Below are positions 1-64,000 of a stretch of DNA of 64,000 nt, piece by piece. Each line of letters starts with the position of its first letter. The stretch's first letter is position 1. The notes under the pieces were generated by a model. The model ran no database searches. It was given only the letters and a program-made list of their open reading frames with translations, and was not told the DNA's origin. The position numbers were made by a program, and so were the translations under genes. Source of the stretch: Paraflavisolibacter caeni (GTDB taxonomy: Bacteria; Bacteroidota; Bacteroidia; Chitinophagales; Chitinophagaceae); NCBI RefSeq assembly GCF_025628885.1, contig NZ_JAOTIF010000002.1, forward strand, positions 496,001-560,000. The letters are read 5' to 3'.

Positions 1-1
1 A

Positions 2-1726
2 CCTCGCAATCCTGTTGGGCTACTCCGTCTGAAATGGGACAAGAGCACTGTTGAGAGAAGTTTTGGGAATGTACTGTTTGATTACAGTTTTCATTTTTTA
101 CCAGACCTTCATGCTCATTTAAATTTAGGATATGATATTGCGAAAGGTGAAGGTACTATATATGTACCTGCTGAAGCAGCACAGAGTTGGGCTACCCAGG
201 GCATGAATAACGAGTATTCGCAACGTACCAATAATAAAGTAGTAGAGTTTTATTTTAACTATAATAAGACAGTCGACGCCATTCGAAGCAATATCAATGC
301 AACAGCTGGCTATGGATACTATGACAACAAGACAAAAAATTATAATTTTCCAAGCTTTAGTGCAAATGGTGATACGATAGCAGGATCTGTACCGATTTTC
401 CCCTTTGATATTCCAAGGAATACGTTGATCTCTTACTACGGCCGTTTGATCTATACGTATAATACCAAGTATATAGTGGCCGCCTCTATCCGTACAGACG
501 GTTCTTCCCGTTTTGCTCCGGACGTGCGTTGGGGTGTTTTCCCTTCTGTAGCTTTTACATGGAGAGTAAAGGATGAAGCAATCCTGAAAAATTCAAAAGC
601 ACTTTCTGATTTGAAACTTCGGTTGAGTTATGGCGTTACGGGTAACCAGGAAAATATTTCCAACTATTCTTATTTGTCAACTTATTCATTGAGTCAAAAT
701 GCTTCCCAATACCAGTTCGGTAATACTTTTTACAGTATGTTCACGCCCGCAGCTTATGTTTCTGACATTCAGTGGGAAGAAACTGATGCTTATAATGTAG
801 GGCTGGATTATGGCTTTATCAATAATCGCATTGTTGGAAGTGTCGAGTATTATAATAAGAAGACCAAGAATCTTTTAGGGCCTGTTAATATTCCGGTAGG
901 CTCGAATTTTACGAATCTTGTTACAACTAATGTAGGCAACCTCACCAATAGGGGATTTGAATTTAGTATTAGTGCTACACCTATAAGGAAAGAGGATTTT
1001 ACCTGGGATGTAAGTGTTAACTACGCAAATAATAAAACCGAAATTACCAACCTTTCCCTTACTGCTTCAAAAGACACCACTTTCCTTGGCTTTCCTGTTG
1101 GTGGTATTACAGGTGCTACAGGACAGAACATCCAGATTCATACGGTTGGTTATAGTCCTTTTGCATTCTTTGTGTTCAAGCAATTGTATCATGTAAATGG
1201 AAAACCTATCGAGGGCGCGTATGAAGATTTGAATCGTGATGGAATTATCAATCAAAAAGATCAGTACCGTTTCCGGTCTCCATTTCCCAACCATATTTTA
1301 GGTTTCAATACACAGGTTACTTATCGAAAATGGAGTCTGAATACAGTATTGCGTGCCAACTTCGGGAATTATGTGTATAATAATGTAGCGTCAAACCTCG
1401 GTGTTCAAAGAAATCTCCTGAATCCAAGTGGTGTGCTTGGTAATGCGCATACAGACATATTGAAAACGGGCTTTATCAATAATCAGTTTCAATCAGATTA
1501 CTATATACAGAATGCTGAATTTGTTCGGATGGATAATCTGGGTATTAACTATAATGCCGGTCATGTATTCCATAATGAGATCAATCTGCTTTTACAACTG
1601 AATTGTCAGAATGTGTTTGTGATTACACCTTATGAGGGAACAGATCCTGAGATTTATGGTGGCATCGATAATAACTTTTATCCCAGGCCAAGGATATTTA
1701 CTTTGGGTGTGAATCTTGATTTTTAA
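2..1726 (+). CDS. SusC/RagA-family TonB-dependent outer-membrane transporter, C-terminal part (5' partial)
   Basis: The frame is open from base 2, so the gene starts upstream and 574 residues are visible. The sequence is a run of amphipathic beta-strands rich in Asn, Tyr and aromatic residues. It has the SusC barrel phrase around RTDGSSRF, followed by FPSVAFTWRVKDE, and it ends in a terminal beta strand with Phe as last residue (TLGVNLDF), as outer-membrane barrels do. The plug and carboxypeptidase-like N-terminal domains lie outside the window. A SusD-like lipoprotein gene follows 31 bases later, so the two form a glycan import pair. The substrate cannot be told. The pair is clearly less similar to the two other SusC/D pairs in the window than those are to each other. 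Confidence 0.95.
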   Translation, partial: PRNPVGLLRLKWDKSTVERSFGNVLFDYSFHFLPDLHAHLNLGYDIAKGEGTIYVPAEAAQSWATQGMNNEYSQRTNNKVVEFYFNYNKTVDAIRSNINATAGYGYYDNKTKNYNFPSFSANGDTIAGSVPIFPFDIPRNTLISYYGRLIYTYNTKYIVAASIRTDGSSRFAPDVRWGVFPSVAFTWRVKDEAILKNSKALSDLKLRLSYGVTGNQENISNYSYLSTYSLSQNASQYQFGNTFYSMFTPAAYVSDIQWEETDAYNVGLDYGFINNRIVGSVEYYNKKTKNLLGPVNIPVGSNFTNLVTTNVGNLTNRGFEFSISATPIRKEDFTWDVSVNYANNKTEITNLSLTASKDTTFLGFPVGGITGATGQNIQIHTVGYSPFAFFVFKQLYHVNGKPIEGAYEDLNRDGIINQKDQYRFRSPFPNHILGFNTQVTYRKWSLNTVLRANFGNYVYNNVASNLGVQRNLLNPSGVLGNAHTDILKTGFINNQFQSDYYIQNAEFVRMDNLGINYNAGHVFHNEINLLLQLNCQNVFVITPYEGTDPEIYGGIDNNFYPRPRIFTLGVNLDF

Positions 1727-1757
1727 TGTCTCGTTTTATAAAGTAAATGCATGCCGT

Positions 1758-3347
1758 ATGAAAAACAATTTATTAAGAATATTTGTTTTTGTTGTAGTTC
1801 TAACAGGCATTTTTACTTCCTGTAATAAAGATTTGGATCGTACACCAACGAATGAAACAACTGCCGATGCTGCTTACAGCTCCGCAGAAGGTTATAAGCA
1901 GGCATTGGCAAAAGTGTATGGCAGTTATGCATTAACCGGCAGTTCCGGACCAAACAGTACCGATTTAGGTGGTATAGATCCGGGCACCTCAGACTTTTTA
2001 CGTTTATACTGGGTTGCGCAGGAAATAACCACAGATGAAGCTATGATCATTTGGAGTGATCCGGGCTTGCCTGAATTTCATAACCTGAACTGGAGTTCCA
2101 GTAATGTTATGCTAACAGGTTTGTATAACAGGTGTCTTTATCAAATTACCGTATGCAATGAGTTTATAAGAGAAGCTTCTGATGGCAAATTAAGTAGCCG
2201 GGGCATAACAGGTACAGCTGCGGATTCTGTTCGTTTCTACAGGGCTGAAGCTCGTTTTTTAAGAGCGTTTCAGTATTGGGTAGTTATGGACTTATTTGCC
2301 AATCCGCCATTTGTAACAGAGACTGACCCTATTGGATCTTATTTGCCAAAACAAATCAGCAGGGCCAATTTATTTAACTATATAGAATCTGAGTTGAAGG
2401 CGATTGAAGGAGGGATGATTGCGCCAAGGCAAAATGAATATGGCAGGGTTGACCAGGCCGCAGTATGGGCGTTGTTGGCCCGGTTATACCTGAATGCAGA
2501 AGTTTATCTGGGCCAGGGCAATGGCAGGTTTACTGATGCAATTACATATGCCAGCAAAGTCATTAATTCCGGCTATACGTTATCTCCCAACTATAGATAT
2601 CTATTTTTAGCGGACAATAACACTAATAATAATGAGATTTTATTGCCCATTAATTATGATGGCGTGTTTACACAAAATTGGGGTGGTACAACATTCATCA
2701 TTAATGCTGCCATCAATAATGAGTTAAACCCGCCTGCTTTTGGGGTGCCTACTGGAGGGTGGGGTGGTATGCGTAGTACTAAAAATCTGCCATTATTGTT
2801 TGGTGATTATAGTGGCAATACAGACAAACGAGCCATGTTTGTCGGTTCTACCTTGGAAATCACAGATCCTTCGGTCTATAAGCAAGGTTTGGCTGTTGTG
2901 AAGTTTAAAAATATCACTTCTACTGGTGCTACACCATCATCAGCTAATGGAACCTTTGCCTCTACAGATTTTCCCCTTTTCCGTTTAAGTGAAATGTATC
3001 TGGTTTATGCAGAGGCTGTATTGAGAGGAGGTGCCGGAGGCAGCATGACGACTGCTTTGCAATATATCAACTCGCTTCGCACCCGCGCTTTTGGCAACAC
3101 AGGAGGCAATCTAAATACATTGACCCTGAATGACATCCTTGATGAAAGAGGCCGTGAATTATATTGGGAAGCATACCGCCGCACCGATCTGATACGTTTC
3201 GGCATATTTACCAGTGCGTCTTATTTATGGCCCTGGAAAGGTGGAGTGCAGGGCGGAAGAGGTGTTGATCCTAAATATAATATTTTCCCAATACCGGCTA
3301 CGGATATTATTGCTAATCCCAACCTGGCACAAAATACCGGGTATTGA
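1758..3347 (+). CDS. SusD/RagB-family outer-membrane glycan-binding lipoprotein
   Basis: This is the partner of the preceding SusC and acts as the surface lipoprotein lid that delivers glycan to the barrel. The open frame begins at 1716, overlapping the SusC end. I prefer the start at 1758 because it opens directly with a lipoprotein signal: MKNNLL, a hydrophobic stretch and a lipobox ending in Cys22 (FTSC). Length is 529 residues. The SusD hallmarks are TPR-like helices in the N-terminal half (AEARFLRAFQYWVVMDLF), the LSEMYLVYAEA helix, the DERGRELYWEAYRRTDLIRFG segment and the terminal FPIPATDIIANPNLAQNTGY. The next gene is 410 bases away behind a regulated-looking promoter, so this gene closes its operon. 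Confidence 0.95.
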   Translation: MKNNLLRIFVFVVVLTGIFTSCNKDLDRTPTNETTADAAYSSAEGYKQALAKVYGSYALTGSSGPNSTDLGGIDPGTSDFLRLYWVAQEITTDEAMIIWSDPGLPEFHNLNWSSSNVMLTGLYNRCLYQITVCNEFIREASDGKLSSRGITGTAADSVRFYRAEARFLRAFQYWVVMDLFANPPFVTETDPIGSYLPKQISRANLFNYIESELKAIEGGMIAPRQNEYGRVDQAAVWALLARLYLNAEVYLGQGNGRFTDAITYASKVINSGYTLSPNYRYLFLADNNTNNNEILLPINYDGVFTQNWGGTTFIINAAINNELNPPAFGVPTGGWGGMRSTKNLPLLFGDYSGNTDKRAMFVGSTLEITDPSVYKQGLAVVKFKNITSTGATPSSANGTFASTDFPLFRLSEMYLVYAEAVLRGGAGGSMTTALQYINSLRTRAFGNTGGNLNTLTLNDILDERGRELYWEAYRRTDLIRFGIFTSASYLWPWKGGVQGGRGVDPKYNIFPIPATDIIANPNLAQNTGY

Positions 3348-4737
<1,390 letters not shown>

Positions 4738-4814
4738 TCTGAACCTGGATTAAATAAACCAATACAATCAATCAAATAAATCAATCAACAAACTTTAAAA
4801 TCAATTAAAAGACA

Positions 4815-5882
4815 ATGAAAAAATACCAAGCTGGTGTTTTATATGGCAAAGAGCTGGAAGCACTCTATAAGGATGCCAAAGAGAATGGGTTTGCTTTGCC
4901 TGCAGTAAATACCATCGGCACCAATACAATCAATGCTACCCTGGAAACAGCTGCCAAAGTAAATTCTCCTGTTATTATCCAATTCTCCAACGGCGGAGCG
5001 CAATTTATTGCAGGTAAGGGTATGCCTAATGACAATCTGCAGGCCAATATAGCAGGTGGCATTTCTGGTGCCCTGCACGTACATAATGTTGCTAAATATT
5101 ATGGCGTTCCCGTGGTGTTGCACACTGACCATGCCGCCAAAAAGTGGCTGCCTTGGGTGAGTGGACTGATTGACGCGGGTGCCCAATTCTTTAAAGAAAA
5201 AGGACAGCCTTTATTCTCTTCCCACATGTTGGACCTTTCTGAAGAACCTATTGAAGAAAACATTGAAACCTCAGTGAACTTCTATAAGCGCATGGCGCCC
5301 TTAGGTATGGGCATTGAAATCGAACTGGGTGTAACCGGTGGTGAAGAAGATGGTGTGGATAACAGTGGAGTAGAAAACGACAAATTATATACCCAGCCCC
5401 AGGAAGTGGCCTATGCCTATGAACACCTGAAACAGGTAGGTAATCTATTTACCATTGCTGCTGCTTTTGGTAATGTACATGGTGTGTACAGCCCTGGTAA
5501 TGTGGAGCTGAGGCCCATCATCCTGAAGAACAGCCAGGAATACATCCGTCAAAACTATGGTACCGGTGAAAAGCCTGTATATTTTGTGTTCCACGGCGGC
5601 AGCGGCTCTCCTCAGCGTCAGATCAGGGAAGCGATTGAATATGGTGCTATCAAAATGAACCTGGATACGGATCTGCAGTGGGCATTCTGGGAAGGCATTT
5701 TGAACAACTATAAAAAGTATGAAGACTTCCTGCAAGGACAATTAGGTAATCCTGAAGGTGCTGACAAGCCCAACAAAAAGCACTACGATCCCCGCGTATG
5801 GCTGCGCAAAGGAGAGGAAAACTTCGTAAAAAGATTGACACAGTCTTTTGAAGACCTCAACTGCATCAACAGAAACGCATAA
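4815..5882 (+). CDS. fbaA: Class II fructose-bisphosphate aldolase
   Basis: A zinc-dependent aldolase that splits fructose-1,6-bisphosphate into dihydroxyacetone phosphate and glyceraldehyde-3-phosphate. Length is 355 residues, close to the E. coli FbaA type. The sequence shows the zinc and catalytic motif HTDHAAKK, the SSHMLDLSEE loop, EIELGVTGGEEDGVDN, the zinc-binding NVHGVYSPGN, the phosphate-binding FHGGSGS and NLDTDLQWAFW. The start follows an A-rich leader without Shine-Dalgarno sequence, normal for this phylum. It sits between pfkA and adhE, so consecutive glycolytic steps are co-located. A strong hairpin follows the stop codon. Confidence 0.97.
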   Translation: MKKYQAGVLYGKELEALYKDAKENGFALPAVNTIGTNTINATLETAAKVNSPVIIQFSNGGAQFIAGKGMPNDNLQANIAGGISGALHVHNVAKYYGVPVVLHTDHAAKKWLPWVSGLIDAGAQFFKEKGQPLFSSHMLDLSEEPIEENIETSVNFYKRMAPLGMGIEIELGVTGGEEDGVDNSGVENDKLYTQPQEVAYAYEHLKQVGNLFTIAAAFGNVHGVYSPGNVELRPIILKNSQEYIRQNYGTGEKPVYFVFHGGSGSPQRQIREAIEYGAIKMNLDTDLQWAFWEGILNNYKKYEDFLQGQLGNPEGADKPNKKHYDPRVWLRKGEENFVKRLTQSFEDLNCINRNA

Positions 5883-5893
5883 ATAAAATAAAG

Positions 5894-5927
5894 TTTGTTT
5901 CACCTGCGATTGTGCAGGTGAAACAAA
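5894..5927 (+). other. Perfect 14-bp hairpin between fba and adhE
   Basis: TTTGTTTCACCTGC (5894-5907) pairs perfectly with 5914-5927 around a 6-base loop. No T-tract follows, so this is more likely an mRNA processing or stabilising structure, or a weak terminator, than a standard intrinsic terminator. A small hairpin (GCCTC/GAGGC) follows near 5950. Confidence 0.5.
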
Positions 5928-6019
5928 ATACCTGGTAACAGCATCACCGCCTCTTCGAGGCATCATTATAAAACGAAATCCGATGATATTTTTCTTAAAA
6001 AAACATTTAGTAAAAAGTT

Positions 6020-8761
6020 ATGTCAACCAAAAAGAGGAAGGGCAAAGCGGTACAGCAAGAAAAAGAAGTACAGCAGGAGGCTGCCCCGCAGGGACCTACT
6101 TCCTCCCTACAAAACACAAACAGTATGAGAGTTACAAATCTTCAGGAGCTTTCGCAACGCATTGACCAGATTCGTGCAGCGCAGAAAAAGTATTCCACCT
6201 ATAGTCAAGAGCAGGTGGATGAGATCTTCCGTCAGGCCGCCATCGCTGCCAACAACGCCCGCATCCAGTTGGCTAAAATGGCCGTAGCCGAGACCGGGAT
6301 GGGATTGGTCGAAGACAAGGTGATCAAAAACCACTTCGCATCCGAATACATCTACAACCAGTATAAAAACGAAAAAACCTGTGGCGTCATTGAAACCGAT
6401 GAAGCCTTCGGCATCACCAAAATAGCAGAACCTATTGGCGTGATCGCTGCCGTGGTGCCCACCACCAACCCCACCTCCACAGCTATCTTCAAGGCCCTCA
6501 TCAGCCTCAAAACCCGCAACGGCATTATCTTCTCTCCCCATCCAAGGGCAAAGAAAAGCACCATTGCCGCCGCTCAGCTTGTCCTCGATGCTGCCGTGAA
6601 AGCAGGCGCCCCCGAAGGCATTATCGGCTGGATCGATGAACCTTCCGTAGAACTCTCCCAACTGGTGATGAGCAAAGCTGACCTCATTTTAGCCACCGGC
6701 GGTCCAGGTATGGTGAAATCCGCTTACTCCTCCGGTAAGCCTGCCATTGGAGTAGGCGCCGGTAACACCCCTGCCATCATTGATGAAACTGCCCACCTCA
6801 AAATGGCCGTCAACTCAGTCCTTCTGTCCAAAACCTTTGACAATGGTATGATCTGCGCCTCCGAACAATCCGTCATTGTAGTAGAGGAAGTGTATGAAGA
6901 AGTTAAAAAAGAATTTGATGAAAGAGGGGCTTACCTGCTCAAAGGTGATGAACTGGATAAAGTAAGACAAATCATTTTGGTCAACGGTGTGCTAAACGCT
7001 AACATCGTGGGTCAGAGTGCCTATAAAATTGCCAAACTCGCAGGCTTTGAAGTGCCCGAAGCGACCAAGGTGCTCATTGGTGAGGTAGATTCTGTAGAGC
7101 ATGAAGAGCCCTTCTCCCATGAAAAGCTCTCCACAATACTGGCCATGTACAAGGCTAAAAACTTTGATGAGGCACTCAGAAAAGCCGTGCGCCTCGTAGA
7201 GCTGGGTGGCTTTGGACACACATCTGTGCTCTATACAGATCCTGTAAAATCTATTGATCGCGTGGAACGCTTTGGCGCTGCCATGAAGACCGGTAGAACC
7301 ATCATCAACATGCCTTCATCTCAAGGGGCTATTGGTGATATCTTCAACTTTAAATTATCTCCTTCCCTTACTTTGGGCTGTGGAAGCTGGGGTGGTAACT
7401 CCGTTTCAGAGAACGTAGGAGTAAAGCATTTATTAAATATTAAGAGTGTGGCCAACAGAAGAGAAAACATGCTATGGTTCCGCGTACCCGAGAAGATCTA
7501 CTTTAAATATGGCTGTATGCCGGTAGCCCTCAGGGAGCTGAGAGATCTGGGCAAAAAGAAAGCATTCATTGTGACCGATAAGGTGCTTTATGAGCTGGGC
7601 TTCATTGAACCAGTGGTTAAAGTACTGGAAGAGCTCGCAATCGACTACAAAATTTTCTTTGATGTGGCTCCGGATCCTACCCTGGCTACTGCCCGCAAAG
7701 GAGCAGAGGAAATGATCTCCTTCCAGCCTGATACCGTGATTGCGCTTGGTGGTGGCTCACCTATGGATGCAGCCAAGATCATGTGGGTGTTGTATGAACA
7801 TCCGGAGGTGCGCTTTGAAGACTTGGCCATGCGCTTTATGGACATCAGGAAAAGAGTGTATCCCTTCCCGCCATTGGGTGAAAAGGCAATGTTTGTGGCC
7901 ATCCCAACATCAGCAGGTACCGGTTCTGAGGTAACACCTTTCGCGGTGATCACCGACGAAAAGACTTCTATTAAGTATCCTTTGGCTGACTACGAATTAA
8001 CGCCCGACATCGCCATTGTGGATGCAGAGCTAATGATGAAAATGCCTAAGGGCTTGACATCCGCTTCCGGTATTGATGCCCTCACACACGCACTCGAGGC
8101 TTATGTGTCAGTACTGGCCTCTGAGTATACCAATGGACTGGCCCTGGAAGCCATCCGGCTGATCTTCAAGTACCTGCCTGCAGCCTATAGCGAAGGCACT
8201 ACCAATATAAAGGCAAGAGAAAAGATGGCCCATGCGGCCACCATTGCCGGGATGGCGTTTGCTAATGCATTTTTAGGTATTTGTCACTCTTTGGCCCACA
8301 AGCTGGGGGCTACCCACCATGTGCCACATGGAGTAGCGAATGGCATGTTGATCACCGAAGTGGTGCGCTTCAATGCGGTGGACAACCCAAGAAAGCAGGC
8401 TGCTTTCCCGCAGTACAAGTATCCCAATGCAAAATGGAGATACGCCCGTATCGCAGATTATTTGCAGTTGGGTGGAACTACCGATGCTGAAAAAATTGAA
8501 TTGCTCATTGCGGCTATTGAGGATCTGAAGGTGAAGGTTGGTATTCCGGCTTCTATCAAGGAGTATGGCATTGCCAAAGAAAAGTTCATTGCCACTTTGG
8601 ATGATATGAGTGAACAAGCCTTTGATGATCAGTGTACAGGAGCTAATCCAAGGTATCCCTTGATTTCTGAGCTTAAACAGCTTTACATCAATGCTTATGA
8701 AGGTAGGGCTCCTAAAACAGAAGCCGTATTGGAAGTAGCAGAAGAAGCCGTGGATGCTTAA
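6020..8761 (+). CDS. adhE: Bifunctional acetaldehyde-CoA / alcohol dehydrogenase
   Basis: AdhE reduces acetyl-CoA to acetaldehyde and then ethanol, regenerating two NAD+. The N-terminal half is an aldehyde dehydrogenase with catalytic Cys in DNGMICASEQS. The C-terminal half is an iron-dependent alcohol dehydrogenase with GGGSPMDAAK, PTSAGTGSEVTPF and the metal-binding stretches GIDALTHALEAY, CHSLAHKLG and HHVPHG. Two starts are possible. The ATG at 6020 gives 913 residues with a 35-residue Lys/Gln-rich extension. The ATG at 6125 opens MRVTNLQEL and matches the position where E. coli AdhE begins. An A-rich leader favours 6020. Terminator-like hairpins follow the stop. Such a gene implies fermentative ability or a redox overflow route. 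Confidence 0.96.
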   Translation: MSTKKRKGKAVQQEKEVQQEAAPQGPTSSLQNTNSMRVTNLQELSQRIDQIRAAQKKYSTYSQEQVDEIFRQAAIAANNARIQLAKMAVAETGMGLVEDKVIKNHFASEYIYNQYKNEKTCGVIETDEAFGITKIAEPIGVIAAVVPTTNPTSTAIFKALISLKTRNGIIFSPHPRAKKSTIAAAQLVLDAAVKAGAPEGIIGWIDEPSVELSQLVMSKADLILATGGPGMVKSAYSSGKPAIGVGAGNTPAIIDETAHLKMAVNSVLLSKTFDNGMICASEQSVIVVEEVYEEVKKEFDERGAYLLKGDELDKVRQIILVNGVLNANIVGQSAYKIAKLAGFEVPEATKVLIGEVDSVEHEEPFSHEKLSTILAMYKAKNFDEALRKAVRLVELGGFGHTSVLYTDPVKSIDRVERFGAAMKTGRTIINMPSSQGAIGDIFNFKLSPSLTLGCGSWGGNSVSENVGVKHLLNIKSVANRRENMLWFRVPEKIYFKYGCMPVALRELRDLGKKKAFIVTDKVLYELGFIEPVVKVLEELAIDYKIFFDVAPDPTLATARKGAEEMISFQPDTVIALGGGSPMDAAKIMWVLYEHPEVRFEDLAMRFMDIRKRVYPFPPLGEKAMFVAIPTSAGTGSEVTPFAVITDEKTSIKYPLADYELTPDIAIVDAELMMKMPKGLTSASGIDALTHALEAYVSVLASEYTNGLALEAIRLIFKYLPAAYSEGTTNIKAREKMAHAATIAGMAFANAFLGICHSLAHKLGATHHVPHGVANGMLITEVVRFNAVDNPRKQAAFPQYKYPNAKWRYARIADYLQLGGTTDAEKIELLIAAIEDLKVKVGIPASIKEYGIAKEKFIATLDDMSEQAFDDQCTGANPRYPLISELKQLYINAYEGRAPKTEAVLEVAEEAVDA

Positions 8762-8869
8762 TTATAAGACAGAAGCATAGCATAGTGCAACAAGAGGGCG
8801 GCAGCCCAAAGTGCTGCTGACCCTCTATTTAAAAAGAGTTCACTCTTCATTTTCATAGAAAAACAGCAC

Positions 8870-8899
8870 GCCTTTCCGTCTCTACGGAAGGGCTTTTTT
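8870..8899 (+). terminator. Intrinsic terminator after adhE
   Basis: GCCTTTCCGT (8870-8879) pairs with ACGGAAGGGC (8884-8893) with one G-T pair and a CTCT loop, followed by six T. A weaker hairpin, AGAGGG...CCCTCT at 8793-8826, lies between it and the adhE stop. Confidence 0.8.
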
Positions 8900-8940
8900 A
8901 TTAACTATCAGCAACTTTTAGCAATTATCTTAACAATTGA

Positions 8941-8974
8941 TTAGTTTAATCGTTTAAGCTATACCGTATCTTTG
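8941..8974 (+). promoter_or_regulatory. Promoter with LacI-type operator upstream of the fructose MFS gene
   Basis: Bases 8941-8962 match the palindrome at 3403-3424 in 17 of 22 positions, with the same core TTTAATCG. As in the first module, four bases separate it from an exact -7 box, here TATCTTTG (8967-8974). The equal spacing makes chance unlikely. The expected transcript start is near 8981. Confidence 0.65.
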
Positions 8975-9050
8975 TATTGAAAATTAGAATAGAACAACTA
9001 CTAACAGAGGTCAGAAAGCCAATCGTTAGTTTAATATATTGTAAGAATTT

Positions 9051-9106
9051 TCATATGGCAAGCAATCGTTAGACGCCTCTTGTTTCTACAAGGGGCTTTT
9101 TCTTTT
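9051..9106 (+). terminator. TCATATGGCA element plus intrinsic terminator inside the leader of the MFS gene
   Basis: GCCTCTTGT (9075-9083) pairs with ACAAGGGGC (9088-9096) around a TTCT loop, followed by a T-rich tail. It lies between the promoter at 8967 and the MFS gene, so it either ends a short RNA of about 130 nt or acts as an attenuator. AACAGAGG at 9003-9010 can pair with the left arm (with a one-base bulge) and could form an antiterminator. The preceding TCATATGGCA (9051-9060) recurs exactly at 30531, again just before a hairpin of the same design. Confidence 0.55.
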
Positions 9107-9340
9107 AGTATATGATCTGAAGTCAGTTTGCTTGTTACTAAAACTGAAACAATATTGGAATAATTGGATACAAAAATGAAACCCAGATAAGTTATTAATA
9201 TAAGCATGTTATTTAGGGGTTTGAAAATCAATGTTTTGTATTTTTCTTAACGATTTCTTCTCCATACAAGGTTTTGATACAAAATTGCTAGGGTTCCGCA
9301 GGTCTGGAGGTGTAAGATTGCTGGAAATTTTGCTTGTCGT

Positions 9341-10672
9341 ATGAACAAAAGAAAAGTTTTCCTGTGGAGCCTGATTGTTGCTTTAGGCGGCTTTTTGTTC
9401 GGATTTGACACTGCGGTCATATCTGGTGCGGAACAATCTATCCAGAAATACTGGAATCTTTCGCCTGTCGAACATGGTTTAACTGTTTCCATAGCTTTAA
9501 TAGGTACTGTTCTTGGTTCCCTTTTAGGAAGTATTCCTTCTGATGTATTGGGCAGAAGGTCTACCCTCATGATCATTGCTGCCCTTTATCTTCTTTCTTC
9601 TCTAGGTACTGCCTTAGCCACTAACTGGTATTTATTTCTACTATTCCGTTTTGCAGGAGGATTAGGCGTAGGTGCCTCTTCTGTAACTGCTCCCGTATAT
9701 ATATCTGAAATTGCTCCAGCGCAAAAACGTGGTAGACTGGTGGCCTTATTCCAATTTAATATTGTATTAGGCATTGTGTTTTCCTATTTATCCAACTACT
9801 TGATTGGGCAGGAAGGTGCGACTGCCTGGAGGTGGATGTTAGGTGTACAAGCTTTCCCTTCTTTATTATTCCTGGTATTGCTTCAACTTGTGCCTGAGAG
9901 TCCTCGTTGGCTGATTTCCTATAAAGGCAAAATCGAAGAAGCCAGGGCTATTTTACAAGTAGTAAGCCCTGATAGTTATAATGCAGAGGTCGAAAGTATT
10001 AAAAATACAAATCTGGCAGGGGAAGCTCAGGGTTATAGTAGCAATTTACTTTCGCGCAAATACAAATTCCCCATCTTTTTGGCAGTAACCTTTGCGGTAT
10101 TTAACCAGTTATCTGGTATTAATGCGATTATTTATTATGCACCTCGCATTTTTGAAATGACCGGGTTGGGCAGAAGTTATTCTCTTTTGTCTACCTTAGG
10201 TATCGGTGCAGTGAACTTTCTGTTTACACTTCTTGCTATCAACTTCATCGATAAAATCGGGCGCAGGAAACTCATGTTCATTGGTTCTTTAGGACTTATC
10301 GCCACTTTGGGACTAGTAGCACAAGCCTTTTACGCTAAAAACTTTAATGGCTGGGGTGTGACGGTCTTCCTGTTGGTTTACATTGCTTTTTTTGCTTTCA
10401 GTCAGGGCGCGGTAATATGGGTGTTCATCTCTGAGATCTTTCCTAACCATGTGAGAGCCAAGGGCCAAACATTAGGCGGTACCACACACTGGGTGATGGC
10501 AGCCCTGGTTGCCTTTTCTTTTCCAATGCTGGCAGAAAAACTGGGCGGCGGCCATACATTTTTATTCTTCTGTGTGATGATGGTCCTGCAACTGCTTTTT
10601 GTCTGGAAGGTGATGCCAGAGACAAAGGGAAAATCGCTGGAGCAAATTGAACAGACACTGGTTCTGCATTAA
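9341..10672 (+). CDS. MFS sugar porter (probable fructose / fructo-oligosaccharide importer)
   Basis: An inner-membrane major facilitator protein of the sugar porter family (XylE/GLUT type), 443 residues with about 12 hydrophobic segments. Family marks are GGFLFGFDTAVISGAE in the first helix, the loop motif DVLGRRS, PESPRWL at the end of helix 6, FNQLSGINAIIYYAPRIF in helix 7, DKIGRRK, and the final PETKGKSLEQIE. Fructokinase follows after 77 bases, which makes a monosaccharide substrate, most likely fructose, the natural inference. A paralogue with the same signature motifs lies at 17239. Sugar specificity cannot be read from sequence alone. Confidence 0.9.
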   Translation: MNKRKVFLWSLIVALGGFLFGFDTAVISGAEQSIQKYWNLSPVEHGLTVSIALIGTVLGSLLGSIPSDVLGRRSTLMIIAALYLLSSLGTALATNWYLFLLFRFAGGLGVGASSVTAPVYISEIAPAQKRGRLVALFQFNIVLGIVFSYLSNYLIGQEGATAWRWMLGVQAFPSLLFLVLLQLVPESPRWLISYKGKIEEARAILQVVSPDSYNAEVESIKNTNLAGEAQGYSSNLLSRKYKFPIFLAVTFAVFNQLSGINAIIYYAPRIFEMTGLGRSYSLLSTLGIGAVNFLFTLLAINFIDKIGRRKLMFIGSLGLIATLGLVAQAFYAKNFNGWGVTVFLLVYIAFFAFSQGAVIWVFISEIFPNHVRAKGQTLGGTTHWVMAALVAFSFPMLAEKLGGGHTFLFFCVMMVLQLLFVWKVMPETKGKSLEQIEQTLVLH

Positions 10673-10680
10673 TGGTTAAC

Positions 10681-10708
10681 GAGTAATGAATCATCACTGA
10701 TTACTCAT
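10681..10708. repeat. Short dispersed palindromic repeat (GAGTAAT...ATTACTC)
   Basis: GAGTAAT (10681-10687) pairs with ATTACTC (10700-10706). The 18 bases 10691-10708 recur exactly at 39327-39344 in another intergenic gap, and a diverged relative lies at 63078-63107. Confidence 0.6.
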
Positions 10709-10749
10709 GAACTCCGTACAGATTTTTAAATGCTCTAAAACTCTAAATC

Positions 10750-11676
10750 ATGAAACCTTCTTTATTACAACGTGATGTGGTGTGTTTTGGTGAAGTGCTC
10801 TGGGACATTTTACCGGATAAGGCACTTCCGGGTGGTGCGCCCATGAACGTTGCTTATCATTTGAAAAAGCTGGGGACAAACCCGGCAATGATTACCAGGA
10901 TTGGTAAAGATGAATATGGCGAAAAGCTGGTGGAACTGCTTTCTCAAAACAATATCTCTACAGATTATATCCAGGTAGATGACAACCATTCCACAGGGCT
11001 GGTGTACGCTAAGTTGAAAGCTCAGAATGAAATGATATATGACATCGTACAACCGGCTGCCTGGGATTTTATTCAGTGGGATGACCAGTTAAACGAATCC
11101 GTAAAACAGTCAAAATTTTTTGTTTATGGTTCACTTACCTCTCGTGATCAGGTATCCAGAGATACGCTTTACAAATTGCTCGATATCGCAAATGCCAAAG
11201 TTCTGGACATCAACCTTCGGCCACCGCACTTCAACCGTTCGCTGGTTGAGTACTTATTGGGTAAGGCTGATATTTTGAAGCTGAACAATGCTGAACTGGA
11301 ATTGATTACCAGTTGGTACAGCAAATTTCTGCACGCAGAAGACAGAATGAAGCTGTTGCAGGACCGCTTTCATATTGAAACAGTGGTTGTGACCTTGGGT
11401 GATGAAGGGGCAATGCTGCTGGAAAACGATTCAGTGAGCCGTCATCCGGGTTATCATGTACAGGTTGCTGATACCATCGGCAGCGGTGATGCCTTTCTTG
11501 CTGGTTTTATCCATCAAATCATCAAAGGAGCAGCCAGTCAGCAAGCTTTGTCCTTTGCCTGCGGTGCCGGAGCCCTTATAGCCTCCAAGTCGGGCGGATG
11601 TCCTCAATATGAAACTTCTGAGATCCACGCCATGATGCATACTTATTCAAAACAGCAATCCATTTCATCAATTTAA
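10750..11676 (+). CDS. Fructokinase, PfkB/ribokinase family
   Basis: Probable ATP-dependent fructose 6-kinase, making fructose-6-phosphate for PfkA. Length is 308 residues. The sequence opens with VVCFGEVLWD and shows the sugar-binding GGAPMNVA (28-35) and the PfkB signature DTIGSGDAF (241-249) with catalytic base Asp247 and anion hole GSGD. Carbohydrate kinases with GEVLWD and GGAPMNVA starts are usually fructokinases. Placement between a sugar porter and a fructan SusC supports this. The SusC start lies only 11 bases after the stop, so they are surely cotranscribed. Confidence 0.92.
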   Translation: MKPSLLQRDVVCFGEVLWDILPDKALPGGAPMNVAYHLKKLGTNPAMITRIGKDEYGEKLVELLSQNNISTDYIQVDDNHSTGLVYAKLKAQNEMIYDIVQPAAWDFIQWDDQLNESVKQSKFFVYGSLTSRDQVSRDTLYKLLDIANAKVLDINLRPPHFNRSLVEYLLGKADILKLNNAELELITSWYSKFLHAEDRMKLLQDRFHIETVVVTLGDEGAMLLENDSVSRHPGYHVQVADTIGSGDAFLAGFIHQIIKGAASQQALSFACGAGALIASKSGGCPQYETSEIHAMMHTYSKQQSISSI

Positions 11677-11687
11677 AAACTTCAATT

Positions 11688-14600
11688 ATGCGAAAGCTTG
11701 TCTATTTACTGACTGTTCTTTTGTTATCGCTTTGCGCGATTGCACAACAAAGAACAGTTTCAGGAAAAATCACAAACACTACAGGTGAGCCACTTGCAGG
11801 TGCCAGTGTTGCAGAAAAGGGAACTTCCAATGCCGCCTTAACAAAGGCAGACGGTAGTTTCGCTATGATTCTTACTACTGCAGATCCTGTACTGGTTGTT
11901 TCATTTATTGGGTATGAAAAGGAGGAGACGGTTGTAGGAAATTCGGCCGAACTAAATATTCAACTGACACAACAACCCAAAGCCTTAAACACGGTAGTAG
12001 TTACCGGTTATTCTTCACAACGGAAAGCAGATCTAACCGGGGCGGTTTCCGTAGTTAGTCTCTCTGAAGTAAAGGACATCCCTACCGGGAACCCTATGCG
12101 GGCCTTACAGGGCAGAGTTCCCGGCCTTTATGTTGAGGCAACAGGGCAACCTAATGGCAGTAACAGTAAAGTGTTGATCAGGGGGCTGAATACGCTGGGT
12201 GATCCCAATCCGCTTTATATCATTGATGGGATACCAACAAAGGATCCGATGGTGTTTGGCAGTATCAATCCAAGCGCCATTGCATCTGTACAAGTGTTAA
12301 AAGATGCCTCTGCCGCATCTATATATGGTGCCAGGGCTTCGAATGGAGTGATCATTGTTACAACAAAGGATGGAAGAGGACGGGCTGGTCAGGAGCGGGT
12401 AAGTGTTCAATTCAACGCTAGCGTTTCAACACAAACTGAGAAACCCTGGCGGGAAGACGCACTATCTTCCGAAGGAAGGGGACGAGCGCTCTGGCAAGCG
12501 GCTGTAAATGACAAAACCAATCCCAATAACGCCATCTATACATACGACTGGAACGGCGATTACAACAATCCTGTTCTGAATAAAGTAAATATTGCTCCAT
12601 ATGTAGGCGGAGATACGCTCCAGCCTGCAGGTAATACCAATTGGCAGGATGCCAGCTATGAAAGAGCCATTATTGAACAGTACGACCTTTCTCTAACAGC
12701 CGGAACGAACAAAAGCAGTTTACTCGTAAACCTTGGGTACTATAAAAACACAGGTATGCTGGTATATACACATTACCATCGCTATACTACCCGTGTTAAT
12801 GCTTATACAACTTTTTTAGACGGCAAAGTAAAGGTTGGGGAGAATATACAATTGGCAAGATCATCAGAGACCCTTGCCTCTAATGACTTGGGAGGCGTGG
12901 CTACACCTGAACTGGCCGTAACATTAGCTCCAACTATCCCTGTATTCAGAACAGATGGAACTTATGCTGGTCCTATAGGAGCCGGTTATTCAGACAGGAA
13001 TAATCCTGTTCATATGCAGTATATCAACAGGTGGGATAAAAACAACAGGTTGAATATATTGGGTAATGTGTATGCTGAAATCACACCTGTTAAAGGTTTA
13101 GTTCTAAGAACGAGTCTTGGTGCCGACTATACCAATTCGTTATTTAAAAACATAGAGCCTGCTTTCGTGGAAGGTTTTTTAAGTAGGTCGGTAAATAGCT
13201 TGTCAGAGCAACAGGGTAATGACATTACATTAACATGGACCAATACGGCCAATTACCAGTTTACATTACAGAACAAGCATAAACTCAATGCTTTGTTAGG
13301 GACAGAATCTATCCGCGAAGATTTCCAGGGCTTTGGCGCATTTAGGGAAGGATTTGCTGTAGAAGATGAAGATTATTATGTTCTGGATGCTGGTACAGGG
13401 CGAAGCACCAATAATGGATCGGCTACTGGTTATCGCTTGTTCTCTTTGTTTGGTAAAGTCAATTACGCTTTTGGAGACAAATATTTGGCATCAGCCACTT
13501 TAAGACGTGATGGATCTTCCCGCTTTGGTACCGAAAACCAATATGGCTTTTTCCCGGCTTTTACCCTTGGCTGGAGAATTAATAATGAAGAATTCTTTAA
13601 GAATATCGATTACGTTTCCAACCTTAAACTGAGAGCAGGTATTGGCCGTGTAGGCAACCAGGAGATCGGTAACACTGCCCGCTTTGGCTTGTATCAAACG
13701 AACTATGGAACCTTGTATAATAATGGCGTTGGTTTCCCGGGGCAATGGTTGAATGTAGGTTCTGCCTATGATCTTAACGGGCTCAACCAGGGTACCCTGC
13801 CTTCTGGCTATGTACAAGTACAGGGCGAAAATCAAAACCTGAAGTGGGAGTCAACAGACGAATTGAATGTGGGCGTGGATTTCGGTTTATTCAATGAAAA
13901 AATAACCGGTTCGTTTGATTATTTCACCAGGAAAACTAAAGATATATTAATCCAGCCACCTATTGCAGGTGCTGTTGGTGAAGGCCGCGTTAAGTGGCTG
14001 AACGGTGCTTCGAAGAACAATAAAGGTTGGGAACTTCTGTTAGGATACAATAATAAAATTGGTGAATTAAACTATAGCATCAGTGGTAATGCCGCCCATT
14101 TTAAAGATAGAATAACCGAGTTGCCGGAAGAAGTGCGTACTGCCTACCCTGGCAATGTGGAGAAAACCATTGTTGGCCACTCACAGCTTTCTGTTTTCGG
14201 TTATAAAACAGACGGTATTTTCAAAAGCCAGGAAGAAGTGGATAAGCACGCAGCCCAAACAGGTAAAGGTATTGGCAGGATAAAATATGTAGACCTTAAT
14301 GGTGATAATAAAATAGATGCCCTCGATCAAGACTGGTTAGGCACATTGTTACCAAGCCTTGAATATGGTTTCAGGATAGACCTTGACTATAGAAACTTTG
14401 ATCTGTCCATTTTCGGATCTGGTGTAGCAGGTAAGACCGGCTTTGATCCGGCCAGGCAGTTTAATTCTTTCGCCGCAGTGAATCAAAACAATGGTCCTGG
14501 TGTTCTGGATGCCTGGACGCCGAAAAATCCAGATTCGAACACCCCGATGTTATCGCTTGTGAATAGTAATGATGAATTCAGGACTTCTGATTTCTTTATG

Positions 14601-14828
14601 GTCAATGGTTCGTATTTCAAATTAAGGAATGTTCAATTAGGATATACCATGCCAAAATCAGTTACTTCCAAGGTAAAAATGGAAACATTGCGTTTCTACT
14701 TTATTGGTCAAAACCTTTTTGCAATCAAAAGCAATGAATATTTGAGTAAAGATCCAGAAAGGATTGGCGGATTCGCAAACTGGCCTCAACCTACTACGTA
14801 CACTCTTGGCGCTAACCTGACTTTTTAA
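11688..14828 (+). CDS. SusC/RagA-family TonB-dependent transporter, fructan cluster A
   Basis: Outer-membrane importer of fructan oligosaccharides, 1046 residues. Order: signal peptide (MRKLVYLLTVLLLSLCAIAQ), carboxypeptidase-D-like regulatory domain (VSGKITNTTGEPLAGASV to about residue 95), plug domain with GRVPGLYVEATG, IRGLNTLGDPNPLYIIDG and IYGARASNGVIIVTTK, then the 22-strand barrel ending in YTLGANLTF. No STN domain is present, so it should not signal to an anti-sigma factor. The start codon region (ATGCGAAAGCTTGTC) is identical to that of the SusC gene at 23503, pointing to duplication. The fructan assignment rests on neighbours (fructokinase, GH32). Confidence 0.95.
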   Translation: MRKLVYLLTVLLLSLCAIAQQRTVSGKITNTTGEPLAGASVAEKGTSNAALTKADGSFAMILTTADPVLVVSFIGYEKEETVVGNSAELNIQLTQQPKALNTVVVTGYSSQRKADLTGAVSVVSLSEVKDIPTGNPMRALQGRVPGLYVEATGQPNGSNSKVLIRGLNTLGDPNPLYIIDGIPTKDPMVFGSINPSAIASVQVLKDASAASIYGARASNGVIIVTTKDGRGRAGQERVSVQFNASVSTQTEKPWREDALSSEGRGRALWQAAVNDKTNPNNAIYTYDWNGDYNNPVLNKVNIAPYVGGDTLQPAGNTNWQDASYERAIIEQYDLSLTAGTNKSSLLVNLGYYKNTGMLVYTHYHRYTTRVNAYTTFLDGKVKVGENIQLARSSETLASNDLGGVATPELAVTLAPTIPVFRTDGTYAGPIGAGYSDRNNPVHMQYINRWDKNNRLNILGNVYAEITPVKGLVLRTSLGADYTNSLFKNIEPAFVEGFLSRSVNSLSEQQGNDITLTWTNTANYQFTLQNKHKLNALLGTESIREDFQGFGAFREGFAVEDEDYYVLDAGTGRSTNNGSATGYRLFSLFGKVNYAFGDKYLASATLRRDGSSRFGTENQYGFFPAFTLGWRINNEEFFKNIDYVSNLKLRAGIGRVGNQEIGNTARFGLYQTNYGTLYNNGVGFPGQWLNVGSAYDLNGLNQGTLPSGYVQVQGENQNLKWESTDELNVGVDFGLFNEKITGSFDYFTRKTKDILIQPPIAGAVGEGRVKWLNGASKNNKGWELLLGYNNKIGELNYSISGNAAHFKDRITELPEEVRTAYPGNVEKTIVGHSQLSVFGYKTDGIFKSQEEVDKHAAQTGKGIGRIKYVDLNGDNKIDALDQDWLGTLLPSLEYGFRIDLDYRNFDLSIFGSGVAGKTGFDPARQFNSFAAVNQNNGPGVLDAWTPKNPDSNTPMLSLVNSNDEFRTSDFFMVNGSYFKLRNVQLGYTMPKSVTSKVKMETLRFYFIGQNLFAIKSNEYLSKDPERIGGFANWPQPTTYTLGANLTF

Positions 14829-14848
14829 CATTTAAACAGCTATTAATC

Positions 14849-16579
14849 ATGAAACATAATTTCATTAAGATATTATTGGTATCAGCAGTTGTATCGTTTG
14901 CCGGCTGCAAGAAATATCTTGATTTTGAACCGAAAGGTACACTAACAATAGACCAGCTTCAGACTCCTGATAAAGTGGATGCATTGGTAACTGCTGCCTA
15001 TGCTGCTATTGGAAATGATTTTTGGGATGGCTCAATCACTAGCATGTGGGCTTATGGAAGCGTTCGTTCAGATGATGCGTATAAAGGCGGTGGCAGTGTT
15101 GGCGATGTTGGCGAATACAATACTTATGAGCAATATAACCTGGTTACCCCCACCACAATTGGTAATGCAAACAACACATGGACAAGGGCTTATGGCGCTA
15201 TTTCCAGGGCAAATTTTGCGTTGCAGCAATTGGAGAAATTAACGACAGCTGAGATGTCCAATAAAGCAGTACGCCAGGCTGAAGCGCGCTTCCTGCGAGG
15301 CCATATGCATTTTTTCCTGAAGCTGCTCTTTAAGCACATTCCTTATATTGATGAAAAGCTTTCAGAAGCTGAAATACTAGCTACATCTAACCGCAAGTAT
15401 TCCAATGATCAATTGTGGGATAAGATTGCTGAAGACTTTCAATTTGCAATTGATAACTTACCGGAAACGCAGTCTCAGGTGGGCAGGGCTAATAAATGGG
15501 CCGCTAAGGCTTATTTAGCCAAGGTGCGCTTGTACCAGGCATATGAACAGGATGAGAACAATAATGTAACAAATATTAACAAGAACAGGCTTAACGAAGT
15601 GGTTAATTTGACCACAGAAATTATCAATTCTGGTAAATACAGTTTGCAGCCTGATTTCGCGGAGAACTTCCTGTTTGGGTTTGACAATGGGCCTGAATCC
15701 ATCTTTGCTGTCCAATTCTCTATTAACGATGGAACAAGTATTGGTCGTTTAAGTATGGCTACCAGTCTCAATTATAGCCTGGCGCCCCAGTATGGTTGCT
15801 GCTGGTTCCACATTCCATCCCAAAACATGGTGAATGCATTTAAAACAGGTTCTAATGGTCTGCCTCAGTTTGATTCCTTCAATGATGTTGCGTTGACAGA
15901 TGCTGATCTTACTACGAATGGAGCTCCAGTTGATCCTCGTATTGATCATACAGTAGGTATACAGGGACATCCTTTTAAATACAATCCAAATATTCGTTAC
16001 GATCACAGTTGGGAACGGATTGCAGCCTTATATGGTAGTTTTGGAAACATGAAAGAGCAACAGGAAGCTACCAGTCCAAGTTTTAAAAAAGTAGGACCTT
16101 TCTATGGAAGCGCAAAAAACATCGACATTATCCGGTATGCTGATGTGCTTCTTTGGAAAGCTGAAGCTTTGATTGAGTTAGGCAGGCAGAGTGAAGCCTT
16201 ACCGCTGATTAACCAAATAAGAGCAAGAGCTAAAAGCAGCACGCAAAGAACACGATTGGCAAATGGTACAGCTCCTTCCAATTATCGGATTGAGGATTAT
16301 AAGGATGGTGTCAATATTAATTGGACACAGGCCAATGCCCGTAAAGCTTTACAGTGGGAAAGGAGACTGGAATTCGCGATGGAAAGCCCGCGGTTTTTCG
16401 ATCTGGTGCGTTGGGGTATTGCAGCTGAAACATTGAACGCATACCTTGCTGTTGAAAAAACAAGGAGAACGTATCTTTCTGCTGCCAAGTTTACCAAGGG
16501 CAGGGACGAATATTTTCCTATTCCGCAAAAGGAAATTGATTTTACCAAAGGTGTATATACACAGAACCCGGGTTATTAA
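14849..16579 (+). CDS. SusD/RagB-family glycan-binding lipoprotein, fructan cluster A
   Basis: Surface partner of the SusC gene 20 bases upstream, 576 residues. It has a lipoprotein signal peptide with Cys20 (SFAGC), then SusD helices (QAEARFLRGHMHFFLKLLF, YADVLLWKAEALIELGRQ) and the C-terminal LEFAMESPRFFDLVRWGIA and GRDEYFPIPQKEIDF, ending QNPGY. It is a clear paralogue of the SusD at 26559: the last 100 residues share long phrases such as FFDLVRWGIA and KGRDEYFPIPQ. Presumed to bind fructan chains at the cell surface. Confidence 0.95.
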   Translation: MKHNFIKILLVSAVVSFAGCKKYLDFEPKGTLTIDQLQTPDKVDALVTAAYAAIGNDFWDGSITSMWAYGSVRSDDAYKGGGSVGDVGEYNTYEQYNLVTPTTIGNANNTWTRAYGAISRANFALQQLEKLTTAEMSNKAVRQAEARFLRGHMHFFLKLLFKHIPYIDEKLSEAEILATSNRKYSNDQLWDKIAEDFQFAIDNLPETQSQVGRANKWAAKAYLAKVRLYQAYEQDENNNVTNINKNRLNEVVNLTTEIINSGKYSLQPDFAENFLFGFDNGPESIFAVQFSINDGTSIGRLSMATSLNYSLAPQYGCCWFHIPSQNMVNAFKTGSNGLPQFDSFNDVALTDADLTTNGAPVDPRIDHTVGIQGHPFKYNPNIRYDHSWERIAALYGSFGNMKEQQEATSPSFKKVGPFYGSAKNIDIIRYADVLLWKAEALIELGRQSEALPLINQIRARAKSSTQRTRLANGTAPSNYRIEDYKDGVNINWTQANARKALQWERRLEFAMESPRFFDLVRWGIAAETLNAYLAVEKTRRTYLSAAKFTKGRDEYFPIPQKEIDFTKGVYTQNPGY

Positions 16580-16670
16580 TAGTAAATTGCTGATCTCAAT
16601 TCAGGCATTCTTAAATTGCCGGAGTTGAGATCAGTAAAATTTTCTTTTATCATAACGATATGCAACCATT

Positions 16671-17183
16671 ATGAAGAAAGAATTTTCAGTGATAAAATTC
16701 ATCCTTGCATTGTTCGCAGCAGTATTATTGTTTTCTGCAATAGCAAGTGCTCAGACTTCTGTTAAATCCAGAAAGCTTCCGCCATTTAGGATCATGCAAG
16801 CAAATGGGAAATTGTATAAAGCAGAAAACTTGCCTGTAGGGAAACCTATTTTACTAGTTTATTTTTCCCCGGATTGTGATCACTGTCAAAAGTTAATGAA
16901 TGAATTCTTTAAAAGTGCTGAAGATTTTAAGAAGGCATCAATTGTTATGATCACCTATCTACCTGTGGATCGGGTTGCTCAATTTAACAAGGAATATGAG
17001 GTTCAAAGATTTTCCAACCTGGTAGTTGGAACTGAAGGGATGACCTTTCTTGTGCGTAACTATTACAATTTAATGGAAATGCCATTTGCTGCTTTGCACG
17101 ATAAAGATGGAAACCTGGTAAAATCTTATACCAGGAATGTTCCCTTAAAGGAGTTGTCAAATAGTCTTTATCAGCTGAAATAG
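16671..17183 (+). CDS. Periplasmic thioredoxin-like protein in the fructan cluster
   Basis: A 170-residue exported protein. The first 27 residues are a signal peptide (MKKEFSVIKF, a hydrophobic run, then ASAQ). The core is a thioredoxin/TlpA-like fold with the phrase KPILLVYFSPDCDHCQKLM and a CDHC redox site (Cys69, Cys72), followed by FKKASIVMITYLPVD. It lies between SusD and the second sugar porter in the same direction, 91 bases after SusD. A thiol role could be disulfide handling of the secreted or surface fructan proteins. That is inference; the family is broad and the substrate is unknown. Confidence 0.8.
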   Translation: MKKEFSVIKFILALFAAVLLFSAIASAQTSVKSRKLPPFRIMQANGKLYKAENLPVGKPILLVYFSPDCDHCQKLMNEFFKSAEDFKKASIVMITYLPVDRVAQFNKEYEVQRFSNLVVGTEGMTFLVRNYYNLMEMPFAALHDKDGNLVKSYTRNVPLKELSNSLYQLK

Positions 17184-17238
17184 AAAGCCTTACACCTTAT
17201 TCCTTTCAAAAGATATTTACCTTATAAACCTAAACATT

Positions 17239-18618
17239 ATGTATGTAGAAACAAATAAAACTGGTGGAACAGCTTTAGAGACAAGTGAAACTCCAAAAGC
17301 AACAGGTTATGCTGTCCGGGCTTCTCTGATTGCAGCCTTAGGTGGCTTTCTTTTTGGCTTTGAAACTGCCGTGATTTCGGGAGCAGAGAAAACCATTCAG
17401 GAACTGTGGCATCTGAGCTCCGGCTGGTTGGGGTTCACAGTTGCGTCTTCTCTAATTGGAACAGTGATCGGGTCTATTATTGCAGGAATTCCTGCACAGC
17501 GTTATGGAAGAAAGAAAGTATTGACAGTGATTGCGTTCATGTACCTGCTATCAGCTATGGGGTGCGCCTTTACTCCGGTCTGGAGCCTGTTCATCATGTT
17601 TCGTTTTATTGGAGGTGTAGCAGTGGGAGCCTCTTCTGTTGTAGGGCCGATGTATATATCTGAAATTGCTCCGGCAAAGATCCGGGGCAGACTTGCCGGT
17701 TCCTTCCAGGTCAATATAGTAACCGGTATTTTAATTGCTTACCTGGTGAATGTATTATTGAGAGGAGTTGGTGACGATGCCTGGCGATGGATGTTAGGAG
17801 TGATGGCTGTACCTGCATTATTATTTGCCATTTTGTTGCGCACCATTCCTGAAAGTCCGAGATGGCTGGTTTTGAACAACCGGGATGAGGAAGCCCGTGC
17901 CATCTTCGCCAAAACAGGTGAACATAATGCTTTAGCGCTTATCAAAGAAGAACATGAACTCAGTAGGCATGGCACGAAAGAAAGTCTGTTTAATGGTAAG
18001 TACAATAAGCCAATATTATATGCTGTATTGTTGGCCATGTTCAACCAATTGAGTGGGATCAATGCGCTGATTTATTATGCACCCCGCATTTTTGAAATGG
18101 CCGGTTTTGATAAGGCCAATGCTTTTCAACAATCTGTATATATTGGCGCTGCAAACTTGTTGTTTACATTGATTGCCATGAGTGTGATCGATAAGTTTGG
18201 CCGTAAGAAACTATTGTTGATCGGCGCTGCCGGTATGATTGTTTTCCTGGCACTAACGGCCTTTGCATTTAACAGTCCTGGTGGCGGTGGTGCTGCGGTG
18301 ATTGCATACCTCATTGGATTTATTGCCTTCTTTGCTTTTTCACAAGGTGCTGTGATCTGGGTTTTCATTTCCGAAATATTTCCCAACTCGGTCCGTTCAC
18401 AAGGTGGTTCACTTGGCAGTTTTACACATTGGATTATGGCGGCTTTGGTTTCATGGACGTTTCCTGTCATCGTGGAAGGTAGTCCAAAAGGAGGCTTTTA
18501 TTCCTTTATATTTTACAGTGTAATGATGCTGCTCTCCTTCATTTTTATCTGGAGGGTAATGCCGGAAACCAAAGGCAAATCACTGGAACAAATACAGAAG
18601 GAACTGGGCATTCAATAA
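17239..18618 (+). CDS. MFS sugar porter, second copy in the fructan cluster
   Basis: Inner-membrane sugar porter, 459 residues with about 12 membrane segments and a 25-residue polar N-terminal extension. It has the same signature series as the porter at 9341: GGFLFGFETAVISGAE, PESPRWL, FNQLSGINALIYYAPRIF, DKFGRKK and PETKGKSLEQIQ. The Asp in the first-helix GFDTAV is Glu here. Two porters in one cluster may divide substrates, for example fructose versus sucrose or short oligosaccharides, but sequence alone does not decide this. The GH32 gene starts 33 bases after the stop. Confidence 0.9.
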   Translation: MYVETNKTGGTALETSETPKATGYAVRASLIAALGGFLFGFETAVISGAEKTIQELWHLSSGWLGFTVASSLIGTVIGSIIAGIPAQRYGRKKVLTVIAFMYLLSAMGCAFTPVWSLFIMFRFIGGVAVGASSVVGPMYISEIAPAKIRGRLAGSFQVNIVTGILIAYLVNVLLRGVGDDAWRWMLGVMAVPALLFAILLRTIPESPRWLVLNNRDEEARAIFAKTGEHNALALIKEEHELSRHGTKESLFNGKYNKPILYAVLLAMFNQLSGINALIYYAPRIFEMAGFDKANAFQQSVYIGAANLLFTLIAMSVIDKFGRKKLLLIGAAGMIVFLALTAFAFNSPGGGGAAVIAYLIGFIAFFAFSQGAVIWVFISEIFPNSVRSQGGSLGSFTHWIMAALVSWTFPVIVEGSPKGGFYSFIFYSVMMLLSFIFIWRVMPETKGKSLEQIQKELGIQ

Positions 18619-18651
18619 AGATTAAATACACCCTTAGAATAATAATCTTAT

Positions 18652-20169
18652 ATGAAAAGAAGTAAATTATTTATACTAACAATACTGATACAATTTGTTT
18701 TTTCTGGTGCTGACGCACAAACATCTTATGCGGAGCCGTACCGGCCTCAAATTCATTTTACGCCAAAAGAAAAGTGGATGAATGATCCCAATGGTATGGT
18801 ATATCATAATGGTACTTACCACTTGTTTTATCAATACTATCCGGGAGCTACTGTATGGGGGCCCATGCATTGGGGACATGCTACCAGTACTGATCTCATG
18901 CACTGGCAACACCAACCCATTGCCCTGTATCCTGATACTTTGGGATATATATTTTCCGGTAGTGCTGTTGTGGATAAAAACAATACCTCTGGCTTTGGCA
19001 AAAATGGACAGATACCTTTGGTAGCTATCTTCACACACCATGACACTACAGGAGAAAAGAAAGGAAGAAATGATTATCAGAATCAAAGTATTGCTTACAG
19101 CCTCGATAATGGAAAAACATGGACAAAATATGCGGGTAATCCGGTCCTGAAAAATCCTGGTATTGTTGATTTCCGTGATCCTAAAGTGATGTGGTATGAG
19201 CCACAGAAAAAATGGGTGATGACATTAGCCACAAAAGACCGCATCACCTTTTATTCTGCTCCTGATTTAAAAAACTGGAAGAAAGAAAGTGAGTTCGGCG
19301 ATAAGCTTGGAGCACATGGTGGTGTGTGGGAGTGCCCCGATTTATTTCCACTGGATCATAATGGGAAAAAGACCTGGGTGCTGATTGTAAATCTAAACCC
19401 TGGTGGCCCTAATGGCGGCTCTGCAACACAGTATTTCCTGGGCGATTTTGATGGTACAACCTTTACCCCTTCAGATACCGCTACCCGTTGGCTGGATTAT
19501 GGTCCGGATGAATATGCCGGTATCACCTATTCTAATACAGGAGGTCGAAAAATATTCCTTGGGTGGATGAGTAACTGGTTGTATGCAGATAAAGTGCCCA
19601 CAGAAAAATGGAGAAGTGCCATGACTATACCTCGGGATCTGGGGTTGAAACAAATAGACAATAATTTACTGGTTGTATCAAGCCCCTCAAAAGAGTTGAC
19701 CAAAATACAATCCAAATCTGTTGCGCTTCAAAATCTAAATGTTACAAAACCATTTGACCTCTCGACAAAAGTTGGACAAGTATCTATTCCTTGCCGCATT
19801 GATCTGAACATGGATAAAGCTGCAGACTTTTCAATAGTGCTTTCCAATGATAAGGGTGAAGAAGTGTTGATTGGATATGATCATAACAACAGTCAGTATT
19901 TTATTGATCGCACTAAATCAGGTAAGGTTGATTTTCATAAGGAATTTGCAGCCAGGCATGTTGCACCGCGCTTTTTAAAGAACAGCAAAATGGATATGAC
20001 GCTAGTGGTTGACGTAAGCTCAGTTGAAATGTTTGCCGATGATGGCTTGAGCGTGATGACAGAAATATTCTTTCCAACAAAGCCTTTCAATAAAATAAGC
20101 ATTCAATCTGCAGATGGTGTTTTGATCAGAAAACTCAATTATGCACAGCTGAATAGTACAATGAAGTAA
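18652..20169 (+). CDS. Secreted GH32 fructan hydrolase (levanase/inulinase type)
   Basis: Glycoside hydrolase family 32 enzyme that releases fructose from beta-fructans. Length is 505 residues, with a cleavable signal peptide ending GADAQ near residue 23, so it is periplasmic or secreted rather than lipidated. All three catalytic motifs are intact: WMNDPNG with nucleophile Asp45, FRDPK with transition-state stabiliser Asp176, and WECPD with acid/base Glu227. The C-terminal beta-sandwich domain (LVVDVSSVEMFADDGLSVMTE) is present. Last gene of cluster A, facing the GH32 gene on the minus strand across a strong bidirectional terminator. Confidence 0.95.
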   Translation: MKRSKLFILTILIQFVFSGADAQTSYAEPYRPQIHFTPKEKWMNDPNGMVYHNGTYHLFYQYYPGATVWGPMHWGHATSTDLMHWQHQPIALYPDTLGYIFSGSAVVDKNNTSGFGKNGQIPLVAIFTHHDTTGEKKGRNDYQNQSIAYSLDNGKTWTKYAGNPVLKNPGIVDFRDPKVMWYEPQKKWVMTLATKDRITFYSAPDLKNWKKESEFGDKLGAHGGVWECPDLFPLDHNGKKTWVLIVNLNPGGPNGGSATQYFLGDFDGTTFTPSDTATRWLDYGPDEYAGITYSNTGGRKIFLGWMSNWLYADKVPTEKWRSAMTIPRDLGLKQIDNNLLVVSSPSKELTKIQSKSVALQNLNVTKPFDLSTKVGQVSIPCRIDLNMDKAADFSIVLSNDKGEEVLIGYDHNNSQYFIDRTKSGKVDFHKEFAARHVAPRFLKNSKMDMTLVVDVSSVEMFADDGLSVMTEIFFPTKPFNKISIQSADGVLIRKLNYAQLNSTMK

Positions 20170-20191
20170 AGGAATGGGAGATATAGCACAT

Positions 20192-20241
20192 TAGACATGA
20201 AAAAGAGCGTTATGATTATCTAACGCTCTTTTTCATGTCTA
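20192..20241. terminator. Bidirectional intrinsic terminator between the two GH32 genes
   Basis: Perfect 21-bp inverted repeat (20192-20212 with 20221-20241) around an 8-base loop. The arms hold AAAAAGAGCG and CGCTCTTTTT, which gives a T-tract in both orientations. Confidence 0.9.
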
Positions 20242-20267
20242 GCTTATGTTATAAAAGTTTCAAAACT

Positions 20268-21791
20268 TCATTTCCAGATCCTTTCTATCCCCGAGTAATT
20301 GAGTTCTTTAATATTGAGCCCATTTGCAGATTTGATAGAAATCTTACTCAAGGTTTTATTTACGAAAAAGATATCCGTCATAATAGTCAATCCGTTATCA
20401 GCAAATAACTCTACGGAAGCAGCATCAAAAAGTAAAGTTACATCTGTATGATTGTCTTTAGTTAAACGAGGTGCAATGTGTCTTTTGCCAAAACCTTTTT
20501 CAAAGTCAGTTTTACCGGCCTTTGTCCTATCGATGTAATACTGGTTGGCTTGTTTATCAAAACCTACAACCACTTCTTCACCCCGGTCATTTGATAAAAC
20601 AATAGAATATTCCTCTATTTGTTCGCTTGCTAATTGGAATAGAAGTTTACCCTTAAAACTTTTTATATCTGCTGGTAAGTCATAACTTCCTTTTACATCA
20701 ACATTCTGCATTGATCGAGTATTAGTAACTATTTTATCCAATTCTTTTACTGGTGCAGATGTTAGGAAAATAATGTTGTCTACAGTTTTTAAACTTAATT
20801 TCCTCGGAAAAGTGTAGGCTCCCCGCCAAGGTTGTGTTGGAACCTTTCCTGCATATTGCCAATTACTCATCCATCCAATAGCAATGGCTCTGTTCTCCAT
20901 ATTGGAATAGGTCACTCCCGCATAATTATCAGTTCCGTAATCCACCCAACGGATACCTGTTTGAAGTATTGTAAAATATTTGCCATCAAAGTTACCTATG
21001 AAATACTGGGTTGCAGAGCCGCCATTGGGGCCTCCTGGGTTCATACTTACTAATAATATCCACCTTTTATTGTTTGTATTACCATCTACAGGCAATTCGA
21101 AAAGATCTGGACATTCCCATACGCCGTCATGAGATCCTATGGCTTGTCCAAATTCACTCTCTTTTGTCCATTCTTTTAAGTTCTTTGATGACCAGAATTC
21201 TACATGATCTTTAACTGCTAATGACATGATCCACTTTTGACTTTCCTTGTGCCACATCACTTTAGGATCCCTAAAGTCATCAGGAATTTGATCTCCTACT
21301 TCATTTTTAATAACAGGGTTTTCTTTATATTTTGTCCATGTCCTCCCTTTATCAGTACTATATGCCATGCTCTGTTGCTGCTTGGGACTAGTACTGGTAT
21401 AAAATGCTACCAATGAATTGGCTCCAAATCCGGCAGAGTTGTTTTTGTCTACAACTGCACTTCCTGAAAATATCATCCCTAAACTATCACTGTCAGGTAC
21501 AATTGCTTTCGGCTGTTCTTGCCAATGAATCAGGTCCCTGGAAATTGCATGTCCCCATGACATATTGCCGAAAACATTTTCATAGTTATCGTGCTGGTAA
21601 AACAAGTGATATTCCCCATCAAAATATACCATACCATTAGGATCATTCATCCAATTTTTTTGAGGGGAATAGTGAAATTGAGGTCTATGCTCTTCCTGGT
21701 AAATGTTGCTTTGCACTGACTGTTTATTCACCTTGCAAGCACCTATAACTAAAGCAAGGCCTAAGGGTAGTAGTAAACTGCTCTTTTTCAT
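20268..21791 (-). CDS. Lipoprotein GH32 fructan hydrolase
   Basis: Second intact GH32 enzyme, 507 residues. The frame extends to 21830, but the start at 21791 opens a clean lipoprotein signal peptide (MKKSSLLLPLGLALVIGAC, lipid Cys19), so I choose it. Catalytic residues are nucleophile Asp50 in WMNDPNG, Asp175 in FRDPK and Glu226 in WECPD. The C-terminal beta-sandwich is present. Membrane anchoring suggests surface or periplasmic trimming of chains before or after SusCD import, complementing the secreted GH32 at 18652, to which it is clearly homologous. Transcribed away from cluster B; the 410-base gap upstream must hold divergent promoters. Confidence 0.95.
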   Translation of the reverse strand: MKKSSLLLPLGLALVIGACKVNKQSVQSNIYQEEHRPQFHYSPQKNWMNDPNGMVYFDGEYHLFYQHDNYENVFGNMSWGHAISRDLIHWQEQPKAIVPDSDSLGMIFSGSAVVDKNNSAGFGANSLVAFYTSTSPKQQQSMAYSTDKGRTWTKYKENPVIKNEVGDQIPDDFRDPKVMWHKESQKWIMSLAVKDHVEFWSSKNLKEWTKESEFGQAIGSHDGVWECPDLFELPVDGNTNNKRWILLVSMNPGGPNGGSATQYFIGNFDGKYFTILQTGIRWVDYGTDNYAGVTYSNMENRAIAIGWMSNWQYAGKVPTQPWRGAYTFPRKLSLKTVDNIIFLTSAPVKELDKIVTNTRSMQNVDVKGSYDLPADIKSFKGKLLFQLASEQIEEYSIVLSNDRGEEVVVGFDKQANQYYIDRTKAGKTDFEKGFGKRHIAPRLTKDNHTDVTLLFDAASVELFADNGLTIMTDIFFVNKTLSKISIKSANGLNIKELNYSGIERIWK

Positions 21792-22201
21792 TATAACAAG
21801 AATTGTTTTAGGCAAAATAAATTCCTGCATTATTCTCCTTTTTCAATCCTGTTTCATTCTGTTTTAAAATTATTGCAGCTTGCAGGAAGACTAGCTTTTA
21901 TCTTAAGAGTGTATATTATTTTCTGCTCGTTTTTGACTTTGAATTTCACATCAACAATAAAGTATGTGAATAAATTAAAAAGAGTGGGTACTCTTCATTG
22001 TTGGATGATACAATTTTAAAACATTGAGTTACAGAATCGAAAGACTGTTTAATTATAGTATTTATTTTATTTTCATTTGTTGTTGTTAATCAATAGTGTA
22101 TAGGTTTTAACGTGTCGTTATGATAAAAGAATTTTTTGAAACAATAATGGTTAGTCAAGTGTCAATGGCTGGAGTAAAATTGCTTCATGTTTCCCTGCTA
22201 T
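21792..22201. other. Divergent intergenic region between GH32 (-) and the GH91-like gene (+)
   Basis: An AT-rich control region with no coding region. I see a short inverted repeat AAGAGT-GGGT-ACTCTT (21980-21995) and another, TAACG-TGT-CGTTA (22108-22120). No exact TAnnTTTG box was found on either strand, and neither repeat resembles the LacI-type operator seen upstream of pfkA. Confidence 0.5.
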
Positions 22202-23458
22202 ATGAAAAAAACAACTACTTGCCTTAGTATCAGTTTATTCTTAGAAAAGTTCAGTGTCTTAATTTTTGTTTTTGCCATTTTTGTTTTGATCGCTGCTGCA
22301 AGTTGTAAAAAGACTGTAATTGAAAAAGTTTATGAATCTAAGGACAGCAGCAATATCAATTCTCCTGAGTTCATAATCACAAATTTCGGTGCAAAGGGCG
22401 ATGGCAAAACAGATTGCTCGAGCATCATCAATGATTTGATTCTGAAAATGCCGGCAGCCGGAGGTACTATTGTAATACCTGAGGGTGATTTCTTACTCAA
22501 TAATCCGATAGTTGTCAGCAGGAATTTTATCACGATCCAGGGCCTGAATCCAGGTTTGCGTAGTAATGTAGACATTGGGAGTTCTGGCGTGCAGCAGCCT
22601 GGAGGAGGGAGTAAGTTGCTACTAGGAAATACTGCAATAGGCATTCATGTGCCTTCACAACCTGATGTCAATGGCCGGAAAAACAGAATATCAGGTCTGG
22701 TAATTAAAAACCTGCTGATTTCTGGTGGTCAGGGTACAAAAGGTACGGGAATTAGTATTGTGCAGGATAATGATGGCGTTCGTATCGAAAATGTTATTGG
22801 CATTAATTTAAACATAGGAATTTATGCTGAAGCTGCAGATGCTATGATCATTAGTACATGCTGGATCTCTGAATGCAGAAACAGCATTGAAATGAAGAAT
22901 GGGATTCAGAATATGATCACAAATTGTCAGCTTGGTGCCCAGCCCAGTGGCATTACTGTGAATTTAACGAATCAGGAAAATTTCAATTTTACATCTAATC
23001 ACGTGTACCCGGATGGTGATGTGAACCTTCAATTGAACAATACCCGTTACGCAAATATTTCCTCCAATAATTTTCAGAGCTATTATGTGGGCATGATTGA
23101 AGTGAATGGCGGCCATTCAAACCTGGTGAGCAGTAATGTTTGCTGGTTAAGAGTTCCTGGAGATACTGCCAGGCAATTAAGAGGAAAACTGAATGATTAT
23201 GGAGTGATCAGGGTATCAGGTGACAATCATCTCATTAGCAGTAATTCAATTGCCTGCAATTGGGCGAATCCATCCAGCAACCCGGTTACCATTCGATCCG
23301 AAAGTGGATCTGGTAACCGCTATCAAAATCTAAAGATCAATGATGTCTCAAGTTCAAGAGTTTTTTATGTAAATGAAACCTCTGAGATTTTTAATTGTGT
23401 TCCCTACTCTAAGGTATATGTGGATGGTGATGTCTCAAAGGTGTATGTCAAATACTGA
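22202..23458 (+). CDS. Beta-helix lipoprotein of GH91 type (inulin fructotransferase / DFA-IIIase-like)
   Basis: 418 residues from the ATG at 22202, chosen over 22187 because it opens a lipoprotein signal with Cys35 (AAASC). The body starts with the pectate-lyase-3 fold phrase NFGAKGDGKTD and continues as a right-handed parallel beta-helix. From memory of the family it runs parallel to GH91 inulin fructotransferases: GTIVIPEGDFLL, then GTGISIVQDND, then AAD(213)AMIISTCWISE(224). In GH91 enzymes the catalytic Asp and Glu are 11 residues apart (D233/E244 in the Bacillus enzyme, D207/E218 in an Arthrobacter DFA-IIIase); Asp213 and Glu224 keep that spacing and context. The product would be difructose anhydride from inulin, or its hydrolysis. 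First gene before the cluster B SusC, 44 bases upstream. Confidence 0.72.
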   Translation: MKKTTTCLSISLFLEKFSVLIFVFAIFVLIAAASCKKTVIEKVYESKDSSNINSPEFIITNFGAKGDGKTDCSSIINDLILKMPAAGGTIVIPEGDFLLNNPIVVSRNFITIQGLNPGLRSNVDIGSSGVQQPGGGSKLLLGNTAIGIHVPSQPDVNGRKNRISGLVIKNLLISGGQGTKGTGISIVQDNDGVRIENVIGINLNIGIYAEAADAMIISTCWISECRNSIEMKNGIQNMITNCQLGAQPSGITVNLTNQENFNFTSNHVYPDGDVNLQLNNTRYANISSNNFQSYYVGMIEVNGGHSNLVSSNVCWLRVPGDTARQLRGKLNDYGVIRVSGDNHLISSNSIACNWANPSSNPVTIRSESGSGNRYQNLKINDVSSSRVFYVNETSEIFNCVPYSKVYVDGDVSKVYVKY

Positions 23459-23502
23459 ATGTATCATCCGTAATATTTTTTATCAATCAAAAATCAACTA
23501 TT

Positions 23503-26500
23503 ATGCGAAAGCTTGTCACCTCTCTTTTAGCGATTCTGCTTGCCTTTAATACATGGGCACAGGAAAAAAAGATCACCGGAAAAATAACAGATGGTGAAAC
23601 AAAACTGCCTGTTGCGGGTGCAACAGTAACTGTAAAAGGTACTCAAATAGCTACACAGACAGGTCCTGATGGAAGTTATTCACTTTCCATCCCCAATCAA
23701 AATGCAATATTGAATATTACTTATGTTGGAATGGAAACACAGGAAGTTCAGGTTGGAAATAGATCCAATTTATCTGTAGCACTTCTTCACTCCACTACTA
23801 ACCTTAATGAAGTGGTGATAACCGGTTACTCCGCTGAAAAGAAGAAAGATATTACAGGTGCAGTCTCTGTAGTTAAGATGAAAGACGTGGCATCTATTCC
23901 TACTGGTAATGTGATGTCAACATTACAAGGCAGGGTTCCCGGTGTTAATATCATTTCTGATGGAACCCCAGGTGGTGTGGGCACAAGTGTTGCTATAAGA
24001 GGTATCACTACCATCAACAACAATACCCCATTGTATGTAGTTGACGGCGTGCAAACCCGTGCCAATATCGCCACTTTGTTAAACGCGAATGACGTAGAGT
24101 CTATTCAAATATTGAAAGATGCTGCTTCTGCTTCAATATATGGTACGCAGGCTGCCAATGGCGTGATCATTATTACCACCAAGAAAGCCTCCAGGCACCA
24201 AACAAAAGTTGACTTCGATGCTCAGTTCACTGCTCAAACTTTTCATACAGGTATTGCTATGCTGAACGCCCAGCAATGGGGAGATGTTTACTGGAAAGCC
24301 TATCAGAATGATGGTGTGCAACCCAGGCACGACCTTTATGGTAGTGGCCTAACACCTGTGATTCCGGAATATATTGATTTGAAGAAAACTATCCGCTCCG
24401 GCAATACCAACTGGGCAGATGAAGTATACCAGACTTCATTACAGCAAAACTATAATGTTGGTGTTTCTCGGGGAGGTGAAAATGGATCTTCAACCTTTTC
24501 CCTTAACTATTTTGATCAGAATGGATTGATTAAAAATACCAATTTCACTCGTATCAACGTTCGCTTCAATTCTGATTACAGTTTTCTGAAGAACCACTTA
24601 AGAATTGGCGAAAACATAAACATTAGTAAATGGAAAGAGAAATTAAAACCGGCTGGTATAGAGGAACTGACCATTGCCCAACATCCCCTGATCCCGGTTT
24701 ATGATATCAATGGAGGATATGCCGGACCAACCCAAGGCTTAGGCGATAAGCCCAACCCAATTCGTCTATTGAATGAAGCAAAAGACAACAGGAATGACCA
24801 ATGGCGCATTTTCGGTAACATGTACTTCGAGGCAGAACCCCTAAAAAATCTGGTATTCCGTTCCAACTTCGGTTTGAATTACAGGACCGGATTTTATTCC
24901 ACCTTTAGTCCCAAATGGCAGGAAGGTGATCGTACAGTTGATAAAAACAGTTTGACCACCAGGAATGACAATGACAGGGAGTGGATCTGGTCCAATACGC
25001 TGGCATACAATGTAAACCTGAACAAACATTCTATCAACGCACTTGCTGGTACAGAGGCAAAGGAAACAACTAGTGAGTGGTTAGAAGCCAATCGTGAAGA
25101 TTATTTGATCCAGGCTCTTGATTACAGGTATTTAAGTGCAGGTGGTGGTAAGCAAACAAACGGAGGACTTGCTTCACGCACAGCCGTTACTTCTTATTTC
25201 GGAAAAGTGAACTATGCTTTTAACAACCGTTACCTGCTTTCTGGTACAGTAAGACGGGATGCTTCTTCAAGATTTGGTAAGAACAACAATGCAGGGGTAT
25301 TCCCAGCAGTCTCTGCAGGTTGGCAGGTTAGTGAAGAAAACTTCTTAAAGAATGTAGATTTTATTTCTTCACTGAAATTAAGAGCCAGCTGGGGGCAAAA
25401 TGGTAATGATCTGCTGGATAATGAAGCTACCTATACCAAATATGTGACCAGCCTGGTGTTAGCAGGATATGATTTGAGTGGTATCAACCAAGGTGTTATT
25501 CCGAGTGGTATCATCAAGGACCGCACAGGCAGCCCAAATGTGAAATGGGAAGTGACAACGCAAACCAACTTTGGTATGGACTTATCCATATTGAACAATC
25601 GTCTTGCACTCACACTGGATTACTATTTGAAAGATACCAAAGACATGCTGATTGACAGACCTTACATCGCGATTATGGGTGAGGGTGGTTATATGGCATA
25701 CAATGGTGCTTCTATGAAAAATAACGGTATCGAAGGTGTCATAACCTGGCGTGACCGCATCAATAGTAAATTGAGTTATGATGTAAGTTTTACAGCTACG
25801 GCCTATAAAAACAAGATCACTTCTTTACCCGAAGACATCTACTATACCTGGGGTGGAGGTAATGGAAGGGATCAAACAATTGTAGGACAACCTTTCGGTT
25901 CCTGGATGGGATACAAAACAAATGGCCTGTACCGCACACAGGATGAATTGGGTGACGGCATCAATCAGCCAGGAAAGGGATTGGGAAGAATCCGTTATGT
26001 GGATGTAAACGGCGATAAGATCATCAATGATAATGACCGTGTATGGTTAGGTTCTGACCAGCCTAAATTCATCGGCGGCTTGAATGTTGGGCTTACATAC
26101 AAGTCTTTTGATTTTGCCTTCTTCCTGAATGGAATGGTAAGGGATGCATGGAATAATTCCAAATACTATACTGATTTCTTCCAGCTTTGGACAGGGAACC
26201 ATGGTACAGCCCTTTTAAATGCATGGGATCCTACTACTAATTTCAATTCAAGCATACCTGCATTGACCGCAGTCAACAGAAATGATGAAGGAAGGGGCTC
26301 TGATTACTTTATCGAAAGTGGCTCTTACGTTAAATTGAAGAACATTCAACTGGGATATACGTTACCCAGGAACTTATCTGATAAACTGAAGATGAGAAAC
26401 ATGCGGGTTTATTTGCAAGGACAGGACCTGTTTACCATTACCAAATATTCCGGTGCTGATCCCGAAGCTCTTGGCTATCTCTATCCTATACCCCGCACCT

Positions 26501-26529
26501 TCACATTTGGATTCAACTTCGGATTTTAA
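23503..26529 (+). CDS. SusC/RagA-family TonB-dependent transporter, fructan cluster B
   Basis: Outer-membrane transporter of 1008 residues. Signal peptide ends near WAQ (residue 19), followed by a carboxypeptidase-like domain (ITGKITDGETKLPVAGATV), plug with LQGRVPGVNIISDG, IRGITTINNNTPLYVVDG and IYGTQAANGVIIITTK, and a barrel ending FTFGFNFGF. No STN domain. The first 15 coding bases equal those of the SusC at 11688, and both plugs share GRVPG and the YVVDG/YIIDG phrases, so the two clusters look like duplicated units diverged for different fructan types. With a GH91-like gene directly upstream, inulin-type chains are the likelier cargo here. Confidence 0.95.
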   Translation: MRKLVTSLLAILLAFNTWAQEKKITGKITDGETKLPVAGATVTVKGTQIATQTGPDGSYSLSIPNQNAILNITYVGMETQEVQVGNRSNLSVALLHSTTNLNEVVITGYSAEKKKDITGAVSVVKMKDVASIPTGNVMSTLQGRVPGVNIISDGTPGGVGTSVAIRGITTINNNTPLYVVDGVQTRANIATLLNANDVESIQILKDAASASIYGTQAANGVIIITTKKASRHQTKVDFDAQFTAQTFHTGIAMLNAQQWGDVYWKAYQNDGVQPRHDLYGSGLTPVIPEYIDLKKTIRSGNTNWADEVYQTSLQQNYNVGVSRGGENGSSTFSLNYFDQNGLIKNTNFTRINVRFNSDYSFLKNHLRIGENINISKWKEKLKPAGIEELTIAQHPLIPVYDINGGYAGPTQGLGDKPNPIRLLNEAKDNRNDQWRIFGNMYFEAEPLKNLVFRSNFGLNYRTGFYSTFSPKWQEGDRTVDKNSLTTRNDNDREWIWSNTLAYNVNLNKHSINALAGTEAKETTSEWLEANREDYLIQALDYRYLSAGGGKQTNGGLASRTAVTSYFGKVNYAFNNRYLLSGTVRRDASSRFGKNNNAGVFPAVSAGWQVSEENFLKNVDFISSLKLRASWGQNGNDLLDNEATYTKYVTSLVLAGYDLSGINQGVIPSGIIKDRTGSPNVKWEVTTQTNFGMDLSILNNRLALTLDYYLKDTKDMLIDRPYIAIMGEGGYMAYNGASMKNNGIEGVITWRDRINSKLSYDVSFTATAYKNKITSLPEDIYYTWGGGNGRDQTIVGQPFGSWMGYKTNGLYRTQDELGDGINQPGKGLGRIRYVDVNGDKIINDNDRVWLGSDQPKFIGGLNVGLTYKSFDFAFFLNGMVRDAWNNSKYYTDFFQLWTGNHGTALLNAWDPTTNFNSSIPALTAVNRNDEGRGSDYFIESGSYVKLKNIQLGYTLPRNLSDKLKMRNMRVYLQGQDLFTITKYSGADPEALGYLYPIPRTFTFGFNFGF

Positions 26530-26558
26530 TTGTTAACCCACCAACAAACAAAAGAACT

Positions 26559-28304
26559 ATGAAATATAGCTATATACTACTTGCAGTAATGTTGTTATTT
26601 ACTGCCTGTAAAAAAGATTTTTTGGATAGCAAACCACAAGGTAAACTGAGTGATGAATTATTAAACACACCTGATGGTATTGAAGCCCTTTGTGTATCAG
26701 CCTATGCCGCACTGGCAGGCCCTGAAGGTGATAATTTGGTTTTCCTTTCACCTACCACCAATTGGATCTATGGCGATGTAAGAGCAGAAACTGCTTACAA
26801 AGGAGGAGGCGGTATTGGTGATATCTGGGAATATCATGCCTTTGAAACTTTTACAGGTGTTTTTGCTACCAATGGCTTGTTAGACCGTAAATGGTTCCAT
26901 TTATATCGTAGTGTAGAACGCGCCAATAATGCCATTCGCAGATTAAATGCAGTAAGTGAAGCAGAAGTCCCTTTAAAGAACTCTCGTTTGGGAGAAATGA
27001 AGTTTTTGCGTGCACACTACTTTTTTGAATTAAACCGTTTGTTCAATAAGATCCCTTACTTCGATGAGAATGTGGCTCCCGAAGATTATGTAAAGATCTC
27101 TAATGATGAATTTACACGTGACCAGATTCTGGAGAAAATTGCCAAAGAACTGAGCGATGCAGCTGATTTACTTCCTGTAACCCAACCACAGGCAGGACGT
27201 GTCACTAAGTATGCAGCCAAAGCTTACCAGGCAAAAGTAACTTTATACAGAGCTTATCAACAAAACGTGCAGAACCAAAAAACAAGTGTCGATGCCAATT
27301 TGATGAACCAGGTGATAGCGGTATGCGATGAGGTAATAGCCAATGGGGGCTATGGCTTACTAGATGATTTTCAAAAACTATCAATGGCAGAATATGACAA
27401 CGGCAAGGAGTCTGTATTTGCTGTTCAATATTCAAAAGGTGACGGAACACCTAATGGCCGCATCAACTGGAGCAATTTGCTCAATGCCCCAAAGGGGCCT
27501 GCTTATAGCGGCGACGGCTTCTTCCAGCCAAGTCAAAACCTGGTAAACTCCTATAAAACAGATGCCAATGGCCTTCCCCAATTTGATACTTACAACAAAA
27601 GCAATTTGATGACCGTTCAGGATGGTTTTACAAATAGTGTTGATCCTCGTTTAGACTTTACAGTTGGTCGTATCGGCATCCGCTGGAAGAATTTCACGGT
27701 TTCGCCATATGCTGAAGACTGGGCTCGAGAGCCTGCTACTTATGGTTATTATGCAACTAAAAAATTTCTGGTATCTCCTGAATCACCTTACATGGTGAAA
27801 GGTTGGCCTTGGGGTGGCTCAGCCCTCAACTTTACTATCATCCGTTATGCTGATGTATTGTTATGGAAGGCAGAAGCATTGATTGAATTAGGGCGTCAGG
27901 ACGAAGCCGTAAACTTGATCAATGAAGTACGAACACGGGCAAAAAGTAGTAAATACGTTCTGGCCTGGAATAATACGAGTGCTACTGATTACGCTGCTAA
28001 TTACAGGATTGATAAATATCAGCCAGGTGTGAATTGCGTATGGACTCAGGATTACGCCAGGAAGGCTTTACGTTTTGAGCGCAAGCTGGAATTGGCTATG
28101 GAAGGAGAACGCTTCTTTGACCTGGTACGTTGGGGCATTGCCGACCAGGTATTGAATCAGGAATATTTTGCCAAAGAAAAACAATTAAGAACATACCTGA
28201 AGGATGCCCAGTTTGTTAAAGGACGCGATGAATACTTCCCGATACCTCAGGCACAGATCAATTTTTCTGGTGGTCTGTACAAGCAAAATCCAGGATATAA
28301 TTGA
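26559..28304 (+). CDS. SusD/RagB-family glycan-binding lipoprotein, fructan cluster B
   Basis: Surface partner of the SusC 29 bases upstream, 581 residues with lipid Cys17 (LLFTAC). SusD marks: FLRAHYFFELNRLFNKIPYF, YADVLLWKAEALIELGRQDE, LELAMEGERFFDLVRWGIA and GRDEYFPIPQAQINF, ending QNPGYN. Paralogue of the SusD at 14849. The LamG-GH32-like gene starts 19 bases after the stop, so SusC, SusD and that gene form one transcription unit. Confidence 0.95.
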   Translation: MKYSYILLAVMLLFTACKKDFLDSKPQGKLSDELLNTPDGIEALCVSAYAALAGPEGDNLVFLSPTTNWIYGDVRAETAYKGGGGIGDIWEYHAFETFTGVFATNGLLDRKWFHLYRSVERANNAIRRLNAVSEAEVPLKNSRLGEMKFLRAHYFFELNRLFNKIPYFDENVAPEDYVKISNDEFTRDQILEKIAKELSDAADLLPVTQPQAGRVTKYAAKAYQAKVTLYRAYQQNVQNQKTSVDANLMNQVIAVCDEVIANGGYGLLDDFQKLSMAEYDNGKESVFAVQYSKGDGTPNGRINWSNLLNAPKGPAYSGDGFFQPSQNLVNSYKTDANGLPQFDTYNKSNLMTVQDGFTNSVDPRLDFTVGRIGIRWKNFTVSPYAEDWAREPATYGYYATKKFLVSPESPYMVKGWPWGGSALNFTIIRYADVLLWKAEALIELGRQDEAVNLINEVRTRAKSSKYVLAWNNTSATDYAANYRIDKYQPGVNCVWTQDYARKALRFERKLELAMEGERFFDLVRWGIADQVLNQEYFAKEKQLRTYLKDAQFVKGRDEYFPIPQAQINFSGGLYKQNPGYN

Positions 28305-28323
28305 TAACAGGAAAAAGAGTGTC

Positions 28324-30486
28324 ATGAATCTGAATAACCGTTTATTACGAAACATCTTCATTATTGTTGCTTCCGCAATCAGCTTTTGTTTCAATGCAGA
28401 AGCACAATATACCTGGAGTTTTGATGGAAGTGATCCTTTGTCGTCACAAGACGGGAAGTTTTCTTTCAAATTAAACAGTGTAAGAAGCTGTCCTGAATTG
28501 ACCGAAGGAATCAAAGGTAAAGGTTTGCGAACTGATGGTTATACAACCTGGTTGAGTGGCAAATTGAAAGAGGTTAATAGCATTTCTGGTTGGTTTGCTT
28601 TGGAGTCTTACCCAACTGACACTGCCGCATTCTTGGGGGTAAAGGACCTTGCCACCAATACTTCAATTGCTATAACTGTAGACAGGTTTGGTGCACTGCT
28701 CGTTGGAACCGGTAAGAAGAATGCTTATTCATATATATCCACCCAACTTCGGGTAGAAAAATTTAAATGGATGCATCTGGCCATTTCAGAAAGTAATGGT
28801 GAGGTGTGGCTTTATGTCAATGGCATAATAATGCCTATAAAACTTTCGCTGCCACAATCATTTAATGGCAGTGAACTGATGGTAGGTAAGGATTTCAGGG
28901 ATAAAAAACTGAGAATCTATGGCCTCACTGTAATAAATGGGATCGTTGATGAATTGAAGGTCTCTGATAAAGCTATTGATCAGCGTACATTACAACAGGA
29001 GGTTGTTGCTTATTCGGGAAAGGTTCCTGTTCTGGCGATACCGGAATGCAGGTTTAAAGATGATTTCAACAGGCCCAAATACCATCTGTTGCCAGCCGCT
29101 AACTGGACAAACGAAACTCATGGTCTGTTTTATTACAAAGGCTTGTACCATATTTTCAATCAGAAAAATGCATCCAATTTATTTCTTGGCCAAATCAACT
29201 GGGGACATTTCAGCAGTCCGGACCTGGTGAACTGGACAGAACATAAACCTGCATTAACTCCAGAGCAGGGATATGATGAAAACGGCATATGGTCTGGCCA
29301 TGTTGTTGTAGATGATCATGGGATGCCTACCATCATTTATACGGCAGGAGGTAAGCGGTCAACGGCTATAGGCCTTGCATTTCCTAAAGACTCTGACCTG
29401 ATTGATTGGATAAAATATAACAGGAACCCTGTTTTGCCGGCACAACCCGCAGGTTATTCAAGAACGGATATGAGGGATCCCTACGTTTTCAAAGAAGGCA
29501 ATTACTGGTATATGATTGTTGGCTACGGCCTGGTAGAAAATGAAGTGGAAAAAGGGACTGTATTATTGTACAAATCAGATGACCTGAAAAGTTGGAACTT
29601 CCTTCATCCTCTATTTGTTGGTGATCCGGCCCATGACAGTTCTGGGATCTTTTGGGAAATGCCGGTATTTAGGAAATTGAACGACAAATACATCTTGCTG
29701 ATCAATAGAGTTCCGCATAAAGGCATTCCAGCGGATGCTTTGTACTGGGTAGGAGATTTCGTAAATGAAATGTTTTTACCTGATCAAAAAATACCTAAGC
29801 ATCTTGAGATCATCAACCAAATGCTGTCACCTTCAGTTACCTATGATTCAGAAGGAAGAACAACAGCCATTGCCATTATCCCGGACCTGATCACTTCAGA
29901 AGCCGCTTATGAAAATGGCTGGACGCATTTGTACAGTATGCCACGGACATGGACTTTGAAGAATGGAAAGATTTGCCAGCAACCACATCCTGTTTTGCGA
30001 TCATTGAGAGCAGAGGAAAAACCATTTTCTTCAACAAATATTCCATCAAATCAGCCTTTATTATTGAGTAGTGGAAAACATCAGGAGGAAATTGATATAA
30101 CTATTGATCCTAAGCATTGCAAGAGCTTTGGATTCTATATTGGTAAGCACCCTGAACAAAAAGAGTTTACTAAAGTTTATTATGATTTTGAAAAGCAGCA
30201 ATTTGTAGTTGATAAGAATCATTCTTCATTAAGAAAAACAATTCCTGCTAATAATAATTCTGGAACTTATTCCTTGAAAAAGGATGAGAAAGTAAACATC
30301 CATTTGTTCATTGATGGTTCTGTAGTGGAGGTATTTATCAATCATGAAGATGCATTCACTACACGGATATTTCCATTGTATAAAGAAAGTAATAATATAG
30401 AACTATTTTCTGAAGGAGGTGATATTCAACTGGTAGAGGGAAGAGCTTGGACATTGAAAAAAAGTCAGAATAGAAGTGACTTCTAA
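28324..30486 (+). CDS. LamG + GH32-like protein with variant nucleophile motif (WTNETHG)
   Basis: 720 residues from 28324; the frame is open from 28204, but 28324 opens a proper signal peptide ending NAEAQ (28). Residues about 30-225 are a LamG/concanavalin-type jelly roll (WMHLAISESNGEVWLYVNG). Residues about 250-560 are a GH32 five-bladed propeller and the rest is the C-terminal beta-sandwich (IDGSVVEVFINHEDAFTTRIF). The usual WMNDPNG reads WTNETHG, putting Glu264 where the nucleophile Asp belongs. MRDPY (Asp385) and WEMP (Glu445) keep the other two catalytic acids. Either an enzyme of a divergent subfamily, perhaps acting on an unusual fructoside, or a non-catalytic binder. It has no paralogue with this motif in the window. 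Confidence 0.85.
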   Translation: MNLNNRLLRNIFIIVASAISFCFNAEAQYTWSFDGSDPLSSQDGKFSFKLNSVRSCPELTEGIKGKGLRTDGYTTWLSGKLKEVNSISGWFALESYPTDTAAFLGVKDLATNTSIAITVDRFGALLVGTGKKNAYSYISTQLRVEKFKWMHLAISESNGEVWLYVNGIIMPIKLSLPQSFNGSELMVGKDFRDKKLRIYGLTVINGIVDELKVSDKAIDQRTLQQEVVAYSGKVPVLAIPECRFKDDFNRPKYHLLPAANWTNETHGLFYYKGLYHIFNQKNASNLFLGQINWGHFSSPDLVNWTEHKPALTPEQGYDENGIWSGHVVVDDHGMPTIIYTAGGKRSTAIGLAFPKDSDLIDWIKYNRNPVLPAQPAGYSRTDMRDPYVFKEGNYWYMIVGYGLVENEVEKGTVLLYKSDDLKSWNFLHPLFVGDPAHDSSGIFWEMPVFRKLNDKYILLINRVPHKGIPADALYWVGDFVNEMFLPDQKIPKHLEIINQMLSPSVTYDSEGRTTAIAIIPDLITSEAAYENGWTHLYSMPRTWTLKNGKICQQPHPVLRSLRAEEKPFSSTNIPSNQPLLLSSGKHQEEIDITIDPKHCKSFGFYIGKHPEQKEFTKVYYDFEKQQFVVDKNHSSLRKTIPANNNSGTYSLKKDEKVNIHLFIDGSVVEVFINHEDAFTTRIFPLYKESNNIELFSEGGDIQLVEGRAWTLKKSQNRSDF

Positions 30487-30530
30487 TTCTAGTCTAGCTT
30501 TAAAACTTTAGGTATTAGTTAGAAAATCGT

Positions 30531-30577
30531 TCATATGGCAATCGATAATAGGCCTGTTGTTTCTACAACAGGCATTT
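30531..30577 (+). terminator. TCATATGGCA element with hairpin between the GH32-like gene and GH36
   Basis: A perfect 9-bp stem GCCTGTTGT (30552-30560) and ACAACAGGC (30565-30573) with loop TTCT, followed by ATTTT. Probably a terminator, though the T-tract is short. TCATATGGCA at 30531-30540 and the following CAATCGATA repeat the arrangement at 9051-9106. Confidence 0.6.
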
Positions 30578-30673
30578 TAAATGCCCAGGAAGGATTTGTA
30601 ATCCATATCTGGTTATCTTCATTAAGGTATTTAGCGTCAAACAAAAAATTAAGGAACACATTTTCTCAAGCTT

Positions 30674-32857
30674 ATGATACAAAAAATATTACTGGCCGCC
30701 TCGGTAATCCTATTCACACATTTGCATGCGCAGAAAAAGATGATCATACCAATTGAAACCCAAAATAATGCATTGGTATTGCAAGTGGATACAGGCAATC
30801 GTGCTGGCATCATTTACTTTGGTAAAAAGCTGGCCAATGCATCTGAATACGCATTGGTTCCGGGTATGTACAAAAGGGGAGATGATTATTCCGGTATTCT
30901 GAATGCAGCTTATACACCCAGTGGATCCCGGAATCTTGTAGAGCCTGCCATTGAAGTAACCCATGCCAACGGAAACACCTCTCTTGATCTGCAGTATGTA
31001 AGCAATAACAAGCAAAAGGTTGATGATAATGTATCAATTACAACTGTGTTGTTGAAAGACCCACAGTATGCTTTAGAGGTGACTCTTTTTTATAAAACAT
31101 ATTTTAAGGAAGACGTAGTAGAGCAATGGTCTGTAATAAAGAATAAAGAGAAAGGAGCTGTTACCCTGCAAAAGTTTGCGTCTGCTAACCTGTATATTTC
31201 TGCTAATAACTATTGGTTAAAAAGCTATCATGGTGATTGGGCTAAGGAGGTTAAACCGGAAGAAGTTCAGTTGACTCATGGGATAAAGGTGCTGGATACA
31301 AAGTTGGGTACTCGTGCTAACCTCTACCAACCCCCGAATTTTATCGTATCGCTGAATGGGCCAGCCAAAGAAGATGAAGGTGATGTTTTACTTGGTTCAG
31401 TTGAATGGACAGGTAACTTTCGTGTCGACCTTGAAGTAGACCCATTAAATAATCTTAGGTTGATCGCAGGTATTAATCCATTTGCTTCCGAATACAGTTT
31501 GCAATCCTCTCAGGAGTTTGTTACACCTGCTTTTTTATATACATTTTCCAATAAAGGAACAGGCGATGCCAGCCGGAAGTTGCAGCGTTGGGCCAGGTCC
31601 TACAAAGTACTACAAGGTAATGGCTCCCGAATGACCCTGCTGAACAACTGGGAGGCCACTTTCTTTGATTTCAATGAAGATAAACTGTCTAGGCTGATCA
31701 AGGATACAAAAAAGTTAGGTGTAGATCTTTTCTTATTAGATGATGGCTGGTTTGGCAATAAATACCCGCGTAATAGCGATAATGCTGGTCTTGGCGACTG
31801 GCAGGAAAACGTGCAAAAGTTGCCGCATGGTATCGGATTTCTGGTAAAAGAAGCGCAAAACACCGGCGTAAAATTTGGTATTTGGGTAGAACCCGAAATG
31901 GTGAATCCAAAAAGTGTTTTGTATGAACAGCACCCTGACTGGGTTATTAAGCAACCCGGCAGGCCTGAGTATCTATACAGGAATCAACTGGTGTTGGACT
32001 TGAGCAATCCAAAAGTGCAGGACTTTGTATTTGGTATATTGGATAATTTATTTACCAGGAACCCTGACATTGCTTTTATTAAGTGGGACTGCAATGCCGT
32101 CATCTATAATGCTTATTCATCTGCTTTTCAAAAGCAGTCACACCTGTATGTGGATTATGTACGCGGATTGTACAAGGTCTTAGACAGGGTGCGTGCAAAA
32201 TATCCAAATGTACACATGATGTTATGCTCCGGAGGCGGCGGCAGGGTTGACTACGGAGCTTTAAAGTATTTCACAGAATTCTGGCCCAGCGATAATACCG
32301 ATCCGCTGGAGCGTATTTTTATTCAGTGGGAATACTCTTATTTCTTCCCCTCTATTACTTCCTGTAATCATGTTACTGATTGGGGCAAACAACCAATTAA
32401 GTACCGTACTGATATAGCCATGATGGGAAAACTTGGCTTTGATATCGTCGTCAGTCACCTGCCGGAAAAGGACCTGCAATACTGCCAGCAAGCGGTAGAA
32501 ACCTATAAGTCCTTTAGTGAAGTAGTATGGCATGGCGACCAATACCGGTTGGTGAGTCCCTGGGATCATGATTTTGCATCGCTGATGTATGTAAATGATC
32601 AAAAAGATAGGGCCATTGTGTTTAATTACCAGGTGAATAACAGGTACGCTACAGGGAGTTTGTCGCCGGTTCCGTTGAAAGGCCTGGATCCGGAAAAGAA
32701 GTATTCTGTAAAAGAGATCAATTTGTATCCGGGTACAAAATCTACTTTGCCTGCAAACGCAGTGTACTCCGGAAATTATTTAATGGCAGTTGGCTTCAAT
32801 CCTGACGTGAACATCCAGCGTTCAAGTGTTATTGTAGAAGTAACTGAAGTGAAATGA
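30674..32857 (+). CDS. Secreted GH36 alpha-galactosidase
   Basis: Hydrolyses terminal alpha-galactosyl residues, as in melibiose, raffinose and stachyose. 727 residues with a short signal peptide ending LHAQ (residue 20). N-terminal beta-sandwich (to about 290), then the TIM barrel with LLDDGWFG, KFGIWVEPEMV, IKWDCN (nucleophile Asp472) and CSGGGGRVD, then FWPSDNTD (acid/base Asp540), ending in a C-terminal beta domain. Length and motifs are typical of bacterial GH36. Placed last in cluster B after a hairpin, possibly under its own promoter. Raffinose-family sugars carry a sucrose unit, so pairing with GH32 and fructokinase is metabolically sensible. Confidence 0.95.
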   Translation: MIQKILLAASVILFTHLHAQKKMIIPIETQNNALVLQVDTGNRAGIIYFGKKLANASEYALVPGMYKRGDDYSGILNAAYTPSGSRNLVEPAIEVTHANGNTSLDLQYVSNNKQKVDDNVSITTVLLKDPQYALEVTLFYKTYFKEDVVEQWSVIKNKEKGAVTLQKFASANLYISANNYWLKSYHGDWAKEVKPEEVQLTHGIKVLDTKLGTRANLYQPPNFIVSLNGPAKEDEGDVLLGSVEWTGNFRVDLEVDPLNNLRLIAGINPFASEYSLQSSQEFVTPAFLYTFSNKGTGDASRKLQRWARSYKVLQGNGSRMTLLNNWEATFFDFNEDKLSRLIKDTKKLGVDLFLLDDGWFGNKYPRNSDNAGLGDWQENVQKLPHGIGFLVKEAQNTGVKFGIWVEPEMVNPKSVLYEQHPDWVIKQPGRPEYLYRNQLVLDLSNPKVQDFVFGILDNLFTRNPDIAFIKWDCNAVIYNAYSSAFQKQSHLYVDYVRGLYKVLDRVRAKYPNVHMMLCSGGGGRVDYGALKYFTEFWPSDNTDPLERIFIQWEYSYFFPSITSCNHVTDWGKQPIKYRTDIAMMGKLGFDIVVSHLPEKDLQYCQQAVETYKSFSEVVWHGDQYRLVSPWDHDFASLMYVNDQKDRAIVFNYQVNNRYATGSLSPVPLKGLDPEKKYSVKEINLYPGTKSTLPANAVYSGNYLMAVGFNPDVNIQRSSVIVEVTEVK

Positions 32858-32890
32858 GTGCCCCTTAAACTTTTGCGCTCCACTCCCTGG

Positions 32891-32927
32891 GGAACATGCC
32901 CCGCCAATGAAGGGCATGTTCCGTTTT
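32891..32927 (+). terminator. Intrinsic terminator after the alpha-galactosidase gene
   Basis: GGAACATGCCC (32891-32901) pairs perfectly with 32912-32922, followed by GTTTT. It closes the carbohydrate region. Confidence 0.75.
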
Positions 32928-32952
32928 AGGAGGAAAGGAGTGAGGATGAGGT

Positions 32953-33582
32953 CTACCCCTTCGGAAAGTTTTTACTTTTCTTTAATTCTTCAATTTGCTG
33001 TATATGCTTTTGTGTATTTGCAGCGATCATTAAAATCAGTTGGTATGCATCCGATGCTCCTTCAGGTGTTATGCTAACATGGTCGCGCAGGTCGTCTGTT
33101 GTTGACCGTGAAAATTTGATAAGATGGTTGCGTGCGTGTTTAAATTCACTCAGGGCTTCATTGGTAGTTTTCCCGGATGATGCAGCAGGTAACATTGTTT
33201 CAAATGTCTGGAACTTTTGATTTCTATTTGAGAAGTTCTTCAGTACTTCCTCGTCGGACGTTTTGATTTCACTTCTTTTTCCTTCATTCGTAGGCTGCTT
33301 GATCACCGCCTCTGTCATTTTCCAGATTTCATTTTCAGAAATGGCCAGGTGTTGCAGGCATTCATTTATGGACCATTGATCCGGAAATGGTTTGTAGTTT
33401 AACTGTTCTTCAGAAAGGCCTTTTACACTCTTGATTAGATTGGCTTTTGACTCGCGCAGTTGATGTGTTAGAAATCGCCTCTCTGCACCTGAAATGGTTT
33501 CAAATGAAGGTCTGCCGGCCAGCCCGGTTATAACCAGTAAAGCCAGCAAAAGACTTGTTTTAGGCTTAAATACAGATATCAT
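32953..33582 (-). CDS. Exported DinB-superfamily protein
   Basis: 209 residues. The first 23 or so form a signal peptide (MISVFKPKTS, a hydrophobic run, then LAG). The rest is a four-helix DinB/YfiT-like bundle: LTHQLRESKANLIKSVKGLSEEQLNYKP, DQWSINECLQHLAISENEIW with a putative metal-ligand His78, then HARNHLIKF and a C-terminal NTQKHIQQIEELK helix. DinB-like proteins are small metal-binding enzymes or thiol transferases; exported members are common in Bacteroidota and mostly uncharacterised. Downstream of the yitT-like gene on the same strand, 72 bases apart. Confidence 0.8.
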   Translation of the reverse strand: MISVFKPKTSLLLALLVITGLAGRPSFETISGAERRFLTHQLRESKANLIKSVKGLSEEQLNYKPFPDQWSINECLQHLAISENEIWKMTEAVIKQPTNEGKRSEIKTSDEEVLKNFSNRNQKFQTFETMLPAASSGKTTNEALSEFKHARNHLIKFSRSTTDDLRDHVSITPEGASDAYQLILMIAANTQKHIQQIEELKKSKNFPKG

Positions 33583-33654
33583 TGTGAACCTTATTTGTCA
33601 ATCGTTAGTTATAAAAATTTGCAATGATGATAAACTCCTGATTTATTTCTTGGT

Positions 33655-34623
33655 TCATTTTTCTTTCAATGGTATTTTCTTAACCATTCCGCCGCGGGTG
33701 TCTTTGATGCTTTGCATAACAATAAACGCATTCGGATCAATCCGCTCAACTTCTGTGGTTAGCCTGTTGACTTCAAGTCGGGTAATTACTGTAAAAATAA
33801 TATTTATATTCTCATCGCTTTCACCTCTTTTTCCAAAACCTTTTCTACCAGAATAAATAGTTAGCCCTCTTCCTAATTGATTTTGTATCATATTGGTGAT
33901 TTGCTTGCTGTGAGTAGAAACAATAGTAACTCCGGTAAACTCTTCTATGCCTTCCAGGATGAAATCTACTGTTCTGGACGCCGCAAGATAGGTGAGGATA
34001 GAATAGAGGGCAACTTCAATGGAAAGTAAATAAGCTGCAACTGAGAAAATGATGATATTGAATGTAAGAATAAAATCACCTACCGTTAAGCTGTTATTGC
34101 GGCTTAAATAAATGGCAAGCACCTCAGTGCCATCGATAACGCAGCCTCCCCTGATCGCCAGGCCAATTCCAGTACCCAAAAAGAAGCCACCAAATATTGA
34201 TACCAGTAATTTGTCTTCGGTGATTACGGGATAGGGTATAGCGGCAACTGCAATAGCAAGGGCTGTGATGGCTATGATGCTTTTCAGGCTGAAAAGCCGG
34301 CTGATCTGCCTGTATCCTAAGATTAGAAAAGGAATATTGAACAGGATAATGAGTACAGAAAGGGAAACACCTGTTTCTGCATTGGTTAAAAGGGATATAC
34401 CCATAACTCCGCCATCAATAAATCCATTGGGCATTAAGAATCCTTTGAGCCCAAAACCTGCAGAAAGTACACCTAATAGCATCAATGTGTAATCACGTAT
34501 CCAATTTTTTAGTCTCTGGCGGGCTCGCTTTGCCGCTTGTAGTTTCTGAATATTTTCAATATTTCTCCTTTGCTTTATGCCAGGCATTTCCTTTTCTAAT
34601 ATGTTGCTAAACAGGTTCATCAA
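33655..34623 (-). CDS. YitT-family membrane protein with DUF2179 domain
   Basis: 322 residues. A polar, basic N-terminus of about 45 residues precedes five to six hydrophobic segments (LMLLGVLSAGFGLKGFLM, LSVLIILFNIPFLILGY, SIIAITALAIAVAAIPY, FGGFFLGTGIGLAIRGG, LTFNIIIFSVAAYLL). A soluble C-terminal DUF2179 domain follows (VTIVSTHSKQITNMIQNQLGRGLTIYSG, then INIIFTVITRLEVNRL). Function in this family is not established; a transporter role is often assumed. Divergent from the nif3-like gene, whose start is 41 bases away. Confidence 0.88.
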   Translation of the reverse strand: MMNLFSNILEKEMPGIKQRRNIENIQKLQAAKRARQRLKNWIRDYTLMLLGVLSAGFGLKGFLMPNGFIDGGVMGISLLTNAETGVSLSVLIILFNIPFLILGYRQISRLFSLKSIIAITALAIAVAAIPYPVITEDKLLVSIFGGFFLGTGIGLAIRGGCVIDGTEVLAIYLSRNNSLTVGDFILTFNIIIFSVAAYLLSIEVALYSILTYLAASRTVDFILEGIEEFTGVTIVSTHSKQITNMIQNQLGRGLTIYSGRKGFGKRGESDENINIIFTVITRLEVNRLTTEVERIDPNAFIVMQSIKDTRGGMVKKIPLKEK

Positions 34624-34664
34624 TGCAATTAAATTGAAAAAAGATATTCACTTAACTTACAGCC

Positions 34665-35762
34665 ATGAATATCGGCGAAGTTATATCTATAATAGAAAGT
34701 TTTGCAGCCCCGGAATTACAGGAAGATTATGATAATGCCGGGTTGATTACTGGTAATCCGCAGTGGACTTGTTCCGGTGTACTATGCAGCCTGGATGCTA
34801 CTTTAGAAATTGTACTGGAGGCTAAGCAAAAAGGTTGCAACCTGGTCGTAGCCCACCATCCTATTGTATTCAGGGGGATGAAAAGGCTGAATGGGCGTAG
34901 TTATGTAGAGCAAACCATCATAGAAGCAATTAAATCAGATATCGCCATTTATGCAGCCCATACAAACCTGGATAATGTGATCAAGGGTGTCAATGGAAAA
35001 ATTGCAGCAAAACTGAAATTAAAAAATTGTAAGATCCTCCAACCTAAAAACAGAATGCTCCGTCGTCTGATCACCTTTGCCCCGGTAGATAAGGCCGGCC
35101 AGATACAGCAAGCACTTTTTGATGCAGGAGCCGGTCATATTGGAAATTATTCCGAATGTAGTTTTAACAGCGAAGGGCAGGGCACTTTTAAAGCAGAACA
35201 AGGTGCTGACCCTTATGTAGGTGAAATAGGAGAGCGCCATTATGAAAAGGAGACCAAGATCGAGGTCGTATTTCCTTTTTACTTGCAACGCCAGGTCCTG
35301 AAGTCTTTATTAGATCATCATCCATACGAAGAAGTCGCTTATGATATTTTTACAATGGAAAATAGCCATGACCAGATTGGGTCAGGTATGATTGGTGAAC
35401 TGGAAGAGGCAATTCCCGAAGCTGATTTCTTAAAAATTGTTAAAGATGCATTTGGAGTTGAAGTGATCAGGCATACTGCTTTGCGGGGACAGCCTGTAAA
35501 GAGGGTCGCCGTTTGTGGGGGGGCGGGTAGCTTTCTGATCAGGAGGGCGCTGCAACAAAAGGCTGACTTTTATATTACAGCAGATGTTAAATACCACGAA
35601 TTTTTCGATGCTGAGGGGCAAATGGTACTGGCTGATATTGGCCATTATGAAAGTGAACAGTATACCGTGGAACTGCTTTATGACCTTTTGGTGGAAAAAA
35701 TCCCTAACTTTGCCGTCCTTAAAACCGGTCTGAATACCAATCCGGTAAGGTATTATATATAG
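34665..35762 (+). CDS. Nif3-like dinuclear metal centre protein
   Basis: 365 residues, the long form of the NIF3/YqfO (GTP cyclohydrolase I type 2-like) family with an inserted PII-like domain in the middle (about 130-235). Metal-ligand stretches are AHHPIVFRG (His64, His65), AAHTNLDNV (His99, Asp103) and ADIGHYESEQ near the C-terminus. HHPYEEVAYDIF is typical of the insert. The cellular role is still unclear. Next comes a zinc-ribbon coiled-coil protein at 35836, an order I recall as common in Bacteroidota. Confidence 0.93.
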   Translation: MNIGEVISIIESFAAPELQEDYDNAGLITGNPQWTCSGVLCSLDATLEIVLEAKQKGCNLVVAHHPIVFRGMKRLNGRSYVEQTIIEAIKSDIAIYAAHTNLDNVIKGVNGKIAAKLKLKNCKILQPKNRMLRRLITFAPVDKAGQIQQALFDAGAGHIGNYSECSFNSEGQGTFKAEQGADPYVGEIGERHYEKETKIEVVFPFYLQRQVLKSLLDHHPYEEVAYDIFTMENSHDQIGSGMIGELEEAIPEADFLKIVKDAFGVEVIRHTALRGQPVKRVAVCGGAGSFLIRRALQQKADFYITADVKYHEFFDAEGQMVLADIGHYESEQYTVELLYDLLVEKIPNFAVLKTGLNTNPVRYYI

Positions 35763-35835
35763 TTAATGAGTTGGAAATTAAACACTTCCGGTTCAAAAAT
35801 ACTACAAAACACAAACTTCAAACTACAAACTCTAT

Positions 35836-36591
35836 ATGGCTAACGTAAAAGAATTTTCAGTAGAAGAAAAGCTGGTTTCACTGGTAACGCTTCAGAAAGT
35901 GGAATCAAAGCTGGATGAAATCCGTGTGCTGAAAGGGGAGCTTCCAATGGAAGTTGCTGACCTGGAGGATGAAATCCAGGGTTTGCATTCCCGTCAATTG
36001 CGCATTGAAGAAGAGATCAATGGCATTGCCGAATTCATTCAGCAAAAGAAAGAAGCGATCAAAGAGGCTGAAGCACTCATCAAAAAATATGAGAAGCAAA
36101 GCGAGAATGTAAAGAATAACCGCGAGTTTGAAGCTATCAATAAAGAGATCGAAATGCAACAGCTTGAAGTAAAGCTGTGCGAAAAGCATATAAAAGACGC
36201 TAACGAAGAAATTTCCGAAAAGGCAGTGACTTTGGAAAAGGCTAAAAAAGCAATTGCTGCTAAAGAAGGCGTTTTGAATGCTAAAAAAGGTGAACTGGAG
36301 AAAATCATTGCTGCTACAGAGAAAGAAGAAACAGAGTTTACTCAAAAAGCCCAGGGTGCCCGTGAAAATGTAGAGCCTCGCCTGCTGGCCAGCTATGAAA
36401 AGATTCGCAATAACTTCCGTAATGGCCTGGCTGTAGTACCGGTTGAAAGAGATGCCTGCGGTGGTTGCTTTTACTCAATTCCTCCTCAAAAGCAAAGCGA
36501 GATTAAACAGCGTAAGAAAATCATGGTTTGCGAAAACTGCGGCCGTATCCTGGTAGATTCAGATCTGGTTGACTCGATTGAGGTGAAATAA
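35836..36591 (+). CDS. Coiled-coil protein with C4-type zinc ribbon (CdsZ-like)
   Basis: 251 residues. Residues about 20-185 are almost wholly charged heptad-like helices forming a long hairpin coiled coil. The C-terminal zinc ribbon has Cys208-x2-Cys211 (ACGGC) and Cys232-x2-Cys235 (VCENCG). This matches the widespread bacterial C4-type zinc-ribbon family (formerly DUF164), proposed to bind nucleic acid or ribosomes. In the same direction as nif3-like, 73 bases apart, and closed by a terminator before recN. Confidence 0.92.
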   Translation: MANVKEFSVEEKLVSLVTLQKVESKLDEIRVLKGELPMEVADLEDEIQGLHSRQLRIEEEINGIAEFIQQKKEAIKEAEALIKKYEKQSENVKNNREFEAINKEIEMQQLEVKLCEKHIKDANEEISEKAVTLEKAKKAIAAKEGVLNAKKGELEKIIAATEKEETEFTQKAQGARENVEPRLLASYEKIRNNFRNGLAVVPVERDACGGCFYSIPPQKQSEIKQRKKIMVCENCGRILVDSDLVDSIEVK

Positions 36592-36612
36592 TGATAAACT
36601 AAAAACTTTGGA

Positions 36613-36639
36613 AACCTCTGCTTTTGCAGGGGTTTTTTT
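36613..36639 (+). terminator. Intrinsic terminator between the zinc-ribbon gene and recN
   Basis: AACCTCTGC (36613-36621) pairs with GCAGGGGTT (36626-36634, one G-T pair) around TTTT, with T-tract to 36639. Confidence 0.8.
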
Positions 36640-36679
36640 ATTTAGAACAACAGGAATTGCCTTATTTTGGTGGCCAATT

Positions 36680-38338
36680 ATGCTGAGCAAATTATCTATT
36701 CAGAATTATGCTATCATCCATGAGCTGGAAATTGATTTTTCGGCTCAGTTAAACATATTGACTGGTGAAACAGGTGCCGGTAAGTCCATTATTATTGGTG
36801 CCCTGGGTTTGATCCTTGGCCAAAGGGCGGAAAGTAGTGTGCTGCTGAACAAAGAAAAAAAGTGTGTGATTGAAGGCATTTTCAGAAATGAACAGGTACA
36901 TGCCCAGGTGATTGAATTTTTAAAATCCAACGAACTGGATATTAATGATGAAGTAGTGGTGCGTCGCGAAATTGCCCCAAGTGGCAAATCGCGTGCGTTT
37001 ATCAATGATACGCCTGTCAACCTTGGTCAATTGAACCAGTTGAGCAACCTCCTCGTTGATTTGCACCAGCAATTTGATACACTTGAAATTGGTGAGAGTG
37101 ATTTCCAAAGGGAAGTATTGGATGCGCTTGCCGGCAATGCCTCCCTTCTGAAGCAGTACCGGCAGATATTCAATCAATTGCAGTCCTCTAAAACTAACCT
37201 CGAAACGCTCAAGCACCAAAAGGAACAGTTTGATAAGGAGTTTGATTATAACCAGTTCCAGTTTAATGAATTGGACGAAGCTGGATTGCAAGAAAATGAA
37301 CTGGAGGAAACTGAGACTGAGTTAAAATTGCTCTCCAATGCGGAAGGTATTAAAAAGGCATTGGCAAAAACATATTATGAACTGGAAGAAAGTGAGCAGC
37401 CCGTCACCAGGCAATTAAAAAGCCTGTGTAGCCAGTTGCAAGCCTTTGCATCCTTGCATCCTCATCTGCCGGAACTGGTAAAGCGCATAGAATCGGCTTA
37501 TATTGAGCTTCAGGATATTGCTGAAGAAACGGACCGTCTTCATAACGATATTAACTATGATGCGCAGACGATCGATAAGATGAACGAGCGTTTGTCACTT
37601 GGTTACAAACTATTGAAAAAACATGGTGTGAAGACCACCAACGAACTTTTGGTCATCAGGGATGAACTGCAGCAAAAGTTGCAAGCCGTTTTGAATATTG
37701 ACGAAGAAATAAAACAGGCAGAAATTAAATATGTCCAATTGTTGCAGGAAGCTGAATCCATTGCCGCAAAGATTTCTGAAGCTCGTAAAGGCCAGGTGAA
37801 ACCACTGGAACAAAAAGTGGATGCAATGCTGCGCCAGGTAGGTATGCCTAATGCCCGGCTGAAAGTTGAAGTGGGAAAAGGTACTTTAAATGCAACAGGC
37901 TTTGACAATGTAGAGTTCCTCTTTGATGCAAACCGTAGCAACCAGTTTCAACCGTTGCGAAAGGTGGCTTCCGGTGGTGAATTGAGCCGGTTGATGTTGT
38001 GTATCAAATCGTTGGTTGCGCAGTCAATTGATCTGCCTACGCTGATCTTTGATGAAATTGATACCGGTATTTCAGGTGAAGCTGCCAAACAGGTGGGGAT
38101 TATCATGAAGCAATTGGCCACTGCACGCCAGGTGATCTGCATTACGCACCAACCCCAGATAGCAGGCAAGGCTGATGCCCACTTCTTTGTATTTAAAAAT
38201 GTAAGGAACAATGCGATTACCACAGGTGTTCGCAGGCTGAACACAGATGAGCGCATCAATGCCATTGCTCAGATGTTGAGTGGCGAAAAGCCAACAGCCG
38301 CGGCCCTGGAGAATGCTAAAGAGATGGTGTTACAATAA
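36680..38338 (+). CDS. recN: DNA repair protein RecN
   Basis: SMC-like ATPase acting in double-strand break repair, 552 residues. The frame is open from 36608, but the ATG at 36680 fits the conserved RecN opening MLSKLSIQNYAII and lies just 10 bases after a -7-like TATTTTG (36663-36669). Walker A GETGAGKS (29-36), a long coiled-coil middle, ABC-type signature SGGELSRLML, and Walker B LIFDEIDTGISG are all present. The His-containing ITHQPQIA follows. An upstream terminator separates it from the zinc-ribbon gene. Confidence 0.96.
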   Translation: MLSKLSIQNYAIIHELEIDFSAQLNILTGETGAGKSIIIGALGLILGQRAESSVLLNKEKKCVIEGIFRNEQVHAQVIEFLKSNELDINDEVVVRREIAPSGKSRAFINDTPVNLGQLNQLSNLLVDLHQQFDTLEIGESDFQREVLDALAGNASLLKQYRQIFNQLQSSKTNLETLKHQKEQFDKEFDYNQFQFNELDEAGLQENELEETETELKLLSNAEGIKKALAKTYYELEESEQPVTRQLKSLCSQLQAFASLHPHLPELVKRIESAYIELQDIAEETDRLHNDINYDAQTIDKMNERLSLGYKLLKKHGVKTTNELLVIRDELQQKLQAVLNIDEEIKQAEIKYVQLLQEAESIAAKISEARKGQVKPLEQKVDAMLRQVGMPNARLKVEVGKGTLNATGFDNVEFLFDANRSNQFQPLRKVASGGELSRLMLCIKSLVAQSIDLPTLIFDEIDTGISGEAAKQVGIIMKQLATARQVICITHQPQIAGKADAHFFVFKNVRNNAITTGVRRLNTDERINAIAQMLSGEKPTAAALENAKEMVLQ

Positions 38339-38369
38339 CTAATTTTCACGGTTAAAAATAAATGTCCAT

Positions 38370-38377
38370 TACATTTG
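38370..38377 (+). promoter_or_regulatory. -7 promoter box of fabI
   Basis: TACATTTG matches TAnnTTTG exactly and lies 60 bases before the fabI start. No clear TTTG at -33; TTTTC near 38343 is the nearest match. Confidence 0.5.
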
Positions 38378-38437
38378 CGGTGTTTCAAACAAAAATTGAA
38401 GCCGTAAAAAGTAAATCAGAACTTGTAAATCTATATT

Positions 38438-39265
38438 ATGTCCAACAACCTACTGAAAGGTAAAAAGGGAATTATATTCGGCGCGCTGGATGATAAATCA
38501 ATAGCGTGGAAGACTGCCTTAAAGTGCCATGAACAAGGTGCTCAAATAGTGCTTTCTAACGCGCCTGTGGCGATTCGTATGGGAGAGATCTCTAAGCTGG
38601 CCGATGCTGTTGAAGCACCTGTAATTGGTGCCGATGTAACAAACATGGACGACTTGAAAACCCTTTTTGAAGAAAGTCAAAAGCATTTCAATGGAGGTAT
38701 CGACTTTATTTTGCATTCTATAGGCATGGGTATGAATGTGCGCAAAGGCAAGCATTATACAGAAATTAATTACGAATGGAATCAGAAGACACTGGACATT
38801 TCTGCTATGAGCCTGCACCGGGTTCTGCACACAGCCTGGGAATTGGATGCGCTGAACGAATGGGGAAGTGTGGTTGGTTTAAGCTATATCGCTGCACAAA
38901 GGGTTTTCCCAGATTATAATGAAATGGCTGATGCCAAAGCATTGTTGGAAAGCGTTGCCCGCAGTTTTGGTTATCATTATGGCGTTCGTAAAAAAGTAAG
39001 AGTGAATACCATATCGCAATCGCCAACAAGAACAACTGCAGGAAGCGGTGTAAAAGGCTTTGACGCATTTATAGATTATGCTGAAAAAATGAGCCCGTTA
39101 GGAAATGCTTCTTCTGATGATTGCGCAAACTATTGCGTGACCCTTTTCAGCGACTTGACTCGTTTTGTAACGATGCAGAACCTGTTTCATGATGGTGGCT
39201 TCTCCTTTACTGGCGTAAGCGAAGCGCTTGTGTATCAAATGCAAGCGGCCCACCCGCAGGAATGA
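38438..39265 (+). CDS. fabI: Enoyl-[acyl-carrier-protein] reductase (NADH), FabI
   Basis: Reduces enoyl-ACP in the last step of each fatty acid elongation cycle. 275 residues, short-chain dehydrogenase fold. Diagnostic FabI features are the N-terminal LLKGKKGIIFGALDDKSIAW nucleotide loop, LHSIG, and the active-site pair Tyr160-x6-Lys167 (YNEMADAK), with Tyr150 in GLSYIAAQR. NTISQSPTRTTAGSG matches the cofactor and substrate loop, and HDGGFSFTG the C-terminus. Monocistronic, with a terminator after it. Confidence 0.95.
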   Translation: MSNNLLKGKKGIIFGALDDKSIAWKTALKCHEQGAQIVLSNAPVAIRMGEISKLADAVEAPVIGADVTNMDDLKTLFEESQKHFNGGIDFILHSIGMGMNVRKGKHYTEINYEWNQKTLDISAMSLHRVLHTAWELDALNEWGSVVGLSYIAAQRVFPDYNEMADAKALLESVARSFGYHYGVRKKVRVNTISQSPTRTTAGSGVKGFDAFIDYAEKMSPLGNASSDDCANYCVTLFSDLTRFVTMQNLFHDGGFSFTGVSEALVYQMQAAHPQE

Positions 39266-39269
39266 TTCT

Positions 39270-39345
39270 AATGAATAATGAGTAATCATCGATGAGTGAA
39301 AAATCTTATTTCTGTTCACTCATTATTCATCACTGATTACTCATT
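39270..39345. repeat. Imperfect inverted repeat of TAATCA/TGATTA type
   Basis: Arms 39270-39300 and 39315-39345 match as inverted copies in 24 of 31 positions around a 14-base loop. The right arm shares 18 exact bases with the repeat at 10681-10708. Confidence 0.65.
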
Positions 39346-39357
39346 ATGCAAATAATA

Positions 39358-39394
39358 AAGCCTCCAAAATTTTTGGAGGCTTCAATTTTTTTAT
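39358..39394. terminator. Terminator between fabI and the DUF2795 gene
   Basis: AAGCCTCCAAAA (39358-39369) and TTTTGGAGGCTT (39371-39382) form a strong stem, followed by a T-rich stretch on the plus strand. It can serve both converging genes. Confidence 0.8.
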
Positions 39395-39417
39395 TTCCCT
39401 GTAGGAACAGAGGTGGT

Positions 39418-39639
39418 TTAATACTCATCTTCATTAAACAGAAAATCTTCCTGAGACGGATAGTCAGGCCAGATATCTTCAATGCTTTCATACACTTCAC
39501 CTTCATCTTCCAATTCCTGTAAATTTTCCACTACTTCAATGGGAGCACCCGAGCGGATGGAATAATCTATCAACTCATCCTTAGTCGCAGGCCATGGAGC
39601 ATCTTCAAGGTAGGAGGCTAATTCTAATGTCCAGAACAT
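39418..39639 (-). CDS. Small acidic DUF2795 protein
   Basis: 73 residues, strongly acidic (many Glu and Asp, very few basic residues). It reads MFWTLELASYLEDAPWPATK and continues DELIDYSIRSGAPIEVVENLQEL, which is the DUF2795 pattern common in Bacteroidota: a small helical domain of unknown function. Converges on fabI across a shared terminator; nothing nearby indicates its job. Confidence 0.88.
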   Translation of the reverse strand: MFWTLELASYLEDAPWPATKDELIDYSIRSGAPIEVVENLQELEDEGEVYESIEDIWPDYPSQEDFLFNEDEY

Positions 39640-39841
39640 TTTATGTCAGTTTAATTGAGTAATTATTATTTTTTTATTGGATTGAAGCATAATTTTTATG
39701 CCAGAATTTGCTGGAAAAATGCTTCAATTTTTTCGCAAAAGTATCATTATTCGCCAATTTTCCAAATGTGCACCGATAAAGACATGGCATGTCATTGCAA
39801 AACGGCTTTGTTTACTGATATTTGAAGGCGAAGAATAAACG

Positions 39842-40516
39842 ATGGCTATACTTTCCGCAAATAACATACATAAAAAATATGGAACCGTTGAAGTACTGAA
39901 AGGTGTTGATCTGGAAGTCCAGAAAGGTGAAATTGTTAGTATAGTAGGCTCCTCAGGAGCTGGCAAGAGTACTTTGCTGCATATTGTAGGTACTCTTGAC
40001 AAGGCAGATGCCGGACAGGTTCTATGGAATAATGAAAATATTACTTTTCTCCAGGGAAGAAGGCTGGCCAATTTCCGCAACCAGCATATAGGATTTGTTT
40101 TTCAATTCCACCATCTTTTGCCTGAATTTACAGCATTGGAAAATGTTTGTATACCTGGCTGGTTGAGCGGGCAAAATAAGACAAGAGTAAAGGAAAGGGC
40201 CGAGGAGCTGCTGTCTCTGCTTGGTTTGTCACACAGGCTGCATAATAAACCCAATGCAATGTCAGGCGGAGAACAACAACGTGTAGCCGTAGCAAGGGCA
40301 TTGATCAATAATCCTGACATCGTGTTTGCAGATGAACCAACAGGTAATCTGGACTCGGCTAATGCAAAAGAGTTGCATCAACTTTTTTTTGATCTAAGGA
40401 AACAATTCAATCAGACTTTCCTAATTGTTACCCACAACGAAGAACTGGCACACCTTAGCGACAGGATGCTGGTGATGAAAGACGGAAAGATGTTGCCTCC
40501 GGACAAATCTCTTTAA
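39842..40516 (+). CDS. ABC transporter ATP-binding protein, LolD/MacB type
   Basis: 224-residue ATPase subunit. Walker A GSSGAGKST (36-44), Q-loop Gln88, signature MSGGEQQR (140-147) and Walker [13 protein letters not shown] with H-loop VTHNEEL. The PTGNLDS phrase and short length point to the LolD/FtsE/MacB group, which acts in lipoprotein release or substrate extrusion. In Bacteroidota lolD is often stand-alone, and no permease gene lies nearby. Its last four bases overlap the end of the convergent adenosyltransferase gene. Confidence 0.9.
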   Translation: MAILSANNIHKKYGTVEVLKGVDLEVQKGEIVSIVGSSGAGKSTLLHIVGTLDKADAGQVLWNNENITFLQGRRLANFRNQHIGFVFQFHHLLPEFTALENVCIPGWLSGQNKTRVKERAEELLSLLGLSHRLHNKPNAMSGGEQQRVAVARALINNPDIVFADEPTGNLDSANAKELHQLFFDLRKQFNQTFLIVTHNEELAHLSDRMLVMKDGKMLPPDKSL

Positions 40517-41088
40517 ATGTTGGCGGGCCCTGTTCTCGGCTTCCAGGGAACTTCTTCGGCACCTAATTTTTGTGCAGTATAACGTGCCAGCACAAATAAA
40601 TAATCACTGAGCCGGTTTAGATATTGTATCACCAGTTTTTCAATAAACAAGTCATGCTGTTGCATGGAAACGGCAAGGCGTTCTGCTCTGCGGCATACAC
40701 AGCGGCATATATGTATCGATGAAACGGTTACATGGCCACCCGGCAGAATAAAAGATTTCATGGGGGGGAGTTGAGCTGTCATTTCATCAATCTTAACTTC
40801 CAGTAGTTGAATATCTGAGAGAAATAGATCTGGCAAAATCATCTTTGGTTCTTTATCCGCATCACAGGCAAGTGCAGAACCAATGGTGAACAACCTGTCC
40901 TGGATATCTTTCAATTCATTCCTGAATTCCTCACTGTTCAATTGGTCATTGATCAACCCGATCCACGAGTTAAGTTCGTCTACAGTGCCATATGTTTCAA
41001 TTCGCAGGTCATTCTTGGGAACTTTTGTTCCACCTATTAAAGACGTATTCCCCTGATCTCCCGTTTTCGTATAGATTTTCTGTGCCAT
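40513..41088 (-). CDS. PduO-type ATP:cob(I)alamin adenosyltransferase
   Basis: Transfers the adenosyl group of ATP to cob(I)alamin to form coenzyme B12. 191 residues from the ATG at 41088 (MAQKIYTKTGDQG). A TTG at 41112 in the same frame is less likely, because an exact -7 box TAATTTTG sits at 41095-41102, only six bases before the chosen ATG. Family marks are the N-terminal YTKTGDQG nucleotide loop, ETYGTVDELNSWIG, RRAERLAVS and LNRLSDYLFVLAR. Tail-to-tail overlap of four bases with the ABC ATPase gene. Confidence 0.93.
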   Translation of the reverse strand: MAQKIYTKTGDQGNTSLIGGTKVPKNDLRIETYGTVDELNSWIGLINDQLNSEEFRNELKDIQDRLFTIGSALACDADKEPKMILPDLFLSDIQLLEVKIDEMTAQLPPMKSFILPGGHVTVSSIHICRCVCRRAERLAVSMQQHDLFIEKLVIQYLNRLSDYLFVLARYTAQKLGAEEVPWKPRTGPANI

Positions 41089-41178
41089 ACCCATCAAAAT
41101 TAGATGATACAAAGGTGTAAGTTTCTAATGAAAGGTGACATCAATATTGTGTAGCACTGTGCGCTGATGTTCTTCGCC

Positions 41179-41901
41179 TTAGACGGACTGGGAATGCGCT
41201 GGGGCATTCATGCTGGCTTGTTTGATGGTATCTGTTTCAATCAAACCATCTCTCAGCCTGATAATGCGGTGTGCATGATGGGCAATATCTTCTTCGTGTG
41301 TAACCAGTACTACTGTATTGCCAGCAGCGTGAATATGACCAAATATATCCATGATTTCGTGGGATGTCTTCGTGTCCAGGTTACCTGTTGGTTCATCAGC
41401 CAAAATAATAGAAGGGTCATTCACCAAAGCCCTGGCAATAGCTACCCGTTGGTTTTGACCACCACTCATTTCATTGGGCTTGTGATGACTTCTATCAGCC
41501 AGGTTTACTTTTTCCAGGACATGCATTGCCTTTTCCTGCCTCTGTCTTTTAGGCATACCTGCATATACCAGCGGTAAGGCTACATTTTCCAATGCCGTGA
41601 GCCTGGGCAATAAGTTGAACTGCTGAAATACAAAGCCGATCTCCTTATTGCGCACGTCAGCCAGCTCGTTGTCTGTCATTCTGCTGACATCCTGTTCATT
41701 TAATATGTAAGTACCAGAAGTAGGAGTGTCCAGGCATCCAATAATGTTCATTAATGTGCTTTTGCCCGAACCTGATGGCCCCATCAGGGCAACGTATTCA
41801 TTCTTGAAAATATCTAATGAAATTCCTTTCAAAACTTCAATTACCTGCTTGCCGAGGTAATAATTTTTAAAGATATTGTCAAGATGAATGATCCCTTTCA
41901 T
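41179..41901 (-). CDS. ABC transporter ATP-binding protein, MacB/LolD family
   Basis: 240-residue ATPase. Walker [10 protein letters not shown] (41-49), Q-loop in [10 protein letters not shown], signature [15 protein letters not shown] (with N where QQ is usual), Walker [14 protein letters not shown] and H-loop VTHEED. MacB-type ATPases pair with FtsX-like permeases for peptide or lipid extrusion; none is adjacent. It lies nine bases downstream of gatC on the same strand. Confidence 0.9.
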
Positions 41902-41910
41902 GTGTAAAAG

Positions 41911-42201
41911 TTATTTCTTGATCACCTTAGGCACTTTAAAATACTGGCCGTCGTGATGTGGTGCGTTTTTTAATGCTTCTTCCCTGGTGAGCATGTTGCC
42001 GGGTATATCATCACGTAAAACGTTTACTTCTTCGCTCATGTGCAGCAAGGGTTCAATGCCTGTAGTATCAAGCTCCTGCAATTTGTCTACAAAGCCAATC
42101 ATTTTCTGGAGATCACTTTTGATTTCTTCCTTTTCTGCTTCATTAAACTGAAGCAACGACAGCTTGGATAATTTTTCAATAAGTGCGTCATCTACCTGCA
42201 T
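41911..42201 (-). CDS. gatC: Asp-tRNA(Asn)/Glu-tRNA(Gln) amidotransferase subunit C
   Basis: Small GatC subunit that stabilises the GatA/GatB complex used for indirect Gln- or Asn-tRNA formation. 96 residues with the conserved helix start IEKLSKLSLLQFNEAEKEEI, the KMIGFVDKLQELDTTGIEPL turn and the C-terminal PHHDGQYFKVPKVI. An exact -7 box, TATATTTG (42206-42213), lies just four bases before the ATG, which implies a leaderless or near-leaderless transcript. Confidence 0.95.
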   Translation of the reverse strand: MQVDDALIEKLSKLSLLQFNEAEKEEIKSDLQKMIGFVDKLQELDTTGIEPLLHMSEEVNVLRDDIPGNMLTREEALKNAPHHDGQYFKVPKVIKK

Positions 42202-42205
42202 AGAA

Positions 42206-42213
42206 CAAATATA
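42206..42213 (-). promoter_or_regulatory. -7 promoter box abutting the gatC start
   Basis: TATATTTG on the minus strand matches TAnnTTTG exactly and ends four bases upstream of the gatC ATG. Confidence 0.6.
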
Positions 42214-42279
42214 CCCCTGTCACATGAAACGGGAGTTTTCCACCGTAATTTATTTAGCTTTTTAACCTTTTTTAGACAG

Positions 42280-42500
42280 AAAAAATCCCCTCAATACATT
42301 GAGGGGACAATTCCTTTGGCGTATAGCGATTAATTACAAATCACTTTGTACTAGGGACGGACGCCTTTAGGACTTTCTTAGGATTGGATAGGTTTTTCAG
42401 GAACGGACTGGATTAATTTGGTTGATCGGATTTGGATTTCCGGCTTTTCAGGACCCTTTATAGGGGGAATTGGATTTTGATTTGTTTTCCAGGATATTGA
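42280..42500 (-). ncRNA. Candidate small RNA with UCC repeats between gatC and trpS
   Basis: No coding region exists between gatC and trpS (546 bases), yet the minus strand has a complete transcription unit. TTTG (42534-42537), 20 bases, then TACTTTTG (42506-42513) form a consensus promoter. A hairpin with 9-bp stem (42287-42306) followed by ATTTTTT closes it. The predicted RNA of about 220 nt holds 14 UCC triplets (GGA on the plus strand) within about 150 bases, 42354-42496, mostly as AUCC or GUCC in A-rich sequence. Near the 3' end GGCGU and ACGCC can close a side domain. It does not look like tmRNA, RNase P RNA or 6S RNA as I know them. Confidence 0.55.
42287..42306 (-). terminator. Intrinsic terminator of the candidate small RNA
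   Basis: CCCCTCAAT and ATTGAGGGG form a 9-bp stem with a two-base centre. The T-tract (ATTTTTT) lies on the minus-strand side only, so it terminates leftward transcription for which no protein gene exists. Confidence 0.75.
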
Positions 42501-42505
42501 TAGAT

Positions 42506-42537
42506 CAAAAGTAGAGGGCTTGAAAAACCCAAACAAA
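42506..42537 (-). promoter_or_regulatory. Promoter of the candidate small RNA
   Basis: Minus-strand TTTG at 42537-42534, 20 bases, then TACTTTTG at 42513-42506. This is the best full -33/-7 match I found in the window. The expected transcript start is about 42500. Confidence 0.6.
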
Positions 42538-42747
42538 AAAAGACTGGACTGATTTTAAAGAATACTGAATGAATTTAAGCGGGTCTAAATAAATACCCTT
42601 ATTTGTTTGAGTATTAAGAGCTTGTCTGCCGTTTTCGTATTTACTTGATTTCAAATCCGAAGTCAGTTTTCTGTTTCCACGCCAGGACTAAACTTCTAAC
42701 TTCAAACACCAAACTTTAAACTCCTAATAATTATCTTCGCCTTTCTT

Positions 42748-43740
42748 ATGAAAGAAATTGTTGTCAGCGGAATCAGGCCCACAGGATTCTTACATCTGGG
42801 CAATTATTTTGGCGCTATGCGCAACTATGTACGCATGCAGGAAGAGTACGACTGCTACTTTTTTGTTGCTGACTGGCACTCGCTTACCACGCATCCCGAT
42901 ACCAAAGAACTAAATGGGAGTGTGCAGCGGGTAATAGCTGAAAATATTGCAGCAGGGCTGGTCCCGGAAAAGGTATGCCTTTATGTGCAAAGCACTGTGC
43001 CTGAAATTGCCGAACTGTACATGTTGCTCAATATGTTGGCTTACAAAGGCGAACTGGAAAAAACGACTACGTTTAAAGATAAAGTGCGTTTGCAACCCCA
43101 GAATGTAAACGCCGGCTTATTGACCTATCCTGTATTGATGGCTGCAGACATCCTGATTCACCGTGCAAAATATGTTCCTGTAGGTAAAGATCAGGAGCAG
43201 CATCTTGAAATGGCGCGCAACTTTGCGCAACGTTTCAATCATCGTTATGGTGACCTGTTCCCTGAACCTGCTGCCTTTAATTTTGGAGCGCAATTATTAA
43301 AAGTTCCCAGTCTTGATGGTACCGGTAAAATGAGTAAAAGCGAAAACCAATACGCAACACTTTACCTGGCCGATGATAATGACCTGATCCGCAAAAAAGT
43401 AATGAAGGCAAAAACCGACAGTGGACCCACTGAACCCAATTCGGAAATGCCCGATTACATACAGAACATGTTTCAGTTAATGAGTTTGGTAAGTGAAGAA
43501 AGTGTAGTGGAAAAATTCAGGGATGACTTCAACAAAGCATCTATCCGCTATGGCGATATGAAGAAACAACTGGCAGATGATATGGTGCAGTTTATCACAC
43601 CTATCCGCGAAAAGGCCGAAGCCATTTATGCAGATAAAACTTACATCAGGAACATCATTGCTTCCGGCGCAGAAAAAGCTCGTGTCAGCGCTCAAAAAAC
43701 TATTGAAGCAGCAAGAGAAATGATGGGACTGGTGTATTAA
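42748..43740 (+). CDS. trpS: Tryptophanyl-tRNA synthetase
   Basis: Charges tRNA-Trp with tryptophan. 330 residues, the usual bacterial length. Class I signatures are HLGN (16-19) after RPTGF and KMSKS (194-198) in GTGKMSKSEN; YPVLMAADILIH and VPVGKDQEQHLE match the Trp and adenylate pocket. A degenerate -7 box, TATCTTCG (42732-42739), lies eight bases before the ATG. Monocistronic. Confidence 0.96.
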   Translation: MKEIVVSGIRPTGFLHLGNYFGAMRNYVRMQEEYDCYFFVADWHSLTTHPDTKELNGSVQRVIAENIAAGLVPEKVCLYVQSTVPEIAELYMLLNMLAYKGELEKTTTFKDKVRLQPQNVNAGLLTYPVLMAADILIHRAKYVPVGKDQEQHLEMARNFAQRFNHRYGDLFPEPAAFNFGAQLLKVPSLDGTGKMSKSENQYATLYLADDNDLIRKKVMKAKTDSGPTEPNSEMPDYIQNMFQLMSLVSEESVVEKFRDDFNKASIRYGDMKKQLADDMVQFITPIREKAEAIYADKTYIRNIIASGAEKARVSAQKTIEAAREMMGLVY

Positions 43741-43823
43741 CGTAGATAGTTAATTCCTGTTTCTGAAAATGGTATATTGGTGAATATTGGTCGTACTCAT
43801 AATTTCATATTATCTACTGAATA

Positions 43824-44459
43824 ATGCCAAAATCTAAAAAGCCTAAACATATAGCTGTTGCTGGTAACATTGGTGCTGGTAAAACAACGCTTACCATGTT
43901 GTTAAGCAAACACTACAAGTGGATACCTCATTTTGAAGACGTGGATCACAATCCTTATCTGAACGATTTTTACGAGGATATGCCCCGCTGGAGCTTTCAA
44001 TTGCAGATCTATTTCCTGAACAGCCGTTTAAAACAGCTGCTCGAGATCCATCAGGGCACTGAGACCGTGATCCAGGACCGTACCATTTACGAGGACGCTC
44101 ACATTTTTGCACCCAACCTGCACGAAATGGGCCTGATGAGTACACGTGATTTTGAAAATTATTTCTCTTTTTTTGAAAACCTGAAGAGCCTTGTGCAACC
44201 GCCCGACCTGTTGATCTATTTGCAGGCCTCAGTGCCTACTCTGGTAGGGCAAATTCAAAAGCGTGGCAGGGAATACGAAGAGAATATACGTCTCGATTAT
44301 CTGAAACGCTTGAACGAATACTATAATAAATGGATTGATAATTACAAGGAAGGGCCGCTACTCATTATCAATGTGGACGACAACCGCTTTCCTGAAAACG
44401 ACGAAGACCTTGGTAAGATTATTCAAAGCGTCGAAGCCCAGCTTCACGGCCTGTTTTAA
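43824..44459 (+). CDS. Deoxynucleoside kinase (dNK/dGK family)
   Basis: Phosphorylates deoxynucleosides for salvage. 211 residues with P-loop GNIGAGKT (14-21), the DR motif in QDRTIYED (Asp85, Arg86), and the lid segment IQKRGREYEENI with catalytic arginines. Similar proteins are annotated as deoxyadenosine/deoxyguanosine kinases; exact base preference cannot be read here. Ends at a strong terminator shared with the DUF922 gene. Confidence 0.92.
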   Translation: MPKSKKPKHIAVAGNIGAGKTTLTMLLSKHYKWIPHFEDVDHNPYLNDFYEDMPRWSFQLQIYFLNSRLKQLLEIHQGTETVIQDRTIYEDAHIFAPNLHEMGLMSTRDFENYFSFFENLKSLVQPPDLLIYLQASVPTLVGQIQKRGREYEENIRLDYLKRLNEYYNKWIDNYKEGPLLIINVDDNRFPENDEDLGKIIQSVEAQLHGLF

Positions 44460-44460
44460 A

Positions 44461-44499
44461 TAATAAACCCTCTCTGCCGAAGCCAGAGAGGGTTTATTA
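44461..44499. terminator. Bidirectional terminator between the deoxynucleoside kinase and DUF922 genes
   Basis: Perfect 16-bp inverted repeat (44461-44476 with 44484-44499) with loop CCGAAGC and AT-rich outer ends. Confidence 0.85.
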
Positions 44500-44513
44500 T
44501 TATGTATCATTCA

Positions 44514-45101
44514 TTATGGATAATTCGCGTACGCATCCGTTTCTTCCAACAACTGCTCGATCTTTTCCAGCCATTCATGTTGCCTGCCCTTTTTCCGGCT
44601 ATGATTGGTCTCTTCATCATATTGTTCCTGGAAAGCCTTTTCTTCCTTGATTATTTTATCATAAATAGCACTCACATCTTTTTTAAGTGTAGATGCTTTA
44701 GGATGATAATTTTTCATTTCCTGGTACAGCTTGCGGGCGAATATTTCAGAAATATCAAAATGAGCCTGCTCGTGCGCCAGGATATATGGTGTTTTCATCA
44801 GGCCCCAGGACTTCTTCTTAGCAAAGTTGCAGCTAATGTTGTATGAAAAGCGTCCTCCATTGTACTTGAATGATACACCTAAAGAAGTACTCGTAAGTGC
44901 TACGGCATCAGTGTTTCTAACAGGGTCGCATAAGAAATCTTTCCACGTCAGCATCCTGTCGTAGGACCAGGGAATGTATTCCGCAGTTTCTTCTTCCGCA
45001 GTTGCAAGGTCGTTGTTTAGCCCAGAAGTGCTGGCTTTCCCAGGTGCGATCGAAAAATAGGAAAATAGAACAATTCCGGTGATGATGTTAAATAGGGTCA
45101 T
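44514..45101 (-). CDS. DUF922 family putative zinc protease, exported
   Basis: 195 residues with an N-terminal hydrophobic stretch (LFNIITGIVLFSYFSIAPGKA) as signal peptide. The core has the DUF922 pattern: WSYDRMLTWKDF near the start and the metal-binding YILAHEQAHFDISE, an HExxH motif with His110, Glu111 and His114. This suggests a zinc-dependent peptidase acting in the periplasm; no substrate is known. A highly charged C-terminus follows (EETNHSRKKGRQHEWLEKI). Separated from pckA by a terminator. Confidence 0.82.
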   Translation of the reverse strand: MTLFNIITGIVLFSYFSIAPGKASTSGLNNDLATAEEETAEYIPWSYDRMLTWKDFLCDPVRNTDAVALTSTSLGVSFKYNGGRFSYNISCNFAKKKSWGLMKTPYILAHEQAHFDISEIFARKLYQEMKNYHPKASTLKKDVSAIYDKIIKEEKAFQEQYDEETNHSRKKGRQHEWLEKIEQLLEETDAYANYP

Positions 45102-45194
45102 AGGTCGCAGTGGTTACATGTGCTGCAAACGAAATTAAAAATTTGATCAATTTAAGTTTGTGAAGTGAATTATAAAATTGCTGATTTAACATTA

Positions 45195-45234
45195 GAAAAG
45201 GCCTAACCAGGTAGCCCCCTGGTTAGGCCTTTTC
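45195..45234 (-). terminator. Terminator after pckA
   Basis: A 17-bp perfect stem (45195-45211 with 45218-45234) whose outer bases GAAAAGG/CCTTTTC give a T-tract in either direction. It lies between the pckA stop and the DUF922 start on the minus strand. Confidence 0.85.
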
Positions 45235-45288
45235 TTTGTAAACCAAATACCTATGATGTGTAATCGTTTATAATGTTTCTAAAATCTG

Positions 45289-46896
45289 CTATACTACTTT
45301 TGGACCGGCCTTCAGTGTCTCTTCACTCACTCCCGATTCGTATTTTTCAAAATTCTTGATAAACAAATCCGCAAGAAAGTTTGCTTTTTCATCATAAGCT
45401 TCCTTGTCTGCCCAGGTATTTCGTGGGTTAAGTATCTCAGAAGGTACACCTGGGCATTGGGTAGGAATGTCTAGCCCGAAAACTTGGTCCGTTTCTGTGG
45501 CTATTCCATTAATTGCGCCATCCAGCGCCGCAGTGATCATCGCCCGTGTATAGGTTAACTTTATTCTTTGGCCTACACCATAGGGCCCTCCGGTCCACCC
45601 TGTATTCACCAGCCACACGTTGGCATTGTGGTTTTTGATCTTCTGGCCAAGCATTTCAGCATATTTCCCCGGGTGTAAGGGTAGGAAAGGAGCCCCAAAA
45701 CAGGCACTGAAAGTTGGTTTGGGTTCTGTAACCCCTGTTTCTGTTCCTGCTACTTTAGCAGTATACCCCGAAATAAACTGGTACATAGCCTGCTCGGGCG
45801 TCAATTTGGAAATTGGAGGCAACACGCCATATGCGTCACAGGTTAAAAAGAAAATATTACCAGGAATATTTCCTATAGAGGGTTCAACGGCATTGGAAAT
45901 ATGGTAAAGGGGGTAAGAAACCCTTGTGTTCTCCGTAATGCCTGCATCATGGTAATTCAATTTGTTGGTACCAGGAAAAAAAATTGCGTTTTCCACCAGG
46001 GCCCCTAGGCGTATTGCATTAAAGATTTCCGGTTCATGCTCCTCGGAAAGGTTGATGGTTTTGGCATAGCATCCCCCTTCAAAATTGAAGATGTTATCTT
46101 CAGTCCAGCCATGTTCATCATCACCAATCAGGAGCCGGTCAGGATCAGCGCTTAATGTCGTTTTACCCGTTCCGCTCAGGCCAAAAAATATCGCCGAATT
46201 ACCATCGTGATCCATATTGGCGCTGCAGTGCATACTCAATACATTCTTTTCCTGGGGAAGAAGGTAGTTCAGAATAGTAAAAATGCCTTTTTTGATCTCT
46301 CCCGTATAGCCGGTACCTGCAATCAAAATAGTCTTGTGCTTAAATGAGATGACCGCTGCGTTATGCTGGCGGATTCCGCATTCCCTGGGCTCCAGGTGAA
46401 GATCTGGTACTGAGATGACATGCCAGTCCGGTTCAAAATTTTCCAATTCCTCTTCTTTAGGCCTCAGAAACATGTTGTAGGCAAAAAGACTCATCCAGGG
46501 CTTCTCGGTAATGACCCTGATGTTGAGGCGGTAGCGACTATCTGCACAGGCATAAGAATCCCGGATCCAAAGGGAGGGGCGTTCATTCAGATATGCCATT
46601 ACCTTTTTCCAGATAACATCATAATACTTTTCATGAATGGGAATGTTGAAATCATTCCAGTCTACGGTATAACTCGTAAAATCATCATAAACAATGAACT
46701 TGTCTTTTGGGGCTCTTCCCGTAAATTCACCAGTCTTAATTACTAAAGCGCCTGTGTCGTTCAACTTTCCTTCCCCCAGTCGTAGAGAATCATGCACCAA
46801 TTCTTCCGGTGCTGTCTGGTAATGGATGCCTTCTGTAAATTTAAGGCCAAGGCTGTGCAACTTCCCCGTTGGGAATGTGATAATAGGTACTGACAT
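45289..46896 (-). CDS. pckA: ATP-dependent phosphoenolpyruvate carboxykinase
   Basis: Interconverts oxaloacetate and phosphoenolpyruvate with ATP, the entry of gluconeogenesis or an anaplerotic CO2-fixing step during fermentation. 535 residues, the usual ATP-type size. Kinase loop GLSGTGKTT (239-247), metal site RLLIGDDEHGW (Asp259, Asp260), FEGGCYAKTI and substrate motif TGEFTGRAPKDKF are visible. Downstream of glgX with 91 bases between, so possibly partly cotranscribed with the glycogen genes. Confidence 0.97.
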   Translation of the reverse strand: MSVPIITFPTGKLHSLGLKFTEGIHYQTAPEELVHDSLRLGEGKLNDTGALVIKTGEFTGRAPKDKFIVYDDFTSYTVDWNDFNIPIHEKYYDVIWKKVMAYLNERPSLWIRDSYACADSRYRLNIRVITEKPWMSLFAYNMFLRPKEEELENFEPDWHVISVPDLHLEPRECGIRQHNAAVISFKHKTILIAGTGYTGEIKKGIFTILNYLLPQEKNVLSMHCSANMDHDGNSAIFFGLSGTGKTTLSADPDRLLIGDDEHGWTEDNIFNFEGGCYAKTINLSEEHEPEIFNAIRLGALVENAIFFPGTNKLNYHDAGITENTRVSYPLYHISNAVEPSIGNIPGNIFFLTCDAYGVLPPISKLTPEQAMYQFISGYTAKVAGTETGVTEPKPTFSACFGAPFLPLHPGKYAEMLGQKIKNHNANVWLVNTGWTGGPYGVGQRIKLTYTRAMITAALDGAINGIATETDQVFGLDIPTQCPGVPSEILNPRNTWADKEAYDEKANFLADLFIKNFEKYESGVSEETLKAGPKVV

Positions 46897-46987
46897 ATAT
46901 TAGCAATCGTTTAGAATTTAAAGTTAGGGATTTAAATATCTTTTATCAACCGTAAACAAAATGATTGCATTCCCCCCAAAAGCCGCG

Positions 46988-49063
46988 TCATCCTGATGTT
47001 AGTACGACAACTGTATGGGCCATTACCTTGTATTTTTTTGCGGTAACAATAGGTGCTATATGCCAGTCCATAATATCATCGGGCGCTTCCTGCGCTGTAT
47101 CGATCCAAAGTTTCCAGGATTTATTGTCTTCCTCTTCAGGTATTTCAAATTCAAGTGGCTGATGATAGGCATTCAACATATAATGAGTGATGACAACCCC
47201 GCTTAATGATCTGACCGTGAATGCAATACTGTGCGATTGGTGTGACCAATCCGGCTGATTAAGTTTTACTCCGTGCCATGTAAATTGCGCCGTGTTCAAA
47301 AGCTGGTTGAGGCTCATTCTATATTCTTCCTTTGCAGGGTCTCTTCGCTGCCGTTCAAAAATGAGCTGCTGGACAAAGCGGATAAGATCCGTATGCTTTT
47401 GCGGTAAGCTCCAGTCAAACCAACTGATCTCATTGTTCTGGCAATAGGCATTGTTATTGCCCTGTTGCGTTCTGCGCACCTCGTCTCCCATAAGGATCAT
47501 GGGCGTGCCAATCGAAAGCAAGGTGGCCGCTAAGAAATTTTTGATCTGCCTTTTTCGAAGTGCTTCAATTTCTGGTTTGTCAGTAGAGCCTTCTTCACCG
47601 CAATTCCAACTGAGGTTATCATTATTACCGTCCCTGTTGTCTTCACCATTAGCTTCATTGTGTTTTTGATTATAGGAAACCAGGTCGTTCAAGGTGAATC
47701 CATCGTGACAAGTTGTAAAATTGATGCTTTGTTCTGGCCCCCGGTTAAGATAGCTATACATATCAGGACTGCCGACAAGCCTTGTTACATAATCAGAAAT
47801 ACTTCCCTCATCACCGCGGAAAAATCTACGCACATCATCTCTGAACTTTCCATTCCATTCTTTCCAGCTATCACCTACAAAACCGCCAACCTGGTAAAGG
47901 CCGGCTGCATCCCAGGCTTCTGCAATTAATTTAACACCGGCCAGCACAGGGTCAGATTCAATGTCCCATAATACAGGAGGATTCTCTATGGGATGCCCCT
48001 TCTCATCTCTTGATAAAATGGACGCAAGGTCAAATCGGAATCCATCTACATGCATTTGTGTAACCCAGAAATGTAGACTGTCGATGATCATGCGACGTAC
48101 AATGGGCTGATTGGCGTTCAATGTATTCCCCGTACCTGAATAATCTGCATACGCTCCTTTAGGAGCAAGTATATAATAAATACTGTTGTCAATACCTTTG
48201 AAACAATAACTGGGCCCTTCCTCTCCATTTTCCGCAGAATGGTTGAAAACTACATCTAAAATCACTTCAATGGAGGCTCTATGAAAGGCTTTCACCATAT
48301 CGCGAAATTCGTCTAAAACAGCCAGGGGATCTTTCGAGCAAGAATAACCCTGGTGAGGCGCAAAGAACGATACGGGGCTGTAGCCCCAATAGTTGATCAA
48401 TCCTGGAGGGCAATCCTGTTCATCAAACTGGAAAACGGGCATTAGTTCCACTGCCGTAATACCCAGGCTGACCAGGTATGGTATCATTTCTATAAGACCG
48501 GTATAAGTTCCTTTTTTTGCAGGCTCCACCGGGGAATTGGGGTGACGGGTAAATCCCCCTACATGCAGTTCATAAATTATCGTTGTGGCAAATGGATGTC
48601 TTAAATGCGTATCCTCTTCCCAATGATACAAAGAAAGATCTGCTACTACGCTTTTCATAGGTGGCGTTTTCTTTCCTGTTATAGGATCAACTGAATAACG
48701 ATGATAATGATCCGGAACAGCTATAGCATGTGCATAGGGATCTAGTAAAATATTTTCCTCGTTATACCTGTGCCCGTTTTCAGGATCATATGGCCCATCA
48801 ATCTGGTAGGCATACAATTGACCTTTGCTGAGACCGTGCACAAAAGTATGCCAGTAATGGTAGGTACGGTTACGCGCTGCATTGAGTCTGATGATTTTAG
48901 CTGGTTCAATGTCATTGATATCATCAAACAACAATAGTTCTACAATTGTTCCATTTTTACAAAACAATGAAAAATTGACACCTTGAGGATAAAGGGTTGC
49001 ACCAAGTGGATAACATTCGCCATTTTCAGTAGGCTGTTGAATAAAGGCGGTAATATTTTCCAT
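46988..49063 (-). CDS. glgX: Glycogen debranching enzyme GlgX
   Basis: GH13 isoamylase-type enzyme that cleaves alpha-1,6 branches of phosphorylase-limit glycogen. 691 residues. N-terminal CBM48-like domain (residues about 15-115), then the catalytic barrel with DVVFNHSAE, VDGFRFDLAS (nucleophile Asp345), LIAEAWDAAG (acid/base Glu382) and FTTCHDGFTLND (Asp454). The NGEDNRDGNNDNLSWNCG stretch is typical of GlgX. Starts 12 bases after glgP, so both form a glycogen degradation operon. Confidence 0.95.
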   Translation of the reverse strand: MENITAFIQQPTENGECYPLGATLYPQGVNFSLFCKNGTIVELLLFDDINDIEPAKIIRLNAARNRTYHYWHTFVHGLSKGQLYAYQIDGPYDPENGHRYNEENILLDPYAHAIAVPDHYHRYSVDPITGKKTPPMKSVVADLSLYHWEEDTHLRHPFATTIIYELHVGGFTRHPNSPVEPAKKGTYTGLIEMIPYLVSLGITAVELMPVFQFDEQDCPPGLINYWGYSPVSFFAPHQGYSCSKDPLAVLDEFRDMVKAFHRASIEVILDVVFNHSAENGEEGPSYCFKGIDNSIYYILAPKGAYADYSGTGNTLNANQPIVRRMIIDSLHFWVTQMHVDGFRFDLASILSRDEKGHPIENPPVLWDIESDPVLAGVKLIAEAWDAAGLYQVGGFVGDSWKEWNGKFRDDVRRFFRGDEGSISDYVTRLVGSPDMYSYLNRGPEQSINFTTCHDGFTLNDLVSYNQKHNEANGEDNRDGNNDNLSWNCGEEGSTDKPEIEALRKRQIKNFLAATLLSIGTPMILMGDEVRRTQQGNNNAYCQNNEISWFDWSLPQKHTDLIRFVQQLIFERQRRDPAKEEYRMSLNQLLNTAQFTWHGVKLNQPDWSHQSHSIAFTVRSLSGVVITHYMLNAYHQPLEFEIPEEEDNKSWKLWIDTAQEAPDDIMDWHIAPIVTAKKYKVMAHTVVVLTSG

Positions 49064-49075
49064 TAGTTAATTACA

Positions 49076-51535
49076 TTAACGTTTGGGTGATACACCCCAT
49101 ATTTTTGTGCAATATTCACTGATAGACCTGTCGGAAGAAAAATTACCCATCCTGGCAACATTCAGGATCGACATTTTCTGCCAGTGATTTTGATCTTTAT
49201 AAGCTTCAGAAACCTTTTTCTGGCAATCAATATATGCCTGGTAGTCCTGCATAACCATGTAGGTATCATAATGTAGCAATGCATCCATGATTGGTTTGAA
49301 TAGGTTGCGGTCGCCATTCGAGAAAATACCAGACCCGATCATGTCAATCACTTCTTTTAAATCTGGATTACTGGTATAAATATCATAAGGTTTATACCCC
49401 TGTTGCTTTATTGAAAACACCTCTTCCGCTATTAATCCGAACAGGAAAAAATTTTCTTTTCCAACAGCTTCAAGTATTTCAACATTAGCGCCATCTAATG
49501 TACCAATGGTAAGAGCTCCATTCAATGAAAATTTCATATTACCAGTTCCGGAAGCTTCCATTCCCGCAGTGGATATTTGTTCCGAAATATCCGCAGCCCT
49601 GTATATATATTCGCTGTTCTTTACATTAAAATCAGGAAAGAAGACTACCCTGATTTGATCGCCAACATCCGGGTCGTAATTAATCTTGTCAGCAACAGCG
49701 TTAATCAGCTTGATAATGAGTTTTGCCATAAAGTAACCCGGTGCAGCTTTCCCGCCGAAGATGAAAGTGCGGCTGGTAATTTTTTCTGCGGGGTTTTTCT
49801 TCAGCCTGTTATACAGGTGTATAATATGCAACAGGTTCAGGAGTTGCCGCTTATATTCATGGATACGTTTTACCTGGATATCGAATACTGATCCGGCTTT
49901 GACTTCAACACCTGTCCGGTATCCTATCAAACGGGCAAGGTCTTTTTTGTTTTGAAGTTTGATTCGTCGCCATTTTTGCTGAAAATCCTTATCATCAGCA
50001 AATTTTTCCAATTGGATCAATTCAGTTTCAAGATGTGATATCCAACGGTCACCAATATGTTTGGTGATTAGATTTGAAAGTTCGGGGTTGTATAATTTGA
50101 GCCATCTGCGTGGCGTAACCCCATTGGTGATATTATAAAATTTTTCAGGCTCCAGTATATAAAAATCACGAAGCACACTTTGTTTCAACAAACTGGTATG
50201 TAAAATGGAAACACCATTGATTGCATGGCTGCCGATACAAGCCAGGTGCGCCATGCGTATGTATCGTTCGCCGGTTTCATCAATGATAGACAAGTTGCTG
50301 ATTCTTTGATCATTTCCGGGAAACTTGTTTCTAACGTCTGCCAGGAAACGGCCGTTGATCTCGTAAATGATCTCAAGATGCCTTGGCAACAGTGAACTTA
50401 ATAACTGAAGCGACCATTTTTCCAGGGCTTCAGGTAACAACGTATGGTTAGTGTAGCTGAATGTTTTTTTGGTAATCTCCCAGGCTTCATCCCAGTCCAG
50501 CGAATGTTCATCTACCAGTAACCTCATGAGTTCCGCAACAGCAATAGCTGGATGCGTGTCGTTGAGTTGCATGTTGAAAGATTCATGAAACTTATTGATG
50601 CTAAAACCACGCAATCTGCACAGCCGCAATGCATCCTGAAGGGAACAGGAAACGAAAAAATACTGTTGGGACAGCCTTAGCCTTTTTCCTCCTGCTGGTT
50701 CATCGTTTGGGTAAAGAATTTTTGATATGTTTTCTGAAACTACCTTTTCACTCACTGCATTGTAGTAATCACCTTTGTTGAATGCGTTGAAGTCAAAAGA
50801 TTCTACAGCTTCAGACTTCCATAGCCGTAAAATATTAATTGTTGTGTTTTTGTACCCTGGAATTGGTGTATCATATGCCACTCCCTTTACTTCATATTCT
50901 GCCGTCCACTCTACTCTGTACATGTCTTCTTTATCCTTATAACAATTGGTGTGGCCGCCGAATTTCACATGATACGAAATCTCCGGATGTACGATTTCCC
51001 ATGGATTGCCCGACTTCAGCCACTTATCTGTTTCCTCAACTTGCCAGCCATCTTTGATCCTCTGGTCAAAAATGCCAAACTCATACCGGACACCATAACC
51101 AATGGCTGGGACATGCAAAGTACTGAGCGAATCTATAAAGCAGGCGGCCAGCCTTCCTAACCCTCCATTGCCTAACCCGGGTTCTTCTTCCTGCTCCATC
51201 AATTGATTTAGGTCCTGGCCCAATTGTGCGGTGGCTGCCTTTACCTCATTCTGGATATTAAGGTTGATCATGGCATTGCCAAGATGCGGTCCAACTAAAA
51301 ATTCTGCGGACAGGTAGCCAATGATCTTTATTTTTTTATCGTATAATTTATCTAATGAGCGGACCCATTTTTCCATCATTTTGTCACGAACGGTATAGGC
51401 AACAGCTAAATACCAATCATGAAGAGTCGCTATTTTTTCTGTCCTTCCAAGTGTAAAAAAAATATGATCAAGAATATCCTGGCGAAGCTCTTCTACTGTA
51501 TTTCCTAACCTTATATTCAATTTAACCTTAGACAT
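49076..51535 (-). CDS. glgP: Glycogen/starch/alpha-glucan phosphorylase
   Basis: PLP-dependent phosphorylase that releases glucose-1-phosphate from alpha-1,4-glucans. 819 residues, standard length. Markers: GLGNGGLGRLAACFIDS near the N-terminus, YGVRYEFGIFDQ, the PLP site EASGTGNMKFSLNGALTIG with the Schiff-base Lys, and GTLDGANVEI. First gene of the glgP-glgX unit. No synthesis genes (glgA, glgC, glgB) lie in the window. Confidence 0.97.
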   Translation of the reverse strand: MSKVKLNIRLGNTVEELRQDILDHIFFTLGRTEKIATLHDWYLAVAYTVRDKMMEKWVRSLDKLYDKKIKIIGYLSAEFLVGPHLGNAMINLNIQNEVKAATAQLGQDLNQLMEQEEEPGLGNGGLGRLAACFIDSLSTLHVPAIGYGVRYEFGIFDQRIKDGWQVEETDKWLKSGNPWEIVHPEISYHVKFGGHTNCYKDKEDMYRVEWTAEYEVKGVAYDTPIPGYKNTTINILRLWKSEAVESFDFNAFNKGDYYNAVSEKVVSENISKILYPNDEPAGGKRLRLSQQYFFVSCSLQDALRLCRLRGFSINKFHESFNMQLNDTHPAIAVAELMRLLVDEHSLDWDEAWEITKKTFSYTNHTLLPEALEKWSLQLLSSLLPRHLEIIYEINGRFLADVRNKFPGNDQRISNLSIIDETGERYIRMAHLACIGSHAINGVSILHTSLLKQSVLRDFYILEPEKFYNITNGVTPRRWLKLYNPELSNLITKHIGDRWISHLETELIQLEKFADDKDFQQKWRRIKLQNKKDLARLIGYRTGVEVKAGSVFDIQVKRIHEYKRQLLNLLHIIHLYNRLKKNPAEKITSRTFIFGGKAAPGYFMAKLIIKLINAVADKINYDPDVGDQIRVVFFPDFNVKNSEYIYRAADISEQISTAGMEASGTGNMKFSLNGALTIGTLDGANVEILEAVGKENFFLFGLIAEEVFSIKQQGYKPYDIYTSNPDLKEVIDMIGSGIFSNGDRNLFKPIMDALLHYDTYMVMQDYQAYIDCQKKVSEAYKDQNHWQKMSILNVARMGNFSSDRSISEYCTKIWGVSPKR

Positions 51536-52174
51536 ATGATATTGTTATTAGGATAAAAAATATAGGGGCCGAAGACCAATGATAATGCTTAGGTCACTAT
51601 TCCCGGCAGACAGTAGAGAATCACTATTTCATTTATAGTGTTCCATTTAAGCAAATTTTCATTGGGGTGGTTGATTGGGCAAATAAACCTGGCAGTTTCT
51701 AGTGCAAACTCCTTAAAAAACTTTCTGTAATGCAATTTACATCTACTTGAATTACTATATATAATTTTTCTGTAGTAAAGACCAGCCTGTAACTATGAAT
51801 CAGTTTGTTGAGTTGGGACTTTAGGAAGTGGGGGTCTTTTCGCTCCCTTTTTGTTTTTCGTATCTGTATGTTAGTTAAAAGCATAATGATATGGCTGCAA
51901 TTCGCTCTGAGCTTCATACCGGAAAAACAGGCAACGCAGTTTTTCCAGATTAATCAGTAGGCATAAGAATTACCTCATCAATACGACGCCCAATAATAAA
52001 AAGCCATTCAACTGGTTTATTGCATTTCTGGCTTCTATTTTTCATTAGGCATATTGACAAGCCCTGTTTCAGAGGGAATGGCATAACTATTTTGTACCTT
52101 AGTCGTATGACATTCAATGTGAAAGTCAGTCTATTTGTTATACTGGGAATCATGCAGGATCAATCCTATAAATT
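51536..52174. other. Intergenic region upstream of glgP, no confident gene
   Basis: 639 AT-rich bases. Two minus-strand frames of 72 and 67 codons (51699-51917 and 51950-52153) show no recognisable domain. The inverted repeat GGAAAAAC...GTTTTTCC (51921-51946) between them could be a weak terminator. The region may hold decayed coding sequence. No exact promoter box was found for glgP. Confidence 0.4.
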
Positions 52175-52390
52175 ATGACTTTCGATATTTCTGGCATATA
52201 TCAGAATAATCAAATTGCCTACTCAGTAAGTAGTAACGACTTTGAAACCTTTGATTTAACCCTTCGGGATGCAGGAGGAATTAAGGAACTGCTGCCGGAA
52301 AAATTAACACTTGTAAAGGGACAGCAATATTTCAGCATCTTAGATAAGTTTCTGATGGAACTAATTGAGGATTGGAGGAATGATGGGTAA
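52175..52390 (+). CDS. Small hypothetical protein
   Basis: 71 residues, acidic and soluble, with no signal peptide or recognised domain: MTFDISGIYQNNQIAYSV, then NDFETFDLTLRDAGGIKELL. The regular alternation of polar and hydrophobic residues and the absence of rare-codon clutter favour a real small gene. A terminator-like hairpin follows within ten bases of the stop (52399-52435). The function is unknown. Confidence 0.4.
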   Translation: MTFDISGIYQNNQIAYSVSSNDFETFDLTLRDAGGIKELLPEKLTLVKGQQYFSILDKFLMELIEDWRNDG

Positions 52391-52398
52391 TCTAAAAG

Positions 52399-52435
52399 AA
52401 AATGCAACTACCTGTACTACAAGTAATTGCATTTT
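52399..52435. terminator. Terminator between the small ORF and tRNA-Ser
   Basis: AAAATGCAACTA and TAATTGCATTTT pair with one mismatch. T-rich flanks on both sides make it usable for the small plus-strand gene and for the minus-strand tRNA. Confidence 0.6.
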
Positions 52436-52439
52436 TGAG

Positions 52440-52529
<90 letters not shown>

Positions 52530-52554
52530 GGAAAGGCTGCAAAGGTAAGTGAAC

Positions 52555-53322
52555 TCACAATAGGTTGAACAGCTTTTCTGCATTTTCCGTTGTTATTTTC
52601 TGAACTTCTTCCAGATCCCTGCCCGTAATCATGGCTAATTTTTCTGCTACGAGCGCAGTGTAGGCCGGTTCATTGCGCTTTCCTCTGAATGGAACAGGTG
52701 CCAGGTAAGGGGCATCTGTTTCTAGGATCACATTTTGGAGGCCTGTCTTTTCAATTACTTTATCCAACCCTGCATTTTTAAACGTCAGTACTCCTCCAAT
52801 GCCCAGCATAAACCCTGTGCCAATGATGGCTTCTGCCTGCTCCAGGTTACCGGAAAAACAGTGGAAAACTCCTCTAAGCCCGGGATATTGTTTCACAACG
52901 TCTATACTTTCATCAATGGCATTCCGGGAATGTATGACAATGGGAAGTCCGTAGGACAGCGCTATCTGGATCTGTTGATGAAATGCTTCATATTGCTCCT
53001 GCACAAAGGTCTTATCCCAGTAGAAGTCAAGACCTATTTCACCTATGGCTATAAACTTTCTTTGGGAAAGATACCTTTTAAGAATATCGATCTCTTCCCC
53101 GAATTTATTATTTACTGAACAGGGATGCAGCCCTATCATGGCCAGGCAACCTTCAAATTCTTGCTCCATTTGCAGCATTTGTGGGTGTGTACTTGAATCT
53201 ATTGCAGGTAACAGTATCTGTTTGATACCTGCATTTTTTGCCCTTTCCATCATGGTTGCTCTGTCAGCATCAAACTCAGGTAAATAAATATGTGCGTGTG
53301 TGTCGATGAGATACATAGTCAA
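52555..53322 (-). CDS. TatD family metal-dependent hydrolase
   Basis: 255-residue TIM-barrel metal hydrolase of the TatD DNase family (3'-5' exonuclease activity in known members). Ligand motifs: IDTHAHIY (His9, His11), GEIGLDFYWDK, PIVIHSRNA, FHCFSGN and ETDAPYLAP. ATGs at 53322 and 53316 are both possible; the second opens MYLIDTHAH. The tRNA-Ser gene lies 25 bases downstream on the same strand. Confidence 0.93.
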   Translation of the reverse strand: MTMYLIDTHAHIYLPEFDADRATMMERAKNAGIKQILLPAIDSSTHPQMLQMEQEFEGCLAMIGLHPCSVNNKFGEEIDILKRYLSQRKFIAIGEIGLDFYWDKTFVQEQYEAFHQQIQIALSYGLPIVIHSRNAIDESIDVVKQYPGLRGVFHCFSGNLEQAEAIIGTGFMLGIGGVLTFKNAGLDKVIEKTGLQNVILETDAPYLAPVPFRGKRNEPAYTALVAEKLAMITGRDLEEVQKITTENAEKLFNLL

Positions 53323-53455
53323 TTATTATATAAGTCCAGACATACTGCAAAACTGGTTAAAAACTTTATGTAGTTGTGTATATATTTATTATAATGTGTT
53401 GCTGGTGGTTATATCACACCCAATCTTTTTTTATTGATCATATATAGTATTGTTT

Positions 53456-53554
53456 ATGAACTTATTGACAGGGCATCTGGGTCCGAAAGGTAATAAAGGC
53501 TACAGCCTGGATAATTGTGAAGACCTTTGCAAGCAAGGCCAGCGGCCTGTTTAA
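53456..53554 (+). CDS. Possible 32-residue peptide
   Basis: ATG to TAA encodes MNLLTGHLGPKGNKGYSLDN followed by CEDLCKQGQRPV. It is Gly-, Lys- and Cys-containing (Cys-x3-Cys) with no hydrophobic segment. No exact promoter box upstream. It could be chance, but it is compositionally less AT-driven than its surroundings. A plus-strand T-tract terminator lies about 160 bases downstream. Confidence 0.2.
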   Translation: MNLLTGHLGPKGNKGYSLDNCEDLCKQGQRPV

Positions 53555-53715
53555 GAAAAATTTAGTAACATGCAGAACGCGTTGGTAAACAGTAGTATAA
53601 TCCAGTTTTCTACATATAAAAACATAGAATTATTAAAATAAAATCAACAAAATTTTGCATGGAAGAAAAAAGTATATATCTTTAAAACAGTTTTCATAGG
53701 GTACGGATTAAAAAC

Positions 53716-53745
53716 GGGCCAGGGTTTCTACCCCGGCCCAAATTT
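53716..53745. terminator. Terminator downstream of the polysaccharide deacetylase gene
   Basis: GGGCCAGGG (53716-53724) and CCCCGGCCC (53731-53739) form a GC-rich stem with loop TTTCTA; T-tracts on both sides (TTTTT on the minus strand, TTTTTTT on the plus strand). Confidence 0.85.
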
Positions 53746-53752
53746 TTTTAGA

Positions 53753-54385
53753 CTATGCCTGATTTATACGCTCCATCCGGTATCCATTCAAGCTTAGTTT
53801 TTCCAGTGTTTTGGGCAATGCATACTTAAGATTTCGAAATGCTTTTGCACTATCGTGAAACACAATAATGGAACCACTGGAGATATTCTTTACCACGTTT
53901 TTGAGGCACCTTTCTGGTGTGATTCTTTTATCAAAATCTGCACTCAGCACATCCCACATAATGATCTTAGTGCCAGGGTACTTTTGCAAAATACTTGTAG
54001 CCTGGTCTTTCTTGATCCGGCCGTAAGGAGGCCTGAACAGGCGGGAGTCGATATGTTTAAACCCTTCTGAAACATTATTCAGGTAAATATCTGAAGCAAC
54101 CTTCCAGCCATTGACATGATTTTGGGTATGGTTTCCCACCGCATGTCCTTCTGCGATGATCCGTTGATAGGTTTCAGGATACTTCACTACATTGCTCCCA
54201 ACGCAGAAAAAAGTAGCATTTGCATCAAACTTTTTCAGTTCATCCAGTACAAATGGGGTAATGTCAGGGTGGGGGCCGTCATCAAAGGTGAGAAAAACAA
54301 CCTTTTCCTTCGTTGGAATAAACCACACATATGATGAAAAGTATCGCTGAACCAGCCAGGGAGTCTTGATAAAAAACCGGTGCAT
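53753..54385 (-). CDS. Polysaccharide deacetylase (NodB domain, CE4)
   Basis: 210 residues from 54385, chosen because homologues begin near MHRFFIKTPWLVQRYF; the frame reaches 54463, but that start would overlap the acyl-CoA synthetase gene by 47 bases. NodB signature: TFDDGPHPD (Asp35, Asp36), HTQNH (His86, His90) as metal ligands, RPPYG, and the C-terminal IIVFHDS with the catalytic His. Likely removes N-acetyl groups from peptidoglycan or another cell-surface glycan. The N-terminus lacks a clear cleavable signal peptide. Follows the acyl-CoA synthetase in the same direction. Confidence 0.9.
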   Translation of the reverse strand: MHRFFIKTPWLVQRYFSSYVWFIPTKEKVVFLTFDDGPHPDITPFVLDELKKFDANATFFCVGSNVVKYPETYQRIIAEGHAVGNHTQNHVNGWKVASDIYLNNVSEGFKHIDSRLFRPPYGRIKKDQATSILQKYPGTKIIMWDVLSADFDKRITPERCLKNVVKNISSGSIIVFHDSAKAFRNLKYALPKTLEKLSLNGYRMERINQA

Positions 54386-54416
54386 AAAATGAATTCCTGG
54401 TACGAAGTTAGAGTGC

Positions 54417-56141
54417 CTATACAGAACATTGAGAAGATTCTTGCTTCTCTTGAGCAGCTTCACGCATCTTATACTTCATGATCTTGCCAGCAGCGTTCAT
54501 CGGAAATGAGGTGACAAAATCAACATACCTTGGCACCTTATGCCTGGCCATATGCAATCTTACATACTCCTTGATCTCCTCCTCACTGGCGGTAACACCT
54601 TCCTTTAAAATAATGCAAGCCATGATCTCTTCGCCATATTGTTTATCCGGTACTCCAATAACCTGGACATCAGACACTTTCTCATGCGTGTAAATAAAAT
54701 CTTCTATTTCTTTTGGATAAATATTTTCACCGCCACGGATGATCATGTCTTTAATACGTCCCGTGATCTTAAAATTACCATCCGGCAATCGCCGGGCCAG
54801 ATCTCCTGTATGAAGCCATCCTTCACAATCTATTGCGGCAGCTGTTGCTTCCGGCATTTTGTAATAGCCCTTCATGATGTTATACCCTTTTGCTACCAGT
54901 TCACCGTCCGTATTGTCTGCTAAATCCTGGTTGGTCTCCGGGTCAACTACCTTACAATCAACACCGAAGATCTTGCTGCCTACTGTATTCACCCGAACCT
55001 CAATCGAATCAGTTATTTTGCTCATAGTAATAGCAGGCGATGATTCGGTCTGTCCATAAGTAATGCAGATCTGCTCCATGTTCATTTTGTCCAAAACATC
55101 CTGCATCACCTTAACCGGGCAAGGACTGCCAGCCATAATGCCAGTGCGCATGTAGGAAAAGTCTGTTCTTGCAAAATCAGGATGCTCCAAAAGCGTGATA
55201 AACATGGTAGGCACTCCATGCAATGCCGTTATTTTCTCTTTGTTGATGCAGGCAAGCGACTTTGTAGGCGAAAATGAAGTAATAGGCGACATGGTAGTTC
55301 CATGGGTCATGGAGGCCATCATAGCCAGCACCATTCCAAAGCAATGAAACATAGGTACTTGTATCAGCAGGCGGTCAGCAGTTGACAAATCCATGCAGTC
55401 GCCAATGGCTTTACCATTGTTGACAACATTGTAATGAGTTAGCATAACACCTTTAGGAAAGCCTGTGGTACCAGATGTGTACTGCATATTGGCAACATCG
55501 TGTTTGTCAATCGTGCGGCGGCGTGCTTCAACCTCCGACAATTGAACTTTGTATCCAAATGAAACTACTTCATCCCAGGTAAAGCAGCCCGGTTGTTTGC
55601 TATCAACTGTAATGATATTTTTCAATCGGGGCAATCTTTTTGCATTCAATTCCCCAGGATGGCTTGTTTGAAGTTCAGGACAGATTTCATTAATTATTTT
55701 GACATAATCTGAGTCCTTGAACCCGTCAATCATAACCAGTGTGTGCGTATCAGATTGGCGAAGCAGGTATTCCGCTTCATGAATTTTATAAGCGGTATTC
55801 ATTGTCACAAGTACTGCACCAATTTTTGTTGTCGCCCAGAAAGTAATAAACCAGGCTGGAACATTGGTTGCCCAAATGGCTACATGATCACCTTTATTTA
55901 CGCCTATTGCAATAAGTCCTCGGGCAAACCGGTCAACATCTTTTCTAAACTCGGTATAGGTGCGGGTATAATCCAGGTCTGTATAGCGGAATGCATATTG
56001 GTCCGGGAATTCCTTGCATACCCTGTCTAGAACATCAGCAAAGGTGTCATCGATCAGGGTTTCTTTTGGCCACATATAATGGCCTTCACTATTTAAACTT
56101 GTTTGTAAGACGCTTTTGCGCTCGGTAAGATATTGTTCCAT
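54417..56141 (-). CDS. AMP-binding acyl-CoA synthetase (FadD/ACSF2-like)
   Basis: Activates a fatty or other carboxylic acid to its CoA ester through an acyl-adenylate. 574 residues, ANL superfamily. Motifs: P-loop YTSGTTGFPKG, VPMFHCFGMV, TYGQTESSPAIT, GWLHTGDLA, then KITGRIKDMIIRGGENIYPKEIE and the catalytic Lys in NAAGKIMKYKMRE. The sequence resembles medium-chain acyl-CoA ligases more than acetyl-CoA synthetase; chain length is not deducible. Five bases separate it from the upstream nfnB-like gene, so they are cotranscribed. Confidence 0.92.
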   Translation of the reverse strand: MEQYLTERKSVLQTSLNSEGHYMWPKETLIDDTFADVLDRVCKEFPDQYAFRYTDLDYTRTYTEFRKDVDRFARGLIAIGVNKGDHVAIWATNVPAWFITFWATTKIGAVLVTMNTAYKIHEAEYLLRQSDTHTLVMIDGFKDSDYVKIINEICPELQTSHPGELNAKRLPRLKNIITVDSKQPGCFTWDEVVSFGYKVQLSEVEARRRTIDKHDVANMQYTSGTTGFPKGVMLTHYNVVNNGKAIGDCMDLSTADRLLIQVPMFHCFGMVLAMMASMTHGTTMSPITSFSPTKSLACINKEKITALHGVPTMFITLLEHPDFARTDFSYMRTGIMAGSPCPVKVMQDVLDKMNMEQICITYGQTESSPAITMSKITDSIEVRVNTVGSKIFGVDCKVVDPETNQDLADNTDGELVAKGYNIMKGYYKMPEATAAAIDCEGWLHTGDLARRLPDGNFKITGRIKDMIIRGGENIYPKEIEDFIYTHEKVSDVQVIGVPDKQYGEEIMACIILKEGVTASEEEIKEYVRLHMARHKVPRYVDFVTSFPMNAAGKIMKYKMREAAQEKQESSQCSV

Positions 56142-56146
56142 TATCC

Positions 56147-57640
56147 TTACTCCCCCTCCGCCAACATCCTATTAATCCCCTCCGCACTCCTCCTTCCTTC
56201 ACCCATCGCCAATATCACTGTCGCCGCGCCCAACACAATATCACCACCTGCAAAAATCTTATCCACCGAAGTCTTTTGCGTTTCATCAACAAGGATATTG
56301 CCTCTTTTATTCACAGCCAACTGTGGTGTAGTCTGGCTGATCAACGGGTTACTCCCATTCCCCACAGCAACAATCACCGTATCCACTTCCATTACAAATT
56401 CACTATTAGGAATCAACACAGGCGCTCTTCTTCCAGAAGCATCAGGCTCTCCCAATTCATAGCGCACACACTCAACGCCAATCACACGTCCCTGCGAGTC
56501 GCCGACTACTCTTCTGGCATTTTGCAAAAACAGGAACTCAACACCTTCTTCCTTTGCATGCAGTACCTCCTCCTTACGGGCAGGCATTTCATTTTCTGTC
56601 CTGCGATATACTACATACACCGTTCCTGCTCCCAGCCGCTTCGCCATCCGCGAAGCATCCATAGCCACATTCCCTCCTCCCAATACCATCACCTTCCTGG
56701 AAGGGTAGATAGGGGTATCCGCCCTCTTCTCAAAAGCCTTCATCAGGTTGGCTCTGGTAAGGTATTCATTGGCAGAAAATACGCCCACCAGGTTTTCACC
56801 CTCAATACCCATAAATATTGGCAGACCAGCGCCGGTTCCTACAAACACAGCATCATAACCATCTTTCTCGATCAGGTCTATCAGTTTACGCGTACGGCCT
56901 ACAACAAAGTTGGTCTTGATCTCCACACCCATTGCCTTAAGTGTCTCGATCTCATTATCAATAATATCATTAGGCAAGCGGAATTCAGGAATGCCATAAC
57001 GCAATACCCCACCCAATTTGTGGAATGCCTCAAAGATGGTCACATGGTGCCCTTCTCTGCGGCAGTCTGCAGCAACTACCAGTCCCGCAGGACCACTACC
57101 TACAACCGCCACCTTTTTTCCTGTGGCTGGCTTCACAGCGGGTATCACAGTTTTACCATTGATCCTTTCCCAATCAGCAACAAAGCGTTCAAGCCTGCCT
57201 ATGGCAACAGATTTGTCAACATCTTTTAATGCCTTTCCAAGAGTGCAATGTAATTGGCATTGTTTCTCCTGAGGACATACACGTCCACAAACCGCCGGTA
57301 GGAGTGTGGTCTCTTTCAATACAGCAATGGCTTGCTCCATTTCTCCCTGGGCTATATGATGTATAAAACGGGGGATATCAATTTTAACCGGACAACCTTC
57401 TATACAGTTTTGCTTGGGGCATTGAAGGCAGCGGATAGCTTCCAGCTGCGCCTGTTCAAAACTGTAGCCTAAGGCTACTTCTTCCATGTTCGCCGACCGT
57501 ACTATAGGATCCTGTGTAGGCATTTCCTGTGCAGGTATCTTCTGCCTCTCCTTCACTTTCAGGGAGGAAACTTTCGGAAGGTATTCATCCAGTAAACTCC
57601 TTGCCTGTTCTGCTAATTGTTCGGGTTGTATGTAGCTCAT
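56147..57640 (-). CDS. NADPH-dependent GltD-like subunit of an NfnAB-type transhydrogenase (large subunit)
   Basis: 497 residues. The N-terminal part holds cysteine motifs for two [4Fe-4S] clusters: Cys71, Cys74, Cys79, Cys83 (CLQCPKQNCIEGC) and Cys118, Cys122, Cys128, Cys132. FAD and NADPH Rossmann motifs follow (VVGSGPAGLV from 180; VMVLGGGNVAMD), then the C-terminal FAGGDIVLGAATVILAMGEG. It resembles glutamate synthase small subunit, but no gltB is present. The four-base overlap with the FAD/[2Fe-2S] subunit gene upstream shows the pair works as NfnA/NfnB, coupling NADH, NADPH and ferredoxin. Confidence 0.88.
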   Translation of the reverse strand: MSYIQPEQLAEQARSLLDEYLPKVSSLKVKERQKIPAQEMPTQDPIVRSANMEEVALGYSFEQAQLEAIRCLQCPKQNCIEGCPVKIDIPRFIHHIAQGEMEQAIAVLKETTLLPAVCGRVCPQEKQCQLHCTLGKALKDVDKSVAIGRLERFVADWERINGKTVIPAVKPATGKKVAVVGSGPAGLVVAADCRREGHHVTIFEAFHKLGGVLRYGIPEFRLPNDIIDNEIETLKAMGVEIKTNFVVGRTRKLIDLIEKDGYDAVFVGTGAGLPIFMGIEGENLVGVFSANEYLTRANLMKAFEKRADTPIYPSRKVMVLGGGNVAMDASRMAKRLGAGTVYVVYRRTENEMPARKEEVLHAKEEGVEFLFLQNARRVVGDSQGRVIGVECVRYELGEPDASGRRAPVLIPNSEFVMEVDTVIVAVGNGSNPLISQTTPQLAVNKRGNILVDETQKTSVDKIFAGGDIVLGAATVILAMGEGRRSAEGINRMLAEGE

Positions 57641-58491
57641 GCCTCTACCTCCTGTTCTTTAAATGCATTTTCAACAAAACATTTGTAGTGATGTCTTTCA
57701 ATGTCTTTATAGGAATTCAAACGGTTGATCATGTTGTCAAAGTCTACAAGATGCCCGTCAAACTCTGGTCCGTCCACACATACAAACTTCACTTCTTTGC
57801 CTACATTCACCCGGCATCCACCACACATGCCTGTTCCATCTACCATAATGGTGTTCAAGGATACTTGTGTGAAAACCTGGTAAGGCCGCGTAGTCTCCGA
57901 ACAAAACTTCATCATCACTGGAGGGCCAATTGAAATCACCATATCCGGCTTTGGTGTCTGTTCGCACAATTCTTTCAATGGTGCTGTCACCAACGCTTTC
58001 CGGCCATATGATCCATCGTCCGTACAAACAATAAATTCATCAGCAATGGCCTTCATTTCATTTTCCAGGATGAGCAGGTCTTTTGTCCTGGCACCAGTAA
58101 TAATGGTCACATGATTGCCGGCTTTCTTCAAAGCTTGAGCAATTGGATGCAGGGGCGCTACGCCAATACCGCCTCCCACACATACTACTCTGCCAAAGTT
58201 TTCAATGTGTGTAGGCGTTCCTAAAGGACCAACCAGTGCTGGCAGTTCATCATCTACAGAAAAGGTAGAAAGCTGCTTGGTTGTTTTACCAACCACTTGA
58301 AATATAATAGTGATGGAACCTTCTTTTGTATCGGCATCTGCTATGGTGAGGGGTATACGCTCACCAAAATCATCATCAGTCTGTAAAATGATAAATTGTC
58401 CGGCTTGCCGTTCTTCGGCGATCAGTGGGGCATGCAGTCGCATCAGGAAGACGTCCTCTGTAAACTGTTGCTTAAACAGGATCCTGCTCAT
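57637..58491 (-). CDS. NfnA-like FAD/NAD-binding ferredoxin reductase subunit
   Basis: 284 residues of the ferredoxin-NADP reductase / dihydroorotate dehydrogenase electron-transfer family. N-terminal FAD domain (GQFIILQTDD, RIPLTIAD), NAD domain with CVGGGIGVAPLHPIAQAL, and a C-terminal [2Fe-2S] segment with Cys223, Cys226 and Cys238. Asp218 stands where a fourth Cys is usual, as known for Nfn small subunits, which use three Cys and one Asp; this favours NfnA over PyrK. Its stop overlaps the start of the large subunit (ATGA). Confidence 0.87.
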   Translation of the reverse strand: MSRILFKQQFTEDVFLMRLHAPLIAEERQAGQFIILQTDDDFGERIPLTIADADTKEGSITIIFQVVGKTTKQLSTFSVDDELPALVGPLGTPTHIENFGRVVCVGGGIGVAPLHPIAQALKKAGNHVTIITGARTKDLLILENEMKAIADEFIVCTDDGSYGRKALVTAPLKELCEQTPKPDMVISIGPPVMMKFCSETTRPYQVFTQVSLNTIMVDGTGMCGGCRVNVGKEVKFVCVDGPEFDGHLVDFDNMINRLNSYKDIERHHYKCFVENAFKEQEVEA

Positions 58492-58621
58492 TTCGAGTTT
58501 GAGTTTAATGGCAATAATACCAATAGGAGGGGAGAGGAAACATGACGAATGTTTTGCAACTAATAGACCATAATCAGTCTGCCATCCTTTTGCGTCCTTC
58601 TTTCAATCATTGGCAATCCTC

Positions 58622-59176
58622 CTAATGTTGGATAAATTCCTCTATTTCCCTCTTGTATAGCCGGTTATCTTTTTGAAAGTTCCAAATGTCCTTTCCATAA
58701 GCAGAGCGGATATTCAACAGTATTTTATGATCCAGGCAAATGACTGTCATTTCCATCAGCCTGCTGGTAAATCCCAGGGAAATCATATGTGCCATCAGTA
58801 TAGAATCATCAGCAGGCGAATAAATGACTTCTAAACCTTTCCGTCTTAAATAAGATATAATTCTGTCTTTATTTGCTTCAAAAGGAAGTCGCGTATGTAT
58901 GACTTGGAAAGAAAAAGTATTGATATACTTAAACGGTATAAATAATGTGCTAAATAAAAGTATCGCCTCAATAATAAAGAGGGTCGAAAATGATACATGT
59001 CCTTGCTGATATACCTTATAGAACCCTATTCCCGCAACAATAAATCCAAATAATAGAAACAACAGGAAAAGAATATCCATTATATCCAGTTGAAAGCGTC
59101 CATTTGCTTTAATAAAGCTAATTTGCTTTTGTACTTTATTAGGGTGTTTCCCCATAATATCTATTTGGTTCAACAA
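58622..59176 (-). CDS. Hypothetical protein with two membrane segments
   Basis: 184 residues; ATG at 59155 is an alternative start (MGKHPNKVQ). Two adjacent transmembrane helices (about 33-51 LFLLFLLFGFIVAGIGFY and 61-82) are followed by a soluble domain of about 100 residues (LPFEANKDRIISYLRRKGLEVIYSPADD). I do not recognise the family. The layout, a membrane hairpin with a cytoplasmic domain, gives no function. Neighbours do not help. Confidence 0.65.
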   Translation of the reverse strand: MLNQIDIMGKHPNKVQKQISFIKANGRFQLDIMDILFLLFLLFGFIVAGIGFYKVYQQGHVSFSTLFIIEAILLFSTLFIPFKYINTFSFQVIHTRLPFEANKDRIISYLRRKGLEVIYSPADDSILMAHMISLGFTSRLMEMTVICLDHKILLNIRSAYGKDIWNFQKDNRLYKREIEEFIQH

Positions 59177-59668
59177 TGTTATGAATCTAAAAATGAAACT
59201 GTTATCGCTTATTGAATCAGAAACTTAATCTTATTGCATTGAACAATCATGATCATTGAAATCAGCAATGAAAGGGAACACCTCTGAAGAAGGAAAAATG
59301 GCTGCGGCCAAATAAAGAAAGGACTTTGTTTTCTTAGTATTCATAGTTTCGGTTGTGAGTATTCAGTGGCGCTAATATCGCACAATTTCTCAAAAAAAGT
59401 CATGACATATATAATATTTCTAACAGACACGCATATCCCATTTGCGAAGTGATCTTTATTTCTTTTGTTATTCAAGAACTTTTCCAATATGAAACATCCT
59501 AAAATTGACACGTTGTTATTCAGCTTTAGGACCCGATAGGTGATGAAATCTTCACCTTTAAGGTTCTTATAGTTTAAATCAGGTTACTTGTAGCATAGTA
59601 AAAAAATCAAGAAGTAAAACTAACTTTGAAAGATCTCTTTAATGGTTGCTCCAAACAAATAAATTGCC
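59177..59668. other. Intergenic region upstream of the SGLT-type symporter
   Basis: 492 AT-rich bases. Only the -7 box at 59621 is firm. A minus-strand frame of 37 codons (59231-59344) starts MNTKKTKSFLYLAAAIFPSS, resembling a signal peptide, but has nothing after it and is probably chance or a remnant. Confidence 0.5.
59621..59628 (+). promoter_or_regulatory. -7 promoter box upstream of the symporter gene
   Basis: TAACTTTG, an exact TAnnTTTG, 40 bases before the ATG. The nearest upstream TTG is too distant (30 bases) to be a normal -33 element. Confidence 0.4.
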
Positions 59669-61423
59669 ATGAACTATCTAACCACGCTTGACTGGATAAT
59701 CATTCTACTTTATTTCGGAGTTATCGCAGGCATTTCCTGGTGGGCTGTAAAAAAGAAAAAGAAAGATTCTGCAGAAGATTATTTTTTGGCAGGCCGGCAT
59801 CTCGGATGGTTTATTATTGGAGCGTCCATTTTTGCTTCTAATATAGGCTCTGAACATTTAGTGGGTCTTGCTGGCTCAGGAGCAACGGATGGGGTGGCTC
59901 TTGCACATTATGAATTGCATGCATGGTGTTTATTGGTGTTGGGTTGGATGATGGCGCCATTCTATATGCGTTCAAAAGTGTTCACCATGCCTGAGTTCCT
60001 CGAAAGAAGATTCTCTCCCCATGCGCGGACAGTGCTCTCCGTTATCTCCCTCATTGCTTATATATTGACGAAAATTGCGGTAGGTATTTACGCGGGCGGT
60101 ATTGTATTCAGAGCCTTGTTGCCGGAAGTACATATTTTAGGGATGGATACTTTCTGGATAGGCTCAATCTTATTAATAGTTTTGACAGGTATCTATACAA
60201 TTGTTGGTGGATTAAGAGCCGTGGCCTATACAGAGACACTTCAAACTTTTGTAAAGATCATCGGGGCTCTACTCGTCACTTATTTTGGATTGAAAGCGCT
60301 AGGCGGTTGGGATCAATTGCGTGAGATCTGCGGTAGCGAAATGTTCAATTTATGGAAACCTGTTGTCCCGGAAGGTATCGAAAGTACATGGGCTCCGGTA
60401 AAAGAAGCCGGAAGGGCAGCCTGGTATTTCAATGATAAATACCCCTGGCCGGGTATGTTGCTTTGTGCACCCATCATCGGCCTTTGGTATTGGTGTACCG
60501 ACCAGTATATTGTACAGCGTGTGTTGGGTGCGCCCGATACAAAGGAGGCAAGGCGTGGTTCTATCTTTGCCGGATTTTTAAAACTCACACCGGTATTCTT
60601 ATTCATTATTCCCGGTATGATTTGTTTTGCTTTGGCAAAAAGTGGGCTGAATCCTTCCATGCACCAGGAATTATTTGATGCACAGGGAAACCTGATCAGG
60701 GACAGGGCACAGGCTGCATTCCCATTGCTCGTAATGCATGTGCTTCCTGTTGGTGTGAGAGGAATAGTGGTAGCAGGATTACTCGCAGCATTAATGAGTG
60801 CATTGGCAGGTGTATTCAATGCTTCATCTTCTCTCTTCACAATGGACTTTTATTCTCGTTTCAAACCAGGTGCCTCCCAAGCTCAATTGGTATGGGTGGG
60901 ACGAGTTGCTACTGTGGTTATGGTAATTATTGGTCTTTTGTGGATACCCGTGATACAGGGAGGACGAGGTCTCTATGATTATCTCCAGGGAATACAAGCT
61001 TACCTGGCGCCACCTATATTCGTCGTTTTCTTCTTTGGCATTTTTATGAAACGGCTAAATGGCCCTGGATGCCTTGCTACATTAATCACCGGTTTTGCGA
61101 TAGGCCTTTTCCGTCTCGCTGTAGATACGCCTGTCAAACTAATGGGAACAAGCTATACAGAAGGCTCTTTCTTATGGATTGTAAATAATATTTTCTTTCA
61201 GTACTATAGCCTCCTGATCACCCTGGTTTGTATGCTTGTATTTATTATTGTCAGCTATGCAACAAGACCACCTGATTACGCAAAGATCAGCGGTCTTACA
61301 TTCTCAACCCTTACATCGGAAGACAAAATGGAAACCAGGGCAAGCTGGGATGTAAGAGATGTTGTGTTGTCGGTATTGATGGTTGCAATGATCATTGCCA
61401 TCTATGTGTATTTTACTGGGTAA
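59669..61423 (+). CDS. Sodium:solute symporter, SGLT type
   Basis: Inner-membrane Na+-coupled sugar (or related solute) symporter, 584 residues with about 14 hydrophobic segments. Features of the SGLT branch of the SSS family: DYFLAGRHLGWFIIGASIF, the ASNIGSEHLVGLAGSG stretch around the sodium and sugar site, FTMPEFLERRF, and GLLAALMSALAGVFNASSSLFTMDFY. The substrate could be galactose or glucose, which would fit the alpha-galactosidase elsewhere in the window, but they are 27 kb apart. gltX follows after 26 bases with its own -7 box. Confidence 0.93.
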   Translation: MNYLTTLDWIIILLYFGVIAGISWWAVKKKKKDSAEDYFLAGRHLGWFIIGASIFASNIGSEHLVGLAGSGATDGVALAHYELHAWCLLVLGWMMAPFYMRSKVFTMPEFLERRFSPHARTVLSVISLIAYILTKIAVGIYAGGIVFRALLPEVHILGMDTFWIGSILLIVLTGIYTIVGGLRAVAYTETLQTFVKIIGALLVTYFGLKALGGWDQLREICGSEMFNLWKPVVPEGIESTWAPVKEAGRAAWYFNDKYPWPGMLLCAPIIGLWYWCTDQYIVQRVLGAPDTKEARRGSIFAGFLKLTPVFLFIIPGMICFALAKSGLNPSMHQELFDAQGNLIRDRAQAAFPLLVMHVLPVGVRGIVVAGLLAALMSALAGVFNASSSLFTMDFYSRFKPGASQAQLVWVGRVATVVMVIIGLLWIPVIQGGRGLYDYLQGIQAYLAPPIFVVFFFGIFMKRLNGPGCLATLITGFAIGLFRLAVDTPVKLMGTSYTEGSFLWIVNNIFFQYYSLLITLVCMLVFIIVSYATRPPDYAKISGLTFSTLTSEDKMETRASWDVRDVVLSVLMVAMIIAIYVYFTG

Positions 61424-61434
61424 GTATACCTTCG

Positions 61435-61442
61435 TACTTTTG
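61435..61442 (+). promoter_or_regulatory. -7 promoter box seven bases before the gltX start
   Basis: TACTTTTG, an exact TAnnTTTG, in the 26-base gap between the symporter and gltX. The transcript would start at or next to the ATG. Confidence 0.55.
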
Positions 61443-61449
61443 TCCCGTT

Positions 61450-62982
61450 ATGGAAAAGAAAGTTAGAGTTCGTTTTGCACCAAGCCCTACAGGTGGTTTG
61501 CATATAGGCGGTGTACGCACCGTGCTGTACAATTATTTATTTGCCAAACATCATGGCGGCGACTTCATTCTGCGCATTGAAGACACTGACCAAACCCGTT
61601 ATGTTCCCGGAGCCGAAGAATATATATACCAAACCCTCGAGTGGTGTGGTCTTCACCCGGATGAAAGCCCGAAGCACGGAGGCAACTTTGCTCCTTACCG
61701 CCAAAGCGAAAGGAAAGAAATGTATAGGAAATATGCAGAAGAGCTGGTGCAGAAAGGCTATGCTTACTACGCATTCGATACCGCAGAAGAGCTGGACGCT
61801 ATGCGGGCACGCTTACGTACAAACGAAAATCCTAGTCCTCAGTACGATCGCACAGTACGCATGCAAATGCGCAATTCATTGGTGTTATCAGAGCAGGAAA
61901 CCGCTGATCTCCTGGCTGCCGGTACACGCCATGTCATTCGTATCAAAATGCCCGAGAATGAAACCCTTTCTTTCACCGACCTCATCCGGGGCGAAGTGAC
62001 ATTCGATACTTCTGTGGTGGATGATAAAGTATTGCTGAAAGCGGATGGTATGCCTACCTATCACCTGGCAGTGGTTGTGGATGATTACTTGATGCAGATA
62101 TCCCATGCCTTCCGTGGCGAGGAATGGCTGCCCAGTGCTCCCGTTCATGTGTTGTTGTGGCGCTACCTCTTTGGCGAGGATGCCATGCCGCAATGGGCAC
62201 ACCTGCCGCTGATCCTCGGACCTAATGGTAAGCTGAGCAAACGCGATGGTGCCAAATATGGCTTCCCTGTCTTTGCGGCCAACTGGACCGATGCCAAAAC
62301 CGGCGAACTCACTGAGGGCTTCCGCGAAAGAGGATTCCTACCCGAAGCTTTTATCAACATGCTGGCGATGCTGGGCTGGAATGATGGTACCGACCAGGAA
62401 GTGTTTTCTTTAGAAGAACTGGTGCAAAAATTCGCTATCGAGAAAGTACACAAAGGCGGCGCTAAGTTCGATTACGAGAAAGCCAAATGGTTCAACCACG
62501 AATGGATCAAAAAGCTGGATGTAAAACATTATGAAGGTGAGGTCAAAAAGATCTTTGTTGAAAAAGGCTGGCACCCTGGCGTTGAAAGCTATTTGGAAAA
62601 AGTGCTCAACCTGGTGAAAGACAGGTGCACCTTGCTTTCAGATTTCTGGGAACACAGCTACTTCTTTTTCAAAGCGCCTGCTGAACTGGATACGACGCCT
62701 ATCAAATCCAAATGGAATGATACCAAGGAAGGATTCTTTTTCTCCTTTGCTAAAGCCTTGTCTAGCCTGAGTGATTGGAGTGCTGCTTCAATTGAGGCGT
62801 TGTTCAAGCAATTGGCAGAACAGGCTTCTATTAAACCCGGCGAACTACAGCTACCTTTACGCATCATGTTAGTGGGTGGCAAATTTGGTCCTCCCGTCTT
62901 CGACATCGTACAGGTGTTGGGCAAAGAAGAGGCCATTGGCCGTATTCACTCCGGCCTCAATATGATTAGGGAGGCTGTGTAA
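61450..62982 (+). CDS. gltX: Glutamyl-tRNA synthetase
   Basis: Charges tRNA-Glu. 510 residues. Class I signatures: FAPSPTGGLHIGG (HIGH equivalent, His18) and NGKLSKRDG (KMSKS equivalent). ILRIEDTDQTR, HAFRGEEWLPSAPVH and LPLILGPNGK support GluRS; a separate GlnRS is not indicated, and gatC in this window fits the indirect Gln-tRNA route, so the enzyme may be non-discriminating. Confidence 0.97.
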   Translation: MEKKVRVRFAPSPTGGLHIGGVRTVLYNYLFAKHHGGDFILRIEDTDQTRYVPGAEEYIYQTLEWCGLHPDESPKHGGNFAPYRQSERKEMYRKYAEELVQKGYAYYAFDTAEELDAMRARLRTNENPSPQYDRTVRMQMRNSLVLSEQETADLLAAGTRHVIRIKMPENETLSFTDLIRGEVTFDTSVVDDKVLLKADGMPTYHLAVVVDDYLMQISHAFRGEEWLPSAPVHVLLWRYLFGEDAMPQWAHLPLILGPNGKLSKRDGAKYGFPVFAANWTDAKTGELTEGFRERGFLPEAFINMLAMLGWNDGTDQEVFSLEELVQKFAIEKVHKGGAKFDYEKAKWFNHEWIKKLDVKHYEGEVKKIFVEKGWHPGVESYLEKVLNLVKDRCTLLSDFWEHSYFFFKAPAELDTTPIKSKWNDTKEGFFFSFAKALSSLSDWSAASIEALFKQLAEQASIKPGELQLPLRIMLVGGKFGPPVFDIVQVLGKEEAIGRIHSGLNMIREAV

Positions 62983-63077
62983 TACGTCTTTGAGCAATCT
63001 ATTTTGTTCATTGTCTGTAGCTCAGTTATTGATGATCTGGCCTTGAAGGGAGCTTTCATTTCCTTTTTGAACCAACG

Positions 63078-63107
63078 ATGAATAATCAGTAATCAATAAT
63101 CCTCATT
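63078..63107. repeat. Diverged copy of the TAATCA/TGATTA dispersed repeat
   Basis: ATGAATAATCAGTAATCAAT and following bases resemble the arms at 39270-39345, again in a gap between genes. The match is weaker than that between the other two copies. Confidence 0.35.
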
Positions 63108-63118
63108 ACAAGTTCACT

Positions 63119-64000
63119 ATGAATAAAAAGGACTGGTTAATAATCGCATCCTTGGCAGCACTGAAACTGGTGCTGCCTTTTTTATTGCAACATCCCGTAT
63201 ACGAACTCCACAGGGATGAATACCTGTATTTTGAACAAGGCCGCCACCTCGACTTTGGCTTCCTGGAAAATCCGCCCCTTATTGGCTTTATGGCTTCAAT
63301 TTCATCGCTCTTGGGAGGTTCCTTCTTCTGGATCAAGTTCTGGCCTGTACTGATAGGCGCAATGACCATCATCGTCACGGCCGGCGTTGCAAGGGAGTTG
63401 GGTGGCAAGTTGTTTGCTTGCATCATAGCTGCCCTGGGTATTATGTTTACTGCCTACATGCGTATCCATTTCCTCTTTCAACCTAATGCTTTAGAGATCT
63501 TTTCCTGGACACTGGCTGGTTATTTCCTGCTCCGCTATATCAATACCCATCAAAATAAATATATTTACCTGCTCAGCATGGCGCTGGTCCTAGGCTGGTG
63601 GAGTAAATACTCAGTCTTGTTTTTCATCATTGCCATTCTGATTTCTCTACTCCTTTCTCCATACAATAAGTTATTCCTCAAAAAGCATTTCTGGCTGGCT
63701 TCGTTGCTTGGCATTGTTTTGATCCTTCCTAATGTTATCTGGCAATACATGCATAACTGGCCTCTGCTGCACCATATGGAAGAACTGAGAGCGACACAAT
63801 TGCAATACATCAATAAATCAGATTTTATCAAAGACCAGTTCTTGCTATTGTTTCCCGTAGTATTCGTCTGGCTGGGTGGGTTGGTATGGCTGCTGTTCCA
63901 ACATAAATACAGGATCATAGCTATCATCTACCTGTTCACAGTTCTGCTGATCATGCTGGGCAGCGGTAAAGCATATTACACCTTGGGTGCTTATCCAATG
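63119..64000 (+). CDS. GT39/ArnT-like membrane glycosyltransferase (3' partial)
   Basis: The frame opens at ATG 63119 and runs off the window: 294 codons visible. It begins MNKKDWLIIASLAALKLVLP and has the first periplasmic loop YELHRDEYLYFEQGRHLDFG followed by ENPPLIGF, the Asp/Glu motif typical of dolichyl/undecaprenyl-phosphate-mannose-type (PMT/ArnT, PF13231) transferases. At least seven hydrophobic helices follow. Such enzymes move a sugar from a polyprenyl-phosphate donor onto lipid or protein outside the inner membrane. The acceptor cannot be inferred. Confidence 0.88.
   Translation, partial: MNKKDWLIIASLAALKLVLPFLLQHPVYELHRDEYLYFEQGRHLDFGFLENPPLIGFMASISSLLGGSFFWIKFWPVLIGAMTIIVTAGVARELGGKLFACIIAALGIMFTAYMRIHFLFQPNALEIFSWTLAGYFLLRYINTHQNKYIYLLSMALVLGWWSKYSVLFFIIAILISLLLSPYNKLFLKKHFWLASLLGIVLILPNVIWQYMHNWPLLHHMEELRATQLQYINKSDFIKDQFLLLFPVVFVWLGGLVWLLFQHKYRIIAIIYLFTVLLIMLGSGKAYYTLGAYPM

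Follow-up and report, generated by a model that had tools for sequence, protein, structure and literature searches.

The minus strand of positions 42537–42280 in the window (the whole 64,000-nt stretch of DNA that was analysed) probably holds a gene for a tandem-site RNA sponge, an RNA of ~220 nt that would sequester a group of sibling small RNAs, here called seed sRNAs. The 5′ two thirds of the sponge would form a near-continuous row of five degenerate sites of ~20–30 nt each, every one pairing with the 5′ seed GGUUUUUCAUAGGAUAUUGGAUUU of a ~60-nt seed sRNA, and the 3′ third would consist of a GGCG/CGCC hairpin domain and a terminator. One sponge molecule would bind several seed sRNAs at once, and those bound would be kept from their targets, or destroyed before pairing with them. 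The genomes contain both gene families, with promoter-like and terminator sequences, covariation in the 3′ hairpins of each, and an excess of sites for the seed in the sponge family.

The promoter comprises a –33 box TTTG (42534–42537) placed 20 nt from a –7 box TACTTTTG of the TAnnTTTG type (42506–42513), both read from the sequence of the minus strand; an earlier note on this DNA had placed a TTTG-N20-TACTTTTG promoter at 42537–42506, and it is present there. We take this arrangement to be the Bacteroidota-type promoter consensus, and a hexamer scan of 42537–42506 found no sigma-70 hexamers. At the other end lies an intrinsic terminator (42280–42308; fold z = –4.86), composed of a stem (42308–42285) and a T6 run (42285–42280); the hairpin and T-tract described earlier are present, with a stem of 10 bp and not 9. 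With its start set by the promoter and its end by the terminator, the RNA presumably transcribed from this unit has a predicted length of 221 nt (42280–42500, minus strand) and carries 15 UCC and 4 GGA triplets, 14 of the UCC falling within the first 150 nt, as the earlier estimate of ~220 nt with 14 UCC in ~150 nt had it. The repetition exceeds chance: none of 2000 dinucleotide shuffles equalled 14 UCC per 150 nt (shuffle mean 8.5, maximum 13); 14 is also the maximum among the window's 150-nt stretches, sampled every 10 bases on both strands. In the 3′ domain (42318–42365), GGCGU (42365–42361) is predicted to pair with ACGCC (42322–42318), and this stem encloses CCGUCC and UUAAUCGC. A coding reading of the locus was rejected: only one ORF of 40 aa or longer overlaps the RNA on the same strand, and this frame (52 aa, from a TTG at 42536) starts within the promoter and is interrupted by a 1-nt gap in the alignment to a paralog, where it is not kept. 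The absence of a credible reading frame, and the prediction of an independent, non-coding, sponge-like transcription unit, accordingly agree with what had been proposed.

The locus is no orphan, as it had been called, but a member of an unannotated multicopy RNA family, the UCC-RNAs, with 7 paralogs in the window's genome. When 29 genomes were searched at the DNA level, the sole match was a second, partial copy in that genome; this paralog shares with the locus its promoter type, its start (UCAAUAUCC-GGAAAAC), a terminator of like kind and the 3′ block (AAGGCGUCCGUCC ... UUAAUCGC ... CGCC). Among 294 genomes of the wider bacterial family, the exact 3′-domain pattern was found in this genome only; 23 further exact matches came from a broader contig set, which may omit records close to the window's genome, and were taken as chance, none being Bacteroidota by title. 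Further copies in the genus first emerged from a search with a sequence model of the 3′ block that the two have in common. A structured model, R2, was then built from 15 copies, the locus itself among them (its match, at 42276–42390, scores 66.1 bits), and gives 58 copies, those 15 included, in 15 of the 18 genus genomes at E ≤ 1e-3, with 8 copies in the window's genome. One genome (G009) has a weaker match (E 0.005) that reads like a member, and two of the 18 (G011 and G016), both with seed sRNA, yielded no convincing UCC-RNA. In a search of 147 wider-family genomes, reading of the sequences identified members in a further three genera (one represented by G155 and G065, the others by G076 and by G165), and a fourth (G046) gave a weaker match (E 0.013); three other R2 matches read in the wider family were false. 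R2 alone is not clean, because two matches with no UCC array (G037 and G130) had E ≤ 1e-3. The 66 matches fetched were reduced to 62 by dropping the four that lack the array (G037, G130 and G164 in the wider family, and G006_4 in the genus, E 0.0011). Of 27 wider-family loci (L100–L126), five have a cluster of at least four seed sites and three more were read and dropped; a cluster of four alone proves nothing, because a shuffled seed also gave 4–6 in several of these loci.

Several copies are close neighbours or near duplicates. The window's genome has tandem UCC-RNA genes on one contig (L068 on C23, 991–1098 and 1481–1588), both of which have a separate terminator and are preceded by TAnnTTTG. 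Two near-identical copies in G003 (L138 and L139), ~47 kb apart on opposite strands, look like a recent duplication. All four copies of the near-identical pair G003_5/G003_6 and of the pair G006_1/G006_2 (identical upstream, cut by contig ends) were kept in the counts. Short-read assemblies may undercount the family, because contig ends fall inside L066, L077, L090 and L223. At gathering score, Rfam 15 gave only tRNAs, and no family for the window, for 20 sponge loci or for 12 seed-sRNA loci; scans by E-value threshold gave matches only far below gathering scores.

Promoter, terminator and motif are conserved in the family copies, which was the conservation check set beforehand. The GGCGU/ACGCC stem of the locus recurs across 52 aligned copies with both sides changing; taken together, stem (GGCG/CGCC) and terminator show 97.3% pairing, and 11 of 13 pairs have changed on both sides, in an alignment (A8) that was fitted to the model's structure and so favours pairing. 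On each of the five measures, none of 500 shuffles matches this covariation, and sliding the partner destroys the pairing. TAnnTTTG precedes the UCC array in 40 of the 59 copies with full upstream sequence (shuffle mean 6.9, maximum 14), and the strand of the copies is fixed because of the terminator and promoter. Of these 40, 14 (but not the locus at 42537–42280) have a GTAwnnACCATA box whose distance upstream of TAnnTTTG is exactly 60 nt (shuffle mean 0.03), and CGTA-N(3-6)-TACG occurs upstream at varying distance in 13 of the 40 (shuffle mean 0.23); both are perhaps shared activator sites of the UCC-RNAs. By eye, a long-range helix AGAAGUUGAUUGAUA/UAUCAGUCAACUUCU encloses the first array in about half of the 40 (e.g. 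L089, L074 and L138), and seed-sRNA pairing at AAUCCAAUAUC, just before the 3′ strand of the helix, could compete with it. In L080, L081, L082, L133, L141, L145 and L150, no TAnnTTTG was found in the 420 nt searched; most TAnnTTTG-less members, which may use a different promoter type, have an AATAAG(G/T)GAT-like box upstream, again by eye. The neighbour of L141 on the other strand (2322–2825) is a GNAT acetyltransferase (Pfam).

The UCC triplets form the halves of a recurring unit of approximate sequence AAUCCAAUnUCCUnUGAAAAACC, which is the reverse complement of the seed GGUUUUUCAUAGGAUAUUGGAUUU. Across the family, strong enrichment of UCC, AUCC and GAAAAACC, but not of GGA, marks the 130 nt that precede the modelled stretch; in the 200 nt upstream plus the match, the UCC-to-GAAA distance peaks at 6 nt (start to start). 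Five predicted seed-sRNA sites tile 42369–42500 of the locus on the minus strand, and the energies below are those of the duplex with the type-1 seed: site 1, UCAAUAUCCUGGAAAACA (42483–42500, –17.8 kcal/mol); site 2 (42450–42479, –17.6 kcal/mol); site 3 (42419–42441, –18.2 kcal/mol); site 4, UAAUCCAGUCCGUUCCUGAAAAACCU (42390–42415, –20.2 kcal/mol); and site 5, AUCCAAUCCUAAGAAAGUCCU (42369–42389, –17.4 kcal/mol). The earlier suggestion of many identical seed sites is borne out insofar as the sites are many and alike; they look, however, like decoys for the seed of another RNA.

That partner was found by searching six genomes for ATCCN{2,4}GAAAANCC, which returned one exact recurring 15-mer, along with UCC-RNAs and scattered single sites. 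On its other strand, the 15-mer is the start of a second RNA, in which a short linker joins GGUUUUUCAUAGGAUAUUGGAUUU to a hairpin followed by a U run; the seed sRNA is ~60 nt long, multicopy and unannotated, and consists of a 5′ seed and a terminator. The first 23 letters are constant in 37 copies, bar one letter in two of them, the first 15 having been the selection criterion for these copies and the later ones not. The hairpin covaries in the same 37 copies, with 6 of 9 pairs changed on both sides in an alignment that, unlike that of the sponge, was not fitted to the model structure; on four of the five measures no shuffle out of 500 reached the observed value, and for the count of pair types 14 of the 500 did. 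An nAnnTTTG lies within 16 nt before the first G in 42 of 86 copies (TAnnTTTG in 5; shuffles 2.8), and the seed is predicted to be mostly single-stranded (mean unpaired 0.66). The seed-sRNA model has matches in each of the 18 genus genomes (in one of them, the sole match is truncated by a contig end) and in 126 of the 147 wider-family genomes at E ≤ 0.01 (97 at E ≤ 1e-10). Outside the genus, the best loci from 27 genomes all keep the 24-nt seed unchanged, partly by selection, because the search expression left few positions free. Being degenerate, the sponge sites alone do not obviously explain a near-invariant seed. The seed 24-mer had no exact match in viral contigs.

The window itself carries a type-2 seed sRNA on the plus strand (53689–53748; R3, 39.8 bits, E 5.4e-9 in the window), with AGUUUUCAUAGGGUACGGAUUAAAAACGGG followed by a hairpin and a U run, and it may be a partner of the sponge family. 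Some UCC-RNAs contain a block similar to the complement of this seed, CCCGUUUUUAAUCCGUACC: CCCGUUU occurs in 13 of 62 (shuffle mean 1.5). Two weaker matches to the seed-sRNA model also lie on the plus strand of the window (9045–9106, 20.1 bits; 8847–8902, 13.1 bits), with UUUUCAUA near the 5′ end, a UCUA-loop hairpin and a U run; they may represent additional short sRNAs, arranged in tandem and with different seeds.

Seed sites were counted at a cut of –14 kcal/mol, picked once and not tuned. The 62 UCC-RNAs hold 334 predicted type-1 sites at or better than this value, compared to 27–47 in ten shuffled RNA sets, 18–109 with ten shuffled seeds and 49 with the reversed seed. Type-2 sites number 221 (57–77 in shuffled RNAs, 74–161 with shuffled seeds, 98 with the reversed seed), and the two counts overlap because both seeds share UUUUCAUAGG. 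When only the 130 nt before the modelled stretch are counted, 59 RNAs carry 169 type-1 sites; the controls gave 10–22 for shuffled RNA, 19–37 for shuffled seeds, 11 for 58 flanks and 4 for the opposite strand. On both strands of 1.2 Mb of G003, the four densest site clusters (8, 8, 6 and 5) are UCC-RNAs: the first two form a near-identical pair, in which one of two shuffled seeds likewise scored 5 sites, and the fourth, a weak model match (E 0.07), nevertheless has the promoter, 5′ helix, array, AGGCG and terminator. The total of 2702 sites in this 1.2 Mb lies between those of the two shuffled seeds (2381 and 2936). For the locus RNA alone the excess is moderate, since its 4 sites were reached by none of 150 shuffled RNAs but by 3 of 60 shuffled seeds, and at least one shuffled seed had a better summed energy. 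A seed sRNA lies within 1.5 kb of at least 11 of the 58 UCC-RNAs, always on the same strand, where 0.28 would be expected on either; this count draws on 123 seed-sRNA matches of at least 30 bits, among the matches listed, with the partial ones in G007 (C11) and G006 (C25) omitted. Taken across the family, pairing of UCC-RNAs with seed sRNAs is well supported by the sequences, and the duplexes would be expected to form in the cell.

The direction of control is less firmly indicated: we infer it, because the excess of seed pairing at start codons is marginal or absent and expression is a prediction. Tested against 919 ORF start codons of G003, the type-1 seed gave 82 pairs at –14 kcal/mol compared to 51–78 for eight shuffled seeds, a marginal excess at this cut only, with none at –16 kcal/mol (21 versus 11–31). 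Hence regulated mRNAs were not found among these 919 starts, and any regulon of the seed sRNAs is conjectural, as is the benefit that a sponge would bring. The type-2 seed gave 21 pairs at –20 kcal/mol versus 4–12 for eight shuffles, and no target claim is made for it because its reversed sequence gave more (32). Start regions of mRNAs are proposed as a possible target class because UUUUCAU in the seed complements AUGAAAA. The at most marginal excess of pairing at ORF starts would also fit reversed roles, in which the UCC-RNA is the effector, acting as a scaffold or regulator through its single-stranded units, and the seed sRNAs are its antagonists. So would the position of the UCC-RNAs as the densest complementary clusters in the 1.2 Mb, and the presence of seed sRNAs in more genomes than UCC-RNAs, clear matches to which occur in far fewer genomes of the wider family. 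This reversal is nonetheless unlikely: a long RNA with several sites set against a short RNA with a single seed has the stoichiometry of a sponge and suggests that the short RNA is the one sequestered. Moreover, G011 and G016 have the seed sRNA with no convincing UCC-RNA, so that it may have other partners.

More improbable again is titration of a protein, as the earlier note had suggested, whereby AUCC..GAAAAACC units would bind an RNA-binding protein with a logic like that of CsrB. The regular spacing of the units would suit such binding, UCC-to-UCC distances peaking at 5–7 nt and again at ~26 nt (start to start, in the 200 nt upstream plus the match), as would the locus array, predicted to be mostly single-stranded (mean unpaired probability 0.71), and the transcription-factor-like box common to several members, as in RsmY/Z. 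However, the unit is not a bare UCC but a complement of the seed found in another sRNA family, and protein titration predicts neither this complementarity nor same-strand adjacency with another RNA family. CsrA (PF02599) was found in none of the 18 genus genomes, the control search finding it in 3 of 14 known genomes, and Hfq was likewise found in none of the 18. A CsrB-like protein sponge was rejected for want of a CsrA gene and of GGA enrichment (42 in the UCC-RNA family, shuffled mean 44.6), and the earlier statement that this is not CsrB, UCC being on the RNA strand, is upheld. An Hfq-bound class was rejected in the absence of an Hfq gene from these 18 genomes; binding of the UCC-RNA or the seed sRNA by a protein of the RRM type, for example RbpB, is still conceivable.

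Since the unit is co-directional with gatC (start 42201) and divergent from trpS, with 78 nt on the same strand from the T run to the gatC start, it could be read as a 5′ leader of gatC whose hairpin is a regulated terminator. This reading is very doubtful and was rejected, because the position is not conserved: a coordinate comparison placed no family-model match beside gatC in any of the 8 other genus genomes with gatC located. Chance composition or a decayed mobile element, to which the dispersal of the copies and the two seemingly recent duplications (in G003 and G006) might speak, is scarcely credible in view of the covarying hairpins, whose counts largely exclude it, the promoter and box spacing, the site enrichment, and the retention of the units in mostly strongly diverged copies.

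The tandem-site sponge thus preferred has relatives among described RNAs. Our searches of the open literature (titles and abstract starts; sponges, and non-coding RNAs of Bacteroidota and Chitinophaga) found no earlier description of UCC-RNAs or seed sRNAs. Sponges of sibling sRNAs are already known from QrrX and CrfA, as far as the consulted parts of those reports go; what would be new here are the tandem sites, several genes per genome, the lack of Hfq, and a phylum with no sponge in the literature searched (open, titles and abstract starts). Post-transcriptional control in Bacteroidota is poorly known, and two linked multicopy RNA families, one of them (the seed sRNA) in most genomes sampled of a large bacterial family, offer a concrete, testable circuit. 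If confirmed, a bacterial sponge with tandem sites and several genes would represent a design of its own. The work also suggests a partner search for other repeat-bearing orphan sRNAs, in which the reverse-complemented repeat serves as the query.

Several decoy sites per sponge are known for the circular microRNA sponges of animals; in the parts examined of the bacterial sponge literature (QrrX, CrfA) they were not met. QrrX of Vibrio cholerae is an RNA sponge of the sRNAs Qrr1-4, found with Hfq and encoded by one gene, which destabilises its sRNAs and for which the text consulted describes one pairing region (PMC9732341). Like QrrX, the UCC-RNA is a non-coding RNA that would pair with a seed common to sibling sRNAs; unlike QrrX as there described, it carries ~5 predicted sites per molecule, is encoded by as many as 8 genes in one genome, and occurs in another phylum and in genomes where no Hfq gene was found, and the destabilisation of sRNAs is a feature of QrrX, the UCC-RNA being known from its sequence. 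CrfA of Caulobacter, which is Hfq-associated, masks the mRNA-pairing site of the four siblings SisA-D (PMC12559287). It resembles the UCC-RNA as a sponge (predicted here) for sibling sRNAs and differs in its Hfq association, and the tandem array belongs to the UCC-RNA, the consulted part of the CrfA report mentioning none. We take the name of a further sponge, that of RoxS, to be RosA. In Bacillus subtilis, the RoxS sponge is, by the part of the account available, an RNA that sponges an sRNA in a species with no Hfq hub protein (PMC8216469).

The seed sRNA has its nearest counterpart in FopS/GibS of Bacteroides thetaiotaomicron, whose genus lacks classical sRNA chaperones according to the sections consulted (PMC11697453). 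There, 14 FopS copies of ~65–70 nt, with Bacteroidota promoters, have a single-stranded 5′ seed followed by a terminator; FopS represses translation by pairing next to start codons, and FopS/GibS bind RbpB and repress susC mRNAs (PMC11697453). By build, which is the extent of the comparison, the seed sRNA is alike in being short and multicopy with a 5′ seed and terminator, and differs in having a predicted sponge partner, none being reported for FopS in those sections (PMC11697453).

CsrB, RsmY and RsmZ have repeated decoy motifs, several copies per genome and, in a subset, an activator-like upstream box, and they bind the protein CsrA through GGA. The UCC-RNAs share the repeated motifs, the multiple copies and an upstream box in a subset of members, and depart from them in a UCC motif, the lack of a CsrA gene and a ligand that appears to be RNA. 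A broader circuit, for which we see an even chance, would be a family-wide, RNA-only titration switch in which dispersed ~60-nt sRNAs with identical seeds are opposed by dispersed tandem-site sponges, some of them co-induced via the box 60 nt upstream of the –7 element. If it exists, such a switch would follow the logic of Gac/Csr with an RNA in the place of CsrA, in bacteria that have neither Hfq nor CsrA.
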